This document shows, in pieces, positions 1 to 64,000 of a stretch of DNA of 64,000 nt. Both the position numbers and the translations under genes were made by a program. The number at the start of each line of letters is the position of its first letter. Position 1 is the first letter of the stretch. Source of the DNA: Planctomycetota bacterium (GTDB lineage Bacteria > Planctomycetota > UBA8742 > UBA2392). The stretch spans positions 1-64,000 of the forward strand of contig JAIOJA010000013.1 in NCBI GenBank assembly GCA_019912315.1. Direction: 5' to 3'. The notes below the pieces were generated by a model. It saw only the letters and a program-made list of their open reading frames with translations. It searched no databases and had not been told where the DNA came from.

Positions 1-64
1 GGCGGGCCTCTTTGGCCTTGCGCTTGATTTCCTGGGCGCGTCGTTTTCGTTGTGCCTTGTTCAT
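1..64 (-). CDS. N-terminus of a very basic protein (partial, runs off the window)
   Basis: Only the first 21 codons are inside the window. They begin at an ATG and read MNKAQRKRRAQEIKRKAK, so half of the residues are Lys or Arg. A purine-rich AAGGAG lies a few bases upstream of the ATG on the minus strand, which supports the start. Too little is visible to assign a family. Ribosomal-protein-like or small nucleic-acid-binding proteins start this way, but that is a guess. Confidence 0.45.
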   Translation of the reverse strand, partial: MNKAQRKRRAQEIKRKAKEAR

Positions 65-153
65 GTCGAGACTCCTTGTTGGTCAGACACGAAAAGCCTA
101 ACAAGGGGTGCGACAAGTCAGACGACTGCCTGAAAATGCGGCTTGCGGGGCGG

Positions 154-609
154 TCAGGGCAATGCTTCCAGAACATTCTGCGCGTGACCGTCCACGCGGA
201 CGTTTCTCCAGATTTTTGCGACCTTGCCCTTCGGGTCGATCAGATAGGTGCTGCGGGTGATTCCCTTTACCGTGCGTCCATACATCTTCTTGTCGCCGTA
301 GCAGCCGTACGCCGTGGTGACTGTCTTGTCTTCGTCACTAAGCAGGGGCAGCTTCAGCTTGTGCTTGTCGGTGAACTTCTTCTGGGCCGCGGGGCTGTCG
401 GGGCTGATCCCCAGCACAATCGCGCCTTGCTTCTCGAATTGCTTCACCAGACCGGTGAAGGCGATGGCTTCCTTGGTTCAGCCGCTGGTGTTGGCTTTCG
501 GGTAGGCGAACAGCACAACCCATTTGCCCTTGTAGTCGCCCAGCTTGTGGGTCCTGTTGTCCTGGTCCGGCAGGTTGAATGCCGGGGCCTTGTCACCTTC
601 GTTCAGCAT
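154..609 (-). CDS. bcp: Selenocysteine-containing peroxiredoxin, Bcp/PrxQ type
   Basis: Thiol (here selenol) peroxidase that reduces hydroperoxides in the cytoplasm. Conceptual length is 151 residues, usual for Bcp/PrxQ, if the in-frame TGA at 480-478 is read as Sec. The start is an ATG with AAGGAG six bases upstream. The N-terminus has the family opening (EGDKAPAFNLPDQDN), then WVVLFAYPKANTSG-U44-TKEA. This lines up with the Bcp signature YPKDNTPGCTxEA, so Sec sits exactly at the peroxidatic Cys. After the UGA the protein continues in frame through GISPDS, DKHKLKLPLLSDE, YGCYGDKKMYG and TYLIDPKGKV to a terminal TGA. A GGUCU-loop hairpin lies just after the internal UGA (separate entry). Conventional gene calling would give only the C-terminal 97 residues. 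Sec-type Prx and Prx-like proteins are known in bacteria; Sec use here is inferred from the codon position and hairpin. Confidence 0.9.
442..460 (-). promoter_or_regulatory. Bacterial SECIS hairpin for the peroxiredoxin UGA
   Basis: Reading the minus strand, 17 nt after the UGA there is a perfect 7-bp stem CUUCACC / GGUGAAG closed by the five-base loop GGUCU. The E. coli fdhF SECIS apical loop also carries GGUCU, which is recognised by SelB. The loop starts 24 nt after the UGA, inside the roughly 16-37 nt window accepted for bacterial SECIS elements. The hairpin is within the coding sequence, as bacterial SECIS elements must be. No folding program was run. Confidence 0.85.
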
Positions 610-655
610 GAGTGGCTCCTTGTCCGTTGCGGCGCAGCACTATAGCTTGCGCGTG

Positions 656-2677
656 ATGACAGAACCCGTGTTGAAAGCCGCCCCGCCCAAGGGGTACGCA
701 AAGCTGAAGCCGGAGTTGCGGCAGCGCATCGCCGACATCCTGACCGGCGCGGGCGTGGTCGTCAGTATGGTCGCACTGTTTGTCGGCTCAAACCTTGAGG
801 GCGTCTGGCTGCGTCTGCCCGTACTTCTGGCGCTGCTGATTCTGCTGCCCGTCACCTGGTTCGTACATCGCAGGCTTGGCGTGAAGGCCTCGCCGGTGCT
901 TGCGGGCGGGCTGGTCGTGGCGTTGATCGGCGTGTCGGTGCTGTCGATGGCGTTGCACAAGGCCAGCGGGGGCAACAGTCTGGCCGGCTTTCTGGGGCTG
1001 CTGTCGGCCATCACACTGCGCGGTGCCGTAGACCGGGGGGTTGTACGCGGGCGCGATGTCCGTGTCGGCGAGCGCGGCGCCATCAGTGTGATTGTTGACC
1101 AGGCGGAAAGCCTGGCGGCCGCGCTGGTACTGGTGCTGCTGGTGTGGCACTTCGGGCTTGAGGCGTTTCGTATCCCGTCGGGCTCGATGGCACCGACCCT
1201 GTTAGGTGATCCTGTCACGGGCGACCGGGTGCTGGTGGACAAGTTCGTGTACGCGTGGCGTGATCCGGCGCGCTGGGAGCCGACGGTATTCCGCTATCCG
1301 CTGCGGCGTACGGACCCGTACGTCAAACGCACGATCGCCCTGCCCCTTGAGCAGGTGCTGATTGCCCAGGGTGACGTGTACGTGCGCGCGCCGGGCGGCA
1401 GCATTGAGCTGTTGCGCAAAACGCCCGCGGCACGCGATGAACTGTGGCTGCCGATCATTGAGCACCTGAGCAGCAACACCGCCTGGGTGAGCAACTTCAA
1501 ACGCGACGGCGACCTTGCCTTCGAGGACGGCTTGATCAGCCTGCGCAAGCGGGGTGTGGTCATGTTTCCGAGGGGCGGCACGGACGACCTGCCGGGCGAC
1601 GTGACCGACCACGACGCCAGTTTCGGCGCGACAGAAACACCGGCGGATCGCTACGGCAAGCATGTCGTAGGGGATCTGCGCATCCGCGCGGACGTGAAGC
1701 TGGGCGAAAACGGTGAGTTGTCCATCACGCTGGTCCGCGACGAGGACGCGTACACCCTGACCATGCGCCCAGGCCCCGGCGGCTGCAAGCTGGTGCATGA
1801 CGGCGGCGACGGCGCATACGGCGAGTTGGCGGTGGAGCATGTCAGCGCGATTGATCTGGTGGCGGGCGATACTCATCTCGCCGCGTTCTCACTGGCCGAT
1901 GGTCTGCTGCGCCTCGACATCGACGGGGCGAATCACGTGTCGGAGAACGTGGGTACGCCGCTGCTGGACCAACTGATCGCCCGCGACGCCGAGGGTTCGA
2001 TCAATCTTGCCGGGCCGGTGGCACTCGAGATTGCTGGCGCGGAGCCGCCGGACGGGCGCAAGTCGCGCATTGAGCTGCGGGGCGGGGCTGAGCACGGGGC
2101 GGAAGTGCGCATCGTCAGCATCGACCGCGACATCTACTACATCGGGCGCACCCTGAATGAGTTCGGCGAATCGCGCGAGCTGCCGTTCCAGGTGGAACTG
2201 GGCGAGGAGCAGTACTTCGTACTGGGCGACAACTCGCCGGGCAGTCTGGACTCACGCTATTGGTCGCGCGTCAGCCTGTTCCTGAGCGACGGCACACAGG
2301 TTGTCGGCAGCCTTGACGGCGCGCCGCAGCCGGAGCTTGCGCAATTGCTGATGCAGAGCATCCGCGAGGGCGAGGCCCACAGCGCCCACGAGAAGCTGAC
2401 CCGCGTCGCGCACTTCACGCCCGCCGAGCGCGGCCATGAGCCGGGTACCGACGGCAACGAAATCGCGGACGCGCTGGCGCAACTGAAAGAGACGGCGAAA
2501 TCGCGCGGGCGCGCGGCGATTGATTTCTACACCGAAGGTGGCGGCTACGTGCGCGTGAAGCTGGCGGATATCGAGCGGCTGCAGGTCGAGCGCGTACCGT
2601 ACGTCCAGCGCAAGCTGTTTGTCGGGCGTCCCTTCGCCGTCTTCCTGTCCCCGCGGGGCATGAAGCTGATTGACTGA
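656..2677 (+). CDS. lepB: Signal peptidase I (S26 family) with large inserted domains
   Basis: Membrane-bound Ser/Lys leader peptidase, 673 residues, about twice a typical LepB. The start at MTEPVLKAA removes an implausible N-terminal stretch that overlaps the peroxiredoxin 5' end on the other strand. The first ~165 residues contain several hydrophobic segments (for example VVVSMVALFVG, LPVLLALLILLPVTWF and LAAALVLVLLVWHFG). The catalytic Ser177 lies in IPSGSMAPTL and Lys224 in YVKRTIALP. The conserved GDN-S-DSR box is at about 524-534. Roughly 300 residues separate Lys224 from the GDN box, against about 125 in E. coli. The insert contains a beta-rich segment (GDLRIRADVKL, YTLTMRPGPG) resembling a LamG/DUF1080-like sandwich. 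Another ~100 residues split DSRYW from the final VGRPFAVFLSP. Divergent to the peroxiredoxin. Confidence 0.85.
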   Translation: MTEPVLKAAPPKGYAKLKPELRQRIADILTGAGVVVSMVALFVGSNLEGVWLRLPVLLALLILLPVTWFVHRRLGVKASPVLAGGLVVALIGVSVLSMALHKASGGNSLAGFLGLLSAITLRGAVDRGVVRGRDVRVGERGAISVIVDQAESLAAALVLVLLVWHFGLEAFRIPSGSMAPTLLGDPVTGDRVLVDKFVYAWRDPARWEPTVFRYPLRRTDPYVKRTIALPLEQVLIAQGDVYVRAPGGSIELLRKTPAARDELWLPIIEHLSSNTAWVSNFKRDGDLAFEDGLISLRKRGVVMFPRGGTDDLPGDVTDHDASFGATETPADRYGKHVVGDLRIRADVKLGENGELSITLVRDEDAYTLTMRPGPGGCKLVHDGGDGAYGELAVEHVSAIDLVAGDTHLAAFSLADGLLRLDIDGANHVSENVGTPLLDQLIARDAEGSINLAGPVALEIAGAEPPDGRKSRIELRGGAEHGAEVRIVSIDRDIYYIGRTLNEFGESRELPFQVELGEEQYFVLGDNSPGSLDSRYWSRVSLFLSDGTQVVGSLDGAPQPELAQLLMQSIREGEAHSAHEKLTRVAHFTPAERGHEPGTDGNEIADALAQLKETAKSRGRAAIDFYTEGGGYVRVKLADIERLQVERVPYVQRKLFVGRPFAVFLSPRGMKLID

Positions 2678-2778
2678 CACGATCTGCAACCTTGCCCGCA
2701 GTCCCGGCCAACCCCGGGCTTGCGTCAGGCGTTAAACAGCGTCAACATACGGTTTCCCTGATCGATCCCCGGATAGTG

Positions 2779-4383
2779 ATGATGATGCGAATTACGGCCT
2801 TGGCGTTCCTGCTTGCCTGTTGCTCAGTCCTTTCAGCCCAGAGTGTCGCCGGCGGCTTTACGGCCGACACTCTTGTTGACCCGGTAGTTGGCGGGCGCGC
2901 GATGGCCTTCACGCCGGACGGGCGCCTTTTCTATACCGAAAACGCCACCGGCAACATCATGGTGGTGAACAACCCGACCGGCAGCCCCGGCGCGCCGGTC
3001 CTGTTCGCGACGCTGTCGGACCTGGTGGCGCCCAGCGGCAATGATCTGGGCTTGCACGGAATCGCGATCCACCCGAACTTCCCGTCCAGCGGAACCAGCA
3101 ACACGAACCGTTACATCTATGTCTGCTATTCGACCGGCACCAGCGGCGCGCCGAACCTTGAGGTCAAGCGCTTTCAGGAAGACGGCAGCAACCCGGGCAC
3201 GCCGTTGTCGCCAACGCCGTCGCTGATCGTGCCGGCGATCAGCATGGGCAGCACGGGCAATAACTTCGGCGGGCGTATCGCTTTCGGGCCTGACGGGCGC
3301 CTGTACGTTACCGTCGGCGACGGGGGCGCATCGATCAGCCTGGCTGGCGGGTTTGCGCAGGATACGGCGGACCGGCGCGGCAAAGTGCTGCGCTACGCCG
3401 ATGACGGCTCGATTCCGCTGAACAACCCCCTGACCGGCAATGCCATGTGGGCGCGGGGGCTGCACAACCCGCGCGGACTGGCCTTCAACACCTCGACGAG
3501 TGAGCCCTTCAACGCGGATGTCGGCAATGCCGCGACATCGGGGGCCGATGAGCTGAACGTTATCACTGTCGCGGGCAACTACGGCTGGGATACAGGCGGT
3601 CTCAGCGGCGCCCGAATGGTCACCGGATTCGAGGACCCGGCATGGGTTCTGGGTGCGAGCTTTGAGCCCAGCGGCGTGGCTTTCTACCCCGCGACGGGCA
3701 CGGCGTTTCCCGCTGTCGGCTACCGCGGTGGCGTGGTCTACCTGGCCAGCGAAGCGGCCGCGGGGGCCGTTGTACGCGTGGTGCTGACCGGCGGCAACGA
3801 GCGAACGGGTGTGGCCGCGTGGACCCTGGCCAACGCGTTCACGGCCCCGGTGCGCGACATCCAGTTCGGACCGGATGGCAACCTGTATGTGCTGACGGAC
3901 GTGGTACTGTATCGAATCCGGTATACGGGAAACACGAGCAACAACCCGGTGGCGAACGCGGGGCTGGACCAGACGGTAAACGAGGGCGCACTGGTGACGC
4001 TGGACGGCAGCGGCAGCAGCGACCCGGATGTTTCCGACGTGTTGCGCTACACGTGGCGGCAGGTGGGGGGCAGCACCGTGGTTACCATCTCGAACCCGAC
4101 GACGGTCAACCCCACCTTCACGGCGCCGCAGGTGACTTTCAACCAGAGCTTCACGTTTGAACTGATCATCGAGGACGGCAACGGCGGGGTCAGCAGCGAC
4201 CTGGTCGTGATCGACGTCAACAACGTCAGCAATGACAACGACACCGGTCCCACGGGCTTCTCGCCGCCGGGTGAAGGCGGTTGCACAACGGGCGACGCGG
4301 CGGGCTGGTGGATGATCGTCGGCGCACTGGTCACAATGTTGCTTGCCGTGCGCCAGTGGTTTGCGCGAACGCGCCTGGACTGA
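2779..4383 (+). CDS. Secreted PQQ-type glucose/sorbosone dehydrogenase-like protein with PKD-like domain and C-terminal anchor
   Basis: Probably an extracytoplasmic PQQ-dependent sugar dehydrogenase-fold protein, 534 residues. Three ATG codons in a row precede RITALAFLLACCSVLSAQ, a clear signal peptide; the earlier in-frame start would add a hydrophilic leader. Residues ~25-380 show the six-bladed GSDH pattern: AFTPDGRLFYTEN, LGLHGIAIHPNF, RIAFGPDGRLYVTVGDGG, GLHNPRGLAF and GNYGWD. Residues ~385-480 form a PKD/REJ-like domain (NPVANAGLDQTVNEG, VTLDGSGSSDPD). The tail has GEGGCTTG, a hydrophobic helix (WWMIVGALVTMLLAV) and RQWFARTRLD, a Gly-Cys/TM/Arg layout like MYXO-CTERM-type sorting signals. 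Substrate unknown. It starts about 100 bp after the signal peptidase gene and may be co-transcribed. Confidence 0.8.
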   Translation: MMMRITALAFLLACCSVLSAQSVAGGFTADTLVDPVVGGRAMAFTPDGRLFYTENATGNIMVVNNPTGSPGAPVLFATLSDLVAPSGNDLGLHGIAIHPNFPSSGTSNTNRYIYVCYSTGTSGAPNLEVKRFQEDGSNPGTPLSPTPSLIVPAISMGSTGNNFGGRIAFGPDGRLYVTVGDGGASISLAGGFAQDTADRRGKVLRYADDGSIPLNNPLTGNAMWARGLHNPRGLAFNTSTSEPFNADVGNAATSGADELNVITVAGNYGWDTGGLSGARMVTGFEDPAWVLGASFEPSGVAFYPATGTAFPAVGYRGGVVYLASEAAAGAVVRVVLTGGNERTGVAAWTLANAFTAPVRDIQFGPDGNLYVLTDVVLYRIRYTGNTSNNPVANAGLDQTVNEGALVTLDGSGSSDPDVSDVLRYTWRQVGGSTVVTISNPTTVNPTFTAPQVTFNQSFTFELIIEDGNGGVSSDLVVIDVNNVSNDNDTGPTGFSPPGEGGCTTGDAAGWWMIVGALVTMLLAVRQWFARTRLD

Positions 4384-4399
4384 CCGGCGCGCGGTGGGC

Positions 4400-5164
4400 C
4401 TACTTGCCCAGCAGCAGGCGGTCGGCCAGCATGGTCGGCAACTGCTTGATGGCGCGCAGTTTATCCACGGTTGTCTGGACGTCGTATTCCACCCGCCGGA
4501 ACATCAGTTTGCTGCCGTCAACCACGACATAGCACGCGCGGGTGTCGTGGTCACGGGGCTGGCCTACGCTGCCGATGTTGACCAGCAGCTTGCGGAAGCG
4601 GCGCAAATCAAGCTCGCCGTTGTTGAGGTTCTTGGGGTGCCCGTACTTGCCTGATTCGCTGTAAATGCCGGGTATGTGGCTGTGTCCGCAGAAACAGAAC
4701 CGGTCAAACTTCGCGAACATGCTGCGGATTTTGGCCGCGTCCAGGCTGTCTTTCGGGAACACGTACTCGTGGGTCGGCTTGCGCGGGCTGCCGTGTACAA
4801 ACAGCAGATCGCCCTGGCGGTGCTCGCGCTTTTTGGCCATGGCGTCGAGAAAGTTCCAGTACTTGTGGCGCTTTTCTTTGGCGAGGTCCGGGCTGTTCAA
4901 CTGCTCGCGCGTCCACTCCACGCTGCGCATGGCGCGCTCATTGAAGTCTTCGGCGACCAGCATCAAGGCTTCTTCGTGATTACCGAGGATCGTGAGGTCG
5001 AAGCGCTCCATGGCGACGTCAAGGACCGCACAGGGGTCCGGGCCGTAATCAACGAGGTCGCCCAGACAATAGATTTTCTCGCAGCCCAGGCTGTCGATGT
5101 CCTCCATCACGGCGGTAAGAGCCTCGATGTTAGCGTGGATGTCTGAAACCAGGGCGATGCGCAC
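4400..5164 (-). CDS. Calcineurin-like metallophosphoesterase
   Basis: Cytoplasmic dimetal phosphoesterase of 254 residues, related to the YfcE/DR1281-like and prpE/apaH-like group. All canonical metal-binding motifs are visible in order: SDIHAN near the N-terminus, CLGDLVDYGPDP at ~33-44, LGNHEEA at ~60, FVHGSPRKP at ~123, and CGHSHIPG at ~157. The metal ligands are therefore complete. The start ATG gives MRIALVSDIHANI, the normal opening for this family. It is convergent with the sugar dehydrogenase gene and not obviously in an operon. The substrate cannot be told from sequence. Confidence 0.85.
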   Translation of the reverse strand: MRIALVSDIHANIEALTAVMEDIDSLGCEKIYCLGDLVDYGPDPCAVLDVAMERFDLTILGNHEEALMLVAEDFNERAMRSVEWTREQLNSPDLAKEKRHKYWNFLDAMAKKREHRQGDLLFVHGSPRKPTHEYVFPKDSLDAAKIRSMFAKFDRFCFCGHSHIPGIYSESGKYGHPKNLNNGELDLRRFRKLLVNIGSVGQPRDHDTRACYVVVDGSKLMFRRVEYDVQTTVDKLRAIKQLPTMLADRLLLGK

Positions 5165-5297
5165 TGACTTGCCTTTCGAAACCGCATTTCACGCCCCGCG
5201 AGCGCAATCCGCGCGGCGCTTGATTCAGGCAGGGGCCTTCGTTGCTCGCATAATCCGCGAAACCCGCGCGGTTCGCAAGGGGCAAGGTAGGGGTACG

Positions 5298-5326
5298 AAA
5301 ACGGCGCGCGCCCAAGGGCACGCGCC
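5298..5326 (-). terminator. Rho-independent terminator of the pseudopilin operon
   Basis: On the minus strand an 11-bp GC-rich stem (GGCGCGTGCCC / GGGCGCGCGCC, one G-U pair) with a TT loop is followed by GTTTTC. It lies 20 bases past the last pseudopilin stop codon, which is right for closing that operon. Confidence 0.7.
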
Positions 5327-5345
5327 GGTGTAAGAGGGCGTTCGC

Positions 5346-6395
5346 CTAGCGCACGATATCGAGGTCGCGCGCGTCAAGGCGGAACATCGGGCCTGACACG
5401 GGCAGTTGCACCGCGCGGCTGAACGAGCGATAGGACCCGGCACCTGAATCCGGCGAGTAGCGCTCGAACTTGCGATCCACCATCAGCAGGTCGATCATCA
5501 CCACGCTCGGGTAATTCCAGCGCGCGCTGGCAAAATCCCGGTCCTGTGAGGTCGCAGTGGACCAGAAGCCGCCAAATTCGACGCGGTCTTCGCTCAGGGG
5601 CATCTGCAGGCGAATGGTCGGGCCGGCCTGGGGAACCTGTGGCGCGGACGGACGGATGCCCGAGGATCCCTGAATGTACATCCACTTCGCGTTCGGCACG
5701 GTGGACGAGCACTCGGGCATGATGTTGTAGTTGAACGACCCGTTGCGCACGCCGACCTGGAAGGCGGCCTGGTCGTCGGCGTAGACACGGGCGCCGTAAA
5801 CGAAGCTGGCGAGTTCGTCTTCGTGGGGGGCGATGGGCAAAGGTTCTTTCACCTTGCCCTGGCCGATGGCAATGATTTCGGCGCTGCTGCGCACGGGGAT
5901 GATGCGGCGCACAAGGTAGCCGCCGGCCATATCCTCGCCGTTTACGGGGAGGCGCTTGCGCAGGTAGTAGACGACCAGGGCGTTGCCGGTCACGTACTTC
6001 TCCTGGGTGTCGTCGTACCAGGTGTTGCGTCCTGTGAAGGACAGAAATTCGTGGATGTTAAGGGATTGCGCGTCGGACTCGTCGGTCCAGTCGTCCATGC
6101 GGGAGTAACCCTTGTAAGTCGGGATGCCGTCGAGGTTGCGGAGGTCTTCGGGCATGACCGTGCGGCAGTTGAGGGTGTGGTAGTCCTCGGTGCCGGTTTC
6201 CATGCGCAGCAGGTCCTGCTCCATGATGTCCAGCGACGCGCGGGCCTGACTGTAGATATCGATGCGCTTGGCGGCGCGCAGATACATGTGCTGGGCGTTC
6301 GAGAACATCGACCAGAGCATCAGCATGATGATCATCATCAGCGAGATGGCGATCATCAGCTCAAGCAGTGTGAAGCCTCGCTTAAGTTTTCTCAT
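5346..6395 (-). CDS. Pseudopilin with type IV prepilin signal (GspJ/PilW-like)
   Basis: Inner-membrane/periplasmic pseudopilin-like protein, 349 residues. The start was set at MRKLKRGFTLLELMIAISL because this yields a perfect prepilin peptidase site: a short basic leader, cleavage after Gly, Phe at mature +1 and Glu at +5. The hydrophobic helix follows at once (LMIAISLMMIIMLMLWSMF). The body is long and hydrophilic (DIYSQARASLDIMEQDLLRME near residue 50), as in minor pseudopilins of the GspJ/PilW group. It is last in a five-gene run of prepilin-like proteins, 25 bp after the previous gene. No secretin, ATPase or platform protein is in the window, so a type II secretion or type IV pilus role is inferred. 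Confidence 0.8.
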   Translation of the reverse strand: MRKLKRGFTLLELMIAISLMMIIMLMLWSMFSNAQHMYLRAAKRIDIYSQARASLDIMEQDLLRMETGTEDYHTLNCRTVMPEDLRNLDGIPTYKGYSRMDDWTDESDAQSLNIHEFLSFTGRNTWYDDTQEKYVTGNALVVYYLRKRLPVNGEDMAGGYLVRRIIPVRSSAEIIAIGQGKVKEPLPIAPHEDELASFVYGARVYADDQAAFQVGVRNGSFNYNIMPECSSTVPNAKWMYIQGSSGIRPSAPQVPQAGPTIRLQMPLSEDRVEFGGFWSTATSQDRDFASARWNYPSVVMIDLLMVDRKFERYSPDSGAGSYRSFSRAVQLPVSGPMFRLDARDLDIVR

Positions 6396-6420
6396 GTCTG
6401 TCTCCTGGCCTGGCGTGCTG

Positions 6421-7191
6421 CTACTTCGAAGCGTTGACGTAAAAATCCCATTCGAAGTATGGGTCGTTGACCACGTCGCCGAACTCGAAGCCCTTGTAGA
6501 CGCGCACGTGTACGACAAAAAGATCTTCAAGGGGTTGCTTGGCGCCTGACGCGTCCGTCGCGTCCACGCTGGCGCGCTGCACGCTGCGGCGGATCGAAAC
6601 GTCGAACTGGTAGGACATGCGGTCATCCGGGTCCAGCCCGTCAATGGCGCGAGAGCGGCGCAGCGCGTCCGGCATCAGGCGGAACACCTGGGGGCGCGGG
6701 CCGTCAAACGAGCGGCTGGTGCCCGCGCTGGTCAGTGTGTCGCGCGGGATCACGGTAAGTTGCCCCGTCGGTTCCTGGTAGTTGATGGCCGGCGAGTTGA
6801 ACATCTGCTTGGGCAGGCGAAAGAATACGATGTTGTCCGTGGGGGGATTGCCGATGTTGGCTTCGTTGGTTTCGCCGCTGCTGGTCGCGCCGGTTTCGAA
6901 GCGTTCGCGGTATGTGTCGGGGTTGAAGCTGAGCGACGAGCCCGGGTAATAGAAGGCGTAGATGTTGTCGTCCTTGTTCAGGTTGATCGGACGACTCAGT
7001 GATTGCGTCATCAGCGAACGCACGTTGCGCGTGATTTCCGCGGCGCGGGTGTAATCCATGGCCTGGCGCGACAGGCGCACGTTCGTGATGAACAGCGCCA
7101 TGATGGCCGTGCCGCCCAGCGCGAAAATCGCCAGCGCGACGAGAATTTCCGTCAGCGTGAAACCTTTGCGTGTGCCAGTTATCCTGCGCAT
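6421..7191 (-). CDS. Pseudopilin with type IV prepilin signal (GspI/PilV-like)
   Basis: 256 residues. The N-terminus MRRITGTRKGFTLTEILVALAIFALGG has the prepilin peptidase motif (G|FTLTE) and a transmembrane helix. The start gives a ten-residue leader, normal for class A prepilins. Downstream, ALFITNVRLSRQAMDYTRAAEITRNVRSL is the alpha-helical spine typical of GspI/PilV-like minor pseudopilins. The rest has no motif I recognise. It sits 23 bp after the preceding pseudopilin gene and 25 bp before the next, so the set is almost certainly one transcript. Confidence 0.8.
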   Translation of the reverse strand: MRRITGTRKGFTLTEILVALAIFALGGTAIMALFITNVRLSRQAMDYTRAAEITRNVRSLMTQSLSRPINLNKDDNIYAFYYPGSSLSFNPDTYRERFETGATSSGETNEANIGNPPTDNIVFFRLPKQMFNSPAINYQEPTGQLTVIPRDTLTSAGTSRSFDGPRPQVFRLMPDALRRSRAIDGLDPDDRMSYQFDVSIRRSVQRASVDATDASGAKQPLEDLFVVHVRVYKGFEFGDVVNDPYFEWDFYVNASK

Positions 7192-7214
7192 GGCTGTCCC
7201 TTTGTTGGATCCAC

Positions 7215-7886
7215 TTACTGCGTCTCGCCAGTTTCTTCACGGTCCAGCACGTTCGAACGTTTTACGCCGCCCGTGGCCGGATTGATGTCGAGGTACACAA
7301 AACGCTCGCCATCGGTCAGCGCGAGGTCGGTGTTCAGGTTCATGGTTTCGGCCGTATCAAGGATGTAGCCGGGCTTGTCTTCGGGGATAATCAGGCGCCC
7401 GTCGGGAAGCACGACAATCTTGTACTTCCCCGCGAACTTGGCGTTGGCACCGTCCGTCAGGTAGGGCTGGATCGGCCCCTTGGGGGACTCGCCGATCCAG
7501 CGGTTGCTGAAATTGACATCGCCGCCGATGGCATCGGTGAAATCAAGCTGCTTGAGGTAGTTGATTTCGATTTCGTCCGGGCCGGGGGTTTTGTTGATGC
7601 GGTAGACGGCCATGCCGGGCCCGGCGTACAGCTTGATCGGGCCGGATTCGTCGATCAGTTCACTTTCGGAGAAGCAGACAATGACGTGGGGCTGACGGGC
7701 GTTCATGGCTTCGCTGCGTGCAAACGCGATGAAGCCGCCGATGTTGTTGCCCGCCATGCTGAGCCCGCGACCCTTCATGAATCCGAGGATTACCGGCACC
7801 ATCACGGTGACCAGCAGGGCAATGATCGCGATGACGACCAGCAGCTCCATGAGCGTAAAACCGCGATTGTGTGTTGCGCGCTTCAT
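7215..7886 (-). CDS. Pseudopilin with type IV prepilin signal (GspH/FimT-like)
   Basis: 223 residues. The leader MKRATHNRG is followed by FTLMELLVVIAIIALLVTVMVPVI, with prepilin cleavage after Gly9 and Glu at +5. The segment GGFIAFARSEAMNARQPHVIVCFSE (about residues 48-72) matches the conserved 'ARSEAMNR' helix and first beta strand of GspH/FimT-type pseudopilins. This is therefore the GspH-like member of the cluster. It lies 8 bp downstream of the next pseudopilin stop, which suggests tight co-translation. Confidence 0.82.
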   Translation of the reverse strand: MKRATHNRGFTLMELLVVIAIIALLVTVMVPVILGFMKGRGLSMAGNNIGGFIAFARSEAMNARQPHVIVCFSESELIDESGPIKLYAGPGMAVYRINKTPGPDEIEINYLKQLDFTDAIGGDVNFSNRWIGESPKGPIQPYLTDGANAKFAGKYKIVVLPDGRLIIPEDKPGYILDTAETMNLNTDLALTDGERFVYLDINPATGGVKRSNVLDREETGETQ

Positions 7887-7894
7887 GCTTGCTC

Positions 7895-8464
7895 CTATTC
7901 GACCTGCTCGCGCATCTTCACGCTGTTGTTGCGACTATCGAAAATGAAGTCGTCCGGTGTGCCGACCGCGCCATCCTTGCCGCTGGAAAACACATAGCCC
8001 GACTTGGTCCTGGTGTCGTATTCGTACCAGATGGGGTTGTCCCAGGCGTCAACGAGGTGGGGCAGCTTGCCGCCTTCCTCACGGGTGAACTCCTGAAACT
8101 CCTCGGGCTGGTGCTTGGGCGCGTAGTTTTGCCCTTCGTAATACTTGGCGCCGTCCCAGGTCGAGCGCGACGGGGCCAGATAGAACAGCATCATCTGGCT
8201 GGTCGCGATCTTTTCATCGCTGCTGATGCGCCCGGCAAGGGAGCCCGCGTCTTTCTTGAACTGCTTCAGCGTCGGCGCCGGCGTGCGCGAGGTCATCTCC
8301 GGACCTACCTGCTGCAGCAGCGAAATCGAAGCCTTCTCGTCGCCCTTGCTCAGGGCCGGCAGCACCGCGACCGCCAGCACGACCAGCAGCAGCGAAATAA
8401 TGCCGACCACGATCAGCAGCTCGATCAGCGTGAAGCCCTTGTTGTGTACGCGTTGCATGTTCAT
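7895..8464 (-). CDS. Pseudopilin with type IV prepilin signal (GspG-like)
   Basis: 189 residues. MNMQRVHNKG precedes FTLIELLIVVGIISLLLVVLAVAVLP, an ideal prepilin cleavage site and membrane helix. The C-terminal part (LVDAWDNPIWYEYDTRTKSGYVFSSG and GAVGTPDDF) recalls the calcium-binding C-terminal motif of major GspG pseudopilins (DPWGNPY, SSGPDG-GTDDI). A GspG-type role is therefore more likely than a minor one. It lies 30 bp after the upstream pseudopilin gene and 8 bp before the GspH-like gene. Confidence 0.82.
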   Translation of the reverse strand: MNMQRVHNKGFTLIELLIVVGIISLLLVVLAVAVLPALSKGDEKASISLLQQVGPEMTSRTPAPTLKQFKKDAGSLAGRISSDEKIATSQMMLFYLAPSRSTWDGAKYYEGQNYAPKHQPEEFQEFTREEGGKLPHLVDAWDNPIWYEYDTRTKSGYVFSSGKDGAVGTPDDFIFDSRNNSVKMREQVE

Positions 8465-8494
8465 AGCCCTGCTCCCTCGGTCGATGTCCCGGCT

Positions 8495-9052
8495 CTACTT
8501 GGTTGTGCCGTTGTAGATGTCGTCAGTTTCGCCGTCCTTCTCATACAACTGCTGGTCAGGACCGAGTGAGATGATGTCGTAGCTGTTTTCGTTGTAACGG
8601 CGCCCGGTGTAGCCGCGGTTCTTGCCGCTGGCGCTCTTCTTCATGGTGTAGTTGCGGTAGATGTAAAACCTGTTCCAGGGGTCCAGGAATACGGGGCGCC
8701 CGCCTTCGGAGCCTTCAACGTACAGGTCGTTGCCGATGTAGGCCTCTTTGCCGGCCTTGATCGGCTTCGTCACCAGTTCATTGAACAGCTCAATGTTGCC
8801 GCGGGAGTAGCTGTCGCCATCCGTCAGGTCCGGACTGGCCGGGAAGGTGTTCGAGTCCTTGCCGTTGTCGTTCTGCCACTTCTGCATGGCCTGCGGCACG
8901 GCGTTGTTCACGAAGAACTCCGCCTGGGCGATTTCGCCCTTCTTGCTTGCCGTAAGCAGAACAGCCAGCAGCACAACGACCAATACGCCAATAATGCCGA
9001 CCACAATCAGAATTTCGATCAGGGTAAAGCCTGATCGTAATGAGCGTCTCAT
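8495..9052 (-). CDS. Pseudopilin with type IV prepilin signal (GspG-like), first gene of the operon
   Basis: 185 residues, starting at MRRSLRSGFTLIEILIVVG. A start 13 codons earlier exists, but the leader would then be too long for the usual prepilin signal. The mature protein begins FTLIE and continues into a membrane helix (VVVLLAVLLTASKKG). The C-terminus includes FLDPWNRFYIYRNY and ISLGPDQQLYEKDGETDDIYNGT, close to the GspG pattern DPWG-PY and SLGADG-GTDDI. It is the second GspG-like gene in the set; two major-pilin candidates in one operon is unusual for a classical type II system. Confidence 0.82.
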   Translation of the reverse strand: MRRSLRSGFTLIEILIVVGIIGVLVVVLLAVLLTASKKGEIAQAEFFVNNAVPQAMQKWQNDNGKDSNTFPASPDLTDGDSYSRGNIELFNELVTKPIKAGKEAYIGNDLYVEGSEGGRPVFLDPWNRFYIYRNYTMKKSASGKNRGYTGRRYNENSYDIISLGPDQQLYEKDGETDDIYNGTTK

Positions 9053-9255
9053 CGGACCTCCGGTGACCAACCGTAATTGCCATCTATGCAAAAGTTACGC
9101 CAACCCGCGGAGCAGACCTGCGCGATTGACGCAAATACCGTCTGTACCGTCAGTTCAACACATCCGCACGGGGTACAACATGCTATCGGAACTGCCCTGT
9201 TGTGCAAGTTCGGTAACGCGGTGTCTGGTGGATCGGACGGGCGCAGGGCGCCGCG

Positions 9256-9903
9256 TCAGCCCTGGCCCACGGAAACAAGCTTCCCCTCAGCCAGCTCTAC
9301 TACATGATCCGCAACCTGTCGCGCACTGTCGTGATCGTGCGTGCTGAAAATCACCACGCACCCCTCGTTCGCCTGTTCGCGGGCGGCCCGCCAAAGGCGC
9401 TCGCGGGCGTTTTTGTCCAGCCCGGTGGAAGGCTCATCCAGCAACAGCAAGGCCGGGCCGTGAACCAGCGCCCGACACAGCGCGCCGGCCTGCTCCTGCC
9501 CGCGGGAGAGTTCTGTTAAAGGAAGGTCGGCGAATCTCGCCGCTTCAAAACGCTCGATCAGGCTTGCCGCACGGGCTGGTGGGTCACTGACACCGTACAA
9601 TCTGCCGAACATGTGAAGGTTTTCGCGAATGGTGAGGGCCGCGTCGAGCATACTGTCATGCCCAAGATAGCCGATGCGCGCCCGGGATTTGAGGACCCGG
9701 CCGCGCAGGTCAAGCTCGCCCAGCGTGATCTGGCCGGCGTCGGGCTTGAGGATCGTCGCCAGCACGCGAATCAGCGTGGTTTTGCCGGTGCCGTTGCCGC
9801 CTGTAAGGGCCGTGACGGTGCCGGGCTCGCAGGTGATGTCCAGCCCGCGCAGCACGTGGGTCGCGCCCCAAGATTTCACGATGCCCGTGCCCGTCAGGCG
9901 CAT
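9256..9903 (-). CDS. ccmA: ABC transporter ATPase, cytochrome c maturation (CcmA-like)
   Basis: 215-residue ATP-binding subunit, the size of CcmA. The nucleotide-binding motifs are intact: Walker A GGNGTGKTT at ~35-43, signature LSRGQEQ at ~134, Walker B LLLLDEPSTGLD at ~155, and H-loop STHDHD at ~190. In system I cytochrome c maturation CcmA works with CcmB to release haem-loaded CcmE. The assignment rests on position: it is the last gene of the ccmE-ccmF-ccmH operon, and its ATG overlaps the upstream stop by one base (TGATG). CcmB and CcmC are not in the window, so a different ABC role cannot be fully excluded. Confidence 0.75.
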   Translation of the reverse strand: MRLTGTGIVKSWGATHVLRGLDITCEPGTVTALTGGNGTGKTTLIRVLATILKPDAGQITLGELDLRGRVLKSRARIGYLGHDSMLDAALTIRENLHMFGRLYGVSDPPARAASLIERFEAARFADLPLTELSRGQEQAGALCRALVHGPALLLLDEPSTGLDKNARERLWRAAREQANEGCVVIFSTHDHDSARQVADHVVELAEGKLVSVGQG

Positions 9904-11471
9904 CAGTTCTCGCTTCGTGAGTCAAACTCGACCAGCCGGTTCAGCAGGCGCTGGCGCTGCTCCGTGTAGCTGCGCGCGGGCAGCCCGCCCTGTCCGTACT
10001 CGTGCTCCAGGGCGTTGACGGCGTCCAGCACTTCCTGGCGAGAGCCCGGCAACTCGCCCAGGCGCTTCAGTTGCTCGTCGCGCGGCTTGCGGACAGTCGC
10101 GATCAGCGCCCCCACAAATGCCAGCCCGAACAAAAAAGCCAGCGCCTTGAAAATCATGGAGACGTCCATCTGCTTGCCCGCCGGCGCCGGTGTGCCGGGG
10201 GGCGCGGGCTCGCCGCCGGCGCGAGCCTCAAGGCCGCGCATGAACTCCTGCACCTCGGGCGTGAAACCGACGGCCAGAATTGCCACTTCGCCAGCGGGCA
10301 GGTCCGGTTCGGCGTCCGGGTTGCTTGCAAGGCGCCCCGTCGCGTCCAGCGGGGCGTACAGGCGCCTGTGCGCCCCGTCGATCACCGCCGTGAAAGTCAG
10401 CCCCTCGGAAACGCCGCCCGTCGCTTCGACCACTTCGTATTCAAATGCCCGCTTGAACGACAGCTTGTCGCCCGGGGATGCCATCAGCACGCCCCCCTTG
10501 TGCATCAGACGCAGGGTCAGTCTGCCCGGCGCGCCCTCACGCGAAGGCGGTACCGGGCGTGTGAACACCAGTGTAGCAGAGCGCCCGCCCGCCGACGGGT
10601 TGACGCGATACTCCGTGTCGCCCGCGCCGACCATGGCCAGCATGGGGTTTGTGTTCAGGGGGTGCTGGTTGTCCGCGCTGGCCTGCGCGCCCGCCTTTGC
10701 CACCGGTGCGCTGCCGTGCATTCCGCCGCCGGTCCCGAAAGTCCACGACGCGGGGTTGGCGTCGCCCAGGCTGACGGGCTCGGCCGCGTTCCAGCCCTGC
10801 ATGTAAAACAGTTGCGAGCCATACATGGCAGGCAGGCTGCGGGCCGACATTCCGGGCGCGATCAGAATGTCCAGGCTGATGCTTACCATGACCGCCCGAT
10901 GCGGGTCCGGGTTCGTAACGGTGAGTGCCTCGACCAGCGTGATCGGCCCGAACTTCAGGTCTTCCCGCATGTTGCCCAGGGCCTCAAGCTGCCAGCTTTC
11001 GATACGAACAGCGCCCGGATCGGCGCCAAGGCGGTAGTACGGAATCTGCACGTCAATCGCGGCGCCCGCCTGGGTGAACCAGAGTTCTTCGCGCAAGGGC
11101 CACCACCAGTCGCCGATCTTCACGGCCACGGCGATGCGTTGCGCAAAGGGGATGCCTTCCAGCCGGAAAGTTCCGTCGCCCTGCAATTCCGCGCTGAAAC
11201 AGTCGCCAACATCGGTTACGGGTGCCAGCGCGCCGCCAAGCGGATTTTCCGGCTTCCGGTTCTCGCTCAGAGCCGTGAACGCAGTTTGCCACTCGGCGCC
11301 GGTGATTTCGTTGAATGGCGACGCGTCTCCCGGCAGCGGCACGGCCAGGATCATGCCCGCGTCATCAAGGTATTGGTCACCGCCGGCGGCGTCGAACACG
11401 TGGCCCGTAAGGACACCCTGGGCCGCAAGGGCCTGGGCGGCGATCAGGACGATGAAAACGAGTCGGGTCAT
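9903..11471 (-). CDS. Periplasmic membrane-anchored protein in the ccm operon, unknown function
   Basis: 522 residues, no family recognised with confidence. The N-terminus MTRLVFIVLIAAQALAAQG is a signal peptide. The bulk is beta-rich and extracytoplasmic. A single membrane segment near the C-terminus (MIFKALAFLFGLAFVGALIATV, ~425-446) is followed by a cytoplasmic tail. That tail (VNALEHEYGQGGLPARSYTEQRQRL) has the same EY-x-x-G-x-L-x-x-x-x-Y/F pattern as the next upstream gene and as CcmI-type helical hairpins. Both ends overlap neighbours (4 bp upstream, 1 bp downstream), so it is translationally tied to ccm genes. I infer a part in apocytochrome or haem handling; there is no direct evidence. 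Confidence 0.6.
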   Translation of the reverse strand: MTRLVFIVLIAAQALAAQGVLTGHVFDAAGGDQYLDDAGMILAVPLPGDASPFNEITGAEWQTAFTALSENRKPENPLGGALAPVTDVGDCFSAELQGDGTFRLEGIPFAQRIAVAVKIGDWWWPLREELWFTQAGAAIDVQIPYYRLGADPGAVRIESWQLEALGNMREDLKFGPITLVEALTVTNPDPHRAVMVSISLDILIAPGMSARSLPAMYGSQLFYMQGWNAAEPVSLGDANPASWTFGTGGGMHGSAPVAKAGAQASADNQHPLNTNPMLAMVGAGDTEYRVNPSAGGRSATLVFTRPVPPSREGAPGRLTLRLMHKGGVLMASPGDKLSFKRAFEYEVVEATGGVSEGLTFTAVIDGAHRRLYAPLDATGRLASNPDAEPDLPAGEVAILAVGFTPEVQEFMRGLEARAGGEPAPPGTPAPAGKQMDVSMIFKALAFLFGLAFVGALIATVRKPRDEQLKRLGELPGSRQEVLDAVNALEHEYGQGGLPARSYTEQRQRLLNRLVEFDSRSEN

Positions 11472-11860
11472 GCCTGGGTCTTTGAGCGGGCGAGGTCCTG
11501 GTCGATGCGTTTGCGCGCGACGGCGCGGCGCTGCTGAATCCTGTCGAGCTGGGTGGTGAGATCCTTGGCGGTCTGCAGATAGCCGGGACGCAGCCTGTCG
11601 AAATCGTCGGCGGGCAATTTGCCGGCGAGTTTATCGTCCTCAAGGTCCTTCAGGGCGCGCAGGGCTTCTTCGCGGCGGCGGGCGACGATGCTGTATTCAC
11701 TTTCGACGTCACCCACGAACCACAGGCGTTTGCGGCGGGCAAGGGGCGGAAATGTGATCAGCACAATCACGAAACTCAGGGGCGCGAGGCGCCAGTCCGC
11801 GACCGCAGTAAGCATGGCGGCGGCAACGGCGCCCAGCACGACTTTCACGGTGCTTTGCAT
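11468..11860 (-). CDS. Small membrane protein with CcmI-like helical hairpin
   Basis: 130 residues. Two hydrophobic segments near the N-terminus (STVKVVLGAVAAAMLTAV and LAPLSFVIVLITFPPLA) are followed by a charged coiled region. The motif ALKDLEDDKLAGKLPADDFDRL at ~88-109 resembles the N-terminal cytoplasmic hairpin of CcmI/CycH-type proteins (L-x-x-L-x-x-D-x-x-x-G-K-L-x-x-x-D/E-Y/F). It lacks the TPR domain of CcmI. The start overlaps the ccmH stop by one base (TGATG), and the stop overlaps the next gene by four bases, so its place in the cytochrome c maturation operon is firm even though the biochemical role is not. Confidence 0.6.
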   Translation of the reverse strand: MQSTVKVVLGAVAAAMLTAVADWRLAPLSFVIVLITFPPLARRKRLWFVGDVESEYSIVARRREEALRALKDLEDDKLAGKLPADDFDRLRPGYLQTAKDLTTQLDRIQQRRAVARKRIDQDLARSKTQA

Positions 11861-12383
11861 CAGTCCAGCTCCTTCAGCTCGTCGGCGATGCGCGCTTCGA
11901 GTTCCGGGTCGATTTCACGGCCTGGCGCTTCGGCGCGTTCCCCCTTGCGCGTGACCACCCAGAACCCGGCCCCGAAGGCGGCAATCAGCACCGCGCCCGC
12001 AATCGCCAGCAGCGGGTAGAGGCTGCTTTGCTCAGGCACCTGAAGCACACCGGGCCCGAAGCGGTTGACCATCTCCTGCTTGATGGCGGATTCGTCGAAC
12101 TTGCCGTTGCCTGCCAGCTCGCGCAGGAATTTGCGCTCTTCTTCTTTGGCGCTGCAGACGTTGTGGCTGCACGTCAGCAGGTTTTCGCGGCAGCCGCAGA
12201 TGCAGAACAGCTGCTCGCCGACCTGCTGGTACAGGCGGTCGGCCTCGGCGGGCGTGCGATCCTGCGCATTGAGTGCAGGCGCCAGAAACAGCAGCGCCAA
12301 CGCCATCAAGGCTGTTCCTGCTGCCTGCCTCCTTCGCGGCAACCTGGCGAAGTTCGCCATCGGAGATTCTGCCGCCTGATAAA

Positions 12384-12387
<4 letters not shown>
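11860..12387 (-). CDS. ccmH: Cytochrome c maturation protein CcmH
   Basis: Membrane-anchored periplasmic thiol oxidoreductase that keeps apocytochrome CXXCH cysteines reduced. 175 residues. The start at MIYQAAESP overlaps the ccmF stop as ATGA, which is more plausible than the longer upstream start. There is an N-terminal hydrophobic segment (ALMALALLFLAPALNAQ). The active-site region reads LFCICGCRENLLTCSHNVC at ~78-96, so extra cysteines surround the CxxC-type motif. A C-terminal membrane helix (YPLLAIAGAVLIAAFGAGFWVV) is followed by a short charged tail with DPELEARIADELKELD. The layout and conserved CCMH core (VPEQSSLY before the helix) match CcmH. Confidence 0.85.
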
Positions 12388-15656
<3,269 letters not shown>

Positions 15657-15659
15657 TGG

Positions 15660-16094
15660 CTACGGCGCGGGCTGGACCTCGTCGGCGGTCGTCAGCTCCT
15701 TGCCCTGGTAGCGCGAGGGGCACTGGGTCTGCAACAGCGTCGCGACAAACGCCCCGCGCTTTGAATCAAATCGACCTTCCATGGTGACGTGTGCGCCCTT
15801 CTTGAGACCCTGCGGCACGTCGTCACCTTCATAGATAACCTGGATCACGCGAGGATCGGCTGGCGCGGTCTGCCCTTCGGCGGGAATGTCCATGGCCGTG
15901 AAACGTGTGGGCTTGAACTCGCTCTGCACGTTCAACACCTGTCCGCGCACCTTTACGCGCTGGCCTTCGTAGTTGCTGGAGGTGATTTCGGGGATGGTGC
16001 GGTACTCAATACCGCCTTCCAGCAGCGCGAGGGTAACCGCACCGCCGACGGCCGCGACAAACAGGGCAATGACAATGATCAGCTTCGCGCTCAT
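15660..16094 (-). CDS. ccmE: Haem chaperone CcmE, Cys-type (CxxxY)
   Basis: Membrane-tethered OB-fold haem chaperone, 144 residues. An N-terminal signal anchor (KLIIVIALFVAAVGGAVTLAL) is followed by the OB fold, with VKVRGQVLNV, VIQVIYEGDDVPQGLKKGAHVTMEG and GAFVATLLQTQC. The usual haem-attaching His in HxxxY is replaced by Cys125 in C-P-S-R-Y129. Cys-type CcmE proteins are known from archaea and some Desulfovibrio-like bacteria and also bind haem covalently. It is the first gene of the ccm operon, 3 bp ahead of ccmF. The fold and neighbours make the call secure; the haem-linkage chemistry is inferred from the motif. Confidence 0.9.
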   Translation of the reverse strand: MSAKLIIVIALFVAAVGGAVTLALLEGGIEYRTIPEITSSNYEGQRVKVRGQVLNVQSEFKPTRFTAMDIPAEGQTAPADPRVIQVIYEGDDVPQGLKKGAHVTMEGRFDSKRGAFVATLLQTQCPSRYQGKELTTADEVQPAP

Positions 16095-16177
16095 GCTGTT
16101 TTCCTTATAACAGGGCGGCGTGGCTCAACAAGCAAGGGCCCGCACATGGAACGCACGGGGGCGGCGCGGGATTCGCG

Positions 16178-16894
16178 CTAGTTCTGCTCTTCCAGAGTTT
16201 TTTGCAGCATGGCCGTGAGGGGGCCGTTGTTCTGAAACGGGTAGTAAGGAAATACCAGTCGCCAGTGTGTGCGCTCGTCTTCTGGTGAGTCTTCGGTCAG
16301 GTAGGTTTTCGGCGAGGCGTGCTCGCGCTTCACAAAGTAGCGGTCGCCGATCCAGAACCCGTCTGCCTGCTTCGATTGTTCGGGTGCGTCGTCGACTTCC
16401 TGTTGCAGCAGGAAGTCTTCTTCTTTGCCGTCGAGTCGCAGGCGTACGCGCTTGAGTTGGGCTCGATCATCAGGCCAGACAAAGCCGGGATCGACGTTGA
16501 CGTCGCGGGACGCCTCGCGGAAATCTTCGACGCTGACGACTTCCGCCTGCTCGACGAACGAACCGACGCGCGGACGAATTTCTCCCCATCCGACCCGAAT
16601 GATGTGTTCGCTGTACTCGCGCAAGACCGGTTTGCCCAAAGTGTGAAGAAAAAGTCCCGCGTCATCCTGCTGGTACGCGTCGCGCACGGCGTCGATAGTT
16701 TTCTCCGGTTCGGTGAGTTGTGGCCGCGGTGTTGTAACGCAGCCCGTCGCCACCAACCCCGCGAGCATCAAGGCAAGCGGGGCGATGACACGTAGCCCAA
16801 GGCGCGCGCGCGTATGTATTGACGCGTCAACATAGCGACGCGCCGGTAAATTATCCGGACGTATTGACGTGTCAAGGATGGTGTCTGCGGGCAT
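16178..16894 (-). CDS. Lipoprotein of unknown function
   Basis: 238 residues if started at MPADTILDT. The start is uncertain: no good Shine-Dalgarno precedes it, and the first ~45 codons overlap two palindromic boxes that may be regulatory. The segment RVIAPLALMLAGLVATGC is a lipoprotein signal with a lipobox ending at Cys. After it come a helical stretch (EKTIDAVRDAYQQDDAGLFLHTLG) that resembles NTF2-like or 'DUF' lipoprotein folds, and a beta-rich body with DRYFVKRE. The C-terminus is soluble. No family assigned. It is divergent from the histone-like gene. Confidence 0.6.
   Translation of the reverse strand: MPADTILDTSIRPDNLPARRYVDASIHTRARLGLRVIAPLALMLAGLVATGCVTTPRPQLTEPEKTIDAVRDAYQQDDAGLFLHTLGKPVLREYSEHIIRVGWGEIRPRVGSFVEQAEVVSVEDFREASRDVNVDPGFVWPDDRAQLKRVRLRLDGKEEDFLLQQEVDDAPEQSKQADGFWIGDRYFVKREHASPKTYLTEDSPEDERTHWRLVFPYYPFQNNGPLTAMLQKTLEEQN
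16819..16875. promoter_or_regulatory. Pair of 12-bp palindromic boxes TTGACGYGTCAA
   Basis: TTGACGCGTCAA (16819-16830) is a perfect palindrome and TTGACGTGTCAA (16864-16875) differs at one base; their centres are 45 bp apart. They lie in or just before the uncertain 5' end of the lipoprotein gene and upstream of the divergent histone-like gene. Dimeric-regulator binding sites are possible. The same perfect 12-mer also occurs inside coding sequence at 53167 and 63940, where it encodes Asp-Ala-Ser, so function is unproven. Confidence 0.3.
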
Positions 16895-16903
16895 GATTTT
16901 CTT

Positions 16904-16932
16904 TTGACGGGTTCTTTCCGACAGGATACTTT
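16904..16932 (+). promoter_or_regulatory. Sigma-70-type promoter of the histone-like gene
   Basis: TTGACG (16904-16909) and TACTTT (16927-16932) are separated by exactly 17 bp. The predicted transcript would start about 37 bases before the start codon of the Lys/Ala-rich protein. Confidence 0.55.
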
Positions 16933-16976
16933 TCATCCATCGAGTGTGTGCGTTGAAGAAAGTTAAGGAGGGGAGC

Positions 16977-17150
16977 ATGGCAGGTACCGCGAAGAAGAAG
17001 ACGGCCAAGAAGAAGCCGGCCGCAAAGAAGAAACCGGCAGCCAAGAAGAAGGCCGCCCCGAAGAAGAAGGCTGCCGCAAAGAAGAAGCCGGCGGCCAAGA
17101 AAACCGCCAAGAAGAAGACCGCAAAAAAGAAGTCCGCAGCAAAGAAGTAG
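16977..17150 (+). CDS. Lys/Ala-rich histone H1-like DNA-binding protein
   Basis: 57 residues composed almost wholly of K, A, P and T in a K-K-x-A-A-K-K-K repeat, like the C-terminal tails of histone H1 and bacterial Hc1/AlgP-type proteins. Probably binds nucleic acid or condenses the nucleoid; there is no folded domain. The ATG is chosen because AAGGAGGGG lies seven bases upstream. A consensus-like promoter precedes the gene and a strong terminator follows, so it is a free-standing transcript. The DNA is a run of AAG, GCC and CCG codons, which makes repeat slippage likely between strains. Confidence 0.8.
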   Translation: MAGTAKKKTAKKKPAAKKKPAAKKKAAPKKKAAAKKKPAAKKTAKKKTAKKKSAAKK

Positions 17151-17223
17151 TCACCAGGGCAGAAGCAAAGAAACCAAAGCGCCGCCATACGGCAGGCAAG
17201 CAAATCACTCAGCACACATTCGA

Positions 17224-17261
17224 GAGCCTCACTGTCCGCCAACAGTGAGGCTCACTTTTTT
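17224..17261 (+). terminator. Strong Rho-independent terminator after the histone-like gene
   Basis: Perfect 11-bp stem GAGCCTCACTG / CAGTGAGGCTC with an 8-base loop, followed by AC and six T. It lies about 75 bases past the stop codon. Confidence 0.9.
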
Positions 17262-17290
17262 AACGAGTGTTAGGGATGTGTCGTGTACGA

Positions 17291-17323
17291 CGACGCCGGG
17301 AAGAAGAGTTCTTCCCGGCGTCG
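17291..17323 (-). terminator. Hairpin downstream of rplI
   Basis: Perfect 15-bp inverted repeat CGACGCCGGGAAGAA / TTCTTCCCGGCGTCG with a 3-base loop, located 35 bp past the rplI stop. There is no T run on the rplI side, so it may act as a processing or stabilising hairpin, or as a factor-assisted terminator for the ribosomal operon. Confidence 0.55.
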
Positions 17324-17357
17324 TTCGTTGTGCGTATCTGATCCCCTGAAGCCTGGC

Positions 17358-17810
17358 TTAGTCCTGCGCGGCCACCACCCACACGCGGCTCTGCACTTCC
17401 ACTTCCTCATGCAGGCGGATGTTGAAGCTGTATGTCCCGAGCTCGCGGATATGGTCGGACTCGAGTTCGATCTGCGCGGGCTTCAGCGTGACGCCTTCTT
17501 CCTTGAACGCGTCCACAATCACCTTCGGTGTAACGCTGCCGAACAGGTGCCCTTCGGCGCTCGCGCGCATCGGCACCGTCAGCTGTACTTTGCTGATCGC
17601 ATCCGAAACTTCCTGGGCGTGTTCCTTTTCACGGGCGGTACGGGATTCGTAGGCGCGCTTTTCGCCGGCCAGACGGCGCATGTTCTCTTCGCTGGCCTGC
17701 ATGGCCAGGTTCTTTGGCAGCAGGTAGTTGCGTGCGTAGCCGTCGTTGACGTCAACGATTTCGCCACGCTTGCCGACCCCGCGAATGCTTTCTCGTAGCA
17801 ACAGTTTCAT
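17358..17810 (-). CDS. rplI: 50S ribosomal protein L9
   Basis: Binds 23S rRNA. 150 residues, the normal L9 length. MKLLLRESIRGVGKRGEIVDVNDGYARNYLLPKNLA is the diagnostic N-terminal domain; a long connecting helix and a C-terminal domain (VTPKVIVDAFKEEGVTL) follow. Last gene of the rpsF-ssb-rpsR-rplI order that is conserved across bacteria; the spacing to rpsR is 67 bp. Confidence 0.97.
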   Translation of the reverse strand: MKLLLRESIRGVGKRGEIVDVNDGYARNYLLPKNLAMQASEENMRRLAGEKRAYESRTAREKEHAQEVSDAISKVQLTVPMRASAEGHLFGSVTPKVIVDAFKEEGVTLKPAQIELESDHIRELGTYSFNIRLHEEVEVQSRVWVVAAQD

Positions 17811-17877
17811 GTTCGTTCTCCAGGCGGGGGCGAAGCAGCAGGAGTCACCTCCTGCTTGTCGCCTTCCGCTTCCTGAT

Positions 17878-18147
17878 TTAATTGTTCACGAAGGGAAGCA
17901 GAGCCATGAAGCGGGCGAGCTTCACGGCGTCGCGTACCATCGCCTGTTCCTTGTGTGTTGTTCCCGTGCGCTTGCGGGGCAGGATCTTGCCCACGCCGGA
18001 AACGAACCGGCTGAGCGTGTCCACATCCTTGTAGTCAAGGAACACGCGCTGGTCCTTCGTCAGCTTGCTGTGCGTCGGCGCCAGGTTGCGCGTCTTCTTC
18101 TTCTTCTTCTTCTTCAGCTTTACCTTGTTGATGCGGATGTTTCCCAT
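17878..18147 (-). CDS. rpsR: 30S ribosomal protein S18
   Basis: 89 residues. The S18 core is present: [29 protein letters not shown], then [19 protein letters not shown]. The N-terminal extension contains a run of seven lysines ([12 protein letters not shown]), encoded by an AAG repeat that could slip. Zinc-ligand cysteines of C+ type S18 are absent. It sits between ssb (35 bp) and rplI. Confidence 0.97.
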
Positions 18148-18182
18148 GGCTTTCCTTTGGCGCGCCCGGGGCGCGGTTTGTG

Positions 18183-18683
18183 TTAGTCAAGTGTGACGTC
18201 GTCGCCGACGTCTTCATCGTAATCGTTGCCGGTTTCATTCCGGTGCGGCGGTTCACTGAGGTCATCGTCGTCGGAACTGTCATTGTCGTCCCGCACGGTG
18301 TTGCCACCCTTTTCGACAATGCGGATATGCCGCCCCGACTCACTGCGTTCGACCTCTCGACGAATGAACTGGACAGAATACGCGACTACCCGGATCCGCG
18401 AGCGGCGTTGCCCCTCGCTGGTTGTCCAGGTGTCTTGCTCAAGGCGTCCCTCGACAAAAACGGGAGAGCCCTTCTTCAGGTATTCGGCGCAGCTTTCGGC
18501 CAGCTTGCGCCAGCTCACGACATCGATGAAGCACGTGCGATCGTGCTTCTCGCCGTTGCTGCTGGTATAGCTGTCGCTGACCGCCAGGCGGAACTCGGTG
18601 ACCGGCGTGCCCGAGGGCGTGTGCCGCAGATCCGGGTCGCGCGCCAGGTTGCCGACCATGAATACCTTGTTGAGCGTGATCAT
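18183..18683 (-). CDS. ssb: Single-stranded DNA-binding protein
   Basis: 166 residues. The OB fold spans about residues 1-110: [54 protein letters not shown] and VFVEGRL. The C-terminal tail is acidic and disordered ([28 protein letters not shown]). It lacks the canonical terminal DDDIPF tip, which normally recruits SSB partners, and ends instead in VTLD. Operonic position between rpsF and rpsR is standard. Confidence 0.95.
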
Positions 18684-18725
18684 ATCGCAGTCCTTCGTCA
18701 GTTCGCGGGCGAGTTCGCAGAGGGG

Positions 18726-19157
18726 CTAGTCCGCCGCCGCCGCCGCCTTCTCGCGTCGCGCGCCGGTTTCTTCGCCGTCGCTATCGCTATCGCTGGATTC
18801 CGTCTCGCGCGGGCGGCTCGGTTTGCTTTCGTAGCGCTTGAACCACTTTTCGATGGGAATGCCGTCGCGATTCACGAACAGGTAACGAAGGATGCGCTCG
18901 GTCAGACGGCACTCAAGCTCGATTTCGGCCAGCTTGAGCGTATCCGAACGGAACGCCGCCAGAACGTAAGCTCCGCGCTTGTTCTTGCGCACCTCATAGG
19001 CGAGCTTTTGCTCGGCCCACATTTCGGCGCGTACGACCGTGGCTCCGTGCTTTTCCAGCACGCCTTTGCACAACGCGACGGCCGCTTCGGGGTCCTTGTT
19101 CGCGAACCCCGGGTCCACGATGAACAGACCCTCGTACATCCTCTGGATTACTGCCAT
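18726..19157 (-). CDS. rpsF: 30S ribosomal protein S6
   Basis: 143 residues. The start at MAVIQRMYEGLFIVDPGF has GGAGAAGGAGAAG just upstream and fits the family; an earlier in-frame ATG would add a non-conserved leader. The S6 core is visible: YEGLFIVDPG, GATVVRAEMWAEQKLAYEVRKNKRGAYVL and LTERILRYLFVNRD. The C-terminal extension is rich in Ser, Asp and Glu and then Ala/Lys (SDSDSDGEETGARREKAAAAAD), as often seen in longer S6 proteins. Confidence 0.95.
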   Translation of the reverse strand: MAVIQRMYEGLFIVDPGFANKDPEAAVALCKGVLEKHGATVVRAEMWAEQKLAYEVRKNKRGAYVLAAFRSDTLKLAEIELECRLTERILRYLFVNRDGIPIEKWFKRYESKPSRPRETESSDSDSDGEETGARREKAAAAAD

Positions 19158-19250
19158 GACTTCTCCTTCTCCGGAACGTCGTTGCCCCTTTGGTCCATTC
19201 GCCCGGCGCATCCGGAGTGCGCGCCGGGAGGGGCGAATCGTCTGCTTGTT

Positions 19251-19907
19251 CTACTTTTTCGCGGGTGCGCCCTTGGCCGCGGGAGCAGCGGCGGGCGGTG
19301 CGCCCTTGGCCGAAGGCACCGCGCCAGCGGCGACCGGAGTCTCTTCGGTGGTCGCCGTCGCCCGGCGTGCCTGGGCACATTTGACCACGATGCCGTCCGG
19401 GTTCACCAACAACTCGGCGCCCTCGGGAATACCGAGGTCCCTGAACTTGAAGGATTGATCAACTTCAAGGCTGACCACTTCACACTCAACGTACTTGGGA
19501 ATGTTCGAGGCCGGACACAGCACTTCGACTTCGCCGCGCATGATTTCGAGCAGACCGCCGTGTGCGGCGCCGCGCGGTGTGCCGATGAACTTGAGTGGCA
19601 GCTTCAGCTTCACCTTTTCATCCAGGCTGATGCGGATGAAGTCAATATGGTGAAGCTGGTCACCCAGGTAATCGCGCTGCAAACCGCGCACGAGTGCGGG
19701 CAGCTTGTCGCCGGCGACATCGAGTTCGACCACGTGGCTGGCGTCGTGGATCAGCTTCTCGATGTCGGCGTACTTGAATGTCAGGTTGATGGTCTCGGCG
19801 CCCTTACCGTAGAGCACCCCGGGGAGCCCCCCGTTGGCGCGCAGCTTGCGCATGGCCTTGGTACCGCTTGTGTCGCGACGGTCCGCCTTCAATGCCGGAA
19901 TCTGCAT
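19251..19907 (-). CDS. rplY: 50S ribosomal protein L25 (TL5/Ctc type)
   Basis: 218 residues, the long TL5/Ctc form that binds 5S rRNA. N-terminal L25 domain: KADRRDTSGTKAMRKLRANGGLPGVLYGKG. C-terminal beta domain: DFIRISLDEKVKLKLPLKFIGTPRGAAHGGLL and LEVDQSFKFRDLGIPEGAELLVNPD. The tail is an Ala/Lys/Pro-rich stretch. In many bacteria this gene follows glmU-prs and precedes pth and rpsF; here pth is not in that place and two unrelated genes separate it from prs. Confidence 0.95.
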   Translation of the reverse strand: MQIPALKADRRDTSGTKAMRKLRANGGLPGVLYGKGAETINLTFKYADIEKLIHDASHVVELDVAGDKLPALVRGLQRDYLGDQLHHIDFIRISLDEKVKLKLPLKFIGTPRGAAHGGLLEIMRGEVEVLCPASNIPKYVECEVVSLEVDQSFKFRDLGIPEGAELLVNPDGIVVKCAQARRATATTEETPVAAGAVPSAKGAPPAAAPAAKGAPAKK

Positions 19908-19988
19908 GGCTACCTCAGTAGTGAAGCCCGCGGGCTGCGTACCGCACCGTGCGGCGTGGCCTCCCCGGGATCGTTCCCGAAAACTTGT

Positions 19989-21755
19989 CTACTTCTTTAC
20001 TTCGAATTCCACGGCTGCAAAGCCGCAGCGCTCCCCTTTCGGATCGCGGGCGAACACTTTGAGAATGTAGTCACCGGGCGCAAGGGGGGAGTCGGTTTTT
20101 CCGGCGTAGAACCGTACGAAGGTCTCACCCTCACCCTTCTCGACCGTGCCTTCACCGTCGGGGGTCAGCTTCAACTTCGCCACCAGCTTGTCGTTGGCGA
20201 TCTCATGGTTCTTGGCCAGCGTGTCTTCGGCCGTTGAGCGGGCTTTTTCATCACCGCTGGTCAGAGCCGCTTTGTCGTACTCAACGACCGGGTTTGCGAG
20301 TGTTGCGCGGCGGCACTCAATCCAGGCTTCGGCTTCGAGCTCAAGCTTCTCGTCGCAGGTGACCTGCAGCGTGAAGCCTTCAGCGCTGTTCTTGGCTGTG
20401 ATGCCGCTGCCGCCGAGCTTCGCACCGACATTGAGCCCCGGCTGCTTGAGACGCAGACCCGGATCGCCGGTCAGGTTGTACATGCTCAGGTGGCTGCGGT
20501 TCAGCTCGTCGCGCTCGGACTTCTTCGGAATGATGAACATGGCCATCAGCTCGAGGCTCTTGCGGTCCGGGTCTTCGGCCAGCACCAGTTCGCGCTTGGC
20601 ATCCATGAAGGCCTGACCCAGCGTCACGGCGCGGTCGTTCACAACTTCCTGGACGACGGCCTTCTGGATCAGTGTGTTGCTGTAGGGGTGGCTGTCGCGG
20701 CTGCTGGCGATAACCGCGACGGGCGCCTTTTCCGTGAAGCAGATCTTCTCGGCCAGGCAGCCCTGGGCGTGGTCCATGTAGCCGGTCTGGCAGGCGATGA
20801 TGGTCATGACCGGCAGCTTGCCGTCCGGAATATCGAACTGGTCTACGTGCTCGCTGGTGAGGATCGGGTAGCGTTCCCGCTTGCCGTCAATTTCGACGTA
20901 CATGTTGTCGAGACGGTCGTACATGCCGTGCCCCAGATAGGTCAGCAGAATCGCGCCGCGGTTGGCCTCGTCGATGACCTTTTCGCTGAACTTGCGCGGC
21001 ACATAGGCGTAGTCGCTTTCGATGTTCGCGTAGGTCATGCGCACGTTGTAGGCCTGCCCGATCTGCTCCGCGAACCGGATGAAGATGCTCTCGAGCATCT
21101 TGTCGATCTGGGCGCCGAAGCGGCCCTCGCCGGCGAAAAAAGTCAGGTTCCGCATCCAGTCGCCTTCGGGGGCGGCTTCGTAGGCTTTGACTTTCTTTAG
21201 CGCCAGGCGTGCGTCTTCAACCGTGCGCGCGGGGATGCGCCCGACGGCAATGTCCGGCAGTCCGTCGGCGTCCTGAATGATGTCGGCGTAGAAGTTGTCG
21301 GTCGGGATGCGCTGGCGGCGCGATTCGGTCGGGTTGGAGTCCACCTGTCGGGTCAGCATCCATGGGATCTCGGTCTTACTGTCGTAGTCGGTAGTGCTTT
21401 CGGTGGGGCAGTCGCCAAGCAGCAGCACCTGGAAGCCTTCGACGATCTCTTCTTCGCCGGCGTGCTCAAGAATGGTGTTCTTGATTTCCGTAAGCCCGGG
21501 CTGCTCCATTTCGTTGAGCTTGCCGATCTGGCTGATGGTCAGGACTTTGGCTATCCGCCCGTTATCGGAGCGATACATGGCCCACTCGGCTGCAACTTCC
21601 GAAAGCCCGTCGGCGCAGATGATCAAGTAATCGACCAGAGGCGCGGCTTCGGATGCCGTGTCTTTGGAAGGTCCGTCTTGAGCAACCGGAGCCGGCGAAG
21701 CGACAAACGCAAAAACCACGGCCAGCGCCGACGCAAACAAGGAGAACTTCTTCAT
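19989..21755 (-). CDS. Secreted C25 (gingipain-like) cysteine peptidase
   Basis: 588 residues from MKKFSLFASALAVVFAFVASPAPVAQ, a clear signal peptide, so the protein is exported. The C25 caspase-like fold is recognisable: LVDYLIICADGL near the start, FQVLLLGDCPTE, DIAVGRIPARTVEDA, then the catalytic pair His276 in TYLGHGMYD and Cys322 in IIACQTGYMD. Gingipains use the same His-Gly and Ala-Cys-x-x-G context. The C-terminal ~150 residues are beta-rich and may be an Ig-like or sorting region. No C-terminal transmembrane helix is seen. Co-directional with rplY and with the TPR gene upstream. The substrate is unknown. Confidence 0.82.
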   Translation of the reverse strand: MKKFSLFASALAVVFAFVASPAPVAQDGPSKDTASEAAPLVDYLIICADGLSEVAAEWAMYRSDNGRIAKVLTISQIGKLNEMEQPGLTEIKNTILEHAGEEEIVEGFQVLLLGDCPTESTTDYDSKTEIPWMLTRQVDSNPTESRRQRIPTDNFYADIIQDADGLPDIAVGRIPARTVEDARLALKKVKAYEAAPEGDWMRNLTFFAGEGRFGAQIDKMLESIFIRFAEQIGQAYNVRMTYANIESDYAYVPRKFSEKVIDEANRGAILLTYLGHGMYDRLDNMYVEIDGKRERYPILTSEHVDQFDIPDGKLPVMTIIACQTGYMDHAQGCLAEKICFTEKAPVAVIASSRDSHPYSNTLIQKAVVQEVVNDRAVTLGQAFMDAKRELVLAEDPDRKSLELMAMFIIPKKSERDELNRSHLSMYNLTGDPGLRLKQPGLNVGAKLGGSGITAKNSAEGFTLQVTCDEKLELEAEAWIECRRATLANPVVEYDKAALTSGDEKARSTAEDTLAKNHEIANDKLVAKLKLTPDGEGTVEKGEGETFVRFYAGKTDSPLAPGDYILKVFARDPKGERCGFAAVEFEVKK

Positions 21756-21915
21756 GCTGACTACTCCTGGGACCAATTCTGCACCTAGTGGCAATGTGAC
21801 CGAATACCTCACGATAGGAATGGCCTGGGGGCATGGAAACCGCTCGCTCGTGCCTGTTTGCACGCTGGAAGCAACGCAAAGCGTGGTCGCCCTCCGATTA
21901 GCTTGCCGGGGTTGG

Positions 21916-23586
21916 TCAGGCTTCGAATGGAGGTACCCCCGCCTTGGCACAAGCCCGCTTCATCTCAGCATTCATCTCGCCAAGCTTGAAAGTGTCGCCG
22001 AGTTCAGTGAGGCAACTTGCCCCTTCGCGCCAGGTTGACTGCGCCTCGGGGACCCTTTCGATCGCCAGCAGGAACAGAGCGAATTCGCACGTCAGGCATG
22101 CGCCAGCGTGTATCTCTCCAAGTTCCCGAAGCAAGGACAGTCCCTGCTCGAAATGCTCCAGCGCTTCACTGAACCTCCCGGTGCGAACGAGGCAGTTGGC
22201 CAGAATGCCCAGAGACCTGCCTTCACCGAGCTGGTCGGCGATTCCTCGGTGGATGGAAATCGCGTCGCGGACCATGGTCTCGGCTTCTTCCGTTCTGCCT
22301 GATTCGGCGTAGGCGTTCGCCAAGTTTGCCAAAGCCATTCCCTCGAATTGACGGTTGCCTGAACGTCGATGGACCATTAGAGCCTGCTTCGACAGCCGTT
22401 CTGCAAGATCGCTACGGCCGGTTTTCATGTACAGGACTGCCAAGTCTCCCAGAGCTACACCCTCCGATCGGAAATCACCGAGTTCACGATGAATAGCGAG
22501 GGCGGACTCGTACATTGCTTCGGCTGCGACCAGGCGCCCTGTATGTTCGTGCAGAATCGCAAACTCCTGAAGCGTAATCCCTTCCAAATGGCGATTTGAC
22601 ACTTGGCGGTTGAGATGCAGCGCTGCTTCGTAGGTCCGCTCCGCCTCGGCGTTTTGGCCACATTTGGCGTAGATTCCCGCCAAGTTCCGCAACGAGTTGG
22701 CCTCGGACCTCTTGGCTCCGACTTCTCGGGCGATGTCGATAGCATTCCGGTACGCGGCCTTTCCAGCGTCATTTCTGCCTGTACTGCACAAGACGCGGGC
22801 TAGGTTGTGCAGTGCCGAAGCCATGCCTTCGCGATTGCCCAACTCGCCGTGGATGCCGAGCGCCTCATCGTGTATCGCCTCGGCCTGGGTCAGTTGGCCT
22901 TGCGACTCAAGAAGCACTCCGAGATTACCGAGAGTAATGGCCTCAAATCGACGGTTTCCAACCTCTCGGTGAATCTTGAGGGCTTCTCGCAGTCGATGTT
23001 CCACCTGAGACGCACCTGCAGTACGCATTTCTGCCGCGGCGAGGTTGCTCAGAGCCCCTCCCTCGCCGCGGCGGTCACCGGCCTGGCGGTGCAGTTCTAA
23101 GGCCTCCTCCAGCAAGGGTTTGGCGTTGCGCGTGAGCCCGTCACTCATCAACTCGCCTGCCGCACGGGTCAGGGCGAGTGCTCTCCGCACACCTTGCAGC
23201 GATGCCGCTAGCTGTTGCCACAGGTGCGCGGCAGTCAGGCTCTGGAACTGTCTTGTGGCAAACTCGGCCGCGCGGCGAAGGTAATGACGTCGCGCCGCCA
23301 AAAGTTGATCGTGCGACACGCCATCCGCCCCCGAGTTCATTGCCAGTCGTGCGTGCTCAGCTAGTTCGGCGGCGAAAGAGTCGGAGGGATGAGGTGTGCA
23401 TTTGGGTGCATCAGTGCCCTCCAGCGGCGGCGGTTCAGGGGACTTCCCGCCGAGTGCGTCCTCGACAAGTTCCAATGATAGGCTGTGCAGCTGCGCGAGA
23501 TCACTGGGAAGATGCAGGCTGTACGCCGCGTCGCGCAACAACGCATGGCGAAAGACGTAGGTGCTCTCTGCGTCGATTTCAGGCAT
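21916..23586 (-). CDS. TPR protein with truncated 'FRHALLRDAAY' N-terminus
   Basis: 556 residues. The first ~25 residues (YVFRHALLRDAAYSLHLPSDLAQLH) match the winged-helix end of STAND-type ATPase regulators, in which this segment normally follows a P-loop ATPase. No P-loop is present, and the upstream frame is closed by the prs stop, so the gene is a stand-alone remnant or adapter. From ~190 to 530 there are about nine 40-residue kinesin-light-chain-type TPRs (A-I-H-R-E-L-G-x-R-x-x-E-G-x-A-L-x-N-L-A). Probably a protein-interaction scaffold. It is paralogous to the TPR gene at 28639-30099. It lies between prs and the C25 peptidase gene. Confidence 0.75.
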   Translation of the reverse strand: MPEIDAESTYVFRHALLRDAAYSLHLPSDLAQLHSLSLELVEDALGGKSPEPPPLEGTDAPKCTPHPSDSFAAELAEHARLAMNSGADGVSHDQLLAARRHYLRRAAEFATRQFQSLTAAHLWQQLAASLQGVRRALALTRAAGELMSDGLTRNAKPLLEEALELHRQAGDRRGEGGALSNLAAAEMRTAGASQVEHRLREALKIHREVGNRRFEAITLGNLGVLLESQGQLTQAEAIHDEALGIHGELGNREGMASALHNLARVLCSTGRNDAGKAAYRNAIDIAREVGAKRSEANSLRNLAGIYAKCGQNAEAERTYEAALHLNRQVSNRHLEGITLQEFAILHEHTGRLVAAEAMYESALAIHRELGDFRSEGVALGDLAVLYMKTGRSDLAERLSKQALMVHRRSGNRQFEGMALANLANAYAESGRTEEAETMVRDAISIHRGIADQLGEGRSLGILANCLVRTGRFSEALEHFEQGLSLLRELGEIHAGACLTCEFALFLLAIERVPEAQSTWREGASCLTELGDTFKLGEMNAEMKRACAKAGVPPFEA

Positions 23587-23628
23587 GGGTTCCCAAAGAG
23601 CCAGACCAAGTAATCGCGTGCTAAGTCT

Positions 23629-24582
23629 TCAACCCTTGAAAAGCAGGCTTACGGATTCGCTGAAGTGGATGCGTCGGATGGCTTCGGCCAGAAGGTCTGC
23701 GACGCTCAGGACCTTCAGCGTCTCAAACTCTTTGCCCTCGATGGGTACGGTGTCGGTGACGATGCACTCCTTGATCGGGGCGTTTTTCAGGCGCTCGACG
23801 GCCGGGCCGCAGAAAAGGGCGTGTGTGCAGGACACGTACACATCCTTGGCGCCGAATTTCAGACAGGCCTTGGCGGCGTCGACGATGCTGCCGCCCGTGG
23901 CGATCATGTCGTCGATCAGCACGCAAACCTGGCCCTCGACCTTGCCGATCATGTCCATCACTTCGGTTTCTTCGCCGCTGACGCGCCGCTTGTCCACGAT
24001 CGCCAACCCGGCGTTGAGGCGTTTGGCGTAACCGCGGGCGACTTTGCTTCGCCCGACGTCCGGCGCCACGATGGTCATGTTCTGGATATCCAGCCGCTGC
24101 TTGAGATCATTGAAGTACTGGTTGATGACGGGTGCCGCGTACAGGTGATCGACCGGGATGTCGAAGAACCCCTGAATCTGCGCTGCGTGCAGGTCCATGG
24201 TAAGCACGCGGTCAAAGCCGGCGCTCACCATGCAGTTGGCGACCATCTTGGCGCTGATCGGTACGCGCCCCTCATCTTTGCGGTCTTTGCGCGCGTAACC
24301 GTAGTAGGGAATCACGGCCGTGATGCGCTCCGCGCTCGCGCGACGCGCGGCGTCGGCGAATAGCAGGGCTTCCATCAGGTTGTCGTTCACTGGCGGGCTG
24401 GTGGACTGGATGAAGAAAGTATCCACACCGCGGATGTCTTCTTCGATCTTGACGTCAATTTCGCCGTCGGGGAATTTTTCGATACGCCCGCGCCCGAGCG
24501 GCACCTCGAGCATGTTGGCGATGGACTCCGCGAGTTTGCGGTTGCTGTTGCCTGCGAACAGTTTCAGTCCCTTGCTACGCAT
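23629..24582 (-). CDS. prs: Ribose-phosphate pyrophosphokinase (PRPP synthetase)
   Basis: Makes PRPP from ribose 5-phosphate and ATP for nucleotide, His and Trp synthesis. 317 residues, standard length. Motifs: LFAGNSNRKLAESIA, RIEKFPDGEIDVKI, YYGYARKDRKDEGR (flexible-loop/ATP region), LTMDLHAAQIQGFFDIPVDHL (divalent metal binding) and VCVLIDDMIATGGSI (PRPP-binding loop). The start overlaps the glmU stop by 8 bp, so the two are co-translated. Confidence 0.97.
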   Translation of the reverse strand: MRSKGLKLFAGNSNRKLAESIANMLEVPLGRGRIEKFPDGEIDVKIEEDIRGVDTFFIQSTSPPVNDNLMEALLFADAARRASAERITAVIPYYGYARKDRKDEGRVPISAKMVANCMVSAGFDRVLTMDLHAAQIQGFFDIPVDHLYAAPVINQYFNDLKQRLDIQNMTIVAPDVGRSKVARGYAKRLNAGLAIVDKRRVSGEETEVMDMIGKVEGQVCVLIDDMIATGGSIVDAAKACLKFGAKDVYVSCTHALFCGPAVERLKNAPIKECIVTDTVPIEGKEFETLKVLSVADLLAEAIRRIHFSESVSLLFKG

Positions 24583-25861
24583 GGTTGCTCCCGGGTTTCT
24601 TGCGAAGTTCTTTGGCGGGTACGCCGACGACGATTGTGTCGTCGGGCACGTCTTTGCCGTGGGGGACTACTGTGTTCGCGCCGGTCTGGGCGTTCTTGCC
24701 GACCTTTACGGGTGCGACCAGCACGGTGCCGCAGCCGATGAACGCGTTGTCGCCGATTTCAGTCTGGTGTTTGGTTTCGCCGTCGTAGTTTGCGACGATA
24801 CTCCCGGCGCCGATGTTGACGTTCTTTCCCAGCGTCACGTCGCCCATGTAAGCCAGGTGTCCCGACTTCGCACCGTCGCCATACGCCGCGTTCTTGGTTT
24901 CGACGAACGCGCCAACTTTGCACTCGTTGCCGAGTCTTGTGCCGGGGCGAAGGTGGGCAAAGGGGCCTATGCTGCACCGCTGACCGATCTCGACGCCGGT
25001 ACGAATTACCGTGTGCGGGTAGATCACGGTGTCGCGACCGACGCGGGCTCCGGCCTCGATGTAAGTTGTCGCCGGCTCGTAGATCGTGACACCCTGCTCG
25101 ATCATCAGTTCGTCCATGATGCGCGCGCGGGCGATGCCGTCGGCCGTGGCCAACTGTTTGCGATTGTTAATACCCATGACTTCGTCGTGGTCGTCACAGG
25201 CGAAGGCGACGACTTTGTTGCCGCCATCCGCAAGTTGGGGCACGACGTCGGTCAGGTAGTACTCGCTCTGGGCGTTATCGGTGCCGAGCTTGTCGAGCGT
25301 TGGCAGCAGCTTCTCGCAGTCGAACAGGTATGTCCCAGTATTGACTTCGCGGATCTGTTCCTGCTGCGAGATCAGGTCCTTCTGTTCCACGATACGGCGC
25401 ACGCGCCCGAGCCCGTCGCGCACAATGCGCCCGTAGCCCTGCGGGTCGTCACGCAGGGTGGTCAGGATCGTGCAGGCAGCCTCCTCGCTGTGATGCATGT
25501 GGCGCATCAGCTGCAAAGTCTTGGGGCGAATCAGCGGCACATCGCCGCACAGGATTGCCACATCGCCCTTGAAGCCAGCCAGCGCTTCCTTGGCCTGCAT
25601 GACGGCGTGCCCGGTACCGAGTTGCGGTTCCTGGGTGACGAACCGGATGTTGCTGCGATTCTCGAAGGCTTTGCGAACGCGGTCGCCTTCGTGCCCGATG
25701 ATGACGATTGACTCCAACGCGCCAAGTGAATCGGCTTGGTCGAGAACCCATTGCAGGACAGGCAAGCCCGCGACCTTGTGCAGGACTTTGGGCGCATCGG
25801 ACTTCATGCGGGTGCTCTTGCCCGCGGCGAGAATTACGACTTTCAGCGCCCTGTCAGCCAT
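24575..25861 (-). CDS. glmU: Bifunctional UDP-GlcNAc pyrophosphorylase / GlcN-1-P acetyltransferase
   Basis: Last two steps of UDP-GlcNAc synthesis. 428 residues, slightly short of the ~456 of E. coli. Uridyltransferase domain: VVILAAGKSTRMKSDAPKVLHKVAG, QLGTGHAVMQA, LCGDVPLI and VNTGTYLFD. Left-handed beta-helix: repeats of (I/V)GxxxxI from ~250, with the acetyltransferase active-site segment KSGHLAYMGD and NIGAGSIVANYDGE. The C-terminal acetyl-CoA arm is present (TGANTVVPHGKDVPDD), with a short tail. First gene of the glmU-prs pair. Confidence 0.95.
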   Translation of the reverse strand: MADRALKVVILAAGKSTRMKSDAPKVLHKVAGLPVLQWVLDQADSLGALESIVIIGHEGDRVRKAFENRSNIRFVTQEPQLGTGHAVMQAKEALAGFKGDVAILCGDVPLIRPKTLQLMRHMHHSEEAACTILTTLRDDPQGYGRIVRDGLGRVRRIVEQKDLISQQEQIREVNTGTYLFDCEKLLPTLDKLGTDNAQSEYYLTDVVPQLADGGNKVVAFACDDHDEVMGINNRKQLATADGIARARIMDELMIEQGVTIYEPATTYIEAGARVGRDTVIYPHTVIRTGVEIGQRCSIGPFAHLRPGTRLGNECKVGAFVETKNAAYGDGAKSGHLAYMGDVTLGKNVNIGAGSIVANYDGETKHQTEIGDNAFIGCGTVLVAPVKVGKNAQTGANTVVPHGKDVPDDTIVVGVPAKELRKKPGSNHA

Positions 25862-25948
25862 CCGGGTCCAATCGGTGAGTGCGCCCGAAGTCTAGCGGAG
25901 GGCGAAAAAGGAACAACCCTACGTTCAGGAGGCAGTCGGCAGCAGAGC

Positions 25949-25966
25949 CCCGGCGGAAACGCCGGG
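25949..25966 (-). terminator. GC-rich hairpin downstream of the ECF sigma gene
   Basis: Perfect 7-bp stem CCCGGCG / CGCCGGG closed by a four-base loop. It sits between the sigma factor stop and the glmU start, both on the minus strand. No T run follows, so a terminator role is tentative. Confidence 0.35.
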
Positions 25967-26042
25967 TACCCGACGAAGTCGGCAACGTCCTCGGCGAGCA
26001 GCGGCGGGACAAAGAAACAGGCCAGGGAGGATATCCCCGGCC

Positions 26043-26070
26043 CCTGAAACCTGATCTCTGTCCCCTGACC
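26043..26070. repeat. Degenerate heptanucleotide array (CCTGANN)
   Basis: Four consecutive 7-mers, CCTGAAA, CCTGATC, TCTGTCC and CCTGACC, abut the sigma factor stop codon. The unit matches the cleaner CCTGARA array at 61444-61478. A weak counterpart in opposite orientation (CAGGAGG, CAGTCGG, CAGCAGA) lies about 100 bp away at 25926-25946. Confidence 0.45.
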
Positions 26071-26645
26071 TACGCCATGGTCGGGCGTTTTCCGCCAAAG
26101 CGTTCGCGCAGCGCGACCTTGGCGCGGTGGAGTCGTGACATCACCGTGCCGATCGGCAGCTTCTGCTTCTCGGCGATCTCGCGGTAGCTGAGCTCGCCGA
26201 CCGTGTTCAGCAGCAACACATCGCGGTAGCGTTCATCAAGCTCGACCAGGCCGTCTTTCAGTTCGCTGTCGAGGTTCTGGAGGAACATCTCGTCCTTCGC
26301 GATCTCGCCCGCTTCCATGTGAGCCAGGTCGTCGTTGATCTCGATGTTCTCCTCGACGCCGGCCATGTTCTCGACGCCTTCTACGAAGACGGACTTTACA
26401 CGGCGCTTCTTGCGGCGATAGTCGTTGATGAACTGGTTGAACAGGATGCGCCCAAGCCAGGCTTTCAGGTTCGTGCCCTTCTGGAACTGGCGGAACTTAC
26501 GCATGCCCCGGATGAACACCTCCTGCACCAGGTCTTCTGCGTCAGCGCGGTTGCGCGTCAGGTGGTAGGCCTGGGCGTACATGTCCTGCATAAGCGGGAG
26601 TGCTTCAAGCTCGAATCTCTCGCGTAGCTGTGTCTGGGTTTCCAT
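26070..26645 (-). CDS. ECF-family RNA polymerase sigma factor
   Basis: 191 residues. The start METQTQLRERF is preferred because AAGGAGAG lies upstream at the right distance; the alternative ATG nine codons earlier lacks one. Region 2: YAQAYHLTRNRADAEDLVQEVFIRGMRKFRQF, LKAWLGRILFNQFINDYRRKKRR. Region 4: LDERYRDVLLLNTVGELSYREIAEKQKLPIGTVMSRLHRAKVAL. The linker is acidic. No anti-sigma gene is adjacent. A TetR-type operator lies in its upstream spacer, and the tetR gene is the next gene upstream, so repression by that TetR is plausible. Confidence 0.92.
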   Translation of the reverse strand: METQTQLRERFELEALPLMQDMYAQAYHLTRNRADAEDLVQEVFIRGMRKFRQFQKGTNLKAWLGRILFNQFINDYRRKKRRVKSVFVEGVENMAGVEENIEINDDLAHMEAGEIAKDEMFLQNLDSELKDGLVELDERYRDVLLLNTVGELSYREIAEKQKLPIGTVMSRLHRAKVALRERFGGKRPTMA

Positions 26646-26722
26646 GATGTCTCTCTCCTTCTTATTGCCCATTTACGGGCGCTGATTTCTGTTTTGGTGG
26701 TCTGCTATTTTCATCGGTATAG

Positions 26723-26736
26723 ACAGACTGGTCTGT
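26723..26736. promoter_or_regulatory. TetR-type operator upstream of the ECF sigma gene
   Basis: ACAGAC-TG-GTCTGT: two 6-base arms around a 2-base centre. The core CAGAC-N2-GTCTG is identical to a site in front of tetR and ubiX. It lies about 80 bp upstream of the sigma start, where it would overlap the promoter. Confidence 0.6.
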
Positions 26737-26756
26737 TTCTTTATTGCGTAAAAAAA

Positions 26757-27350
26757 CTACTGCTCGAAACCCATACGTGCGGCGGCAATTCTCCAGGCCG
26801 TCTCGGCTGGCCAACTGCACTGATGTACCGGAGAAGCAACAAAGACGGCTTCAGCCAGCAGATAAAGCTCATCTGCCAGGTCTGACTGTTCGTCTTCCGA
26901 CTTGTCGGATCCACGGAAGTGCGCGGTCACCAGTTCAAGCATGAACTGACGGAATGAGGACTTGTGCCACTTGACCAGCTCGCGCACCCGCGAGCCTGCG
27001 TCACGGAACTCGCTTACCATATTGAGGTAGGCGCAACCGTGGGTGCTGGTGCCACATGAGCAGCTTTGGCCAAGCCACTCGAAGACTCGCCCGATCTTTT
27101 CTTCGGGTGTCTTGCCCTGGCTTACCATCCCGCGCAGCTCGCCCATCATGCGGTCGTGGCGCTGCTCAAGGGTTGCTACCAGCAGGTCTTCCTTGGTCTT
27201 GAAATGGTGATAAAAACTGGCCTTGGCGATGCCGGCTTCACGTATGATCTCGTTGATGCCAGAGGCCTGAAAGCCCTGATTGTAGAAAAGCCTCGCGGCC
27301 GTCTCCATGAGTCTGTCGCGGACGCATTGTTTTTCGAGCGTGTCAGCCAT
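26757..27350 (-). CDS. TetR-family transcriptional repressor
   Basis: 197 residues from MADTLEKQCVRDRL. The N-terminal HTH is typical: RLMETAARLFYNQGFQASGINEIIREAGIAKASFYHHFKTKEDLL. The ligand domain carries an unusual Cys-rich stretch, SCSCGTSTHGCAY, at about residues 95-107, which could sense metal or thiol-reactive compounds. It is divergent from ubiX. A CAGAC-N2-GTCTG site lies 17 bp upstream of its start and a second one just past its 3' end, in front of the ECF sigma gene. Autorepression plus control of both neighbours is inferred. Confidence 0.88.
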   Translation of the reverse strand: MADTLEKQCVRDRLMETAARLFYNQGFQASGINEIIREAGIAKASFYHHFKTKEDLLVATLEQRHDRMMGELRGMVSQGKTPEEKIGRVFEWLGQSCSCGTSTHGCAYLNMVSEFRDAGSRVRELVKWHKSSFRQFMLELVTAHFRGSDKSEDEQSDLADELYLLAEAVFVASPVHQCSWPAETAWRIAAARMGFEQ

Positions 27351-27366
27351 GCAGGAAGTATACGAC

Positions 27367-27378
27367 CAGACCAGTCTG
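27367..27378. promoter_or_regulatory. TetR-type operator between tetR and ubiX
   Basis: CAGAC-CA-GTCTG, a palindrome with 5-base arms, followed by an extra TCTGG half site. It has the same core as the site at 26723-26736. A third, weaker match (CCAGACAGATCGGTCC) lies directly before the ubiX start codon. The placement fits autoregulation of tetR and control of ubiX. Confidence 0.6.
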
Positions 27379-27432
27379 TCTGGCAATAGGAAAGTGCCAT
27401 GATCTGCTTAAAATCCAGACAGATCGGTCCAA

Positions 27433-28032
27433 ATGGCTGGTGAAGAAAGAGTTGTGGTCGCGGTTACCGGCGCTTCGGGTATTCAGTACGCCCAGCGATT
27501 GTTGCAAGTCATTGCACAGAATGGACTTGAGGCGCACGTGGTGTTCAGCCAGCCGGCCTTTGACGTGTGGCGAGCCGAACTGGGCATCCCTTGTGACCCG
27601 GCCAAGCCTGATTTGAAGGCCTTCGCGGGCACCGACGGAAAGTTCCTTCTATACAAGAACACGCAGGTCGGCGCCCCGATCGCCAGCGGCAGCTTCCGGC
27701 ACCGGGGCATGGTGATCATCCCCTGTACCATGAGCACCCTCGGGCGCGTCGCCAACGGAACCGGCGACGGGCTGATCGGACGGGCAGCCGAAGTAGCACT
27801 GAAAGAGCGCCGCAAGCTCCTGATCGTCCCGCGTGAAACGCCCCTGTCACTGATCGCCTTGCGAAACCTGGTGACAGTAGCCGAAGCCGGTGCGACGGTC
27901 ATCGACGCTAACCCCGGCTTCTACGCGCGCCCGCAGAGCGTGCAGGACATGATCGACTTCGTCGTGGCGCGGGTGCTGGATCACCTCGGTATCGATCACT
28001 CGCTCACGAAGCGTTGGGGAGAGAAGGCATGA
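27433..28032 (+). CDS. ubiX: Flavin prenyltransferase UbiX
   Basis: Makes prenylated FMN, the cofactor of UbiD decarboxylases. 199 residues. Motifs: VAVTGASGIQYAQRLLQVI (FMN phosphate binding), APIASGSFRHRGMVIIPCTMSTLGRVANGTGDGLIGRAAEVALKE-RRKLLIVPRETPLSLI, and NPGFYARPQSVQDMIDFVVARVLDHLGI. No Shine-Dalgarno is visible; the few bases before the ATG instead carry an operator-like sequence, so the transcript may be leaderless. No ubiD is in the window. It overlaps the VOC gene by ATGA. Confidence 0.93.
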   Translation: MAGEERVVVAVTGASGIQYAQRLLQVIAQNGLEAHVVFSQPAFDVWRAELGIPCDPAKPDLKAFAGTDGKFLLYKNTQVGAPIASGSFRHRGMVIIPCTMSTLGRVANGTGDGLIGRAAEVALKERRKLLIVPRETPLSLIALRNLVTVAEAGATVIDANPGFYARPQSVQDMIDFVVARVLDHLGIDHSLTKRWGEKA

Positions 28033-28397
28033 ATGTTCAGGGGTTGTTTTATGCGTTCATCTACGTCTCCGACCTTGAGCGCAGCAAGAAGTTCTACGGC
28101 GAGACGCTGGGCTGGAAGCCGGGCACTATCGAGAAGGACGTCGCCGGGTTTTCGTTTGGTGATGCCTACCTCGTGATCCATGCCGACAACCGCAAGGAAG
28201 GCAAAGGGCAATACGGCGGAGGCATGTGGATTGCCGTGAAGGTGGACAACGTTGCAGGCGCGCACGCCGAGTTGAAGGCGAACGGCGTGAGGGTTGGCGA
28301 GATACTGAAGCAGCCGTGGGGTGAGCACCAGTTCTACTTCGATGATCCGGACGGCTATCACTGGAGTTTCGGCCAGCACGTGGCACCGTCCAACTGA
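28029..28397 (+). CDS. VOC-family (glyoxalase/bleomycin-resistance fold) protein
   Basis: 122 residues, starting at MNVQGLFYAFIYVSDLERSKKFYGETLGWK, which overlaps the ubiX stop as ATGA and implies coupled translation. The two beta-alpha-beta-beta-beta units are visible; the second contains VDNVAGAHAELKANGV and EHQFYFDDPDGYHWSF, the typical end of VOC domains. Possible metal ligands are His and Glu of the second module. The reaction cannot be assigned; linkage to ubiX may point to aromatic or quinone metabolism, but that is inference. Confidence 0.85.
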   Translation: MNVQGLFYAFIYVSDLERSKKFYGETLGWKPGTIEKDVAGFSFGDAYLVIHADNRKEGKGQYGGGMWIAVKVDNVAGAHAELKANGVRVGEILKQPWGEHQFYFDDPDGYHWSFGQHVAPSN

Positions 28398-28473
28398 AAC
28401 CCGCACCCGTTCATGGAAGGGCTGCTGCTTGCCGGTCGCCCCGCGGTTGGTACACTTCCGCCCTCCCGAGTGT

Positions 28474-28550
28474 CGGGGCGTAGCTCAGCCTGGTAGAGCG
28501 CTTCGTTCGGGACGAAGAGGCCGGAGGTCCGAATCCTCTCGCCCCGACCA
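28474..28550 (+). tRNA. tRNA-Pro(CGG)
   Basis: 77 bases including an encoded CCA. Acceptor stem CGGGGCG pairs with CGCCCCG. D-arm GCTC / GAGC. Anticodon stem CTTCG / CGAAG with loop TTCGGGA, giving anticodon CGG at 28508-28510. The T-arm is GGAGG-TCCGAAT-CCTCT with one G-U pair. The 3' half, from the anticodon stem on, is repeated exactly at 30192. Confidence 0.95.
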
Positions 28551-28590
28551 CAGAAACGGGGCTTCCGCGAGGGAGCCCCGTTTCTATGGC
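28504..28590 (+). repeat. Direct repeat, copy A (tRNA-Pro 3' half plus terminator)
   Basis: 53 bases (28504-28556) are identical to 30192-30244, running from the anticodon stem through CCA and six bases beyond. A further 34 bases are ~74% identical. The repeat pair encloses only the TPR gene. Tyrosine-recombinase elements typically duplicate just this part of a tRNA gene on integration. Confidence 0.85.
28552..28585 (+). terminator. Terminator hairpin after tRNA-Pro
   Basis: AGAAACGGGGCT pairs with AGCCCCGTTTCT, extended inward to about 15 bp around GCGA. It begins one base after the tRNA CCA. Confidence 0.75.
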
Positions 28591-28638
28591 ACCAAACTCG
28601 ATGCGCGCCGGGATAAAGGACCGCCTCCTGTTGCTGAC

Positions 28639-30099
28639 TCAATTCGTTTCAGGTTGCCTTTTCGCCTCTCCTTCTCCCGGCATGTCGAAAGGCTCGATGC
28701 CAGCCTTGGCGCAGGCTTCGTGCATGGCGGTTGTCTTGCTTTCGAGTTCGGTGTTGTCGCCGAGCTCGCGCAGGATTGTTGCGCCCTGTTGCCACCGGCG
28801 GGCGGCGTCGGCCTCGCGCCCAAGGGCCAGCAGACACAGTGCGAATTCGCAACTGTGTGCCCCCTCGAAGCGCAGGTTGCCTACCTCGCGGTGGATGGCC
28901 AGCGCCCGCTCAAAGGTCACCTCGGCCCGCTGCATGCGCCCGGTCTTCTGGTAGACAATCGCCAGGTTCCCCAGTGTGTTGCCTCCGACCCGTCGGTCGC
29001 CGACCTCGTGGAGGATGGCCAGCGCCTGCTCATAGGTCGCTTCGGCCTTCTGCAAGCGCCCAGTGTCCTGATAGACTATCGCCAGGTTTCCCAGCGCGAT
29101 TCCCTCGAAGCGCCGATCACCGACCTCGCGGTGAATGACCAGCGCCTGCTCATAGGTCGCCTCGGCCTGCTGCATGCGCCCGGTGGTCTGGTAGACAATC
29201 GCCAGGTTTCCCAGCGCGACTCCCTCGTTGCGCCGGTAGCCGACTTCGCGGTGTATGGCCAGTGCCTCTTCATGGATCGCCTCGGCCTGCTCCGTGCGGC
29301 CGGTGTTCTTGTAGACAAGCGCCAGGTTTCCGAGCGCGACGCCCTCGCTGCGCCGGTCGCCGACCTCGCGGTGGATGGCCAACGCCTGCTCATAGGTTGC
29401 CTCGGCCTGCTGCATGCGCCCGGTGTTCTGGTACACAGTCGCCAGGTTTCCCAGCGCGACGCCCTCGCTGCGCCGGTCGCCGACCTCACGATGGATGGCC
29501 AGCGCCTGCTCAAAGGCTGCCTCGGCCTGCAGCATGCGCCCGGTATTCTCGTACACAAGCGCCAGACTTGACAGCGCGATGCCCTCGCCGCGCCGGTTGC
29601 CGACTTCACGGCAAATAGACAGAGCGTGCTCAAAGGCGGCCTCGCCCCGGACCGGGTTGCCCGAGTTGACAGCAACCGCACCCGCCCTGCGCGTGGCCTC
29701 GCCCTTTGCCGCACCCTGCAACAGCGCCGCGAGAGCCTCCCAGGCCGCGAGGGCGCCCGCGTTCTGGAAGTTCCTCTCGTCGTGCTCTGCCGCGCGGCGC
29801 AGGTAGAGTGTGTAAGGCGCGGCGGGTACGCCCGCGTCGTCACCCTGCGCGCCCTGCCGCACCCCAAGACGGGCGTGGTAGGCCAGCTCGCCCGCGACAA
29901 CATCGGTCGCGTGCGGCTCGAACTTGGGCGAGTCTATAGCATCAAGCGGCGCGGGCTCGGGGGCGCGCCCGCCGAAGGCTTCTTCAATCAGGTAAAACGC
30001 CAATTCGTGCAGCTTTGCCCGATCCCCGGGCACCTGCATCTGATACGCCGCATCGCGCAACAATGCATGGCGAAAGAGATAGGCGTCTTCGGCGTGCAT
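28639..30099 (-). CDS. TPR protein with truncated 'FRHALLRDAAY' N-terminus, flanked by tRNA-Pro repeats
   Basis: 486 residues, paralogous to the TPR protein at 21916-23586. N-terminus YLFRHALLRDAAYQMQVPGDRAKLH lacks any P-loop; the frame is closed just upstream by TGA, so no ATPase domain is lost within this copy. Seven 40-residue TPRs of the A-I-H-R-E-V-G-D-R-R-x-E-G-V-A-L-G-N-L-A type fill residues ~150-430. The C-terminus (CLLALGREADAARRWQQGATILRELGDNTELE) matches its paralogue. It is the only gene between an intact tRNA-Pro and a copy of that tRNA's 3' half, which suggests mobile origin. Likely a protein-interaction scaffold. Confidence 0.78.
   Translation of the reverse strand: MHAEDAYLFRHALLRDAAYQMQVPGDRAKLHELAFYLIEEAFGGRAPEPAPLDAIDSPKFEPHATDVVAGELAYHARLGVRQGAQGDDAGVPAAPYTLYLRRAAEHDERNFQNAGALAAWEALAALLQGAAKGEATRRAGAVAVNSGNPVRGEAAFEHALSICREVGNRRGEGIALSSLALVYENTGRMLQAEAAFEQALAIHREVGDRRSEGVALGNLATVYQNTGRMQQAEATYEQALAIHREVGDRRSEGVALGNLALVYKNTGRTEQAEAIHEEALAIHREVGYRRNEGVALGNLAIVYQTTGRMQQAEATYEQALVIHREVGDRRFEGIALGNLAIVYQDTGRLQKAEATYEQALAILHEVGDRRVGGNTLGNLAIVYQKTGRMQRAEVTFERALAIHREVGNLRFEGAHSCEFALCLLALGREADAARRWQQGATILRELGDNTELESKTTAMHEACAKAGIEPFDMPGEGEAKRQPETN
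28861..29656 (-). repeat. Tandem 120-bp repeats encoding TPR units
   Basis: About 6.6 units of exactly 120 bp, each coding one 40-residue TPR. Neighbouring units are very similar at the DNA level, including third positions, unlike the paralogous gene at 21916, whose TPRs have diverged. This points to recent expansion or gene conversion. Confidence 0.85.
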
Positions 30100-30191
30100 G
30101 GGGGCATGGTATCAGCAGGTTAGCCTTTCATCCGCTGCCATGCTCGCAGGCAACACCGGCGGAGGTTGGTTTCAGAGCGCCCTATGTGCCG

Positions 30192-30278
30192 CGTTCGGGA
30201 CGAAGAGGCCGGAGGTCCGAATCCTCTCGCCCCGACCACAGAAATGGGGCTTCCTACGGGAAGCCCCATTTTTATGGG
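30192..30278 (+). pseudogene. tRNA-Pro 3' fragment (direct repeat, copy B; att-like)
   Basis: Repeats the tRNA-Pro 3' half exactly for 53 bases, then keeps a diverged terminator. The 5' half is missing: the bases before it cannot form the acceptor, D-arm or 5' side of the anticodon stem, so no functional tRNA is encoded. The terminator bases have changed in compensating pairs (C-G to T-A at the stem base, T-G to T-A inside). Confidence 0.85.
30242..30273 (+). terminator. Terminator hairpin of the tRNA-Pro fragment
   Basis: A 13-bp perfect stem AAATGGGGCTTCC / GGAAGCCCCATTT with loop TACG, continuing into T residues. It would separate the TPR side from the macro-domain gene. Confidence 0.75.
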
Positions 30279-30354
30279 CTTGGGCGCAGCCCTTGCAAAT
30301 CGGACAAAAGGGTCCACAATAAGGTGAGACACTTCAACTCACAGCGAGGCGACC

Positions 30355-30846
30355 ATGCTGCATCCTGTCACGGGCGACATACTGCTCACCAAGTCTGAAG
30401 CCATAGCACACGGAGTCGCGCCGAACGATGAGTTCGGGCAAGGGCTGGCCTTGGCGTTGCGCGAACGGTACCCGTCGATGGTGAAAGACTTCCGGCACTG
30501 GTGCCACACGGAAGCACGCAAACCCGGCGAAGCCTGGATCTGGAGTGGCGTAGGTGCCGATGGGCACGCGGTCAGAGTCATCAATCTGTTAACCCAGGAA
30601 CCGGCCGCGTCGAAGGGGCAGCACCCCGGCAAGGCCTCACTCGCCAACGTCAATCACGCCCTGCATTCGCTGAAGAAGCTGATCGCGGCGGAGGGGCTGA
30701 AGAGTGTTGCATTGCCGCGCCTGGCGACCGGCGTCGGTGGGTTGGAGTGGGAAGATGTCCATCCATTGCTTCACAAAGTGCTGGACGACGCGGATTGCGA
30801 GATATCGGTGTACGCGACCTACAAGCCGGGCGTGGCGGGCGAATAG
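30355..30846 (+). CDS. Macro-domain protein (ADP-ribose binding/hydrolase fold)
   Basis: 163 residues. It opens with the macro-domain strand and loop VTGDILLTKSEAIAHGVAPNDEFGQGLALALRERYP. It then has WIWSGVGADGHAVRVINLLTQEPA, HPGKASLANVNHALHSLKKLI and the conserved LPRLATGVGGLEWEDVHPLL, where the ATGVGGL loop binds the distal ribose/phosphate. Members bind ADP-ribose or derivatives and may remove ADP-ribosylation; some act as antitoxins to DNA ADP-ribosyltransferases. No toxin partner is adjacent here. A GCGAGGCG purine-rich stretch precedes the ATG. It sits just beyond the tRNA-Pro fragment, in a segment that looks accessory. Confidence 0.85.
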   Translation: MLHPVTGDILLTKSEAIAHGVAPNDEFGQGLALALRERYPSMVKDFRHWCHTEARKPGEAWIWSGVGADGHAVRVINLLTQEPAASKGQHPGKASLANVNHALHSLKKLIAAEGLKSVALPRLATGVGGLEWEDVHPLLHKVLDDADCEISVYATYKPGVAGE

Positions 30847-30873
30847 TCAGATTTGATCCATCCGGCCGGCGAG

Positions 30874-30905
30874 CCCTGTGCAGTAACTCATTGCACGGGG
30901 TTTTC
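30874..30905 (+). terminator. Rho-independent terminator after the macro-domain gene
   Basis: Nine-base-pair stem CCCTGTGCA / TGCACGGGG (one G-U pair), 9-base loop, then TTTTC. It starts about 27 bp after the stop codon. Confidence 0.75.
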
Positions 30906-30945
30906 TGTTCGCTATCGTAACCAGATATCAAGATGTGAATATTGA

Positions 30946-31836
30946 ATGAACTGGCACTGGCTCATAGTTGCGGTTCTGCTTCTGCCTTCGGCGCTCGCCG
31001 CCCAGTGATGACCTAACTGAACAAGCCCCGTTCCGGCGGGGGATGCGGCCCCGGGCGGGTCAACCGAAGGCAAAGACTGGCGCGCATCCGCACGCGGAAG
31101 CTGGAGCAGGCTGACGTTCCGCAAGGATGACGGTACCGACGGCGATACGCTTGACTGGTACCGCGCCGAGTTGCGGGCCGCCTACCGCCCCGCCCGCGAG
31201 TGGGAGCTTGAACTCGTCGTTCCCTTCGACATCAAGCGTGTGCTCTATCGCGACGGATCAGCGGATACGCGCACCGGTGTTGCGGACATCCAGCAATGGG
31301 TGTCCGTCGGCCTGTTTGAGCTCTTTCACGTGAGCGATGAGTTCCAGGTGGGCGTTGGTTGTTCCTTTCCCACGGGGGCGATCGAGCCCCGGATGGAAGA
31401 AGGGGATGCGGAAGAAAGTCTCCAGTTCGGTAACGGTACGTTCGACCCGGCGGCGCGCCTTCGCTATTCCATCATGCCGAACTGGTGGGGGCTGAGCTTC
31501 CTCGTTGCGGGTCAGCTTCCCTTCTATACGAACAGGCACGGGTACAAGGGTGCCATCACGGGCGAGGCGTCGGTGAGTTTGCGCGCCCAGGCGCTCGACT
31601 GGCTTTCCTTCGATGTCACGGCCACGGGCACTCTGCGCGGCAGCTCCTACTGGGACGGCGAGCCCGAGCGTGGCTACTACAGCCTGCTGATCAGCGCGTC
31701 GCCGACCTTCATGCCCTGGGAGTGGTTCTACATCACGCCTTTGTTCGGCTATCGGGTCGCGAGCATGACAGCCCAGGGCGGATCGCTTCCCAAGCTGCAG
31801 TTCGTGATGTCTCTGCGCGTGACCTTCTTCTGGTAG
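30946..31836 (+). CDS. Outer-membrane beta-barrel-like protein with three clustered in-frame UGA codons
   Basis: The frame from ATG 30946 encodes a signal peptide (MNWHWLIVAVLLLPSALAAQ), then UGA-UGA-Pro-Asn-UGA (codons 21, 22 and 25), then stays open for 271 codons to a TAG. The downstream part is an outer-membrane beta-barrel-like protein: alternating strands such as WELELVVPFDIK, QVGVGCSF, LSFLVAGQLPF and WFYITPLFGYRVAS, and a terminal aromatic FFW. No ATG lies between the UGA cluster and the barrel; a TTG at 31171 is the first usable start and would lack any export signal. Two readings are possible: a pseudogene, or Sec at positions that would read Q-C-C-P-N-C in a Cys homologue. A G-first hairpin follows at SECIS-like distance. 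No Shine-Dalgarno is obvious. Followed closely by the convergent RND gene. Confidence 0.5.
31037..31053 (+). promoter_or_regulatory. Possible SECIS-like hairpin after the UGA cluster
   Basis: CGGGG / CCCCG stem with a 7-base loop GATGCGG that starts with G. The loop begins about 33, 30 and 21 bases after the three UGA codons, all inside the accepted bacterial range. The local sequence is so GC-rich that a competing hairpin (CCCCG / CGGGG, 31026-31041) also exists, so support is weak. Confidence 0.3.
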
Positions 31837-31842
31837 TCCTTG

Positions 31843-34800
31843 TCAACTCGACGGTTCCAGCGTCAGGCTCTCATCCGGCTTCTCAGCGATGATCACTTCC
31901 GGGCCTTGTCCCTCGCCGCGGTGCGGGTCGAGGTCCTTGTTGAACCAGCGACGGAAGATGATCAGGACGTCCTCCACGGCCAGATAAGTGGCCGGCACCA
32001 TCAAAAGAATGATCACCGTGGCGAAGGCGATGCCGAACGCAAGACTGACGGCCATCGGTATCAGAAACGCCGCCTGCACGGATCTCTCCAGCATGATCGG
32101 TGTCAGCCCGGCAAACGTCGTCAATGATGTCAGCAGGATCGGGCGGAAGCGCCTCGGCCCGGCCGCGCGTACTGCGTCAAAGATCGTATGCCCTTCTTCG
32201 CGCCGGTTGCGATTGATGAAGTCGATCATCACGAGGCTGTCGTTGACCACCACACCACTGAGTGCGAGCAAACCGACGATGCTCAGGAACGTCAGGTCCA
32301 TGCCGAGCGCGAAATGCGCCCAGACGGCGCCCGCAATGCCGAACGGAATGGCCCACATCACGATACTCGGCTGGAAGTACGACCGAAACGCGACGGCCAG
32401 CAGCCCGAACATCAGAAACAGCGACAGTGCCAGCCCGACGCGCAGCCCGGCGAAGCTCTCCGCCTGGCGCTCCTGCTCGCCGCCGAACTTCCAGTCCAGG
32501 CCGGGGTACTTCTCCATCAGTTGCGGCATGTAGGTCTCCGCGAGCACAGCGTTCAGCTCGTTCGCGTTTGTTATGGATCGGTTCAGGTCGCTTGTTACGA
32601 CGATCGTGCGCCTGCGGTCGAGGCGATTGATGGACGAGATGCCTCGGGTGATCGTGTAGTCCGCGACTTCCGAAAATGCGCTTTCGCGACCGTTGGGCAG
32701 TCGCACGCGCATGTTTTCAAGGTTGCTGATGCTGCGCCTTTCGTCCTCGGGATAGCGCACGAAAACCCTGACTTCGTCCTTGCCGATCTGCACGCGCTGC
32801 GCCTCGTCGCCGTAGAACGCGCCGCGAACCTGCTGGATCAGCGAAGCCTGGGTCAGCCCCAAGGCGTGCCCGCTTTCACGGACGTACGGCGCGATCTCCA
32901 GTTTGCCTTCGCGGTAGTCGTCGGTGATATCAAACGTGCCGTCGTAAGTGGCGAGGTGTTCCTTCAGGTCTTCGGCGCTCGCCTCAATCTGTTCGATGTC
33001 GTTGCCTGACAACTCGACGCTGACCGGAGCGCCGACATTGATCTGGTCTGAACTGAACGTCAGTTCCACCGCGTTGGGAATGCGCCCGAAGACCTTCTTG
33101 CGCCACAGGTCGCGAATCTCGGAGGCTTTCATGGGTCGTGCCTCCGCCTGCACCAGCGCGATATGCACTTCCGCGACGTTGTCACGGCTGCGCGTAACAC
33201 CCGTGGCGGCGGGAGGTCCCCCCGCCATGCGGAACGGCTGAGTACCGATCACCGCGCGGATGTTTTCGACGACTGAGCCCCGGCGGTCGCCTTCAAGTTC
33301 ATGGCGGATTTCTTCCGCGGCGTCCTCCAGAGTCTGCAGCGCGGCACGCGTTTCCTCGGCTGACGCGCCCTCGGGCAGCGTGACGTCGGCAATCACGTCG
33401 TTGCCTTCAATCGCCGGAAAGAACGCGACTTTCACGAACCCCGCGGCGAAGAGTCCCGCGGTCGTGATCAGGAATCCCAGCCCGATCGCCAGTACCGTCC
33501 AGCGCCAGCGGATCGCCCACTCCAGCGCGGGCGTGTACGTCTTGTCGATGAACCACTGGACGCCCTTCTCGAACCAGCCCTGGAACTTCTGCCAGGCACG
33601 TGGAAGAAACCAGTTGCTGAATCGCCCCGGACGGTGCTCGTGTGACAGGTGCGACGGCAGGATGAAAAGACTCTCCACCAGTGACAGCGCTAGCGCCAGT
33701 ATCACGATGCTGGCGATAGCGCCGGCGAACACGCCCGTTCGCCCCGGCAATTGCAGCATGGGGCTGAAGGCTATGCTGGTTGTTGCAACCGCCAGCCCGA
33801 CAGGCAGCATGACTTCGCGTGTGCCTTCGATCGCGGCCTGCATGGCAGGTTTGCCCATGCGCTTGTGCGCGTCGATGTTTTCGCCGACGACAATCGCGTC
33901 GTCGACCAGAATGCCCAGCGCCAGCACGAACCCGAAACTGGTGAGGAAGTTGATGGTCATGCCGAAGTAGGGCATCACCCAAACGGTTCCAAGCACGGCC
34001 GTTGTCAGCCCGATACCGACCCACAGGGCGAGGCGCGCCTTCAGGAACAGGGCCAACACCAGAAACACCAGCAGCAGCCCCATGATTCCGTTGGCCTGCA
34101 GCAGCTCAAGGCGTTCATTCAGGTCGGTTGAGATGTCGCGGAACTTCTCGATGGTGACGCCCGGTGGCAGCTCGGATCGCTTGCTTTCCATGTAGTCGCC
34201 AACGGCGGTCGCGACGCCCAGCGTGTCCTGGTCACCCACGCGATACACTTCGATCATCACGCTGCGGCGCCCGTTGACGCGGCTCTCGAGCGTTACGTCC
34301 TCAAAGGTCGCGCGTACGTCACCCACGTCGCCGACGCGCACATCCGTGCCGTCGGCGCGGGTGATCAGCGGGATGCTGGCAAACTCCTCGCGGGTATATG
34401 CCTGCGAACTTGAGCGAAACAGGATTTCCCCGCCGCGTGTCTCGACGGAGCCCGCAGGCAGGTTCACCGAGTACAACCGTACGGCCGCGGCAATCTGGCT
34501 GAAGGTCAGCCCGTAGCGGCGCAGGTCGGCCTCGCGGACGTCGATAGTGATCTCGTATTCCCGCGCGTCCGTGACCTCTGCCTTGCTGATCTGCCGCAGG
34601 GACACCAGCTCGTCGCGTACGCTGTCCGCGAGCGCCTTCATGTCACGCTCGCTCATGTTGCCGGAAAGCAACAGCCAGACGACGCGCTCCTGGACTTTGC
34701 CCTCCTGAATGACCGGCTCTTCGGCCTGTGCCGGGAATGTGGTGATGGCGTCGACTTCGGCCTTCACCTCGTCGGTGACGTCCTTGATGTTCTCGCCATC

Positions 34801-35091
34801 CTTGATTTCAACGGTCACAACCCCGAGGCTCTCAGACGCCTTGCTGCTGATGCGGTCGACGCCGTCGATGCCCTGGACGGCCTCCTCGATCTTGATGATC
34901 AGCGACTCTTCGATTTCTTCGGCGGTCGCGCCGGGGTAAAGCACCGAGATACTGATGACTTCGGGCTCGATGTCGGGAAACGCGGTCTTGCGGATGACCG
35001 GCAAGGTCATCAACCCGCCGATCAGCAGCAGCCCCATCACCAGGTTTGCGGCAACGTGATTGCGGGTAAACCATGCGATAAACTTGCTCAT
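31843..35091 (-). CDS. RND-family efflux transporter, inner-membrane pump (HAE1/AcrB-like)
   Basis: 1082 residues, full length for AcrB-type pumps. N-terminal FTRNHVAANLVMGLLLIGG is followed by the first periplasmic domain (AFPDIEPEVISISVLYPGATAEEIEE). TM4 carries LGILVDDAIVVGENI, with the paired Asp residues used for proton relay. TM10 and TM11 regions (VGLLALSGVVVNDSLVMIDFINRNR and GLTPIMLERSVQAAFLIPMAVSLAFG) are intact. HAE-type lines of this kind export drugs, bile acids or other hydrophobic compounds; the substrate is not evident. Last gene of the tetR-OMF-MFP-RND operon, overlapping the MFP stop by 4 bp. Confidence 0.95.
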   Translation of the reverse strand: MSKFIAWFTRNHVAANLVMGLLLIGGLMTLPVIRKTAFPDIEPEVISISVLYPGATAEEIEESLIIKIEEAVQGIDGVDRISSKASESLGVVTVEIKDGENIKDVTDEVKAEVDAITTFPAQAEEPVIQEGKVQERVVWLLLSGNMSERDMKALADSVRDELVSLRQISKAEVTDAREYEITIDVREADLRRYGLTFSQIAAAVRLYSVNLPAGSVETRGGEILFRSSSQAYTREEFASIPLITRADGTDVRVGDVGDVRATFEDVTLESRVNGRRSVMIEVYRVGDQDTLGVATAVGDYMESKRSELPPGVTIEKFRDISTDLNERLELLQANGIMGLLLVFLVLALFLKARLALWVGIGLTTAVLGTVWVMPYFGMTINFLTSFGFVLALGILVDDAIVVGENIDAHKRMGKPAMQAAIEGTREVMLPVGLAVATTSIAFSPMLQLPGRTGVFAGAIASIVILALALSLVESLFILPSHLSHEHRPGRFSNWFLPRAWQKFQGWFEKGVQWFIDKTYTPALEWAIRWRWTVLAIGLGFLITTAGLFAAGFVKVAFFPAIEGNDVIADVTLPEGASAEETRAALQTLEDAAEEIRHELEGDRRGSVVENIRAVIGTQPFRMAGGPPAATGVTRSRDNVAEVHIALVQAEARPMKASEIRDLWRKKVFGRIPNAVELTFSSDQINVGAPVSVELSGNDIEQIEASAEDLKEHLATYDGTFDITDDYREGKLEIAPYVRESGHALGLTQASLIQQVRGAFYGDEAQRVQIGKDEVRVFVRYPEDERRSISNLENMRVRLPNGRESAFSEVADYTITRGISSINRLDRRRTIVVTSDLNRSITNANELNAVLAETYMPQLMEKYPGLDWKFGGEQERQAESFAGLRVGLALSLFLMFGLLAVAFRSYFQPSIVMWAIPFGIAGAVWAHFALGMDLTFLSIVGLLALSGVVVNDSLVMIDFINRNRREEGHTIFDAVRAAGPRRFRPILLTSLTTFAGLTPIMLERSVQAAFLIPMAVSLAFGIAFATVIILLMVPATYLAVEDVLIIFRRWFNKDLDPHRGEGQGPEVIIAEKPDESLTLEPSS

Positions 35092-36245
35092 GGCCGCGCC
35101 TCGGCAATCGTGACGCGCACGGGCATATCTTCCAGCACCAGCTCAAGCTCGGACACAACGATGCGTTCGCCTGCTTCGAGTCCGTCCGAGACAACGACAG
35201 AGTCCGGCGTGGCGCGAATGACGCTGACTTCGCGGTGCTTCAGGCGGCTTGCCTTGTCGACAACCAGCACGCGCCCGTCCGGGCGCAGCGCGCGACGGGG
35301 AATCACATACACCTGCTCGACGTCGCGCCCGGTGATGACCGCGTCGACAAACGTATTCGGCAGCAAGGGGAACTCCCCGCTGTAGGGGTCCTTTACGCGC
35401 GCCACCGCGTAGTACATGCGCGTTTGCGGGTCCACTTCTGCTTCCGTGCGGACAATGCGGGCGTTCCAGTTGCGCCTGGCGCTGCCGATGCGCGCACTCA
35501 GTGTCACGGCCGGCGCAGCGTCGCTGTCGAAGTCCAGTACCCGCCCAAGCGGAAGCGCCAGATAGCCGATTTCGTCCGCGCTGACAGGCAGGCGGACTTC
35601 CGCGTAATCAACGGCGTATATGCGTCCGATCGAAGATCCCGCTGCGGTGTACTGCCCGTCTTCCACCAGCTTGGCGCGCACACGCCCGGCGTAGGGGGCC
35701 TTGATTTCCGTGCGCTCAAGGTCGTTCTTCGCCTTCGCAAGCTGGGCGGTCGCGCCGGCGACGCCCGCATTCGCTTCGGCCAGTTGGGGTACGCGCAGCA
35801 CAAGCGGGTCCGCGTCGCCCTCGCCGTAGGCTTCCCACTCGCGCCTGGCCAGCGCCGATTCAGCTTCTTCGCGGGACAATCTGGCTGTCGCGCCGGCAAG
35901 GTTCGCCTCGGCCTGCGCAAGTGCGGCCTGGTAGCCGGTGTCGTCGACGCGGACCAGGACGTCACCGGCATCGAAAAAACCGCCCTCCACGAAAGCCGGA
36001 TGCAGCCCGACGATGCGCCCCGTGACTTCACTGGTCAGCGTCGTTTCGGTGCGCGGCTCAATGATTCCGTTGGTATGCACTTCGTGGCTGAACACCTGCG
36101 GGCGCGCGATCACCACACTGACGTGGGGGGCGGGGCGCTCGGGTGTCTGGCTTTCCACTTCGGTTTGTGCGGCCTTCAGCACCGCGAAGCCCGCAGCGCC
36201 GGCCGCGATGGCGACAACCGGCAGGATGTATTTAAGGATTCTCAT
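35088..36245 (-). CDS. RND efflux periplasmic adaptor (membrane fusion protein)
   Basis: 385 residues, with an N-terminal signal anchor (ILKYILPVVAIAAGAAGFAVL). The barrel-sandwich hybrid half motif TGRIVGLHPAFVEGGFFDAGDVLVRVDD is followed by a helical hairpin (YQAALAQAEANLAGATARL, AQLAKAKNDLERTEIKAPYAGRV) and the beta-barrel and membrane-proximal domains (VIPRRALRPDGRVLVVD). It bridges the pump and the outer-membrane channel encoded by the flanking genes. Overlaps: 14 bp with the OMF gene upstream and 4 bp with the pump gene downstream. Confidence 0.93.
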   Translation of the reverse strand: MRILKYILPVVAIAAGAAGFAVLKAAQTEVESQTPERPAPHVSVVIARPQVFSHEVHTNGIIEPRTETTLTSEVTGRIVGLHPAFVEGGFFDAGDVLVRVDDTGYQAALAQAEANLAGATARLSREEAESALARREWEAYGEGDADPLVLRVPQLAEANAGVAGATAQLAKAKNDLERTEIKAPYAGRVRAKLVEDGQYTAAGSSIGRIYAVDYAEVRLPVSADEIGYLALPLGRVLDFDSDAAPAVTLSARIGSARRNWNARIVRTEAEVDPQTRMYYAVARVKDPYSGEFPLLPNTFVDAVITGRDVEQVYVIPRRALRPDGRVLVVDKASRLKHREVSVIRATPDSVVVSDGLEAGERIVVSELELVLEDMPVRVTIAEARP

Positions 36246-37653
36246 ACTTCACCCCGTAGTCCTGCAGCATCTCGGCGTCAAAGCCGCCGCCGAGCGCGGC
36301 GTAAAGATCGATTCGCGCAGCAAGCAGTGCCGCCCGTGTGGCCAGGCGGGCGCTCTGGGCCGAATAGTACTGGCGCTGGGTCTCCATCACCCGGGTGATA
36401 TCCAGCAGCCCCTGAAAGTAGCGGTCGCGCGTGATGTTCAGGGCGGACTCTGACTCGCGCACCGAAACATCAAGCGCCGTCAGTTCGCGCCGCAGGTGAT
36501 GTTCGTTGGCCAGAGAGTTTTCGACATCGGCGAACGCGCTTAAGGCAACCAACGCGTAGTAAGCCAGAGCCCCCTCTTCAAGCGCCTCGGTGCGGCTGAT
36601 TTCAGCCAGACGACGCCCGCCGTCGAACAGCGGCGCCAGCAGGTTGCCCAGCAGATTCCAGACAAAGAACTTGCCGTCGAGAACGTCCGACACCTGATCA
36701 GAGGCCAAGCCCGTCGAGCCCGTCAGCGAAATCCGCGGCAGCAGGTCCAGGTAAGCCGCGCGCACTCGGGAATCCGCGGCCGCGACCCGGCGCTCTGCCT
36801 CCACTATGTCCGGTCGGCGCGTCAGCAACTGGGCAGGCAGCCCGCCCGGCACGGGCGGCAAGTCGTCACCCAGGCTCGCGCCCGTTTCGACCTGGGCGGC
36901 CGGGTAGCGCCCGAGCAATACCTCAAGTTGCCGCCTGGCGAGTTTGTAGACGCGCTCGCGGGTTTCGACTCGAGCGCGGGTCACCGCCTCATCGGCCAGG
37001 GCAAGGCGATAATCCAGCGCGGGGCGCAAGCCGGCTTTGAAGCGATCGTGGACGCGCTCAAGCAACTGTTGCGTGGCTGAAAGATTGTCCCGCGCCACGC
37101 CTAGTTGCTGCCAGGCCTCAGACGCTGAAAAATACGCCTTGGCAACCTGCGCGATAAGCGACAGCCTCGCGCCGTAATAACTTGCCTCAATGGCCTGCCG
37201 GTCCGCGATTGCCGCCGACTGCTGCGCGCGCACTCGTCCCCACAGGTCAATTTCCCAGCTCAGGTTCAGCGAAACGCCGATGCGCTGTGACTCGATCTCC
37301 TGCAAACCGGCGCCCGGCAAATTGATGGTGCTGCGATTGCGGCCGGTATCGATGCCGGCGTTGATGTTGGGCATCGCGCCGGACTGTACCCCGCGCACGG
37401 TGGCGCCGGCCGCAGCAATGCGCGAGGCCGCTTCGCGTAGACTGGGGTTGTTTCGCAGGGCCTCATCGATGAGCGCATCCAGGGCGGTGTCACCGAATGC
37501 TTTCCACCAGTCGTCGGCGACTTCGCCTTCGCCGAGCCGGGTTTCCGTCCAGTGGGCGGGCACCTCCACGCCGACCTCGGGCTGGCGCGGCGGCGGCGGA
37601 GACGCGCACGCCACAAACAGCAGCGGAGGCAACAGGAACAGCAATCGTTTCAC
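36232..37653 (-). CDS. RND outer-membrane efflux lipoprotein (NodT/OprM family)
   Basis: 473 residues. A GTG start is chosen: it is preceded by AAAGGAG and gives MKRLLFLLPPLLFVACASPPPP, a proper lipoprotein signal with Cys in the lipobox. Upstream ATG starts would bury that signal. The TolC-like repeats are visible: DDWWKAFGDTALDALIDEALRNNPSLREAASRI and the matching second half ALDYRLALADEAVTRARVETRERV, LTRRPDIVEAERRVAAADSRVRAAYLDLLPRISLTGS. The GTG overlaps the tetR stop by 4 bp (GTGA), so repressor and channel are co-translated. Confidence 0.92.
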   Translation of the reverse strand: MKRLLFLLPPLLFVACASPPPPRQPEVGVEVPAHWTETRLGEGEVADDWWKAFGDTALDALIDEALRNNPSLREAASRIAAAGATVRGVQSGAMPNINAGIDTGRNRSTINLPGAGLQEIESQRIGVSLNLSWEIDLWGRVRAQQSAAIADRQAIEASYYGARLSLIAQVAKAYFSASEAWQQLGVARDNLSATQQLLERVHDRFKAGLRPALDYRLALADEAVTRARVETRERVYKLARRQLEVLLGRYPAAQVETGASLGDDLPPVPGGLPAQLLTRRPDIVEAERRVAAADSRVRAAYLDLLPRISLTGSTGLASDQVSDVLDGKFFVWNLLGNLLAPLFDGGRRLAEISRTEALEEGALAYYALVALSAFADVENSLANEHHLRRELTALDVSVRESESALNITRDRYFQGLLDITRVMETQRQYYSAQSARLATRAALLAARIDLYAALGGGFDAEMLQDYGVKYENP

Positions 37654-38294
37654 TTGCGCACTCCTTTGCAGGAAGCCGGCGCCTGCATTCCAGCGGCGCA
37701 GAAATCCACCAGGCGCCGCGTCAGTGCCCTGGGGTCGGGCTTTGCGGCATCGGACCTCGTGACTGTGAAGATCATGCGGGGGTTGATGGTCACGAACACA
37801 AACGCGCCAACGGTAAAGAAGATGCGCCATTTGATTTCATCTTCCGGCACTGTCGGCGCGGCCTTGGCCAGCTCGGCGACAAACGCGCGCAGCGACTTGT
37901 GAAACGCACGTTCGAAAACTTCGCCCACCAGCGCGAAGCGTCCTTCATAGTGCATACGAGACATCAGCGCCGCGAAGTCAGGGTGCTCTCCGGCCATGTT
38001 GACGGTCGGGGCGATGAACGCTTCAAGGATCGCGCGGACGGTGGGCGCCTTGCCGCCGGCGGCTTCCACCGCCAGTGCCAGCATGGCGTCGCGCCCTTCC
38101 ACAATGCGCTTTGCACGACGCAAGATGACTTCTCGAAGCAGCCCTTGCTTGTCCCCGAAATGATAGTTGACCGAGCCAAGGTTGGACCCGGCATCGGCTG
38201 TGATGTCGCGTACGGAGGCACCATCGAACCCTCTGCGGGCGAACATGTGCTCTGCGGAATCCAACAGCTTCTCGCGGGTGAGGGGCGTACTCAT
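37650..38294 (-). CDS. TetR-family repressor of the RND efflux operon
   Basis: 214 residues. The DNA-binding domain is LTREKLLDSAEHMFARRGFDGASVRDITADAGSNLGSVNYHFGDKQGLLREVI; the S-V-N-Y-H-F variant and the long C-terminal domain match the CecR/YbiH-like subgroup that controls efflux pumps. It is the first gene of the efflux operon, so self-regulation of the whole operon is expected. CATACG and CGTATG half sites frame its start region (38292-38319) and are operator candidates. Confidence 0.9.
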   Translation of the reverse strand: MSTPLTREKLLDSAEHMFARRGFDGASVRDITADAGSNLGSVNYHFGDKQGLLREVILRRAKRIVEGRDAMLALAVEAAGGKAPTVRAILEAFIAPTVNMAGEHPDFAALMSRMHYEGRFALVGEVFERAFHKSLRAFVAELAKAAPTVPEDEIKWRIFFTVGAFVFVTINPRMIFTVTRSDAAKPDPRALTRRLVDFCAAGMQAPASCKGVRK

Positions 38295-38356
38295 ACGCGC
38301 ATAATCAAACGAACGTATGAAAATGTCCAGCGAAAAGGCCGGAGAAAAAGGAAGGA

Positions 38357-38378
38357 GGGGAGGCCTTTCGGCCTCCCC
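38357..38378 (-). terminator. Rho-independent terminator of the giant surface-protein gene
   Basis: On the minus strand GGGGAGGCC-GAAA-GGCCTCCCC, a 9-bp stem with a stable GAAA tetraloop, is followed by a T-rich stretch (TCCTTCCTTTTTC). It lies 43 bp past the stop of the 1987-residue protein and just upstream of tetR. Confidence 0.85.
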
Positions 38379-38421
38379 CTCTGGGATTTGCGCTTGGAGG
38401 TAGGATTACTTTCCGGTGGGA

Positions 38422-41400
38422 TCAGTCTCGTGACACACGAACTCGTGTCACCAAAGCCAGCAGAGCCAAAGCACCCAGGAGCAGGCCCCACAAGCCATTG
38501 TTGGAAGTGCTAGCGACGCAACCACCGCCGCCGCCTCCACCGCCGCCGCCGCCGCCGCTGGCGTTGATGGTGAGGGTCAGTGTGACTGTGTCCGTGGCAA
38601 AGGCGCTGTCCGTGACGGTTACGTCAAAGATGAAGACGCCGTTCGCCGTGGGTGTGCCGCTGAGCACGCCGGCTGCGCTGAGCGTCATGCCGGCGGGCAG
38701 CGAGCCCATCGTGATGGCGAACGAGTACGGCGCCGTGCCGCCGGTTACGCCGATGTTGACCGGCCCATAGGACGAGCCTTCGGTGCCGTCGGCCAGCGTC
38801 GTTGTCGTGATCGACGGTGAACCCAGCGCGGGCGGATCAATCGTCAGGTCGTACAGCTGATCATCCGTTACGTTGAGTGAATCGGTGACCGTCACGGTGA
38901 AGTTATAGGCGCCCGCTGCAGTAGGCGTGCCGGTGAGATCGCCCGTTGCGCTCAGGTTCATGCCGGATGGCAGAGCGCCTGCGGTCACAGCGTAGGTGAG
39001 ACCGCCCGTGCCGCCCGTGGCGACGATGGGCACGGTGGTATAGGCCAGGCCTTGCTCCCCGTTCGGCAGCGGGGAGGCCGTCGTGATCAACGGCGCCGCG
39101 GCAACGTCAATCGAGACATAGATGGTGATGCTGTTCAAACCGCCGTCATCCACGTCCACGTCAAACGTGTGCGTGCCGACGTCATTGACTGTCAGTGCGC
39201 CGGCCGGGGCGACATTCAGAACACCGCCGGCAAGCGTGAAGGTGAAGCCGACACCGCCTGCGGGGTTGCCAACACCCGCCACCGGGGTAGCCGTGAGGGT
39301 CTGGCCGGTGTTGGGGTCGGTCACAGTCGCGAGGTCAATGTTGCTGGTGCCGTCCATGGTTTCGGTGTACTCGGCGAGGTACGGCAGACCGATGGAGCCA
39401 TCGCCGCTGAGCGCGTTGGCGATGACGTGCGAGGGCGGCAGATCGTCGATCGTGATAGTCACGTCAATCGTTTCCAGCGTCAGGTTCACGGCGTCACGGA
39501 AGGTCACCTGCCACAGATACGGGCCGGGGACGTTGGTGGCGTCAGCGGTGCCTGTCCAGGCGAGGTTGATCGGGTGGCCGGCCGCGGGAACCGGCGGCCC
39601 GGAGATGCCCGTCGGCGCTGAGGCCGGCGGAGTGATGGCGGTAACGGTGATGGCATCGAGTTCCGGGTCGGTCAGTTCAAGCGTGGCGTTAGTCAGCGTC
39701 GCGCCCGGAGCGACGGTCAGGGTAAACGGTCCGTTGGTACCGCCACTGAAAGTCGAGGCGACACCGAGGTTCGCAACAGCCGGGCTGTTCGCGATGGTGC
39801 CGACGCCGACCACGTCAAAGCTGAACGGGCTGACACCGGAGTTATTGTCGATGGTGAGCGTGAGGCTGAACGGCCCGCCAAGTGCGACGGGCTGAATGAA
39901 CACATCGAACGTGGTGGAGCCCGTGGGGGCGATGCTGGTGGTTACCGGCTGCACGGACACAATCGTGGCCGGGTCCAGCCCGCTGTTGAGGGTGATGGCA
40001 ACGGCGTCAGGCGAGCCGGTGAGGTTGAGGGTCTGTGAGCCTGGGTTCTGGATGGTGAATGTGACGGACAGACCGGTGATGGTGTCAACACCGCCGACGT
40101 TGCGGCTGCCGTTGTTCGGAATGTTGATGACGCCTTCCAGCACTTCGATCTGGGGGAAGTCGCCCTCGTCGGCGCCGATGTCGGCCGTCGATCCCAGCGG
40201 GCGCGAATCACCATCGATGTCGTCGCCAAGAGTGGACGGGTTGCCGGCGGGGTTCAGGCAAGGCGAACCGCTTGTCAGGTGCAGGTCGATGGTGCCGGTC
40301 GTGCTTACGAGCATCGGGTCGGCGTTCGAGCCGTTGGCGTCGTAGCCGGCGGTTTGCCATAGCGCGAATGTTGCCAGTGTTGCCTGGTTGGACTGCACCT
40401 GGGCGAACCAGAAGTTGTAGTCGGCGGTCGTGGGCGAACTCGCCGTTGACGACAGGTAAATCGCGGGGACGGCCGGGTCGGTGCAGGTGACAATGTTGTT
40501 GTTGATGTCGTGTAGGGGGTAGGTGCTGCTGCTGGAGTAAGCGTAGATGCCGCCCGTGGTGGTGAAGGTGGAGGTATGAAGCACGGTGTTGTGTCGAATC
40601 ACGCCGCTGCCGCTGGCCGCATTGCGAACCGTGATGGAGCCGTTCGAGTTGACCAGCATTACGCTGGTCGCGGGCACCGAGTTGGTAAAGCAGTTCCACA
40701 CGAAGTTGTTTTCGATAAGTCCGTTGGTGAAGTAGCCGCTGTTCTGACCCATGTGTCCGATACCCGGGCCGTCCGGGATGTCGTGTACCCGGCAGTTGCG
40801 AATCGTGATATCCGTGGTGTTCAGTCCGTAACTGTTGTTGCCTTGGGCAATGATACCGAAGTTGGGCCCGCCGGTGACTTCAAGGCCGTCCACGGTCACG
40901 TAGGACTCATTGATTACAAGCCCGCCGCGTCCGGTCAGGGCCGAAGTCGGCGACTGACCAAACAGAATCGCGCCGGTTGGACTGCCGACAACGACCGGGG
41001 TCTGGCCGGTAGCGACGTTCAGCGTGATCGTGTTGATCGCGGAGACGCCGGCGATCGGCGTAACGTTCGGTACGGGCTGGACGTTGTCGAGCCCGAGGCT
41101 GTAGGACGGCGTGGAGTTATACGTCCCGCTGTCCGTGATGGTCAGGGTCACCGGGCCGGATACACCGGCCAGCTCAAGAATGTCGAACGCGTCGCCGATG
41201 TCGGCGAAGTCGCCCGAAGTCTGGTTGATGGTGTAGGGCCCGTTGAGCGGCGGGGGGATCACGGTGACGGCACCGCCGACAACCGGGAATGTGCCGCTGG
41301 CGGGTCCGGGCGTGCTGGAAACATCGCCCGCCAGTTCCACTTCAAACTGGATCGTGCCCAGGACACTTGCCGCAATGGATACATCGCTGGTAACAAAGAA

Positions 41401-44385
41401 CGTCTCGGTGTTGCCGGGGGTCAGTGCGCTGAAGCCGCCGGTGAACGTAACGTAGTCACCGGTCATGGACGCAACAACGCCGCCGACCTGGGTATCACCG
41501 AGACTGAAAAGACCATTGTTGTCTGTGTCCTCATACAGTGTGAGATTCGAGAGCTCCGTGCTGCTGACTGTGCCGACCTGGTGCAGCGTCACGCTGTTCG
41601 GTGCCTGGGCCGCCCCGAACGGTTGAAGGTCAAAGCTGCCGACCCAGCTTCCCGTTGAGCCGAGAAGCGCCGATGGGTCCGCACCGGCGTTGGGGGACAC
41701 AAGCAGCGACGGTGGGATGATGTCCACCCGGATGTCGTCGAGCAGCAGGTCGTCCGCGGTACTGTTTTCGGCAATCTGGAAGCGGATCACGGTCTGGTTC
41801 GTGAACGTGAGCGCGGCCGACGACATGAGCGCCGACAGGTCAATGATTTCCTGGTTCCAGACGCCTGTGTTCAGGATGACGGGGATCTGGTGAACGGTGA
41901 GGTGCCAGTTGGTGCCGCCGTCGGTGCTGATGAACACACCGATGAAGTGCTCGACAATGACGGTGGTGGTGTCCGGATCGAGCCCTTCGTCGTTCCACCA
42001 GAATTCAAGTTGAACGGTGTCGGCCGGCGCGACGGCGGAGAAGTCAAACAGCAGATCCATGCCGACGGCGCCGATGTTCGTGTTGCCTTCCATGTCCAGC
42101 AGCCCGTTGCCCGTTACCGGGTTGCTGCCAAGGGTCGTGCCTGATACCCGGTACTGCCCGGTGCCGGCCGCAACGCCGCTGCCGGGGGTGCCGCCGACGG
42201 TAACTACCGTCGGGTAGAACCCGGGTGTCGTGGCGAAAGTCGCGTTGAAGTAGGGCGCGGGTGTTTCAAACCCGAGTATGTACGGGAAGGTCGAGGCTGG
42301 TCCTTGAATGGTCCAGTCATTTCCAAGTAGCGGGTAGGTGGTCTGGTCCGTGCCGCCGCTGAAGCTCAGGTTCGAGGCGCTGTCGACCCGGAACTGCAGA
42401 GTTTCGCCGGGTGTGGCGCCGGAGTTCAGGTCGGCGGCCAGCAGCAGACGTGAAGCGCTTGCGGTGTTCAAAACAAGCGGCAGGGGTGCGGCACTGAAAC
42501 TGACGGTGCCGGAGGACAGCAACCCGGTGCCGAGGAGTGTGTCACCCGCGTCAACCATGCCGTCGTTGTTGACGTCAAGGTAAAGGCGCATGGTGTTGAT
42601 GTCTGTGTCGGCAACGGTGCCGGATTTGGTGAAAGTTACGGAATTCAGGCTGTGATTGCTCACGAAGGTGAAGGCGTTCATGTCCATCACCACGAGGTCC
42701 GTGCCGGGTGACGCCAGCAGGCCGGGCGACGTGGAACTCGACAGCAGCGCGCCGTCGGCCAGGGGCAGCTCGGTGTTCATGCCAGCCTGGATTTCGCCCT
42801 GGCTGCGGACCTTGTTCCATACGCGGAATTCATCGAGGTCGCCCTTGAAGCTGGAACTGGACGTGGGCGTGTAACTGCCGACGGCCAGTGCGCCGGAAAT
42901 GGCGGCCGTGCGGGCGTTGTTGCTGTCAAGCGCGCCGTCCATGTACAGGCGCAGCTCCTGAGCCACGCTGTCATAGACAAGCGCGACATGGTGCCACTGG
43001 TTCGCGGCGAGCGTGTTGTTGAAGTAGATGGTTGTGGAGGGCGTACCGCCTGTCGTCGAAACGTACAAGCCGGAAGTAGTGGAGTAGTACAGGTACATGC
43101 CGCCGTTGAAGCGGAACACGTAGCCGCTGGAGCTGCCGGTTACGCGCAGCCAGGTTTCGATGGCCCATGAGTCGTTCGTTGTCAGGGCGGCGTTCCAGCC
43201 GGTATCCAGCCCGTAGGGTGCGGTGGTGACGGTGTTGAAGTTCAGTGCCGCGGCGCCAAGCCTGCCCGGCGTCACCCAGCTTGGCGGGTTGGTGGGGAAA
43301 GTCACCGGGTTGTTGCCGGCGCCCGGAATGGCGTCGTTGGCCGTGGTTGTGCCCGTGCCTTCGTTCATCTTGTAGTAGATGTGGTATGGAAGATTCGGGT
43401 CCACGACAAAGAACGATCCCGCAGAAACCGGGTAGCTGGTGAAGTCCGTGCCACCACTCCAGGTCGCCGAGTTCACGTCGAACTGCATGCTCGTGCCAGG
43501 CGCGAGCGAACCCACAACGTCAACGGCCAGCAACAGTCGAACCGGCGAGGCCGTTGTAATCGCCTGCAGGGGTGAGCCTGAGAAAGTAACTTGCCCAAGC
43601 GTTAGCGCCCCCGTACCAAGGGAAGTATCGGTACCCGTATCCACGACGCCGTTGTTGTTGTCGTCGCGCCAGAGTTCCAGACCGGTGATTTCTGTGTCCG
43701 CGATCGTGCCGTTCTGTTCAAACACCACGGAGTTCAGGTCGAAGTTGCTGTTGTAGGTGGCGACATTGAAGTCCACGGCCACGAAGTCGCTCGCCGGCGA
43801 GCTAAGTGCGCCGCCGCTTGTTGTGTTTGGCGACAGCGACGTGCCGTTGCCAGACGGAAGGTACGTGATTCCGCCATTGAAAACGCGGAGAGCGTTCGTT
43901 CCGCCGAATGAGCTGCAAAGACCGACGCCAGCTGTGCAGTCGATGGTCATTGTGGCGTCGCTGTAGATCTCGGTGCCGGTTCCGTTCGTGTAGGTGGCTG
44001 AGAACTCGATGTACATGCCGTGAGTTCCGGCCGGCAGGATAAGCGGCGCCGTGAAATTCACGGTAGTCGGAAGACCGGTCCCGGCGGACGTTACGATGTT
44101 TGCCTGGTGTGTGGTCCAGGCGCCGGGAGTTGTTTCGTTGCCGACGAAGGAACCGTTCAAGATGTAGTAGACGGTGACCGTAGTAGAACCGGTCGCCGAG
44201 CAATTGACGTCCACACCCGAAATGTTGACGGGCGATGCCAGCGTCAGGTCAAACATGTTGCCACCGCCGCAGCCATTGCCGCCAGCATAGGTGGTGTTCA
44301 GGGTTGTTTGCGCGGTTGCCGTTCCGGCAAACGCAGCCAGAAGCACTCCGGCAAAGAGCGTCATCAGCGATTTATGAATGGACAT
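38422..44385 (-). CDS. Giant secreted multidomain protein with Gly-Cys/TM/Arg C-terminal anchor
   Basis: 1987 residues from MSIHKSLMTLFAGVLLAAFAGTATAQ, a signal peptide; GAGGAACAC precedes the ATG. Segments in order (approximate residues): beta-rich modules with repeated 'SLNSVTFTKSGTVADTDI' signatures (~190-330, 545-640, 860-1045); a LamG/concanavalin domain (333-535, YKMNEGTGTTT, AANQWHHVALVYD, DLDEFRVWNKV); a right-handed beta-helix (1048-1375, ITIRNCRVHDIPDG, NNIVTCTD); an ASPM/choice-of-anchor-like domain (1408-1535); and putative Ig (He_PIG) repeats (~1775-1938, LPSGMNLSATGDLTGTPTAAG). The tail has ~12 Gly, then Cys, a TM helix (LWGLLLGALALLALV) and RVRVSRD. A surface adhesin, polysaccharide-binding or matrix protein is likely. 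A consensus sigma-54 promoter precedes it. Confidence 0.88.
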   Translation of the reverse strand: MSIHKSLMTLFAGVLLAAFAGTATAQTTLNTTYAGGNGCGGGNMFDLTLASPVNISGVDVNCSATGSTTVTVYYILNGSFVGNETTPGAWTTHQANIVTSAGTGLPTTVNFTAPLILPAGTHGMYIEFSATYTNGTGTEIYSDATMTIDCTAGVGLCSSFGGTNALRVFNGGITYLPSGNGTSLSPNTTSGGALSSPASDFVAVDFNVATYNSNFDLNSVVFEQNGTIADTEITGLELWRDDNNNGVVDTGTDTSLGTGALTLGQVTFSGSPLQAITTASPVRLLLAVDVVGSLAPGTSMQFDVNSATWSGGTDFTSYPVSAGSFFVVDPNLPYHIYYKMNEGTGTTTANDAIPGAGNNPVTFPTNPPSWVTPGRLGAAALNFNTVTTAPYGLDTGWNAALTTNDSWAIETWLRVTGSSSGYVFRFNGGMYLYYSTTSGLYVSTTGGTPSTTIYFNNTLAANQWHHVALVYDSVAQELRLYMDGALDSNNARTAAISGALAVGSYTPTSSSSFKGDLDEFRVWNKVRSQGEIQAGMNTELPLADGALLSSSTSPGLLASPGTDLVVMDMNAFTFVSNHSLNSVTFTKSGTVADTDINTMRLYLDVNNDGMVDAGDTLLGTGLLSSGTVSFSAAPLPLVLNTASASRLLLAADLNSGATPGETLQFRVDSASNLSFSGGTDQTTYPLLGNDWTIQGPASTFPYILGFETPAPYFNATFATTPGFYPTVVTVGGTPGSGVAAGTGQYRVSGTTLGSNPVTGNGLLDMEGNTNIGAVGMDLLFDFSAVAPADTVQLEFWWNDEGLDPDTTTVIVEHFIGVFISTDGGTNWHLTVHQIPVILNTGVWNQEIIDLSALMSSAALTFTNQTVIRFQIAENSTADDLLLDDIRVDIIPPSLLVSPNAGADPSALLGSTGSWVGSFDLQPFGAAQAPNSVTLHQVGTVSSTELSNLTLYEDTDNNGLFSLGDTQVGGVVASMTGDYVTFTGGFSALTPGNTETFFVTSDVSIAASVLGTIQFEVELAGDVSSTPGPASGTFPVVGGAVTVIPPPLNGPYTINQTSGDFADIGDAFDILELAGVSGPVTLTITDSGTYNSTPSYSLGLDNVQPVPNVTPIAGVSAINTITLNVATGQTPVVVGSPTGAILFGQSPTSALTGRGGLVINESYVTVDGLEVTGGPNFGIIAQGNNSYGLNTTDITIRNCRVHDIPDGPGIGHMGQNSGYFTNGLIENNFVWNCFTNSVPATSVMLVNSNGSITVRNAASGSGVIRHNTVLHTSTFTTTGGIYAYSSSSTYPLHDINNNIVTCTDPAVPAIYLSSTASSPTTADYNFWFAQVQSNQATLATFALWQTAGYDANGSNADPMLVSTTGTIDLHLTSGSPCLNPAGNPSTLGDDIDGDSRPLGSTADIGADEGDFPQIEVLEGVINIPNNGSRNVGGVDTITGLSVTFTIQNPGSQTLNLTGSPDAVAITLNSGLDPATIVSVQPVTTSIAPTGSTTFDVFIQPVALGGPFSLTLTIDNNSGVSPFSFDVVGVGTIANSPAVANLGVASTFSGGTNGPFTLTVAPGATLTNATLELTDPELDAITVTAITPPASAPTGISGPPVPAAGHPINLAWTGTADATNVPGPYLWQVTFRDAVNLTLETIDVTITIDDLPPSHVIANALSGDGSIGLPYLAEYTETMDGTSNIDLATVTDPNTGQTLTATPVAGVGNPAGGVGFTFTLAGGVLNVAPAGALTVNDVGTHTFDVDVDDGGLNSITIYVSIDVAAAPLITTASPLPNGEQGLAYTTVPIVATGGTGGLTYAVTAGALPSGMNLSATGDLTGTPTAAGAYNFTVTVTDSLNVTDDQLYDLTIDPPALGSPSITTTTLADGTEGSSYGPVNIGVTGGTAPYSFAITMGSLPAGMTLSAAGVLSGTPTANGVFIFDVTVTDSAFATDTVTLTLTINASGGGGGGGGGGGGCVASTSNNGLWGLLLGALALLALVTRVRVSRD

Positions 44386-44516
44386 GTGTTCCTCAAAGTG
44401 GTGTGCCCCCGATGCCCCACTGCACCGGCTCAAAAGTCACAACGCTTCGTGCCTGACGTAATCTTCCCGCGCGCACAGGCGGTCGAAACGGAGCGAGGGT
44501 TGTTGTGACCAACACC

Positions 44517-44532
44517 TGCAACACGTGTGCCA
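44517..44532 (-). promoter_or_regulatory. Sigma-54 (RpoN) -24/-12 promoter
   Basis: On the minus strand the sequence is TGGCAC-ACGTG-TTGCA, a full match to the -24/-12 consensus (TGGCAC-N5-TTGCW). It points toward the giant protein gene and would give a leader of roughly 120 bases. The adjacent upstream gene encodes a sigma-54 activator domain. Confidence 0.85.
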
Positions 44533-44563
44533 ATCGAGCACACGCTTGTGCCCGACGCGCTAA

Positions 44564-44584
44564 AACCATTGAAACACAATGGTT
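44564..44584. promoter_or_regulatory. Candidate enhancer (UAS) inverted repeat for the sigma-54 promoter
   Basis: AACCATTG-N5-CAATGGTT, 8-base perfect arms, about 40 bp upstream of the -24 element on the transcribed strand. A second perfect 14-bp palindrome, CCTGATCGATCAGG, lies further upstream at 44647-44660, next to the activator gene's stop. Either could bind the activator. Confidence 0.45.
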
Positions 44585-44677
44585 GCGGGCTAAAGACCGC
44601 GGTTAGTCGGCGCGATTGACCGTTCGCGCGAGGCGAGGAAACGAATCCTGATCGATCAGGGTCGATCAGAATGTGAA

Positions 44678-47600
44678 CTATGTACGAGTCGTGGCGCCGG
44701 AAATATTTTTCAGTTTCCGCAGGCTCTCGCGCGCCAGGGGCGATGGGTCGCTGTCAAGAATGTGCAGTCGGGGCGCGAGTTCCAGCGCCTCACGCGCGGC
44801 TTCGGCATCGCTGCCCGCAAGCGCCAGGGCCGTCAAGGCCCGAAAGTAGTCGCGATTGTCCGGGCGCCCATGGGCGCGCCAGTAACCCACGCACTCGCGC
44901 GCCAACTCTGCGGACTCCGCGGTTCGGTCGTGGTCCAGCAGAGTTTCCGCCATGGCGGTCCGGATGCCGGCCGCGACTTCGGGCGCGCCGTCACCGAGCA
45001 GCGCCAGCGCCTCTTTGAACCGCGCCAGCGCGCCGTCGAGGTCTCCCTGCTTGCCTGCCGCGAAGGCGATGTTCTCGACGCACACGGCCTGCAAGTGCGG
45101 GTGCTGCTGTGCGGCAAACAGGTCGCTGGCCTCGCGGGACACGCGCCGGGCATCGTCGTAGCGGGCGAGTTCGTTGTACATGATGCCGGCGTTCATGAGG
45201 TTCTTGGCCAGTGTGACGCGATCACCGAGTTCGCGGGCGAGCTCGCTGCAGTCCAGTATGAGTTTCTCGGCGGGCTCGAAGCGCCGCAACTGCCGGTTGA
45301 TCAGCGCGCGATTGCCGAGGCACAGCGTGATCATGCGCTTGTCGTCAAGCTCGCGACTGATGCGCTCGGACTGCTCGATGTACTTCAGTCCTTCCTCCTG
45401 CAGACCTTGCCGGTTGTAAATCGTGCCCCGGGTGCTCAGCACGAAGGCGATTCCCGGCAGATCACCCAGTTCGCGCAGGATCTCTTCGGACTTGCGGCTG
45501 TTCTCGACCGCTTCGTCGAACTCGTTCAGCGTGGCGCCGGCCAGCGCCATGCGGCTCAGCACGCGGGCTTCGTTCAGACGGTTTCCGAGCTTGCGGAAAA
45601 CCGGCAGGACTTCCCGGTGCAGCGCCTGGGCGCGCGCGACATTGCCCGCGCCGTACTCCATGCCGGCAAAGTTGAACTTCGCTGTCGCGATCAACCCTTC
45701 GTCTCCCAGGCGCTCCGCGACGCGCACGGCCTCTTCGCCGTCCTCACGGGCCTTTACCGGGTCGCCTGTTTCACGCTCGGTCTGGCTAAGCAGAAACTGC
45801 AGGCGCGCGCGGTCGGGGGTTTCGATGTCGCCATGGGCGCGCAGGGCGCTTTGCAAGGCCGGCACGCGCTGCCTGGCCGGCCCGCGCACGCGCAGCAGCG
45901 TGTACATGTTCAGGGTGAGTCGAGTGAAGCGTTCGACGTCGTTCCTGGCCGCGCACGCCTCCATGACGGCGCCGATGTTGTTGCGCGCGAGGTCAAGGCG
46001 ATCCAGGGCCTCGACGGCGTCCGTCGTGTAGGACCGCGAGTCCCAGTGGGCTGCGTAGTCTGTGAAGTAGTCTGCGAACCGTTGCTGCACCGCTTCGCGC
46101 TCGGCGTCGTTGGCAAGCTCAAGCCAGCGGGCTGCGGCGTACTCCTGGATGACCTGATACATGGCGAAGCGCGTTTCAAAGGGCGTTTCAAGCGCGCGCA
46201 GCAGGCTTTTTTCGCGAAGCCCCTGCACCAGGTCGATGACCGGCGGTGCTTCGGGGTGTCTTGACAGGTCAAGAATAGTTTCCGCGGCTTCCAGAAAAAA
46301 CCCGCCCCGAAATACGGACATCTGCGCGAACACCCAGCGCTCGGCGTCATCCAGCAGGTCGTAGCTCCAGTCAATCGTGGCCTCGAGGCTCTGCTGACGC
46401 GGCGATAGGTCACGGCGCGAAGACTTCAACATGGCGAACTTCCGGTCCATGCGCTCGGCGATCTGTTCGGGTTGCATGATCGTCGTGCGCGCGGCGGCAA
46501 GCTCGATGGCCAGAGGCATGCCTTCAAGTCGATTGCAGATCTTCGCCACGGTAGGCGAGGACTTTTCGTCCAGCGCGAAACCGACATGGTGTACGCGGGC
46601 GCGATCCACGAACAGACGGACGGCGTCGGCGCGGCCGATGGCTTCCATGGGCGCGTTTTCATCAGGTGTTTCCAGTGCCTGCAGTTCGAATTCCCGCTCG
46701 CCCTCAATGCCCAGCAGCGCGCGGCTGGTTACGAGGAAGCGAACCTGGGGCGCGTGCTCCGACCAGTCACTGATGACCGCCCCGGCAACTTCGACCACCT
46801 GCTCAAAGTTATCCAGAATCAGCAGGCATGGCGGACGTTCCCGAAGAATCGCGCCGACGGCCAGTTCCGGCGACTGGTTCCCCGTCAGGGGTACACCCAA
46901 CGCGTGTGCGACCGCATAAGCGACGCCCTCAATGTTCCGAGACTCGGTGAGGTCCGCGAACCACGTTCCGCCGGGCAGGGCGCCGGTGAGGGAGCGTCCT
47001 GTTTCGCGTGCGAGGCGCGTCTTGCCGGTGCCGCCCGGACCCGTCAGCGTGATCAGGTTTGGCTTGCCCGCCAGCACCAGCTCGACGAGTTGCGCGTGTT
47101 CCTGTTTGCGCCCGACAAACGTGGTGCGCGCGGCGGGGATGTTCGTGTGGCGGGCGCGGTGCTGCAGGGCGGGTTGCGTTTCGGTGCGTATCTCCGTTTC
47201 GGCGTCGTTGTCGTCGACCGGCTCGAAACTGCCTGCCAGTGCACGCTCGCACGCGGCAAGGTCAATGCGAACCTTCTTGCCTTCCTCGTGGACCAGCCCG
47301 AAACGCAGGGGCACGGGCTTGATGTGGCGTGTCCACTCGTTGACCAGCGAGTTGTTCGTCGGTTCCTCGCCGCGCACGGCGCGCAGACACGCGAGCATAT
47401 CGCCGCGCGCGAACCGGATGTTTCCCAGATGCGCGTGAAGCTTCAGCAGGAAGTCAGCCCACAGGCGCGGGTTTTCCGCACCCGCCCGGTACAACTCGGC
47501 AAACGCTGCCGTGTGCGCGTCATCGTCGGTCGCGGGAGTCGCGGGCGCGGCGCCTCGCAGGCTTTCGGGCAAGTCGTCAAGCGTAATGGTGCCACGGTCG

Positions 47601-48313
47601 CCAGCCTGGGCAGCGGCGTAGCCCATAGCTGACCGCAATTCGCGAATGTTTCCCGGCCAGGCGTAGCCGGTCAGGGCGTCAATCGCCTCGACGGCGAGAG
47701 TGTGGGGCCGATCGCCTGAGGCTTCCTCAAGAAAGAACAGGGCCAACTCGCGCAGGTCGTCCATGCGCTCGCGCAGGGGCGGCACAGGCACGACGAACGA
47801 GTTTATTCGATAGTAAAGGTCCTCACGAAACTTGCCGGCCGCGATCAGCTCTTTCAGGTCGCGGTTGGTTGCGAACACCAGTCGGACGTCAACGTCGATT
47901 TCCCTCGTGCCGCCGACACGCCGCACAACGCCTTCCTCAAGCGCGCGCAGCAGCCTGGGTTGGATTTCCGGCGGGGTATCTCCGATTTCGTCCAGGAACA
48001 GCGTTCCGCCCTCGGCTGCTTCGAACAGCCCCGGCGTGTCCTTGGCGGCGCCCGTAAAGGCGCCTTTCATGTAGCCGAACAACTCGCTTTCAAACAGATT
48101 CTGCTGAAACGACGCGCAGTTCAGCGAGACGAGACGTCCCGTGCGTGCCGACTTGCGATGTATGTACTCGGCGAACACGCCCTTACCCGAGCCCGTCTCG
48201 CCATGGATCAGCACGGGCGCATCCTGCACAGCCGCAACGGCCGCGACATCCAGCGCTTTGCGGAAGGCGGGCGATTGTCCTACCAGTTGCGTTGACGCTT
48301 TTGGCATTGGCAC
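44678..48313 (-). CDS. Sigma-54 activator AAA+ domain fused to a STAND ATPase and TPRs
   Basis: 1211 residues. Residues ~8-255 are a sigma-54 interaction AAA+ domain: Walker A GETGSGKG at 38-45, intact GAFTGA loop at 84-89, Walker [12 protein letters not shown] at ~102-112 and arginine-finger region [13 protein letters not shown] at ~163-170. Residues ~285-355 may form a DNA-binding wing, not recognised with certainty. From ~398 a second P-loop ATPase of the STAND/AfsR-like type starts ([27 protein letters not shown] at ~425-437, [11 protein letters not shown] at ~495, [34 protein letters not shown]). TPR-like helices run from ~790 to the end. There is no receiver, GAF or Fis-type C-terminal HTH. 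It probably senses a ligand or partner through STAND/TPR and drives RpoN transcription, perhaps of the adjacent giant protein. Confidence 0.88.
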
Positions 48314-48394
48314 CGGGACGGCACAGCTACTTCCCCAAGCCCCACGCGACCGTCACTTGCGCCAATATAGCGTCTTTCAGAGGGCGGGGGATAG

Positions 48395-50620
48395 CTAGTT
48401 TCGGAACAGGTCCCATTCCGTGCCCATGTTGTCGTCGGTCACGGGCGTCAGCGACTCTGTGCGATTGAGAATAGATGTGCGATCCTCCATGCCCCACCAG
48501 ACCGGCGTTGCGGCCTGCATGGATAAGGGCATGGCCTTGAGGCGCTCGAGGCGCTTGCGGTCAGGTTCATTGGCCAGGTCCAGCACCGGTGTGCCGTCCA
48601 CGCGGTACTCGCGCAGAACCCGGGCCCAGCGCTCCGTATCCGGGTTCAAGGAGCGGTCACTGACGACGACGTTGTTGATCACGCGCACCACGTATGGGAA
48701 GACCTCACAGGCCGTGCGTTGGACGCGTTCGCTGTCGGTGGTGTTGTAGATGGCGGCGCCGCCGTCATTCAGGTGCGCGCGAATGAGTTGCAGAAACTCG
48801 ACCGACAGCAGGTTCGTCGCGTGCGCCCGCCAGTGAAAGGTGGTGTTCATGACGATGAAGTCGAATTTGCGCTCGGGGTTACGATTGAGCCAGCGGCGCC
48901 CGTCATCAATCACGATTTCGACTTTGGGATTGTCGAGGACGCTTGCAACGTCGGGGTACTGCCTGATCACATCGAGGTAGCCAGGGTTGATCTCAATGAC
49001 GGTCAGCTTCTCGACCGACGGGTGATTCGCGACAACCTGCGCCCAGGAGCCGGACGACAGCCCGATCATCAGCACTTCGCGCGGGTTTTCGTGGAAGGCC
49101 GCCATGCTGTAGGGGCGTACAATCATGTTGCGGTCATTCACCAGGTCCGTGCTGAACACGCCGTCGTAAATCCCGCCGCCGTAGATGCGTCCGTCCTGCG
49201 TCACCGTGATGACGCCGTGGCGGTTCTCGATGATGTGCTCGAAGCTTCGCTCGTCAGCCACTTTGTCGCTGAACTGAAGGCGCTCCCAGAACCCGATGAA
49301 CAGCGCCCAACTGAAGCCGATTACCAGCGCGCCGGCAACGCCCGCTGTAATCACCTGGTTAACCCGCGTGTTTTCGTCCGTGTCGGCAAGTCGCGTGACC
49401 AGCACCGACAAGCCAAAGCCTGCAACCGCAAGCAACACCGTGATTTGTGGCGTTGTCAGGTAGTGCATCAGCACGAAGCCCGTGATCAGGCTGCCGCCGG
49501 ATGATCCCGCGATGTTGGCCAGATACAGATAGCTCATGTTCGTGCCGGCGCGCGCGTTGGGCGGGACACCGTAGTGGCAGATCAAAGGGAAAGTCGCGCC
49601 CAGCATCCCGGAAGCAATCGCCACGAGAGGCAGCATCACCGACCATGGCACGAACGCCATTCCGAACGAAGTGAAAGGCGCGACCAGAAAACCCGCCACA
49701 TTCGCCCACAGCACAAAGCCGGCCAGCGCCCGCAGCCCGCGCCCGGTGACATCGCTGGTACACCAGCGCCGCGCAAGCAACGAGCCGAAAGCAATGCCGG
49801 CAAGGAATGAACCCAGCAGCAGGGCGAAAGCCAGCGCGCTGCCGCCGCTCGCGAACGAAAATATGCGAAACCAGACAATCTCATAGGACAACGAGATAAA
49901 CCCCGTAATACCCACCAGCACGCTTGCCATCACGAAACGCGAGCGCGCGGTGTCAGGCGGCGCTTCTGAGGCAGGCGAATCGGGCTCTGTCGGGGCATTG
50001 CCCATCATGCCCGCCGCGAGGGCGCCAATGGCAACGATGCCGTTCATTGCGGCCGCCAGGGTGACGACGCCTTGCTGGCCCAACTCACGCATGAGTACCA
50101 GGGCGACGGCAAAGCACGCCGCCGCGGATCCAAAAGTATTCACGAAGTAGAGCAGCCCCACGCTGCGGCCGACATTGCCCGTTCGACGTACAAGGTGGGC
50201 GACAAGGATCGGCAGGGTCGCGCCCATCAACAGGGTAGGCACGAGCACCAGCCCGAATGTCAGCAGCCCGGTCGTCCAGACACCGACCCCGAGAGTCGCG
50301 TGCCCGACCGCGTCAAAGATACGAAGACTGAAATAGCCGTACGCGCCGATGCCGATTTCGATCAGTCCGAAGATTGTCAGCAATGGAAGCTTCAACCAGC
50401 GAGAGACCGCGCCGCCTGCCAGGCTGCCAAGTCCGAGGCCCAGCATGAAAGCTGTAACAACGATGGTGACCGACTCGACGTTAATGCCGTAAATCGCGAA
50501 CAGGGATCGCTGCCAGACAAGCTGGTAGATCAGGGCCGGGAAGCCCGAGAAAAAAAAGATCGTGCAGATCACCGGCAGGCTTGCACCCGGTTTGGCTGCG
50601 ATTGGAGTCTGCTGATTCAT
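48395..50620 (-). CDS. Membrane protein fusing a multi-TM transporter-like region to a spermidine-synthase-like domain
   Basis: 741 residues from MNQQTPIAAKPG. About 11-12 hydrophobic segments make up the first ~440 residues (LPVICTIFFFSGFPALIYQLVWQRSLF is the usual first motif of this family). The C-terminal ~280 residues form a Rossmann-like SpeE domain: LMIGLSSGSWAQ, LTVIEINPGYLDVI, VEIVIDDGRRWL and FDFIVMNTT. The family is widely annotated as 'fused MFS/spermidine synthase', but its reaction is unproven. The polyamine-binding aspartates are partly replaced (GLSSGSW for GLGGG), so true spermidine synthesis is doubtful. It lies 81 bp upstream of the sigma-54 activator gene on the same strand. 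Confidence 0.85.
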   Translation of the reverse strand: MNQQTPIAAKPGASLPVICTIFFFSGFPALIYQLVWQRSLFAIYGINVESVTIVVTAFMLGLGLGSLAGGAVSRWLKLPLLTIFGLIEIGIGAYGYFSLRIFDAVGHATLGVGVWTTGLLTFGLVLVPTLLMGATLPILVAHLVRRTGNVGRSVGLLYFVNTFGSAAACFAVALVLMRELGQQGVVTLAAAMNGIVAIGALAAGMMGNAPTEPDSPASEAPPDTARSRFVMASVLVGITGFISLSYEIVWFRIFSFASGGSALAFALLLGSFLAGIAFGSLLARRWCTSDVTGRGLRALAGFVLWANVAGFLVAPFTSFGMAFVPWSVMLPLVAIASGMLGATFPLICHYGVPPNARAGTNMSYLYLANIAGSSGGSLITGFVLMHYLTTPQITVLLAVAGFGLSVLVTRLADTDENTRVNQVITAGVAGALVIGFSWALFIGFWERLQFSDKVADERSFEHIIENRHGVITVTQDGRIYGGGIYDGVFSTDLVNDRNMIVRPYSMAAFHENPREVLMIGLSSGSWAQVVANHPSVEKLTVIEINPGYLDVIRQYPDVASVLDNPKVEIVIDDGRRWLNRNPERKFDFIVMNTTFHWRAHATNLLSVEFLQLIRAHLNDGGAAIYNTTDSERVQRTACEVFPYVVRVINNVVVSDRSLNPDTERWARVLREYRVDGTPVLDLANEPDRKRLERLKAMPLSMQAATPVWWGMEDRTSILNRTESLTPVTDDNMGTEWDLFRN

Positions 50621-50710
50621 GGATCGCAACAATGCCAAGGTTGCGAGTTTCGTAAAGATCACAACACGGGCAAGTCTCCGAATTGACGCCGTTGTTGTGG
50701 CACATCATGA

Positions 50711-50738
50711 GTATTACAATTAGGCCTGATCGTAATAC
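50711..50738. promoter_or_regulatory. NikR operator (28-bp inverted repeat)
   Basis: GTATTAC-N14-GTAATAC: a perfect 7-base inverted repeat spanning 28 bp. E. coli NikR binds GTATGA-N16-TCATAC, also 28 bp overall. It ends 9 bp before the nikR ATG, overlapping where the promoter and leader must be. Confidence 0.88.
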
Positions 50739-50747
50739 GGGGAAGTC

Positions 50748-51167
50748 ATGCCCAACATGGTGCGAATCAGTATCTCTCTTGAGTCCGAACTGGCCGATGA
50801 ACTCGACCGCCTGGTGACGCGCGCGGACTATGAGAACCGCTCCGAGTATTTGCGTGACTTGATACGCGGGCAGCTTGTCGAAGAAGAATGGACCCACGGG
50901 CGGGAAGTGCTGGGCACGATTACGCTGGTCTACGATCACCACCAGAGCGGGCTGGGCGACAAGCTGACCGCCCTGCAGCACGACCATCACGCCAGCGTGC
51001 TCGCGGGTACGCACGTTCACCTGGATCATCACCTGTGCGCGGAGATGATCATGATGCGCGGCAAACCGGAGGTCTTGCGCACACTTGCCGATGGCATCAG
51101 AAAGCTCAAGGGCGTGCTGCACGCGGCCCTGTCCGTAAGCAGCACCGGCAAGGGGCTGCGCAAATGA
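50748..51167 (+). CDS. nikR: Nickel-responsive transcriptional regulator NikR
   Basis: 139 residues. N-terminal ribbon-helix-helix: VRISISLESELADELDRLVTRADYENRSEYLRDLIR. C-terminal ACT-like nickel domain with all four square-planar ligands at the E. coli spacing: His78 (ALQHDHH), His89 and His91 (GTHVHLDHH) and Cys97. A perfect 28-bp operator lies just upstream, so it is autoregulated and controls the coupled permease. ATG with GGGGAAG ahead of it; the stop overlaps the permease start as ATGA. Confidence 0.95.
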   Translation: MPNMVRISISLESELADELDRLVTRADYENRSEYLRDLIRGQLVEEEWTHGREVLGTITLVYDHHQSGLGDKLTALQHDHHASVLAGTHVHLDHHLCAEMIMMRGKPEVLRTLADGIRKLKGVLHAALSVSSTGKGLRK

Positions 51168-51877
51168 ACGAGCTGGCGCTGGCATTCGGGACAGGGCTGA
51201 TCGCCGGCATTGCGCACGTGTACGTCGGCGCCGATCACCTGGCAGCACTGATGCCCCTGTCCGTCGGGCGCAAGCTCAAAGCCGCATGGCTGGGCGTGCG
51301 CTGGGGTGTGGGGCACAGCCTGGGTGTCATCATTGTCGCGATCATCCTGCTGGCGCTGCGGCAAGCCATCGACCTTGAGCCGGTAGGCGTGTGGGGCGAG
51401 CGTCTTGTAGGGCTGATGCTGATCGCCCTGGGCGCGATTGGCATTCGCGCCGCCTTCAAGCACAAGCTGCACGTCCATGAGCACGCCCATGGCGGTGACG
51501 CCCACGCCCATCTGCACGTACACACCGGCAACGGGCATGAACCCGCGGCGACGGAAGCGCACTCCCACTTGCATACCCATACGGCCCTCGCGGCTGGCAC
51601 TCTGCACGGCGTCGCGGGCATGGCGCATCTGATGGGCGTGCTGCCCAGCCTGGCGTTTCCCACGCTGAAAGAGTCATTTGTCTACCTGGGCGCCTTCGCG
51701 GCGGGGTCCGTCATTGCCATGGCGGCGTTCGCGGCGGTGTTCGGGGCCATTACAGCGAAGCTGGGGCAGAGGGCTCCGAAGCTGGTGAAGGGCAGCATGT
51801 ACTTCGCGGGGGCTGTGTGCATCGTCGTGGGGCTTGCCTGGATTGCTGTCCCTCTGCTGGGCTACGAGTTGCCCTGA
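51164..51877 (+). CDS. Nickel/cobalt permease (NicO/RcnA/UreH-like)
   Basis: 237 residues from MNELALAFGTGLIAGIAHVYVGADHLAALMPLSVG, whose ATG overlaps the nikR stop. Six or so membrane helices; TM1 carries H-x-x-x-G-A-D-H, related to the H-x-x-x-x-D-H signature of nickel transporters. The central hydrophilic loop is extremely His-rich (KLHVHEHAHGGDAHAHLHVH, then HSHLHTHT), suitable for binding Ni(II). Later helices include GVAGMAHLMGVLPSLAF and LVKGSMYFAGAVCIVVGLAWI. With NikR upstream, nickel import is the most likely role; an exporter (RcnA-like) is the alternative. No urease or hydrogenase gene is in the window. Confidence 0.85.
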   Translation: MNELALAFGTGLIAGIAHVYVGADHLAALMPLSVGRKLKAAWLGVRWGVGHSLGVIIVAIILLALRQAIDLEPVGVWGERLVGLMLIALGAIGIRAAFKHKLHVHEHAHGGDAHAHLHVHTGNGHEPAATEAHSHLHTHTALAAGTLHGVAGMAHLMGVLPSLAFPTLKESFVYLGAFAAGSVIAMAAFAAVFGAITAKLGQRAPKLVKGSMYFAGAVCIVVGLAWIAVPLLGYELP

Positions 51878-51940
51878 TCGGGTTCGAATTCACGCTCGCG
51901 CGGGCTGGCGGCGCGCCTCGCCGTGTTTTAGGTTCAAGGC

Positions 51941-52756
51941 ATGAGCCTGACCATTGAGCAGGAGCAGGGCGCGCGGAAATTTCTTTCCGATCTGCGCGAA
52001 GAGATCCGCAACCATGCGGGCGTCGGGCATTCGATTCTCGGGCGTATGAAAACCGACCCGCGTTCGCGCTTTGATTTCAAGGTACTGGCGGGGCAGCACT
52101 TCCCCCTGGTCGGCAACTTCACGCGCTACATGGAGTTGCTGCTCCTCAACGCGCCTGACAGCGAGGCCAAATGCTGGCTGGCCAAAGTTCTCGTTGACGA
52201 ATACGGCGAGCGCAGCGACGGCGAAGACCACGCCGAGCACTACAAGAAATTCATGCACGCGGCCGGGCACAACCCCGGCGACGAGGACTGCATTCCACTG
52301 CATCCAGAGGTCGTGAGCTTCATCCGTGAGCACTATCGCATCAGCACCGAGGAGCCGTTTCTGGTCGGGTTGGGCGCGCTGGGCCCAGGGCACGAGTGGA
52401 GCATCCCGGCCATGTTCGAGTTGGCCGTGGGCGGGCTGCGCAAGGCCGGCTTTGCTGAGAGCGAGATCGCCTACTGGACAATGCACCTTGACCAGGACGC
52501 GGACCACGGTGCCTGGCTTGAGGAGGCGCTGGTAAAGTACTGTGTGGAAGACGGTAACCGCGAGCTGATTCGCAAAGGCGCGTTGCTGAGTCTTGACGCG
52601 CGTGAGCGTTTCTGGTGGGGGGTTACCGACAAGATCGTCGCCGAAAGCACGCGCAGGAATCTGCCCCCCGGCACCTCGGCGACCAGCGAGCAAGGGCAGC
52701 TCACGCTGCGGGAGCTACGCAAGACCTGGCACATCGAGGCTCGACTCAAGGAGTAG
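51941..52756 (+). CDS. CADD-like haem-oxygenase-fold diiron protein
   Basis: 271 residues of the TENA/HO-like diiron (HDO) superfamily. Predicted metal ligands are all in place: Glu in LVDEYGE and His in DHAEHYKKF, then Glu in GPGHEWSIPAMFE, and His/Asp/His in MHLDQDADHGAW. The same arrangement occurs in Chlamydia CADD (p-aminobenzoate formation) and in several diiron oxygenases. The extra N-terminal part has GQHFPLVGNFTRYMELLL. The stop is one base before the ferrochelatase ATG, and the ferrochelatase ribosome-binding site lies inside this gene, so they form one operon. Role uncertain: pABA, tetrapyrrole-related, or another oxidation. Confidence 0.75.
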   Translation: MSLTIEQEQGARKFLSDLREEIRNHAGVGHSILGRMKTDPRSRFDFKVLAGQHFPLVGNFTRYMELLLLNAPDSEAKCWLAKVLVDEYGERSDGEDHAEHYKKFMHAAGHNPGDEDCIPLHPEVVSFIREHYRISTEEPFLVGLGALGPGHEWSIPAMFELAVGGLRKAGFAESEIAYWTMHLDQDADHGAWLEEALVKYCVEDGNRELIRKGALLSLDARERFWWGVTDKIVAESTRRNLPPGTSATSEQGQLTLRELRKTWHIEARLKE

Positions 52757-52757
52757 C

Positions 52758-53708
52758 ATGGCTGTCACGGACCTGATGATCGTCGCCTTCGGCGGACCCA
52801 CCGAGGAGTGCTGTGAAAAGCACGTCGAGTGCCCAGGGCAGGCGTTCTGCTTTGTGAATGGCATCTTTGGGGACAACCCGGCGCGCCGCGCGCGTGTGGA
52901 CGAAGTGGTTGCGCACTACAAAGAGCTGGGTGGGTTTTCACGTTTCAACGAAATTACGGAAGCCCAGGGCGCCGCCCTGCAGGCCGAACTCGCAAAGCGC
53001 GGGCATGACCTGCGCGTCACCGTCGGCTACGACCATTGGATGCCGCGCATTGCCGATCAGGTCGGAAAGCTGCGGGGCGATTTTCTGGTGCTGGTAATGG
53101 CGCCGCACCAGAGCTCGATTTCCTGGGACGCCTACCTTCGGCGTGTCACTGAGGGTCTGGACAGGCTTGACGCGTCAAGGCGTCCGAACTGGATCGGCGT
53201 GGTAGATCCGTTCTGGAACAAGCGGGGGTTCATCGATGCGCTGGCCGAGCGGGTTGAAGCGGCCGCGAGTTCCATCGGTGCTGACCTGACCAACAGCACG
53301 ACCGGGCTGGTACTCAGCGCCCACGCCGTGCCCCTGCCTGTTGTGAAGACCAGCAAGTACGTGGAGCAGATTCGGGAAACCGCCGAGCTGGTGGCGAGCA
53401 AAGTGGGCGCTGCCAACTGGATGGTCGGCTACCAGAGCGCGCCCGGCGACAGCAAAATCGAATGGACGAGGCCGTACCTCGACCGCGTCATCGTCGAGCT
53501 GAAAGAGAGCGGAGCGCGCAGGATTGTCGCCGCGCCCGTCGGGTTTCTGTGCGACAACGTCGAAGTGCTTTATGACCTGGGGATTGAGGGTGCGGCCGTG
53601 GCGACGGCCTATGACCTGCCGTTCGCGGTTGCGGAGGCCGTCAACACGCACAGCGCTTTCATTGCCCAGTTGGCGGACAACGTTGAGGCCAGGCTCACTC
53701 ATGCCTGA
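52758..53708 (+). CDS. hemH: Ferrochelatase-family protein (HemH-like)
   Basis: 316 residues. The N-terminal pattern LMIVAFGGPTEECC, then GDNPARRARVDEVVAHYKELGGFSRFNEIT-EAQGAAL, matches ferrochelatases. The chelatase His is in LVLSAHAVPLP at ~190, the acidic partner in APVGFLCDNVEVLYD at ~255. Between them, WMVGYQSAPGDSKIEWTRPYLD matches the family's YQSR-G-x-x-W-x-x-P segment. Catalyses insertion of Fe2+ into protoporphyrin or coproporphyrin. The residue pair after the catalytic His differs from typical SAHGLP/SAHSVP, so the metal or porphyrin specificity should be checked. AAGGAG precedes the ATG. Confidence 0.85.
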   Translation: MAVTDLMIVAFGGPTEECCEKHVECPGQAFCFVNGIFGDNPARRARVDEVVAHYKELGGFSRFNEITEAQGAALQAELAKRGHDLRVTVGYDHWMPRIADQVGKLRGDFLVLVMAPHQSSISWDAYLRRVTEGLDRLDASRRPNWIGVVDPFWNKRGFIDALAERVEAAASSIGADLTNSTTGLVLSAHAVPLPVVKTSKYVEQIRETAELVASKVGAANWMVGYQSAPGDSKIEWTRPYLDRVIVELKESGARRIVAAPVGFLCDNVEVLYDLGIEGAAVATAYDLPFAVAEAVNTHSAFIAQLADNVEARLTHA

Positions 53709-53832
53709 GCCGCAGGCAGACCGCGACGAGCCGTGTGAAAATGGGAGGGGCTTCGCGCAAGACGCGGGATTTCGCGGCTGAAGCCATTGGACAGGCTTGC
53801 TGGCACATGCCGCCATTTCTGGCGTTGTAGTG

Positions 53833-54243
53833 CTAGACCGCCTTCAAGAGCTTGTCGCAGGACTTTAACCACTCAAGGTCGGCCTGCAGCTCGGCCTTGC
53901 GGTGTGGGTCGGTCTCGTCCGCGAGTAGCTTAACGATGCGCTCAATGTCCTCGGGGTTTACGCCCTTGAGTTCGGTGACGTCCAAGGCGTCCTCGCTGAG
54001 CACGACGACCTTGTCGTGGCTGACCTCGAGGTAGCCCTGCTTGATGGCGAAACGGCTGACCTTGTCGTCGGTGCTGGTAACGCGTACTTCGCCAATGCCA
54101 AGCTTGGTGACCATGGGTGCATGTCCCGGCATAATGCCGAGCGATCCGTCCCAGGCCTGGGCGGTAATGCTGACCGCCTCGCCGGAATAGACCGGGCGTT
54201 CAGGACCAATGATGTCGACGTACAGGTTTTTCTTGTCGGCCAT
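53833..54243 (-). CDS. atpC: F1F0 ATP synthase subunit epsilon
   Basis: 136 residues. N-terminal beta-sandwich: LYVDIIGPERPVYSGEAVSITAQAWDGSLGIMPGHAPMVTKLGIGEV, RFAIKQGYLEVSHDKVVVLSEDA. The C-terminal helical hairpin is short and acidic (DIERIVKLLADETDPHRKAELQADL). It couples rotation of the central stalk and may inhibit ATP hydrolysis. Separated from atpD by a TM2-domain gene, and convergent with the ferrochelatase gene. Confidence 0.93.
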   Translation of the reverse strand: MADKKNLYVDIIGPERPVYSGEAVSITAQAWDGSLGIMPGHAPMVTKLGIGEVRVTSTDDKVSRFAIKQGYLEVSHDKVVVLSEDALDVTELKGVNPEDIERIVKLLADETDPHRKAELQADLEWLKSCDKLLKAV

Positions 54244-54251
54244 GCTTTTCA

Positions 54252-54338
54252 GGTCAAGGGTTGACTGTTGACGGTCAACGGTGCCTGCCTCGTCTGTTTC
54301 TGTCTTTGACGGTCAACCGTCGACCGTGAACCTCAAGC
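54252..54338. repeat. Paired heptanucleotide arrays in the atpC-TM2 spacer
   Basis: Left array of four 7-mers (GGTCAAG, GGTTGAC, TGTTGAC, GGTCAAC; 54252-54279) and right array of five (CTTTGAC, GGTCAAC, CGTCGAC, CGTGAAC, CTCAAGC; 54304-54338), 24 bases apart. The 12-mer TTGACGGTCAAC occurs in both. The units of one array are near reverse complements of the other, so the pair can fold together. Confidence 0.55.
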
Positions 54339-54339
54339 C

Positions 54340-54705
54340 TTAATTCGGGCGCAGCGGGCGCCCGTTAATATCGGTAAAGTCATCGCTGGTAAGCATGATG
54401 ATGCCGTCCACCAACGGCCAGATGCCGCCCATCCCACACGTAACCCAGGTTACTGCAATCTGGGCGATGGCGATGCCGGTATGTCCGGTATAGAAACGCC
54501 CAACGCCGAAACCGCCGAGAAAAATCTGCAGCAGTCCGGCGACCAGTTTCTGCTTATCAGAGTACGGAGCGCCCGTGCGCGGGTGACGACCGTAAGGGGC
54601 CTCTGGGTCCTGGCCCTGGGGCGCATAGCCGCCCTGCTGCGGCGGATGGCCGCCGTGCTGTGGTTGACCCTGCGGTGGATAGCCTTGCGGGGGGCTTCCT
54701 GCCAT
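54340..54705 (-). CDS. TM2-domain membrane protein
   Basis: 121 residues. A Pro/Gln/Gly-rich N-terminus (PPQGYPPQGQPQHGG) precedes a TM2 domain: SDKQKLVAGLLQIFLGGFGVGRFYTG, then IAIAQIAVTWVTCGMGGIWPLVDGIIML. The G-x-x-G-x-x-R-F-Y loop between the two helices is the TM2 hallmark. The function of TM2 proteins in bacteria is unknown. Its place between atpD and atpC is odd; whether it affects the ATP synthase cannot be told from sequence. The stop is followed immediately by repeat arrays. Confidence 0.85.
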   Translation of the reverse strand: MAGSPPQGYPPQGQPQHGGHPPQQGGYAPQGQDPEAPYGRHPRTGAPYSDKQKLVAGLLQIFLGGFGVGRFYTGHTGIAIAQIAVTWVTCGMGGIWPLVDGIIMLTSDDFTDINGRPLRPN

Positions 54706-54732
54706 GGCACTTCTCCGTCAGTGACTGAGCGA

Positions 54733-56187
<1,455 letters not shown>

Positions 56188-56300
56188 TCAGCGCCGAATC
56201 AAACCCCTCTAGGGGTGCGCGATACTAACCAGACAAAGGTGGGAGTAAAGCGCCCATTTTGGCGCATTTTCCGTGCGCAAAGTCGCGCCGGGGAAGGGGT

Positions 56301-57407
56301 TTAGTACAGCAGCCAGGCCAGCAGGAAGATGCCCCCAAAAACCACGCTGATGACGCCGTTCACGGTGAAGAAGGCCAGGTTGACCCGCTTGAGGTTGTCG
56401 TGCTTCACGAGTGAATGCTGGTAGATCATCCCGACCAGCATCACGCACGGCGCGGCCCAGACCCAGGTTGCGATCTCCGTGTACTGGCGAGTGTCCATGC
56501 CGCCGACAGAGGCCGGGTTCAGCAGCAGCCAAACGAATGCGAAAAAAAGCGCGGCGCTGAAAAGGTGCATCAGCCGGCTGATCCAGAGCGCGCCTTTGCG
56601 CCCGAACCGCGCGGGGATGGATTTGAGCTTGTGGTCGCGGTCGAACTCGTCGTCCTGCAAGGCGTAGATCACGTCAAAACCTGCCACCCAAAGCATGACG
56701 GCACCGCCGAGAAGCCAGGGCAGTGACTCGGCAACGGATTCCCAGCCGAGTCCGCTCCATTGTGTGTCGACTATTGCGACGACTTTTGCCCGAGCAGCGA
56801 GCATGAAGTCCGGCAGAACTCCCGTCGCGGCGATCTCCACGTTCCCGTCCGGTGCCATTGCCCGCACTGCAACCCAAGCGCCAACTGGCGCTAGCCCCAA
56901 TGACATTCCAAGCACGAGGTGGCACAGCCACGTAAACCGCTTCGTGAGAGGGTAGAGCAGCATCAACAGGATCGGAATCGGGGACAACGCCAACACAACG
57001 TCGCTCAACACGGCGCACGCGCCGAAATAGACAACGGCCATCCCTACCACAAACACCCAAGCCTGGGTGAGCGTCATCGCGCCGGCTGGCAATTCGCGGA
57101 CGGCCGTACGTGGATTCTTGGCGTCAATCTTGCGGTCGAGTATGCGATTGACTGCCATGGCGAAACTGCGAGCGCCGACCATGCAGAGGAGAATCAACAG
57201 CAGCAGTGTCCACAGGAAGGGCACATGCTGATCGAAGCTGCCGCTGTTCATGCCCGTGCCGTCCGGGCCGGGCAGGATGTAGATGTACCTGGTTGGTACG
57301 GCGTAGGCCACGATCATGCCCGTCAACGCAAACGGCAAGGCGAACACCGTGTGGGCGAGTTTTACAAAACTCGCGTAGGTCTTGATGAGTTTGATCGGGC
57401 TTTGCAT
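56301..57407 (-). CDS. ubiA: UbiA-family prenyltransferase
   Basis: 368 residues, starting at MQSPIKLIKTYASFVKLAHTVFALPFALTGM; an earlier ATG would overlap the repeat region. Both Asp-rich prenyl-diphosphate motifs are present: NRILDRKIDAKNPRT at ~105-119 and DVIYALQDDEFDRDHKLKS at ~258-276. Eight or nine membrane helices. The family attaches polyprenyl chains to 4-hydroxybenzoate or similar rings (ubiquinone or menaquinone) or haem. The long loop between the third and fourth helices and the ~70 residues between motifs are larger than in E. coli UbiA. ubiX elsewhere in the window is consistent with a quinone pathway. Confidence 0.88.
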   Translation of the reverse strand: MQSPIKLIKTYASFVKLAHTVFALPFALTGMIVAYAVPTRYIYILPGPDGTGMNSGSFDQHVPFLWTLLLLILLCMVGARSFAMAVNRILDRKIDAKNPRTAVRELPAGAMTLTQAWVFVVGMAVVYFGACAVLSDVVLALSPIPILLMLLYPLTKRFTWLCHLVLGMSLGLAPVGAWVAVRAMAPDGNVEIAATGVLPDFMLAARAKVVAIVDTQWSGLGWESVAESLPWLLGGAVMLWVAGFDVIYALQDDEFDRDHKLKSIPARFGRKGALWISRLMHLFSAALFFAFVWLLLNPASVGGMDTRQYTEIATWVWAAPCVMLVGMIYQHSLVKHDNLKRVNLAFFTVNGVISVVFGGIFLLAWLLY

Positions 57408-57420
57408 TTGCGCAGCGTAG

Positions 57421-57511
57421 CATGGCCGTCCCGGCCATGGAGTAGCACGGGTGTCTCGCCCGTGCGGCACAAGCCGGAGGCTTGTGCTACTACATCGGCC
57501 AGAGGCCGATG
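57421..57511. repeat. Four consecutive REP-like hairpins
   Basis: Four adjacent short palindromes: CATGGCC-GTCCC-GGCCATG (57421-57439), GCACGGGTGTCTCGCCCGTGC (written 57445-57465, near-perfect), GCACAAGCC-GGA-GGCTTGTGC (57467-57487) and CATCGGCC-AGA-GGCCGATG (57493-57511). Most are flanked by TAG or GCTAC. They fill the ubiA to ketosynthase spacer and end at the ketosynthase stop codon. Confidence 0.75.
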
Positions 57512-58636
57512 CTACTTCGTCAGCACATAGGCCGCGTGGTTGCCGCTGATGCTGGGGGCGTTGTGCAGAACTGTCTTTGGTGGCGCGACTTTCACCCCTG
57601 CTGGCTTGCCGCTGGCCAGGGGCTGATAAAATTCCCCGTTGCTCAGCATCAACACATTGGCCGCGAATTGCAGTACACCTGCGCTCGGTGATGTACCGAA
57701 GTTCCCTCGGTGGCTGAGTACGGTTGCGTCACCGATGTTCCCCAGCAACTCGTCTTGCTGATCGTTCAGCTTCGCGCTGCGTGCTCCGCCGTCGCGGTTG
57801 TTGGTGAACAGGCCTATCTCGGGGCTGTCGCTCGCTTCCCAGGTTTCTCTCGCGAGTTCGCCGCCGTGGTCCCAGCGTCCGGTGCGAACGCCGACTACCC
57901 GTGCCAGGCTGCGACGCGAGGAGTCATCACGCTCCAGCACGAAGACGGCCGCGCCGTCGCCCGGCACGATTCCCCGGCGCGAGCCCCACGGGTCCAGCCC
58001 TGACAAATTCTCGCGCACGAACAGCTGGGTGCGCGACGCGAACTCGTGAAGCATGGGTGTCAGCTCGTCGCCGCCGCCCACGAGAATCACGTCGGCGCGC
58101 TTTGACTCAAGCAGCTGCACGGCCGTATCGAGCGCGCCCTCAAAACAGATGTCGCGTTGGGCTGTCGTTAAATTCACGCCCTGGGCGTTGATATCGAGCG
58201 CGATCTGGCTGGCCATGATGCCGTGCACGCTGTTCATGAATTGCAGCGGGCTGGCGTTGGCCTCGCCGTTGTCGAGCCAGGAATCCATGAACTTCTGTGT
58301 CGGATCAAGCGCGCCAAAGCCGGTGCCGAAGCAGACCCCCAGGCGCGTCGGGTCCAGTGTTGACGGGTCAAGTTCGGCGTGTTTCAAAGCTTGCCGCGCG
58401 GCGACTGCACTCATGCGCGCCAGGCGGAACATGCGGCGCAACTTGCGCGGCTCGATCAGCCTTTCAGGCTCCGCGGGCACGGCCATGTAGGCGGGGGCCT
58501 TCACGACGCTGCCGTCGAAGCGCTCAAACTCGTGCAGGGCACAGGCATTCACGCCGTCAAGCAGGGCACGGCGAAACGCCGCCGGGTTTGGCCCCAACGC
58601 CGAAACAACTCCCAAACCAGTGACAACCACACCCAT
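57512..58636 (-). CDS. Divergent beta-ketoacyl synthase-like protein (KS1, chain-length-factor-like)
   Basis: 374 residues with the thiolase fold: VVVTGLGVVSALGPN at the start, RLGVCFGTGFGAL, VILVGGGDELT and DGAAVFVLER. A Cys164 is present in QRDICFEGALD, aligned with the usual nucleophile. The two active-site His regions look lost: the HGTGT segment reads FTNNRDGGA and the GH segment reads SHRGNFGTS. It is therefore unlikely to condense acyl chains like KS2 and KS3, and may act as a chain-length factor or decarboxylating partner. It is last in the ACP-KS2-GxxExxY-KS1 operon, 26 bp after the GxxExxY gene. Confidence 0.75.
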   Translation of the reverse strand: MGVVVTGLGVVSALGPNPAAFRRALLDGVNACALHEFERFDGSVVKAPAYMAVPAEPERLIEPRKLRRMFRLARMSAVAARQALKHAELDPSTLDPTRLGVCFGTGFGALDPTQKFMDSWLDNGEANASPLQFMNSVHGIMASQIALDINAQGVNLTTAQRDICFEGALDTAVQLLESKRADVILVGGGDELTPMLHEFASRTQLFVRENLSGLDPWGSRRGIVPGDGAAVFVLERDDSSRRSLARVVGVRTGRWDHGGELARETWEASDSPEIGLFTNNRDGGARSAKLNDQQDELLGNIGDATVLSHRGNFGTSPSAGVLQFAANVLMLSNGEFYQPLASGKPAGVKVAPPKTVLHNAPSISGNHAAYVLTK

Positions 58637-58662
58637 TCAACTCAATCCCAATTCCAAAATCG

Positions 58663-59064
58663 CTACACTCTCGGTTGCGGGTTCATGATCCGGTGCATCG
58701 CGCCGCGGATGCTCGGCACGCTGAAGTTGACCGTGATGCCGAGCGGCAAACCCGACACCCGCAGAATCGCCTGCATCTCCTGGTCGTGGAACTGCGTCAG
58801 GTTCTCGACACTGTATACGGCGACGGCCACCAGCCCGTTCGCGATCAGCGGAATCGTAATACCGTCTTCAACGCGGGCGTCACCGTATACGATGGGCACA
58901 TTGACATCGGTCTGGACTTTCAGTCCGTTCGATTCGAGTTCATGCACCACGCAGGCTTTGTAGGTGGCCGCCGGCAGGCTGCGTCCCAATGCGCCATGCA
59001 CCGCGTCGCAGGCCTGAAATATCTGCTGGAACAGCCAGTTCAGTTGCTGTGTACGGTCTTCCAT
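58663..59064 (-). CDS. GxxExxY-family protein with lost catalytic residues (pseudo-nuclease)
   Basis: 133 residues. The fold matches GxxExxY/PDDEXK_3 proteins along its length: AVHGALGRSLPAATYKACVVHELE, VNVPIVYGDARVEDG, VAVYSVENLTQFHDQEMQA and RVSGLPLGITVNFSVPS. The four family catalytic positions are gone: Glu of GxxExxY is Ala (LPAATY), Asp of the R-x-D-L-strand is Pro, and the E-x-K pair is Ala/Tyr (VAVYSVE). So it should not cut DNA. The ATG overlaps the KS2 stop by one base (TAATG), tying translation to the ketosynthase. A structural or regulatory role in the lipid-like cluster is inferred. Confidence 0.7.
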   Translation of the reverse strand: MEDRTQQLNWLFQQIFQACDAVHGALGRSLPAATYKACVVHELESNGLKVQTDVNVPIVYGDARVEDGITIPLIANGLVAVAVYSVENLTQFHDQEMQAILRVSGLPLGITVNFSVPSIRGAMHRIMNPQPRV

Positions 59065-60284
59065 TATGCCTCCGAGAACAGCAGGGCCGCGTTGTTTCCG
59101 CCGAACCCGAAACTGTTCGACAGCACGTGTTTCAAACCTGGCGCGCTGCGCGCTTCGGTCACAAGATCCAGCGCCGCGTCTTCCAGGGGGCTGCGCAGTC
59201 CGAGATTCACCGGCAGCGTCTTGTGCCGCAGCGCCCACAGGGAGATGACAGCTTCTATACCTCCCGCAGCGGCCAGGGTGTGTCCGGTGAATCTCTTGGT
59301 GCTGCTGACGGGCACGTTGCCGAACACTTCACTGATCGCGCGAGCCTCCGTGCTGTCGTTGTCACGCGTTGCCGTGCCGTGCGCGTTGATGTAGCCGACG
59401 TCACCGGGTTGTAGCCCGGCCATGCTCAAGGCCTCGCGCATGGCGACAATCGCGCCTTTGCCTTCAGGGTGCGGCGCCGTCAGGTGGTACGCGTCGCAGG
59501 AGTGACCGTAGCCGGTCAAGAGCGCCAGCACTTCCGCGCCGCGTGTTCGCGCGTGATCGAGGGTTTCCAGTACCAGTATCCCCGCGCCTTCACCGACCAT
59601 CATTCCCTGGCGGTCGCGGTCAAAGGGGCGCGGGCCGTCAGGGCTCACCACCTTCAGACTGCAGAATCCGTTGAATGCGATGCGCGAAAGGCTGTCCGCG
59701 CCGCCCGCCAGCATGACCTCGGCGCGACCGTTGCGCAGCACATCCACCGCCAGTCCGATGGCGTTGGCCGCGCTGCTGCATGCGGTCATGTAGCTCATGG
59801 TCGGGCCGCGCAGCTTGAACACGTCCGCCATGCGGTCGAGCGTGTTCGCGCCCTCGTGAACGAGGGCGCCGCTGAGGTTCAATCTGGTGGACTCGCCGGC
59901 CTTGGCGCGCCGTCTGGCTTCCACATACAGGAGCTCGCTCGTGAGCGTGCCGCACACGCTCTGGCCCATGTGTGCGCCGATCAACACATCTGGCGACAGC
60001 TTCGCTTGCTTGACGGCCTCGGCAGAGGCAACCAGCGCCAGAGCATCGGAGCGCGAAAGACGCTTGCGTATACGCGGGGTAAGTCCCGGCACGTCGCTCA
60101 GGTCGGCGTCCAGGTCGCCGTGGTACTGCCCGACAGGGAAGTCCGCGAGCTCGGATTGCCACAGCGTGAGTCTGCCGACGCCCTCACGAGCTACCCGCAA
60201 TGCGCGGTCCAGCGTGTCCATGCCGCGCCCGAAGGCGCCGATGACGCCCGCGCCCGTAATGGCAATCTGCGGGGGTGGGGCCAT
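59064..60284 (-). CDS. Beta-ketoacyl-ACP synthase (KS2)
   Basis: 406 residues, KAS I/II type with a complete Cys-His-His triad: Cys169 in MTACSSAANA, His302 in NAHGTATRDND, His335 in RFTGHTLAAAG, and Lys330 in SSTK. Other landmarks: PFDRDRQGMMVGEGAGILVLE and LSNSFGFGGNNAAL. It elongates acyl-ACP with malonyl-ACP. It lies 5 bp after the ACP gene and its stop overlaps the GxxExxY start, so the three are translated together. Confidence 0.92.
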   Translation of the reverse strand: MAPPPQIAITGAGVIGAFGRGMDTLDRALRVAREGVGRLTLWQSELADFPVGQYHGDLDADLSDVPGLTPRIRKRLSRSDALALVASAEAVKQAKLSPDVLIGAHMGQSVCGTLTSELLYVEARRRAKAGESTRLNLSGALVHEGANTLDRMADVFKLRGPTMSYMTACSSAANAIGLAVDVLRNGRAEVMLAGGADSLSRIAFNGFCSLKVVSPDGPRPFDRDRQGMMVGEGAGILVLETLDHARTRGAEVLALLTGYGHSCDAYHLTAPHPEGKGAIVAMREALSMAGLQPGDVGYINAHGTATRDNDSTEARAISEVFGNVPVSSTKRFTGHTLAAAGGIEAVISLWALRHKTLPVNLGLRSPLEDAALDLVTEARSAPGLKHVLSNSFGFGGNNAALLFSEA

Positions 60285-60289
60285 GTGCC

Positions 60290-60547
60290 CTACTTTTTGC
60301 GGTTTTCAGACACGAACGCGGCCAGTGAGTCCAGTGTCGCGAAAGCCCGCTTGCCGACGTCCGACGACTCGATCTTCGCGCCGTAGGTGGTTTCCATCAG
60401 CATGACAAGCTCGAGAGCGTCTACGCTGTCGAGGCCCAGACCTTCCCCGAACAGCGGTGCGGCGGGGTCTACCGCTTCCGGGTCCACATCTTCGAGGTTC
60501 AAATGTTCAATGATCAGCGTTTTGAGCTCAGTGACCAGGGCTTCCAC
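60290..60547 (-). CDS. Acyl carrier protein
   Basis: 85 residues. The phosphopantetheine site is Ser41 in LGLDSVDALELVML; GEGLGLDSVDALE is the form seen in dedicated ACPs of aryl-polyene and similar clusters, rather than the DSLD-x-VEL of housekeeping AcpP. Helix I starts LVTELKTLIIEHLNLEDVD. First gene of the minus-strand operon and divergent from fabG, with a 121-bp shared promoter region in which I see no clear boxes. Confidence 0.92.
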   Translation of the reverse strand: MEALVTELKTLIIEHLNLEDVDPEAVDPAAPLFGEGLGLDSVDALELVMLMETTYGAKIESSDVGKRAFATLDSLAAFVSENRKK

Positions 60548-60668
60548 GTATACGTCCTTGATTGCTGCCGCCCCACAAATCTGCGCGCCCTACTCGACGC
60601 GCGTCCAACCGGCTAATATACGCGGTCTTCACACTTAGTGTAAAGCGGCAGGACCCGGGGAGTTTGCG

Positions 60669-61394
60669 TTGGGCAAGATTGCTTTAGTAACTGGGGCTTC
60701 ACGCGGCATCGGGCGGGCAATTGCGTTGCGCCTGGCGAAGGACGGATATCGTGTCTGGGCCAATTTCGGTGCCAGCAAGGACGCCGCCGACAGCCTTTGC
60801 GCGCAGATAGAATCCGCTGGTGGCAGCGCGATCCCGGTCGCGTTTGACGTAGCCGGCGGCGAAAGTGTGCGTAATGCCCTTGAGCCGTTGATCGAATCCG
60901 AAGCTGCGCCCGACATTGTCGTCAGCAACGCCGGCGTGACCCGCGACGGTCTGCTGGCCATGACCAGCCAGGAAGACTGGGACAAGGTCATTGATACCAA
61001 CCTGGGTGGCTTCTACCACGTGACCAAAGCCTGCCTGCGCGGGATGTTGCGGCGCCGCAGCGGGCGGGTGATCGCCATCAGCAGTATCAGCGGGCAGATG
61101 GGCAATGCCGGGCAGGTGAATTACTCCGCCAGCAAGGCCGGCCTGATCGGCGCGTGCAAAGCGCTGGCCAAGGAGATTGCGAGCCGCAAGATTACCGTGA
61201 ACGTCGTCGCGCCGGGGTTTGTCGAGACGGACATGGTCAAGGACCTGCCGAAGGATGAGTTGTCGAAGCACGTGCCGCTGGGGCGCTTCGGTACGCCGGA
61301 AGAGATCGCTGCGGCAGTCAGCTTCCTGGCATCGGATGAAGCCGGGTACATCACCGGGCAGGTGCTCGGCGTAAATGGCGGGATGTACATGTGA
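60669..61394 (+). CDS. 3-oxoacyl-ACP reductase, FabG-like
   Basis: 241-residue SDR. It starts at TTG (MGKIALVTGASRGIGRAIAL), with GGGGAG nine bases upstream; no in-frame ATG fits. Rossmann motif TGASRGIG at 8-15, NAG at 87-89, catalytic Ser139, Tyr152 and Lys156 in ISSISGQMGNAGQVNYSASKAG, and the C-terminal LASDEAGYITGQVLGVNGGMYM typical of FabG. Reduces beta-ketoacyl-ACP with NADPH. First gene of the plus-strand half of the cluster, 85 bp before KS3, with repeats in between. Confidence 0.92.
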   Translation: MGKIALVTGASRGIGRAIALRLAKDGYRVWANFGASKDAADSLCAQIESAGGSAIPVAFDVAGGESVRNALEPLIESEAAPDIVVSNAGVTRDGLLAMTSQEDWDKVIDTNLGGFYHVTKACLRGMLRRRSGRVIAISSISGQMGNAGQVNYSASKAGLIGACKALAKEIASRKITVNVVAPGFVETDMVKDLPKDELSKHVPLGRFGTPEEIAAAVSFLASDEAGYITGQVLGVNGGMYM

Positions 61395-61395
61395 A

Positions 61396-61478
61396 CAGGT
61401 GTCAGGTGTCAGGTGTCAGAGAAGGGCGACGCACCGGCAGTTCCCTGAAACCTGAAACCTGAGACCTGAGACCTGAAC
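61396..61478. repeat. Paired heptanucleotide arrays between fabG and KS3
   Basis: CAGGTGT three times (61396-61416) and, 27 bases on, CCTGAAA, CCTGAAA, CCTGAGA, CCTGAGA, CCTGAAC (61444-61478). The units are reverse complements of each other with one mismatch (CCTGACA against CCTGARA), so the arrays can pair into a long hairpin. The second array ends one base before the KS3 ATG and takes the place of a ribosome-binding site. Confidence 0.8.
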
Positions 61479-61479
61479 C

Positions 61480-62694
61480 ATGACTGAACGCGTATTCATT
61501 ACAGGCCTCGCCGCCGTTTCCTGCATCGGTATTTCGCTTGCCGAGATTGAGGATGGTCTGCGCACCGGGCGCAGCGGTGTGGTGCTGGATGAGCAGCGTC
61601 GCGAACTTGGGTTTCGGTCTGGTCTGACTGGCGCCGTCACGGGCTTTGACCCGAAAGAACGCCTGGATCGCAAGGCTCGAAAATCCATGCACGAGAGCGC
61701 CCAGTGGTGCGCCTTTTCAGCCCTATCAGCGATTGAACAAGCGGGTATTGACCCGGCCAGTCTGCGCAACCCGCGCACCGGGCTGATCATCGGCAACGAT
61801 AGCACCAGCGGGCCGAACGTCGAAGTCGCGGACGCTGTGCGTCGCGACCGCACGACCCAGCAGCTCGGCAGCGGCTACATTTTCCAGTGCATGAACAGCA
61901 CTGCCAGCATGAATCTGAACGCGCTGCTTGGCACGCAAGGCGCGGCCTGGACACTGGCTGCCGCTTGCGCCAGCGGCGCGCACGCGGTGGGGCAGGGTTT
62001 AATGCTGATTCGCAGCGGAATGCAGGACGTCGTGATCACCGGCGGCATGCAGGAGATCAACTGGGAAAGCATGGCCAGCTTCGACGCGCTTGGCACGTTC
62101 AGCAAACGCGAAGACGCGCAGGCCGCCAGCAGACCGTTTGACAGGGCACGCGACGGGTTGGTACCAAGCGGCGGCGCGGCAGCACTGATTCTGGAAAGCG
62201 AAAGTCACCTCAAGGCCCGCGGCGGAACACCCTTGTGCGAAGTACGCGGCTACGGCTTCAGCAGCGACGGCGAGCATTTGACATTGCCAAGCGGAGACGG
62301 CGCGCGACGGGCGATTCGAGCGGCCTTGGGCAATGCTGAACTTGAACCCGGCGCCATCGACTACATCAATGCACACGCCACCAGCACACCCATCGGCGAC
62401 GTGAAAGAGGCCGAGGCGATTCGCGAGGTATTCGGCGAAGACACGCCGGTCAGCAGTACCAAGAGCATGACCGGACACGAGTGCTGGATGAGCGGCGCCA
62501 GCGAGATCCTGTACAGCGCGCTGATGCTGCAAGGCAATTTCATTGCACCGAACATTAACTTCGAGACGCAGGAAGAGGGCGCGGCGAAAATCAACGTCGT
62601 CGGCAAGACTCTTGAGAAGCCGCTGAAGAACGTGCTAGTCAACAGTTTCGGCTTCGGTGGCACGAACGCGTCGGTCATCATTTCGCGCGTGTAG
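61480..62694 (+). CDS. Beta-ketoacyl-ACP synthase (KS3)
   Basis: 404 residues with an intact triad: Cys163 in LAAACASGAHA, His299 in NAHATSTPIGD, Lys328 in SSTK and His333 in MTGHECWMSGASE. The GHECWMSGASE variant is seen in FabB/FabF-like enzymes of specialised clusters. C-terminus LVNSFGFGGTNASVIIS. No Shine-Dalgarno is visible because a heptanucleotide array fills the leader. Its stop is 2 bp ahead of the FAD oxidoreductase ATG. Confidence 0.92.
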   Translation: MTERVFITGLAAVSCIGISLAEIEDGLRTGRSGVVLDEQRRELGFRSGLTGAVTGFDPKERLDRKARKSMHESAQWCAFSALSAIEQAGIDPASLRNPRTGLIIGNDSTSGPNVEVADAVRRDRTTQQLGSGYIFQCMNSTASMNLNALLGTQGAAWTLAAACASGAHAVGQGLMLIRSGMQDVVITGGMQEINWESMASFDALGTFSKREDAQAASRPFDRARDGLVPSGGAAALILESESHLKARGGTPLCEVRGYGFSSDGEHLTLPSGDGARRAIRAALGNAELEPGAIDYINAHATSTPIGDVKEAEAIREVFGEDTPVSSTKSMTGHECWMSGASEILYSALMLQGNFIAPNINFETQEEGAAKINVVGKTLEKPLKNVLVNSFGFGGTNASVIISRV

Positions 62695-62696
62695 CC

Positions 62697-64000
62697 ATGT
62701 CCTACTCCACCATAGTTGTCGGCTCGGGCATCAGCGGACTCAGCGCCGCGATTGTCCTGGCGAAGCATGGGCGCAGGCCGCTGGTGCTGGAGGCACACAA
62801 CATTCCCGGCGGGTGCATGCAGATGTTTCAGCGCCGTGGCCCTGACGGTCGCGTGGTGCGATTCGATACCGGCGTTCACTACGTTGGATCATTGTATCCC
62901 GGGCAGATCATGTGGCGCCTGCTCAACTACATGGGCGCGGAAGTTCCGACGATGCCCCTGGATCGCGAGTGTTTCGATCGCATCAGTTTTCCCGGTTCCG
63001 AGTTCTGCGTGCCCGTTGGCTGGGACAACGTCGCTGCGGCCCTCAAACGCGAGTGTCCTGACGAACCCTCCGCCATCGAGGCCTACGTAGCGAAGATGCA
63101 GCAAGTCGAGCAATCACTCAACTGGCACGTGCTAGACGCCGAGGTGGAAGGCGCATACGACCGCGAGCTATACGAGACCAGTCTGCAGGCGCTGCTGGAT
63201 CAACTGAGCGTATCGCCGAGACTTCGTTCGTTGATCTGTGCCCAGTCTTCTTTGTACGCCGTCTCTGCGGCGAACGTCCCGCTGGCGATCCACGCGGCCG
63301 TCGTCGGCAGTGCCATCGAAGGTCCGCATTACGTGGTCGGTGGGGGAGACGCCATCACCAACCCACTGGTTGCACGCCTGCGCGAACTAGGTGGCGAGTT
63401 GCGCACGCGGGCGCCCGTGCGCCGAGTGTTGGTCGATGGCGACGCGACACGCGGAGTAGAACTGGCTACCGGCGAAGTCATAGAGGCCGAAGAGGTAATC
63501 GTCGCGACCCATCCGCGCACTGCGCTTGGCATGATCCCCGAAGACTCCTATCGAAGCGTTCTGCGCAAACGGATGGCAGACGCCGAAGAGTGTGTCGGCG
63601 CGTTTGTTGTCTACGGCACGCTTGACGCGTCGGCCGACCTGACCGGTGTTTCAGCGCGAAATCACTACCTGCTTCGCGATGCCGACCCGGACTGTTTTTA
63701 CGATCCTCAGCTGGACGACCCGGCAGACGCCATCGTCAACCTGCCGCCGCCGGTGAATGGTGGCCCGCAACTCTTCAGTGCCATGGGCAGCGCGCGCATG
63801 GAGTGGTTCGGACGCTGGCAGGAATCCAAGACCCTGAAGCGCGATGCCGGGTACACGGCGCTGAAAAACAGGCTGACCGGGAACATCATGCGGATGATCG
63901 AGCAGCGCATTCCGCAACTGTCCGGCAAGCTGCATGTCGTTGACGCGTCAACACCACTGACTTTGCGCGATTACGTGGGCTACCCGCAGGGCGGTATCTA
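62697..64000 (+). CDS. FAD-dependent phytoene-desaturase/carotene-isomerase-like oxidoreductase (partial)
   Basis: The frame is open from ATG to the window end (434 codons). The FAD-binding Rossmann motif is at the N-terminus: TIVVGSGISGLSAAIVLAKHG, then VLEAHNIPGGCMQMF, the CrtI/CrtISO/RetSat dinucleotide signature. Mid-protein: GPHYVVGGGDAITNPLVARLRELGGELRTRA, the substrate-side loop common to carotene isomerases and retinol saturases. Such enzymes desaturate, saturate or isomerise polyenes. Immediately after KS3 (2-bp gap), so it belongs to the same transcript. The substrate here is more likely a lipid or polyene made by the KS/ACP/FabG set than a carotenoid, but this is inference. Confidence 0.87.
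   Translation, partial: MSYSTIVVGSGISGLSAAIVLAKHGRRPLVLEAHNIPGGCMQMFQRRGPDGRVVRFDTGVHYVGSLYPGQIMWRLLNYMGAEVPTMPLDRECFDRISFPGSEFCVPVGWDNVAAALKRECPDEPSAIEAYVAKMQQVEQSLNWHVLDAEVEGAYDRELYETSLQALLDQLSVSPRLRSLICAQSSLYAVSAANVPLAIHAAVVGSAIEGPHYVVGGGDAITNPLVARLRELGGELRTRAPVRRVLVDGDATRGVELATGEVIEAEEVIVATHPRTALGMIPEDSYRSVLRKRMADAEECVGAFVVYGTLDASADLTGVSARNHYLLRDADPDCFYDPQLDDPADAIVNLPPPVNGGPQLFSAMGSARMEWFGRWQESKTLKRDAGYTALKNRLTGNIMRMIEQRIPQLSGKLHVVDASTPLTLRDYVGYPQGGI

Follow-up and report, generated by a model that had tools for sequence, protein, structure and literature searches.

A planctomycete PrxQ/Bcp-type peroxiredoxin gene whose in-frame UGA likely encodes selenocysteine

We analyzed the first 64,000 nucleotides of contig JAIOJA010000013.1 (assembly GCA_019912315.1, a Planctomycetota bacterium). 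This whole stretch is called the window below, and coordinates refer to it unless another contig is given. Its minus strand carries a peroxiredoxin gene with the following features:

154..609, minus strand: coding sequence of a PrxQ/Bcp-type peroxiredoxin, 151 residues when the internal UGA is read through (Pfam, AlphaFold2, Foldseek)
616..621, minus strand: ribosome-binding site AAGGAG, 6 nt 5' of the ATG
478..480, minus strand: in-frame UGA at the peroxidatic-cysteine codon (residue 44), likely selenocysteine (Sec); UGA or Cys in 30 of 30 orthologues read
442..460, minus strand: predicted bacterial SECIS hairpin (5' arm 460-454, loop GGUCU 453-449, 3' arm 448-442)
301..303, minus strand: Cys103 (Sec+59), the sole other cysteine of the protein and a possible partner of Sec44
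154..447, minus strand: C-terminal open reading frame of 97 residues with a GTG start, which is what is left if the UGA is a stop, and the form held in the protein database (P0002)

The UGA at 480-478 is the sole internal stop of the minus-strand frame 609-154, and it coincides with the peroxidatic cysteine of the PxxxTxxC motif. An earlier note, made from the sequence alone, had described this frame as that of a Bcp/PrxQ protein broken only at its catalytic cysteine, in the context ANTSG-U-TKEA, and had claimed a ribosome-binding site. The frame is as described, and the ribosome-binding site is the AAGGAG at 621-616. The span given there, 442-609, does hold the N-terminal part and the hairpin, but the whole gene occupies 154-609. 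On the plus strand, a divergent neighbor (545-2677) encodes a protein resembling signal peptidase I (83.8 bits to Peptidase_S26) that contains a large additional stretch. The TTG listed as its start overlaps the start of the peroxiredoxin gene, and the true start is probably downstream of this TTG. Elsewhere in the window, positions 38422-44433 of the minus strand encode a protein of 2003 residues with Laminin_G_3 and putative Ig domains.

The read-through protein scores 139.8 bits against the Pfam AhpC-TSA model, whose gathering score is 26. Its top NCBIfam matches are PrxQ models (PrxQ / thioredoxin-dependent thiol peroxidase), though all are under their cut-offs; with Cys written for Sec, NF006960 gives 139 bits where 140 are needed, and NF053650 gives 167 where 260 are needed. 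Because these equivalog cut-offs are missed, the subfamily name rests on the best matches, the fold and the neighbors in the PDB, where the top sequence matches are Bcp/PrxQ proteins. An AlphaFold2 model, computed from 20 aligned rows with Cys in place of the UGA, has a pLDDT of 95.4. Its best Foldseek match is Bcp 9a4d_B (TMq 0.95), and the solved structures closest to it in fold are those of Bcp and PrxQ. Among 30 orthologous loci, the active-site proline and threonine of PxxxTxxC(U) are present in all 30, and the active-site arginine at +75 is found in 27 when counted by plain offset; in the 20-row alignment, this residue (R119) is invariant.

These 30 loci were returned by a search of 60 whole genomes, of which 55 had some match. 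The peroxidatic codon is UGA in 14 of them and Cys in 16, and no other codon occurs. Within the window organism's own family the division is 11 UGA to three Cys, and one of the Cys-type members (G005) belongs to the same genus as the window organism. In two further genomes of the family (G008 and G015), the 60-genome search found no orthologue. A phylum-wide search covered 392 genomes, at least 171 of which have a match at 1e-30. Among the matches listed in that search, 20 rows contain one TGA, and in all 20 it falls at the peroxidatic codon (14 previously read and six newly read). Taken together, 11 of the 14 family assemblies read have the UGA form, as do nine other genomes of the phylum.

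One might suppose that the UGA is a true stop, resulting either from a sequencing error or from decay of the gene into two fragments. Such a view could appeal to the hairpin, which is not significant by itself (see below), and to the fact that gene callers and databases keep a C-terminal fragment. However, the repeated occurrence of the same UGA in independent assemblies, across the family and the phylum, refutes it in the main. In addition, the mean dN/dS is 0.175 before the UGA and 0.124 after it (15 pairs, six genus members), which indicates purifying selection on both halves. The genus also conserves a ribosome-binding site only at the full-length start, with AAGGAG preceding that start in five of five Sec-type members. 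A true stop is thus extremely improbable.

The fragment kept by the databases had been foreseen in the earlier note, which expected gene callers to truncate the protein to its C-terminal 97 residues, and a 97-residue form is indeed what is stored. A database search with these residues returned 221 proteins. Among the best 47 (at least 65% identity, the window's own protein included), 38 have 92-108 residues and start after the place of the UGA; these 38 fragments were read as protein records. The remaining nine have 150-160 residues, and each has Cys at the site.

The earlier note further predicted that the organism would encode SelA, SelB, SelD and tRNA-Sec, and all four were detected in the genome. 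The matches to selA (553 bits), selB (332 bits) and selD (396.5 bits) are each above the curated cut-off, and selD itself has a UGA, in the context GAG-U-GCK. The tRNA-Sec has the anticodon UCA, scores 72.9 bits, is 93 nt long according to ARAGORN and lies on the same contig as selA, about 0.7 kb after it. Two lower matches to the tRNA-Sec model that are above its cut-off are tRNA-Leu and tRNA-Ser. A second SelB match, containing a TAG (L002), is not a recoded SelB; read by eye, it is a frame for elongation factor Tu with TAG as its final codon. The two outcomes that had been named as refuting the proposal, a genome without sel genes and relatives with neither Cys nor UGA at the site, were both absent.

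Across the genomes of the 30 loci, all 14 with UGA carry selA, as do nine of the 16 with Cys (Fisher p 0.007). Thirteen of the 14 UGA genomes also have selB, and the remaining one (G003) has none at 1e-60. A similar association extends to thioredoxin-fold genes more generally: among the matches listed in the 60-genome search, as tallied by hand, at least 24 of 43 genomes with selA have a UGA match, as compared to none of the 12 without selA (p 0.0005).

These observations bear on the possibility that the UGA is read through, but that a suppressor or near-cognate tRNA inserts cysteine or some other residue. Cys is the sole other residue at the site, so that insertion of Cys would yield a working enzyme. 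Against this, a regular tRNA-Sec(UCA) and selA, selB and selD are all present, and the UGA form was observed only in genomes that carry selA. Moreover, UGA also serves as the terminal stop of the peroxiredoxin gene (156-154) and of four of the other family members examined, which argues against a general reading of UGA as sense. We consider the insertion of a residue other than Sec to be very unlikely. With a UGA at the catalytic cysteine and a full set of Sec genes in the genome, the enzyme is instead likely made with selenocysteine. Our main reading, to which we assign a probability of about 0.94, is that the gene at 609-154 encodes a PrxQ/Bcp peroxiredoxin whose UGA at 480-478 is likely translated as Sec, directed by the predicted SECIS at 460-442.

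The hairpin had been put forward as a perfect stem of 7 bp with a GGUCU loop, starting 17 nt after the UGA. This structure is present at 460-442 (CUUCACC/GGUGAAG), but its fold is not significant alone, whether judged by energy, by codon re-draws or by covariation. In isolation it has an energy of -9.5 kcal/mol (z -0.15), while in an 80-nt context the minimum free energy (MFE) structure is a different fold (z +0.49). Perfect stems of at least 7 bp whose first two loop positions include a G follow 29 of the 2023 TGAs in the window (1.4%), and 12% of 20,000 synonymous codon re-draws of the same peptide also yield such a stem. Pairing of the stem across 11 Sec-type genes is 92.2% of 77 cells, and the shuffle control is nearly as high. 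There are no compensatory pair changes among these 11 genes, two of which (L023 and L026) retain only 4 bp, while a third (L029) has one mismatch. Rfam has no family on this stretch, and a sub-threshold match to the UCA1 lncRNA on the other strand was dismissed as chance.

What makes the hairpin credible is the evolutionary record in its codons, and not its energy. In the 11 UGA genes, codons +7 to +12 after the UGA are identical in 250 of 250 pairs with the same residue, whereas the corresponding figures are 68% upstream and 62% downstream. The stem-loop window ranks first of 127 six-codon windows for codon identity in the 11 genes, although, when only the five genus members are compared, other windows equal it at 100%. 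The glycine at +9 is encoded by GGU in 10 of 10 cases, as compared to nine of 140 elsewhere. Where at least nine of 11 residues are equal, a single codon is used in four of four columns inside the stem-loop and in 15 of 89 outside (p 0.001). All of these counts ignore the relatedness of the genes. At the loop codons, the sequences in the three Cys-type members of the family are ACG GGA, TCC GGC CUU and AGC GGU; two of the three depart synonymously, and one does not. The synonymous changes include those of the same-genus Cys-type member G005, which has ACG GGA for ACC GGU. We therefore infer that the hairpin at 460-442 is a SECIS element.

It is conceivable that the signal for Sec insertion is not this 7-bp GGUCU hairpin, and that the stretch provides it by folding in another or a longer way. 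The dissimilar MFE structure in the 80-nt context points in that direction, as do the lack of compensatory changes and the broken pair in L029. Other hairpins, moreover, fold in the UGA orthologues outside the family and in the genome's other UGA genes, so the GGUC loop may not be a genome-wide signal. However, the codons that are frozen are exactly those of the stem-loop, GGU at the +9 glycine above all, and the loop letters are lost in the Cys-type G005. A signal of another shape is accordingly improbable, and we retain the 7-bp hairpin as the predicted SECIS.

The established bacterial pathway suggests how the host would produce and use the enzyme. Using selenophosphate from SelD, SelA would charge tRNA-Sec(UCA) with Sec, and SelB, bound to the GGUC loop, would deliver the charged tRNA to the ribosome. 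In the finished protein, the Sec44 selenol would be held in place by the invariant residues P37, T41 and R119, and it would be oxidized to a selenenic acid as it reduces hydrogen peroxide or an alkyl hydroperoxide. Resolving cysteines of PrxQ proteins are located at +5 and +36 relative to the peroxidatic residue, but are not universal in PrxQ. None of the 14 family members has Cys at either position, the latter of which is, by alignment, the place of C84 in the Xanthomonas campestris protein. Since both resolving cysteines are missing from the family, the selenenic acid would most likely be reduced by an outside thiol, for example that of the WCGPC thioredoxin (L190) encoded in the genome, and the protein would then be a 1-Sec enzyme.

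Within the genus, Cys103 would be a possible alternative partner of Sec44. The enzyme of the genus and of its sister genus might then not be of the 1-Sec type, and might instead form an intramolecular selenenylsulfide between the two residues. Cys103 is the only Cys of the protein, and nine of the 14 family members, including all six of the genus, have Cys at +59. However, three Sec-type members of the family (L027, L028 and L029) lack it, and +59 matches neither of the known PrxQ resolving sites. We regard such a bond as possible, yet rather unlikely, and favor reduction by an outside thiol.

The distribution of Sec and Cys also suggests how the site has evolved. On a protein tree of the 30 loci, six changes between Sec and Cys are needed (bootstrap range 5-7), and the well-supported branches force at least three. 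An exchange of Sec for Cys inside the genus is consequently likely, with the forks within the genus left open. G005 has Cys both in its PrxQ (L021) and in a SCO1-like protein (L202, discussed below) where its genus sisters have UGA, and it keeps selA and selB despite both Cys-type genes. It is possible that this organism is a case in which Sec is being lost gene by gene.

We examined the position of the host with an rpoB tree of 25 rows. Five of the 30 genomes are not represented in it, and the branch of its Chloroflexota row is aberrant (length 10). The named genomes in this tree came from a contig scan with Cys-containing patterns, and therefore represent Cys-type genes only. Seven of the eight genomes of the window organism's phylum and four named planctomycetes group together (SH-aLRT 97). 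Two genomes of this phylum nest among the named Planctomycetia and Phycisphaerae, while the window's class is outside both. One same-phylum genome (G028) lies outside the otherwise supported planctomycete set, and its placement is unresolved. Given this tree, the organism is likely a planctomycete of a class other than Planctomycetia and Phycisphaerae.

The closest solved proteins are Cys-type. The window protein has the same fold as E. coli Bcp (9a4d; TMq 0.95, 41% identity) and X. campestris PrxQ (5iiz; TMq 0.90, 39% identity), and shares with them PxxxTxxC/U and the arginine. It differs from them in having a predicted Sec for the peroxidatic Cys, and in lacking Cys at +5 and +36. A peroxidatic Sec is also a feature of PrxU of Eubacterium acidaminophilum, which Sohling reportedly described in 2001 as a thioredoxin-dependent peroxiredoxin with Sec at that site. 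However, the window protein scores 53 bits on the PrxU model (NCBIfam NF040737), whose cut-off is 270, and so belongs to another peroxiredoxin subfamily.

As far as the available parts of PMC9312934 and PMC13188914 extend, the Sec-containing peroxiredoxin of COG1225 (Bcp), with the motif TxxU, is a listed family. The present gene is therefore an added member of that family, and not a new type; it has in common with it the domain, the TxxU motif, here with a predicted peroxidatic Sec, and a predicted downstream hairpin like a bacterial SECIS. The earlier note had regarded Sec-type peroxiredoxins as uncommon, which overstates their rarity: in the available part of PMC1088965, 43 such genes are counted in the Sargasso Sea set, where only one other known selenoprotein family is more abundant. 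By comparison with the listed family, the window family is without the cysteine at +5, its close relatives have likely exchanged Sec for Cys, and its host belongs to a planctomycete class for which our literature search, within the texts available, gave no such family. More broadly, in the accessible portions of the literature on planctomycete selenoproteins and on PrxQ with selenocysteine, we did not recognize this gene family in planctomycetes. A precedent at the level of the phylum exists, in that the planctomycetes P1 and P2 from Porphyra have complete Sec machinery (PMC4807772, in the part available), but these are different lineages from the window organism, and the main text of PMC4807772 contains 0 occurrences of the word peroxiredoxin. 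The added member is a predicted Sec-type Bcp peroxiredoxin without the usual resolving cysteine.

We also read other UGA genes of the same genome, searching three families (PF00578, PF00085 and selD). Nine were read, namely the peroxiredoxin and eight further candidates, including SelD. Six of the latter have a thioredoxin fold and a UGA at the active site (L049, L053, L059, L060, L191 and L194), with the motifs FTFV-U-PTE (AhpC-type), WUPFC, WUGYC, WUGPC, WUGPC in a thioredoxin domain, and YTUPPC. With these six extra genes, the genome appears to be rich in selenoproteins. In the window itself, a scan for UGA-interrupted frames of high GC3 found 165, and among the 40 listed only the peroxiredoxin looked gene-like by eye.

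The most unusual of the genome's UGA genes is a SCO1/SenC-like gene outside the window (L195/L197, C9:32934-33575; Pfam, 74 bits). In its protein, the CxxxC copper site reads CPHT-U-P, with a UGA in place of its second Cys. Close matches to it occur in 13 of the 60 genomes, nine with CxxxU and four with CxxxC. The available part of PMC13188914 contains no SCO1/SenC selenoprotein, and none was recognized in the texts accessible to our literature search.

A broader idea, which we offer tentatively and hold to be doubtful, is that, in this planctomycete family, selenium has taken over much of the redox chemistry otherwise done by thiols. The components would be a one-selenol PrxQ without a resolving Cys, an AhpC-type peroxiredoxin, several thioredoxin-fold UxxC proteins and a SCO1/SenC-like copper protein with CxxxU for CxxxC, with recent Sec-to-Cys exchanges in sister species freeing the letters of the SECIS. 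For the peroxiredoxin itself, the analysis points to a planctomycete lineage with a selenium-dependent peroxidase and, likely, a sizeable further set of selenoproteins, whose genes are stored as truncated fragments. The Cys-type sister species within the genus makes both the exchange of Sec for Cys and the release of the constraint on the SECIS directly testable.
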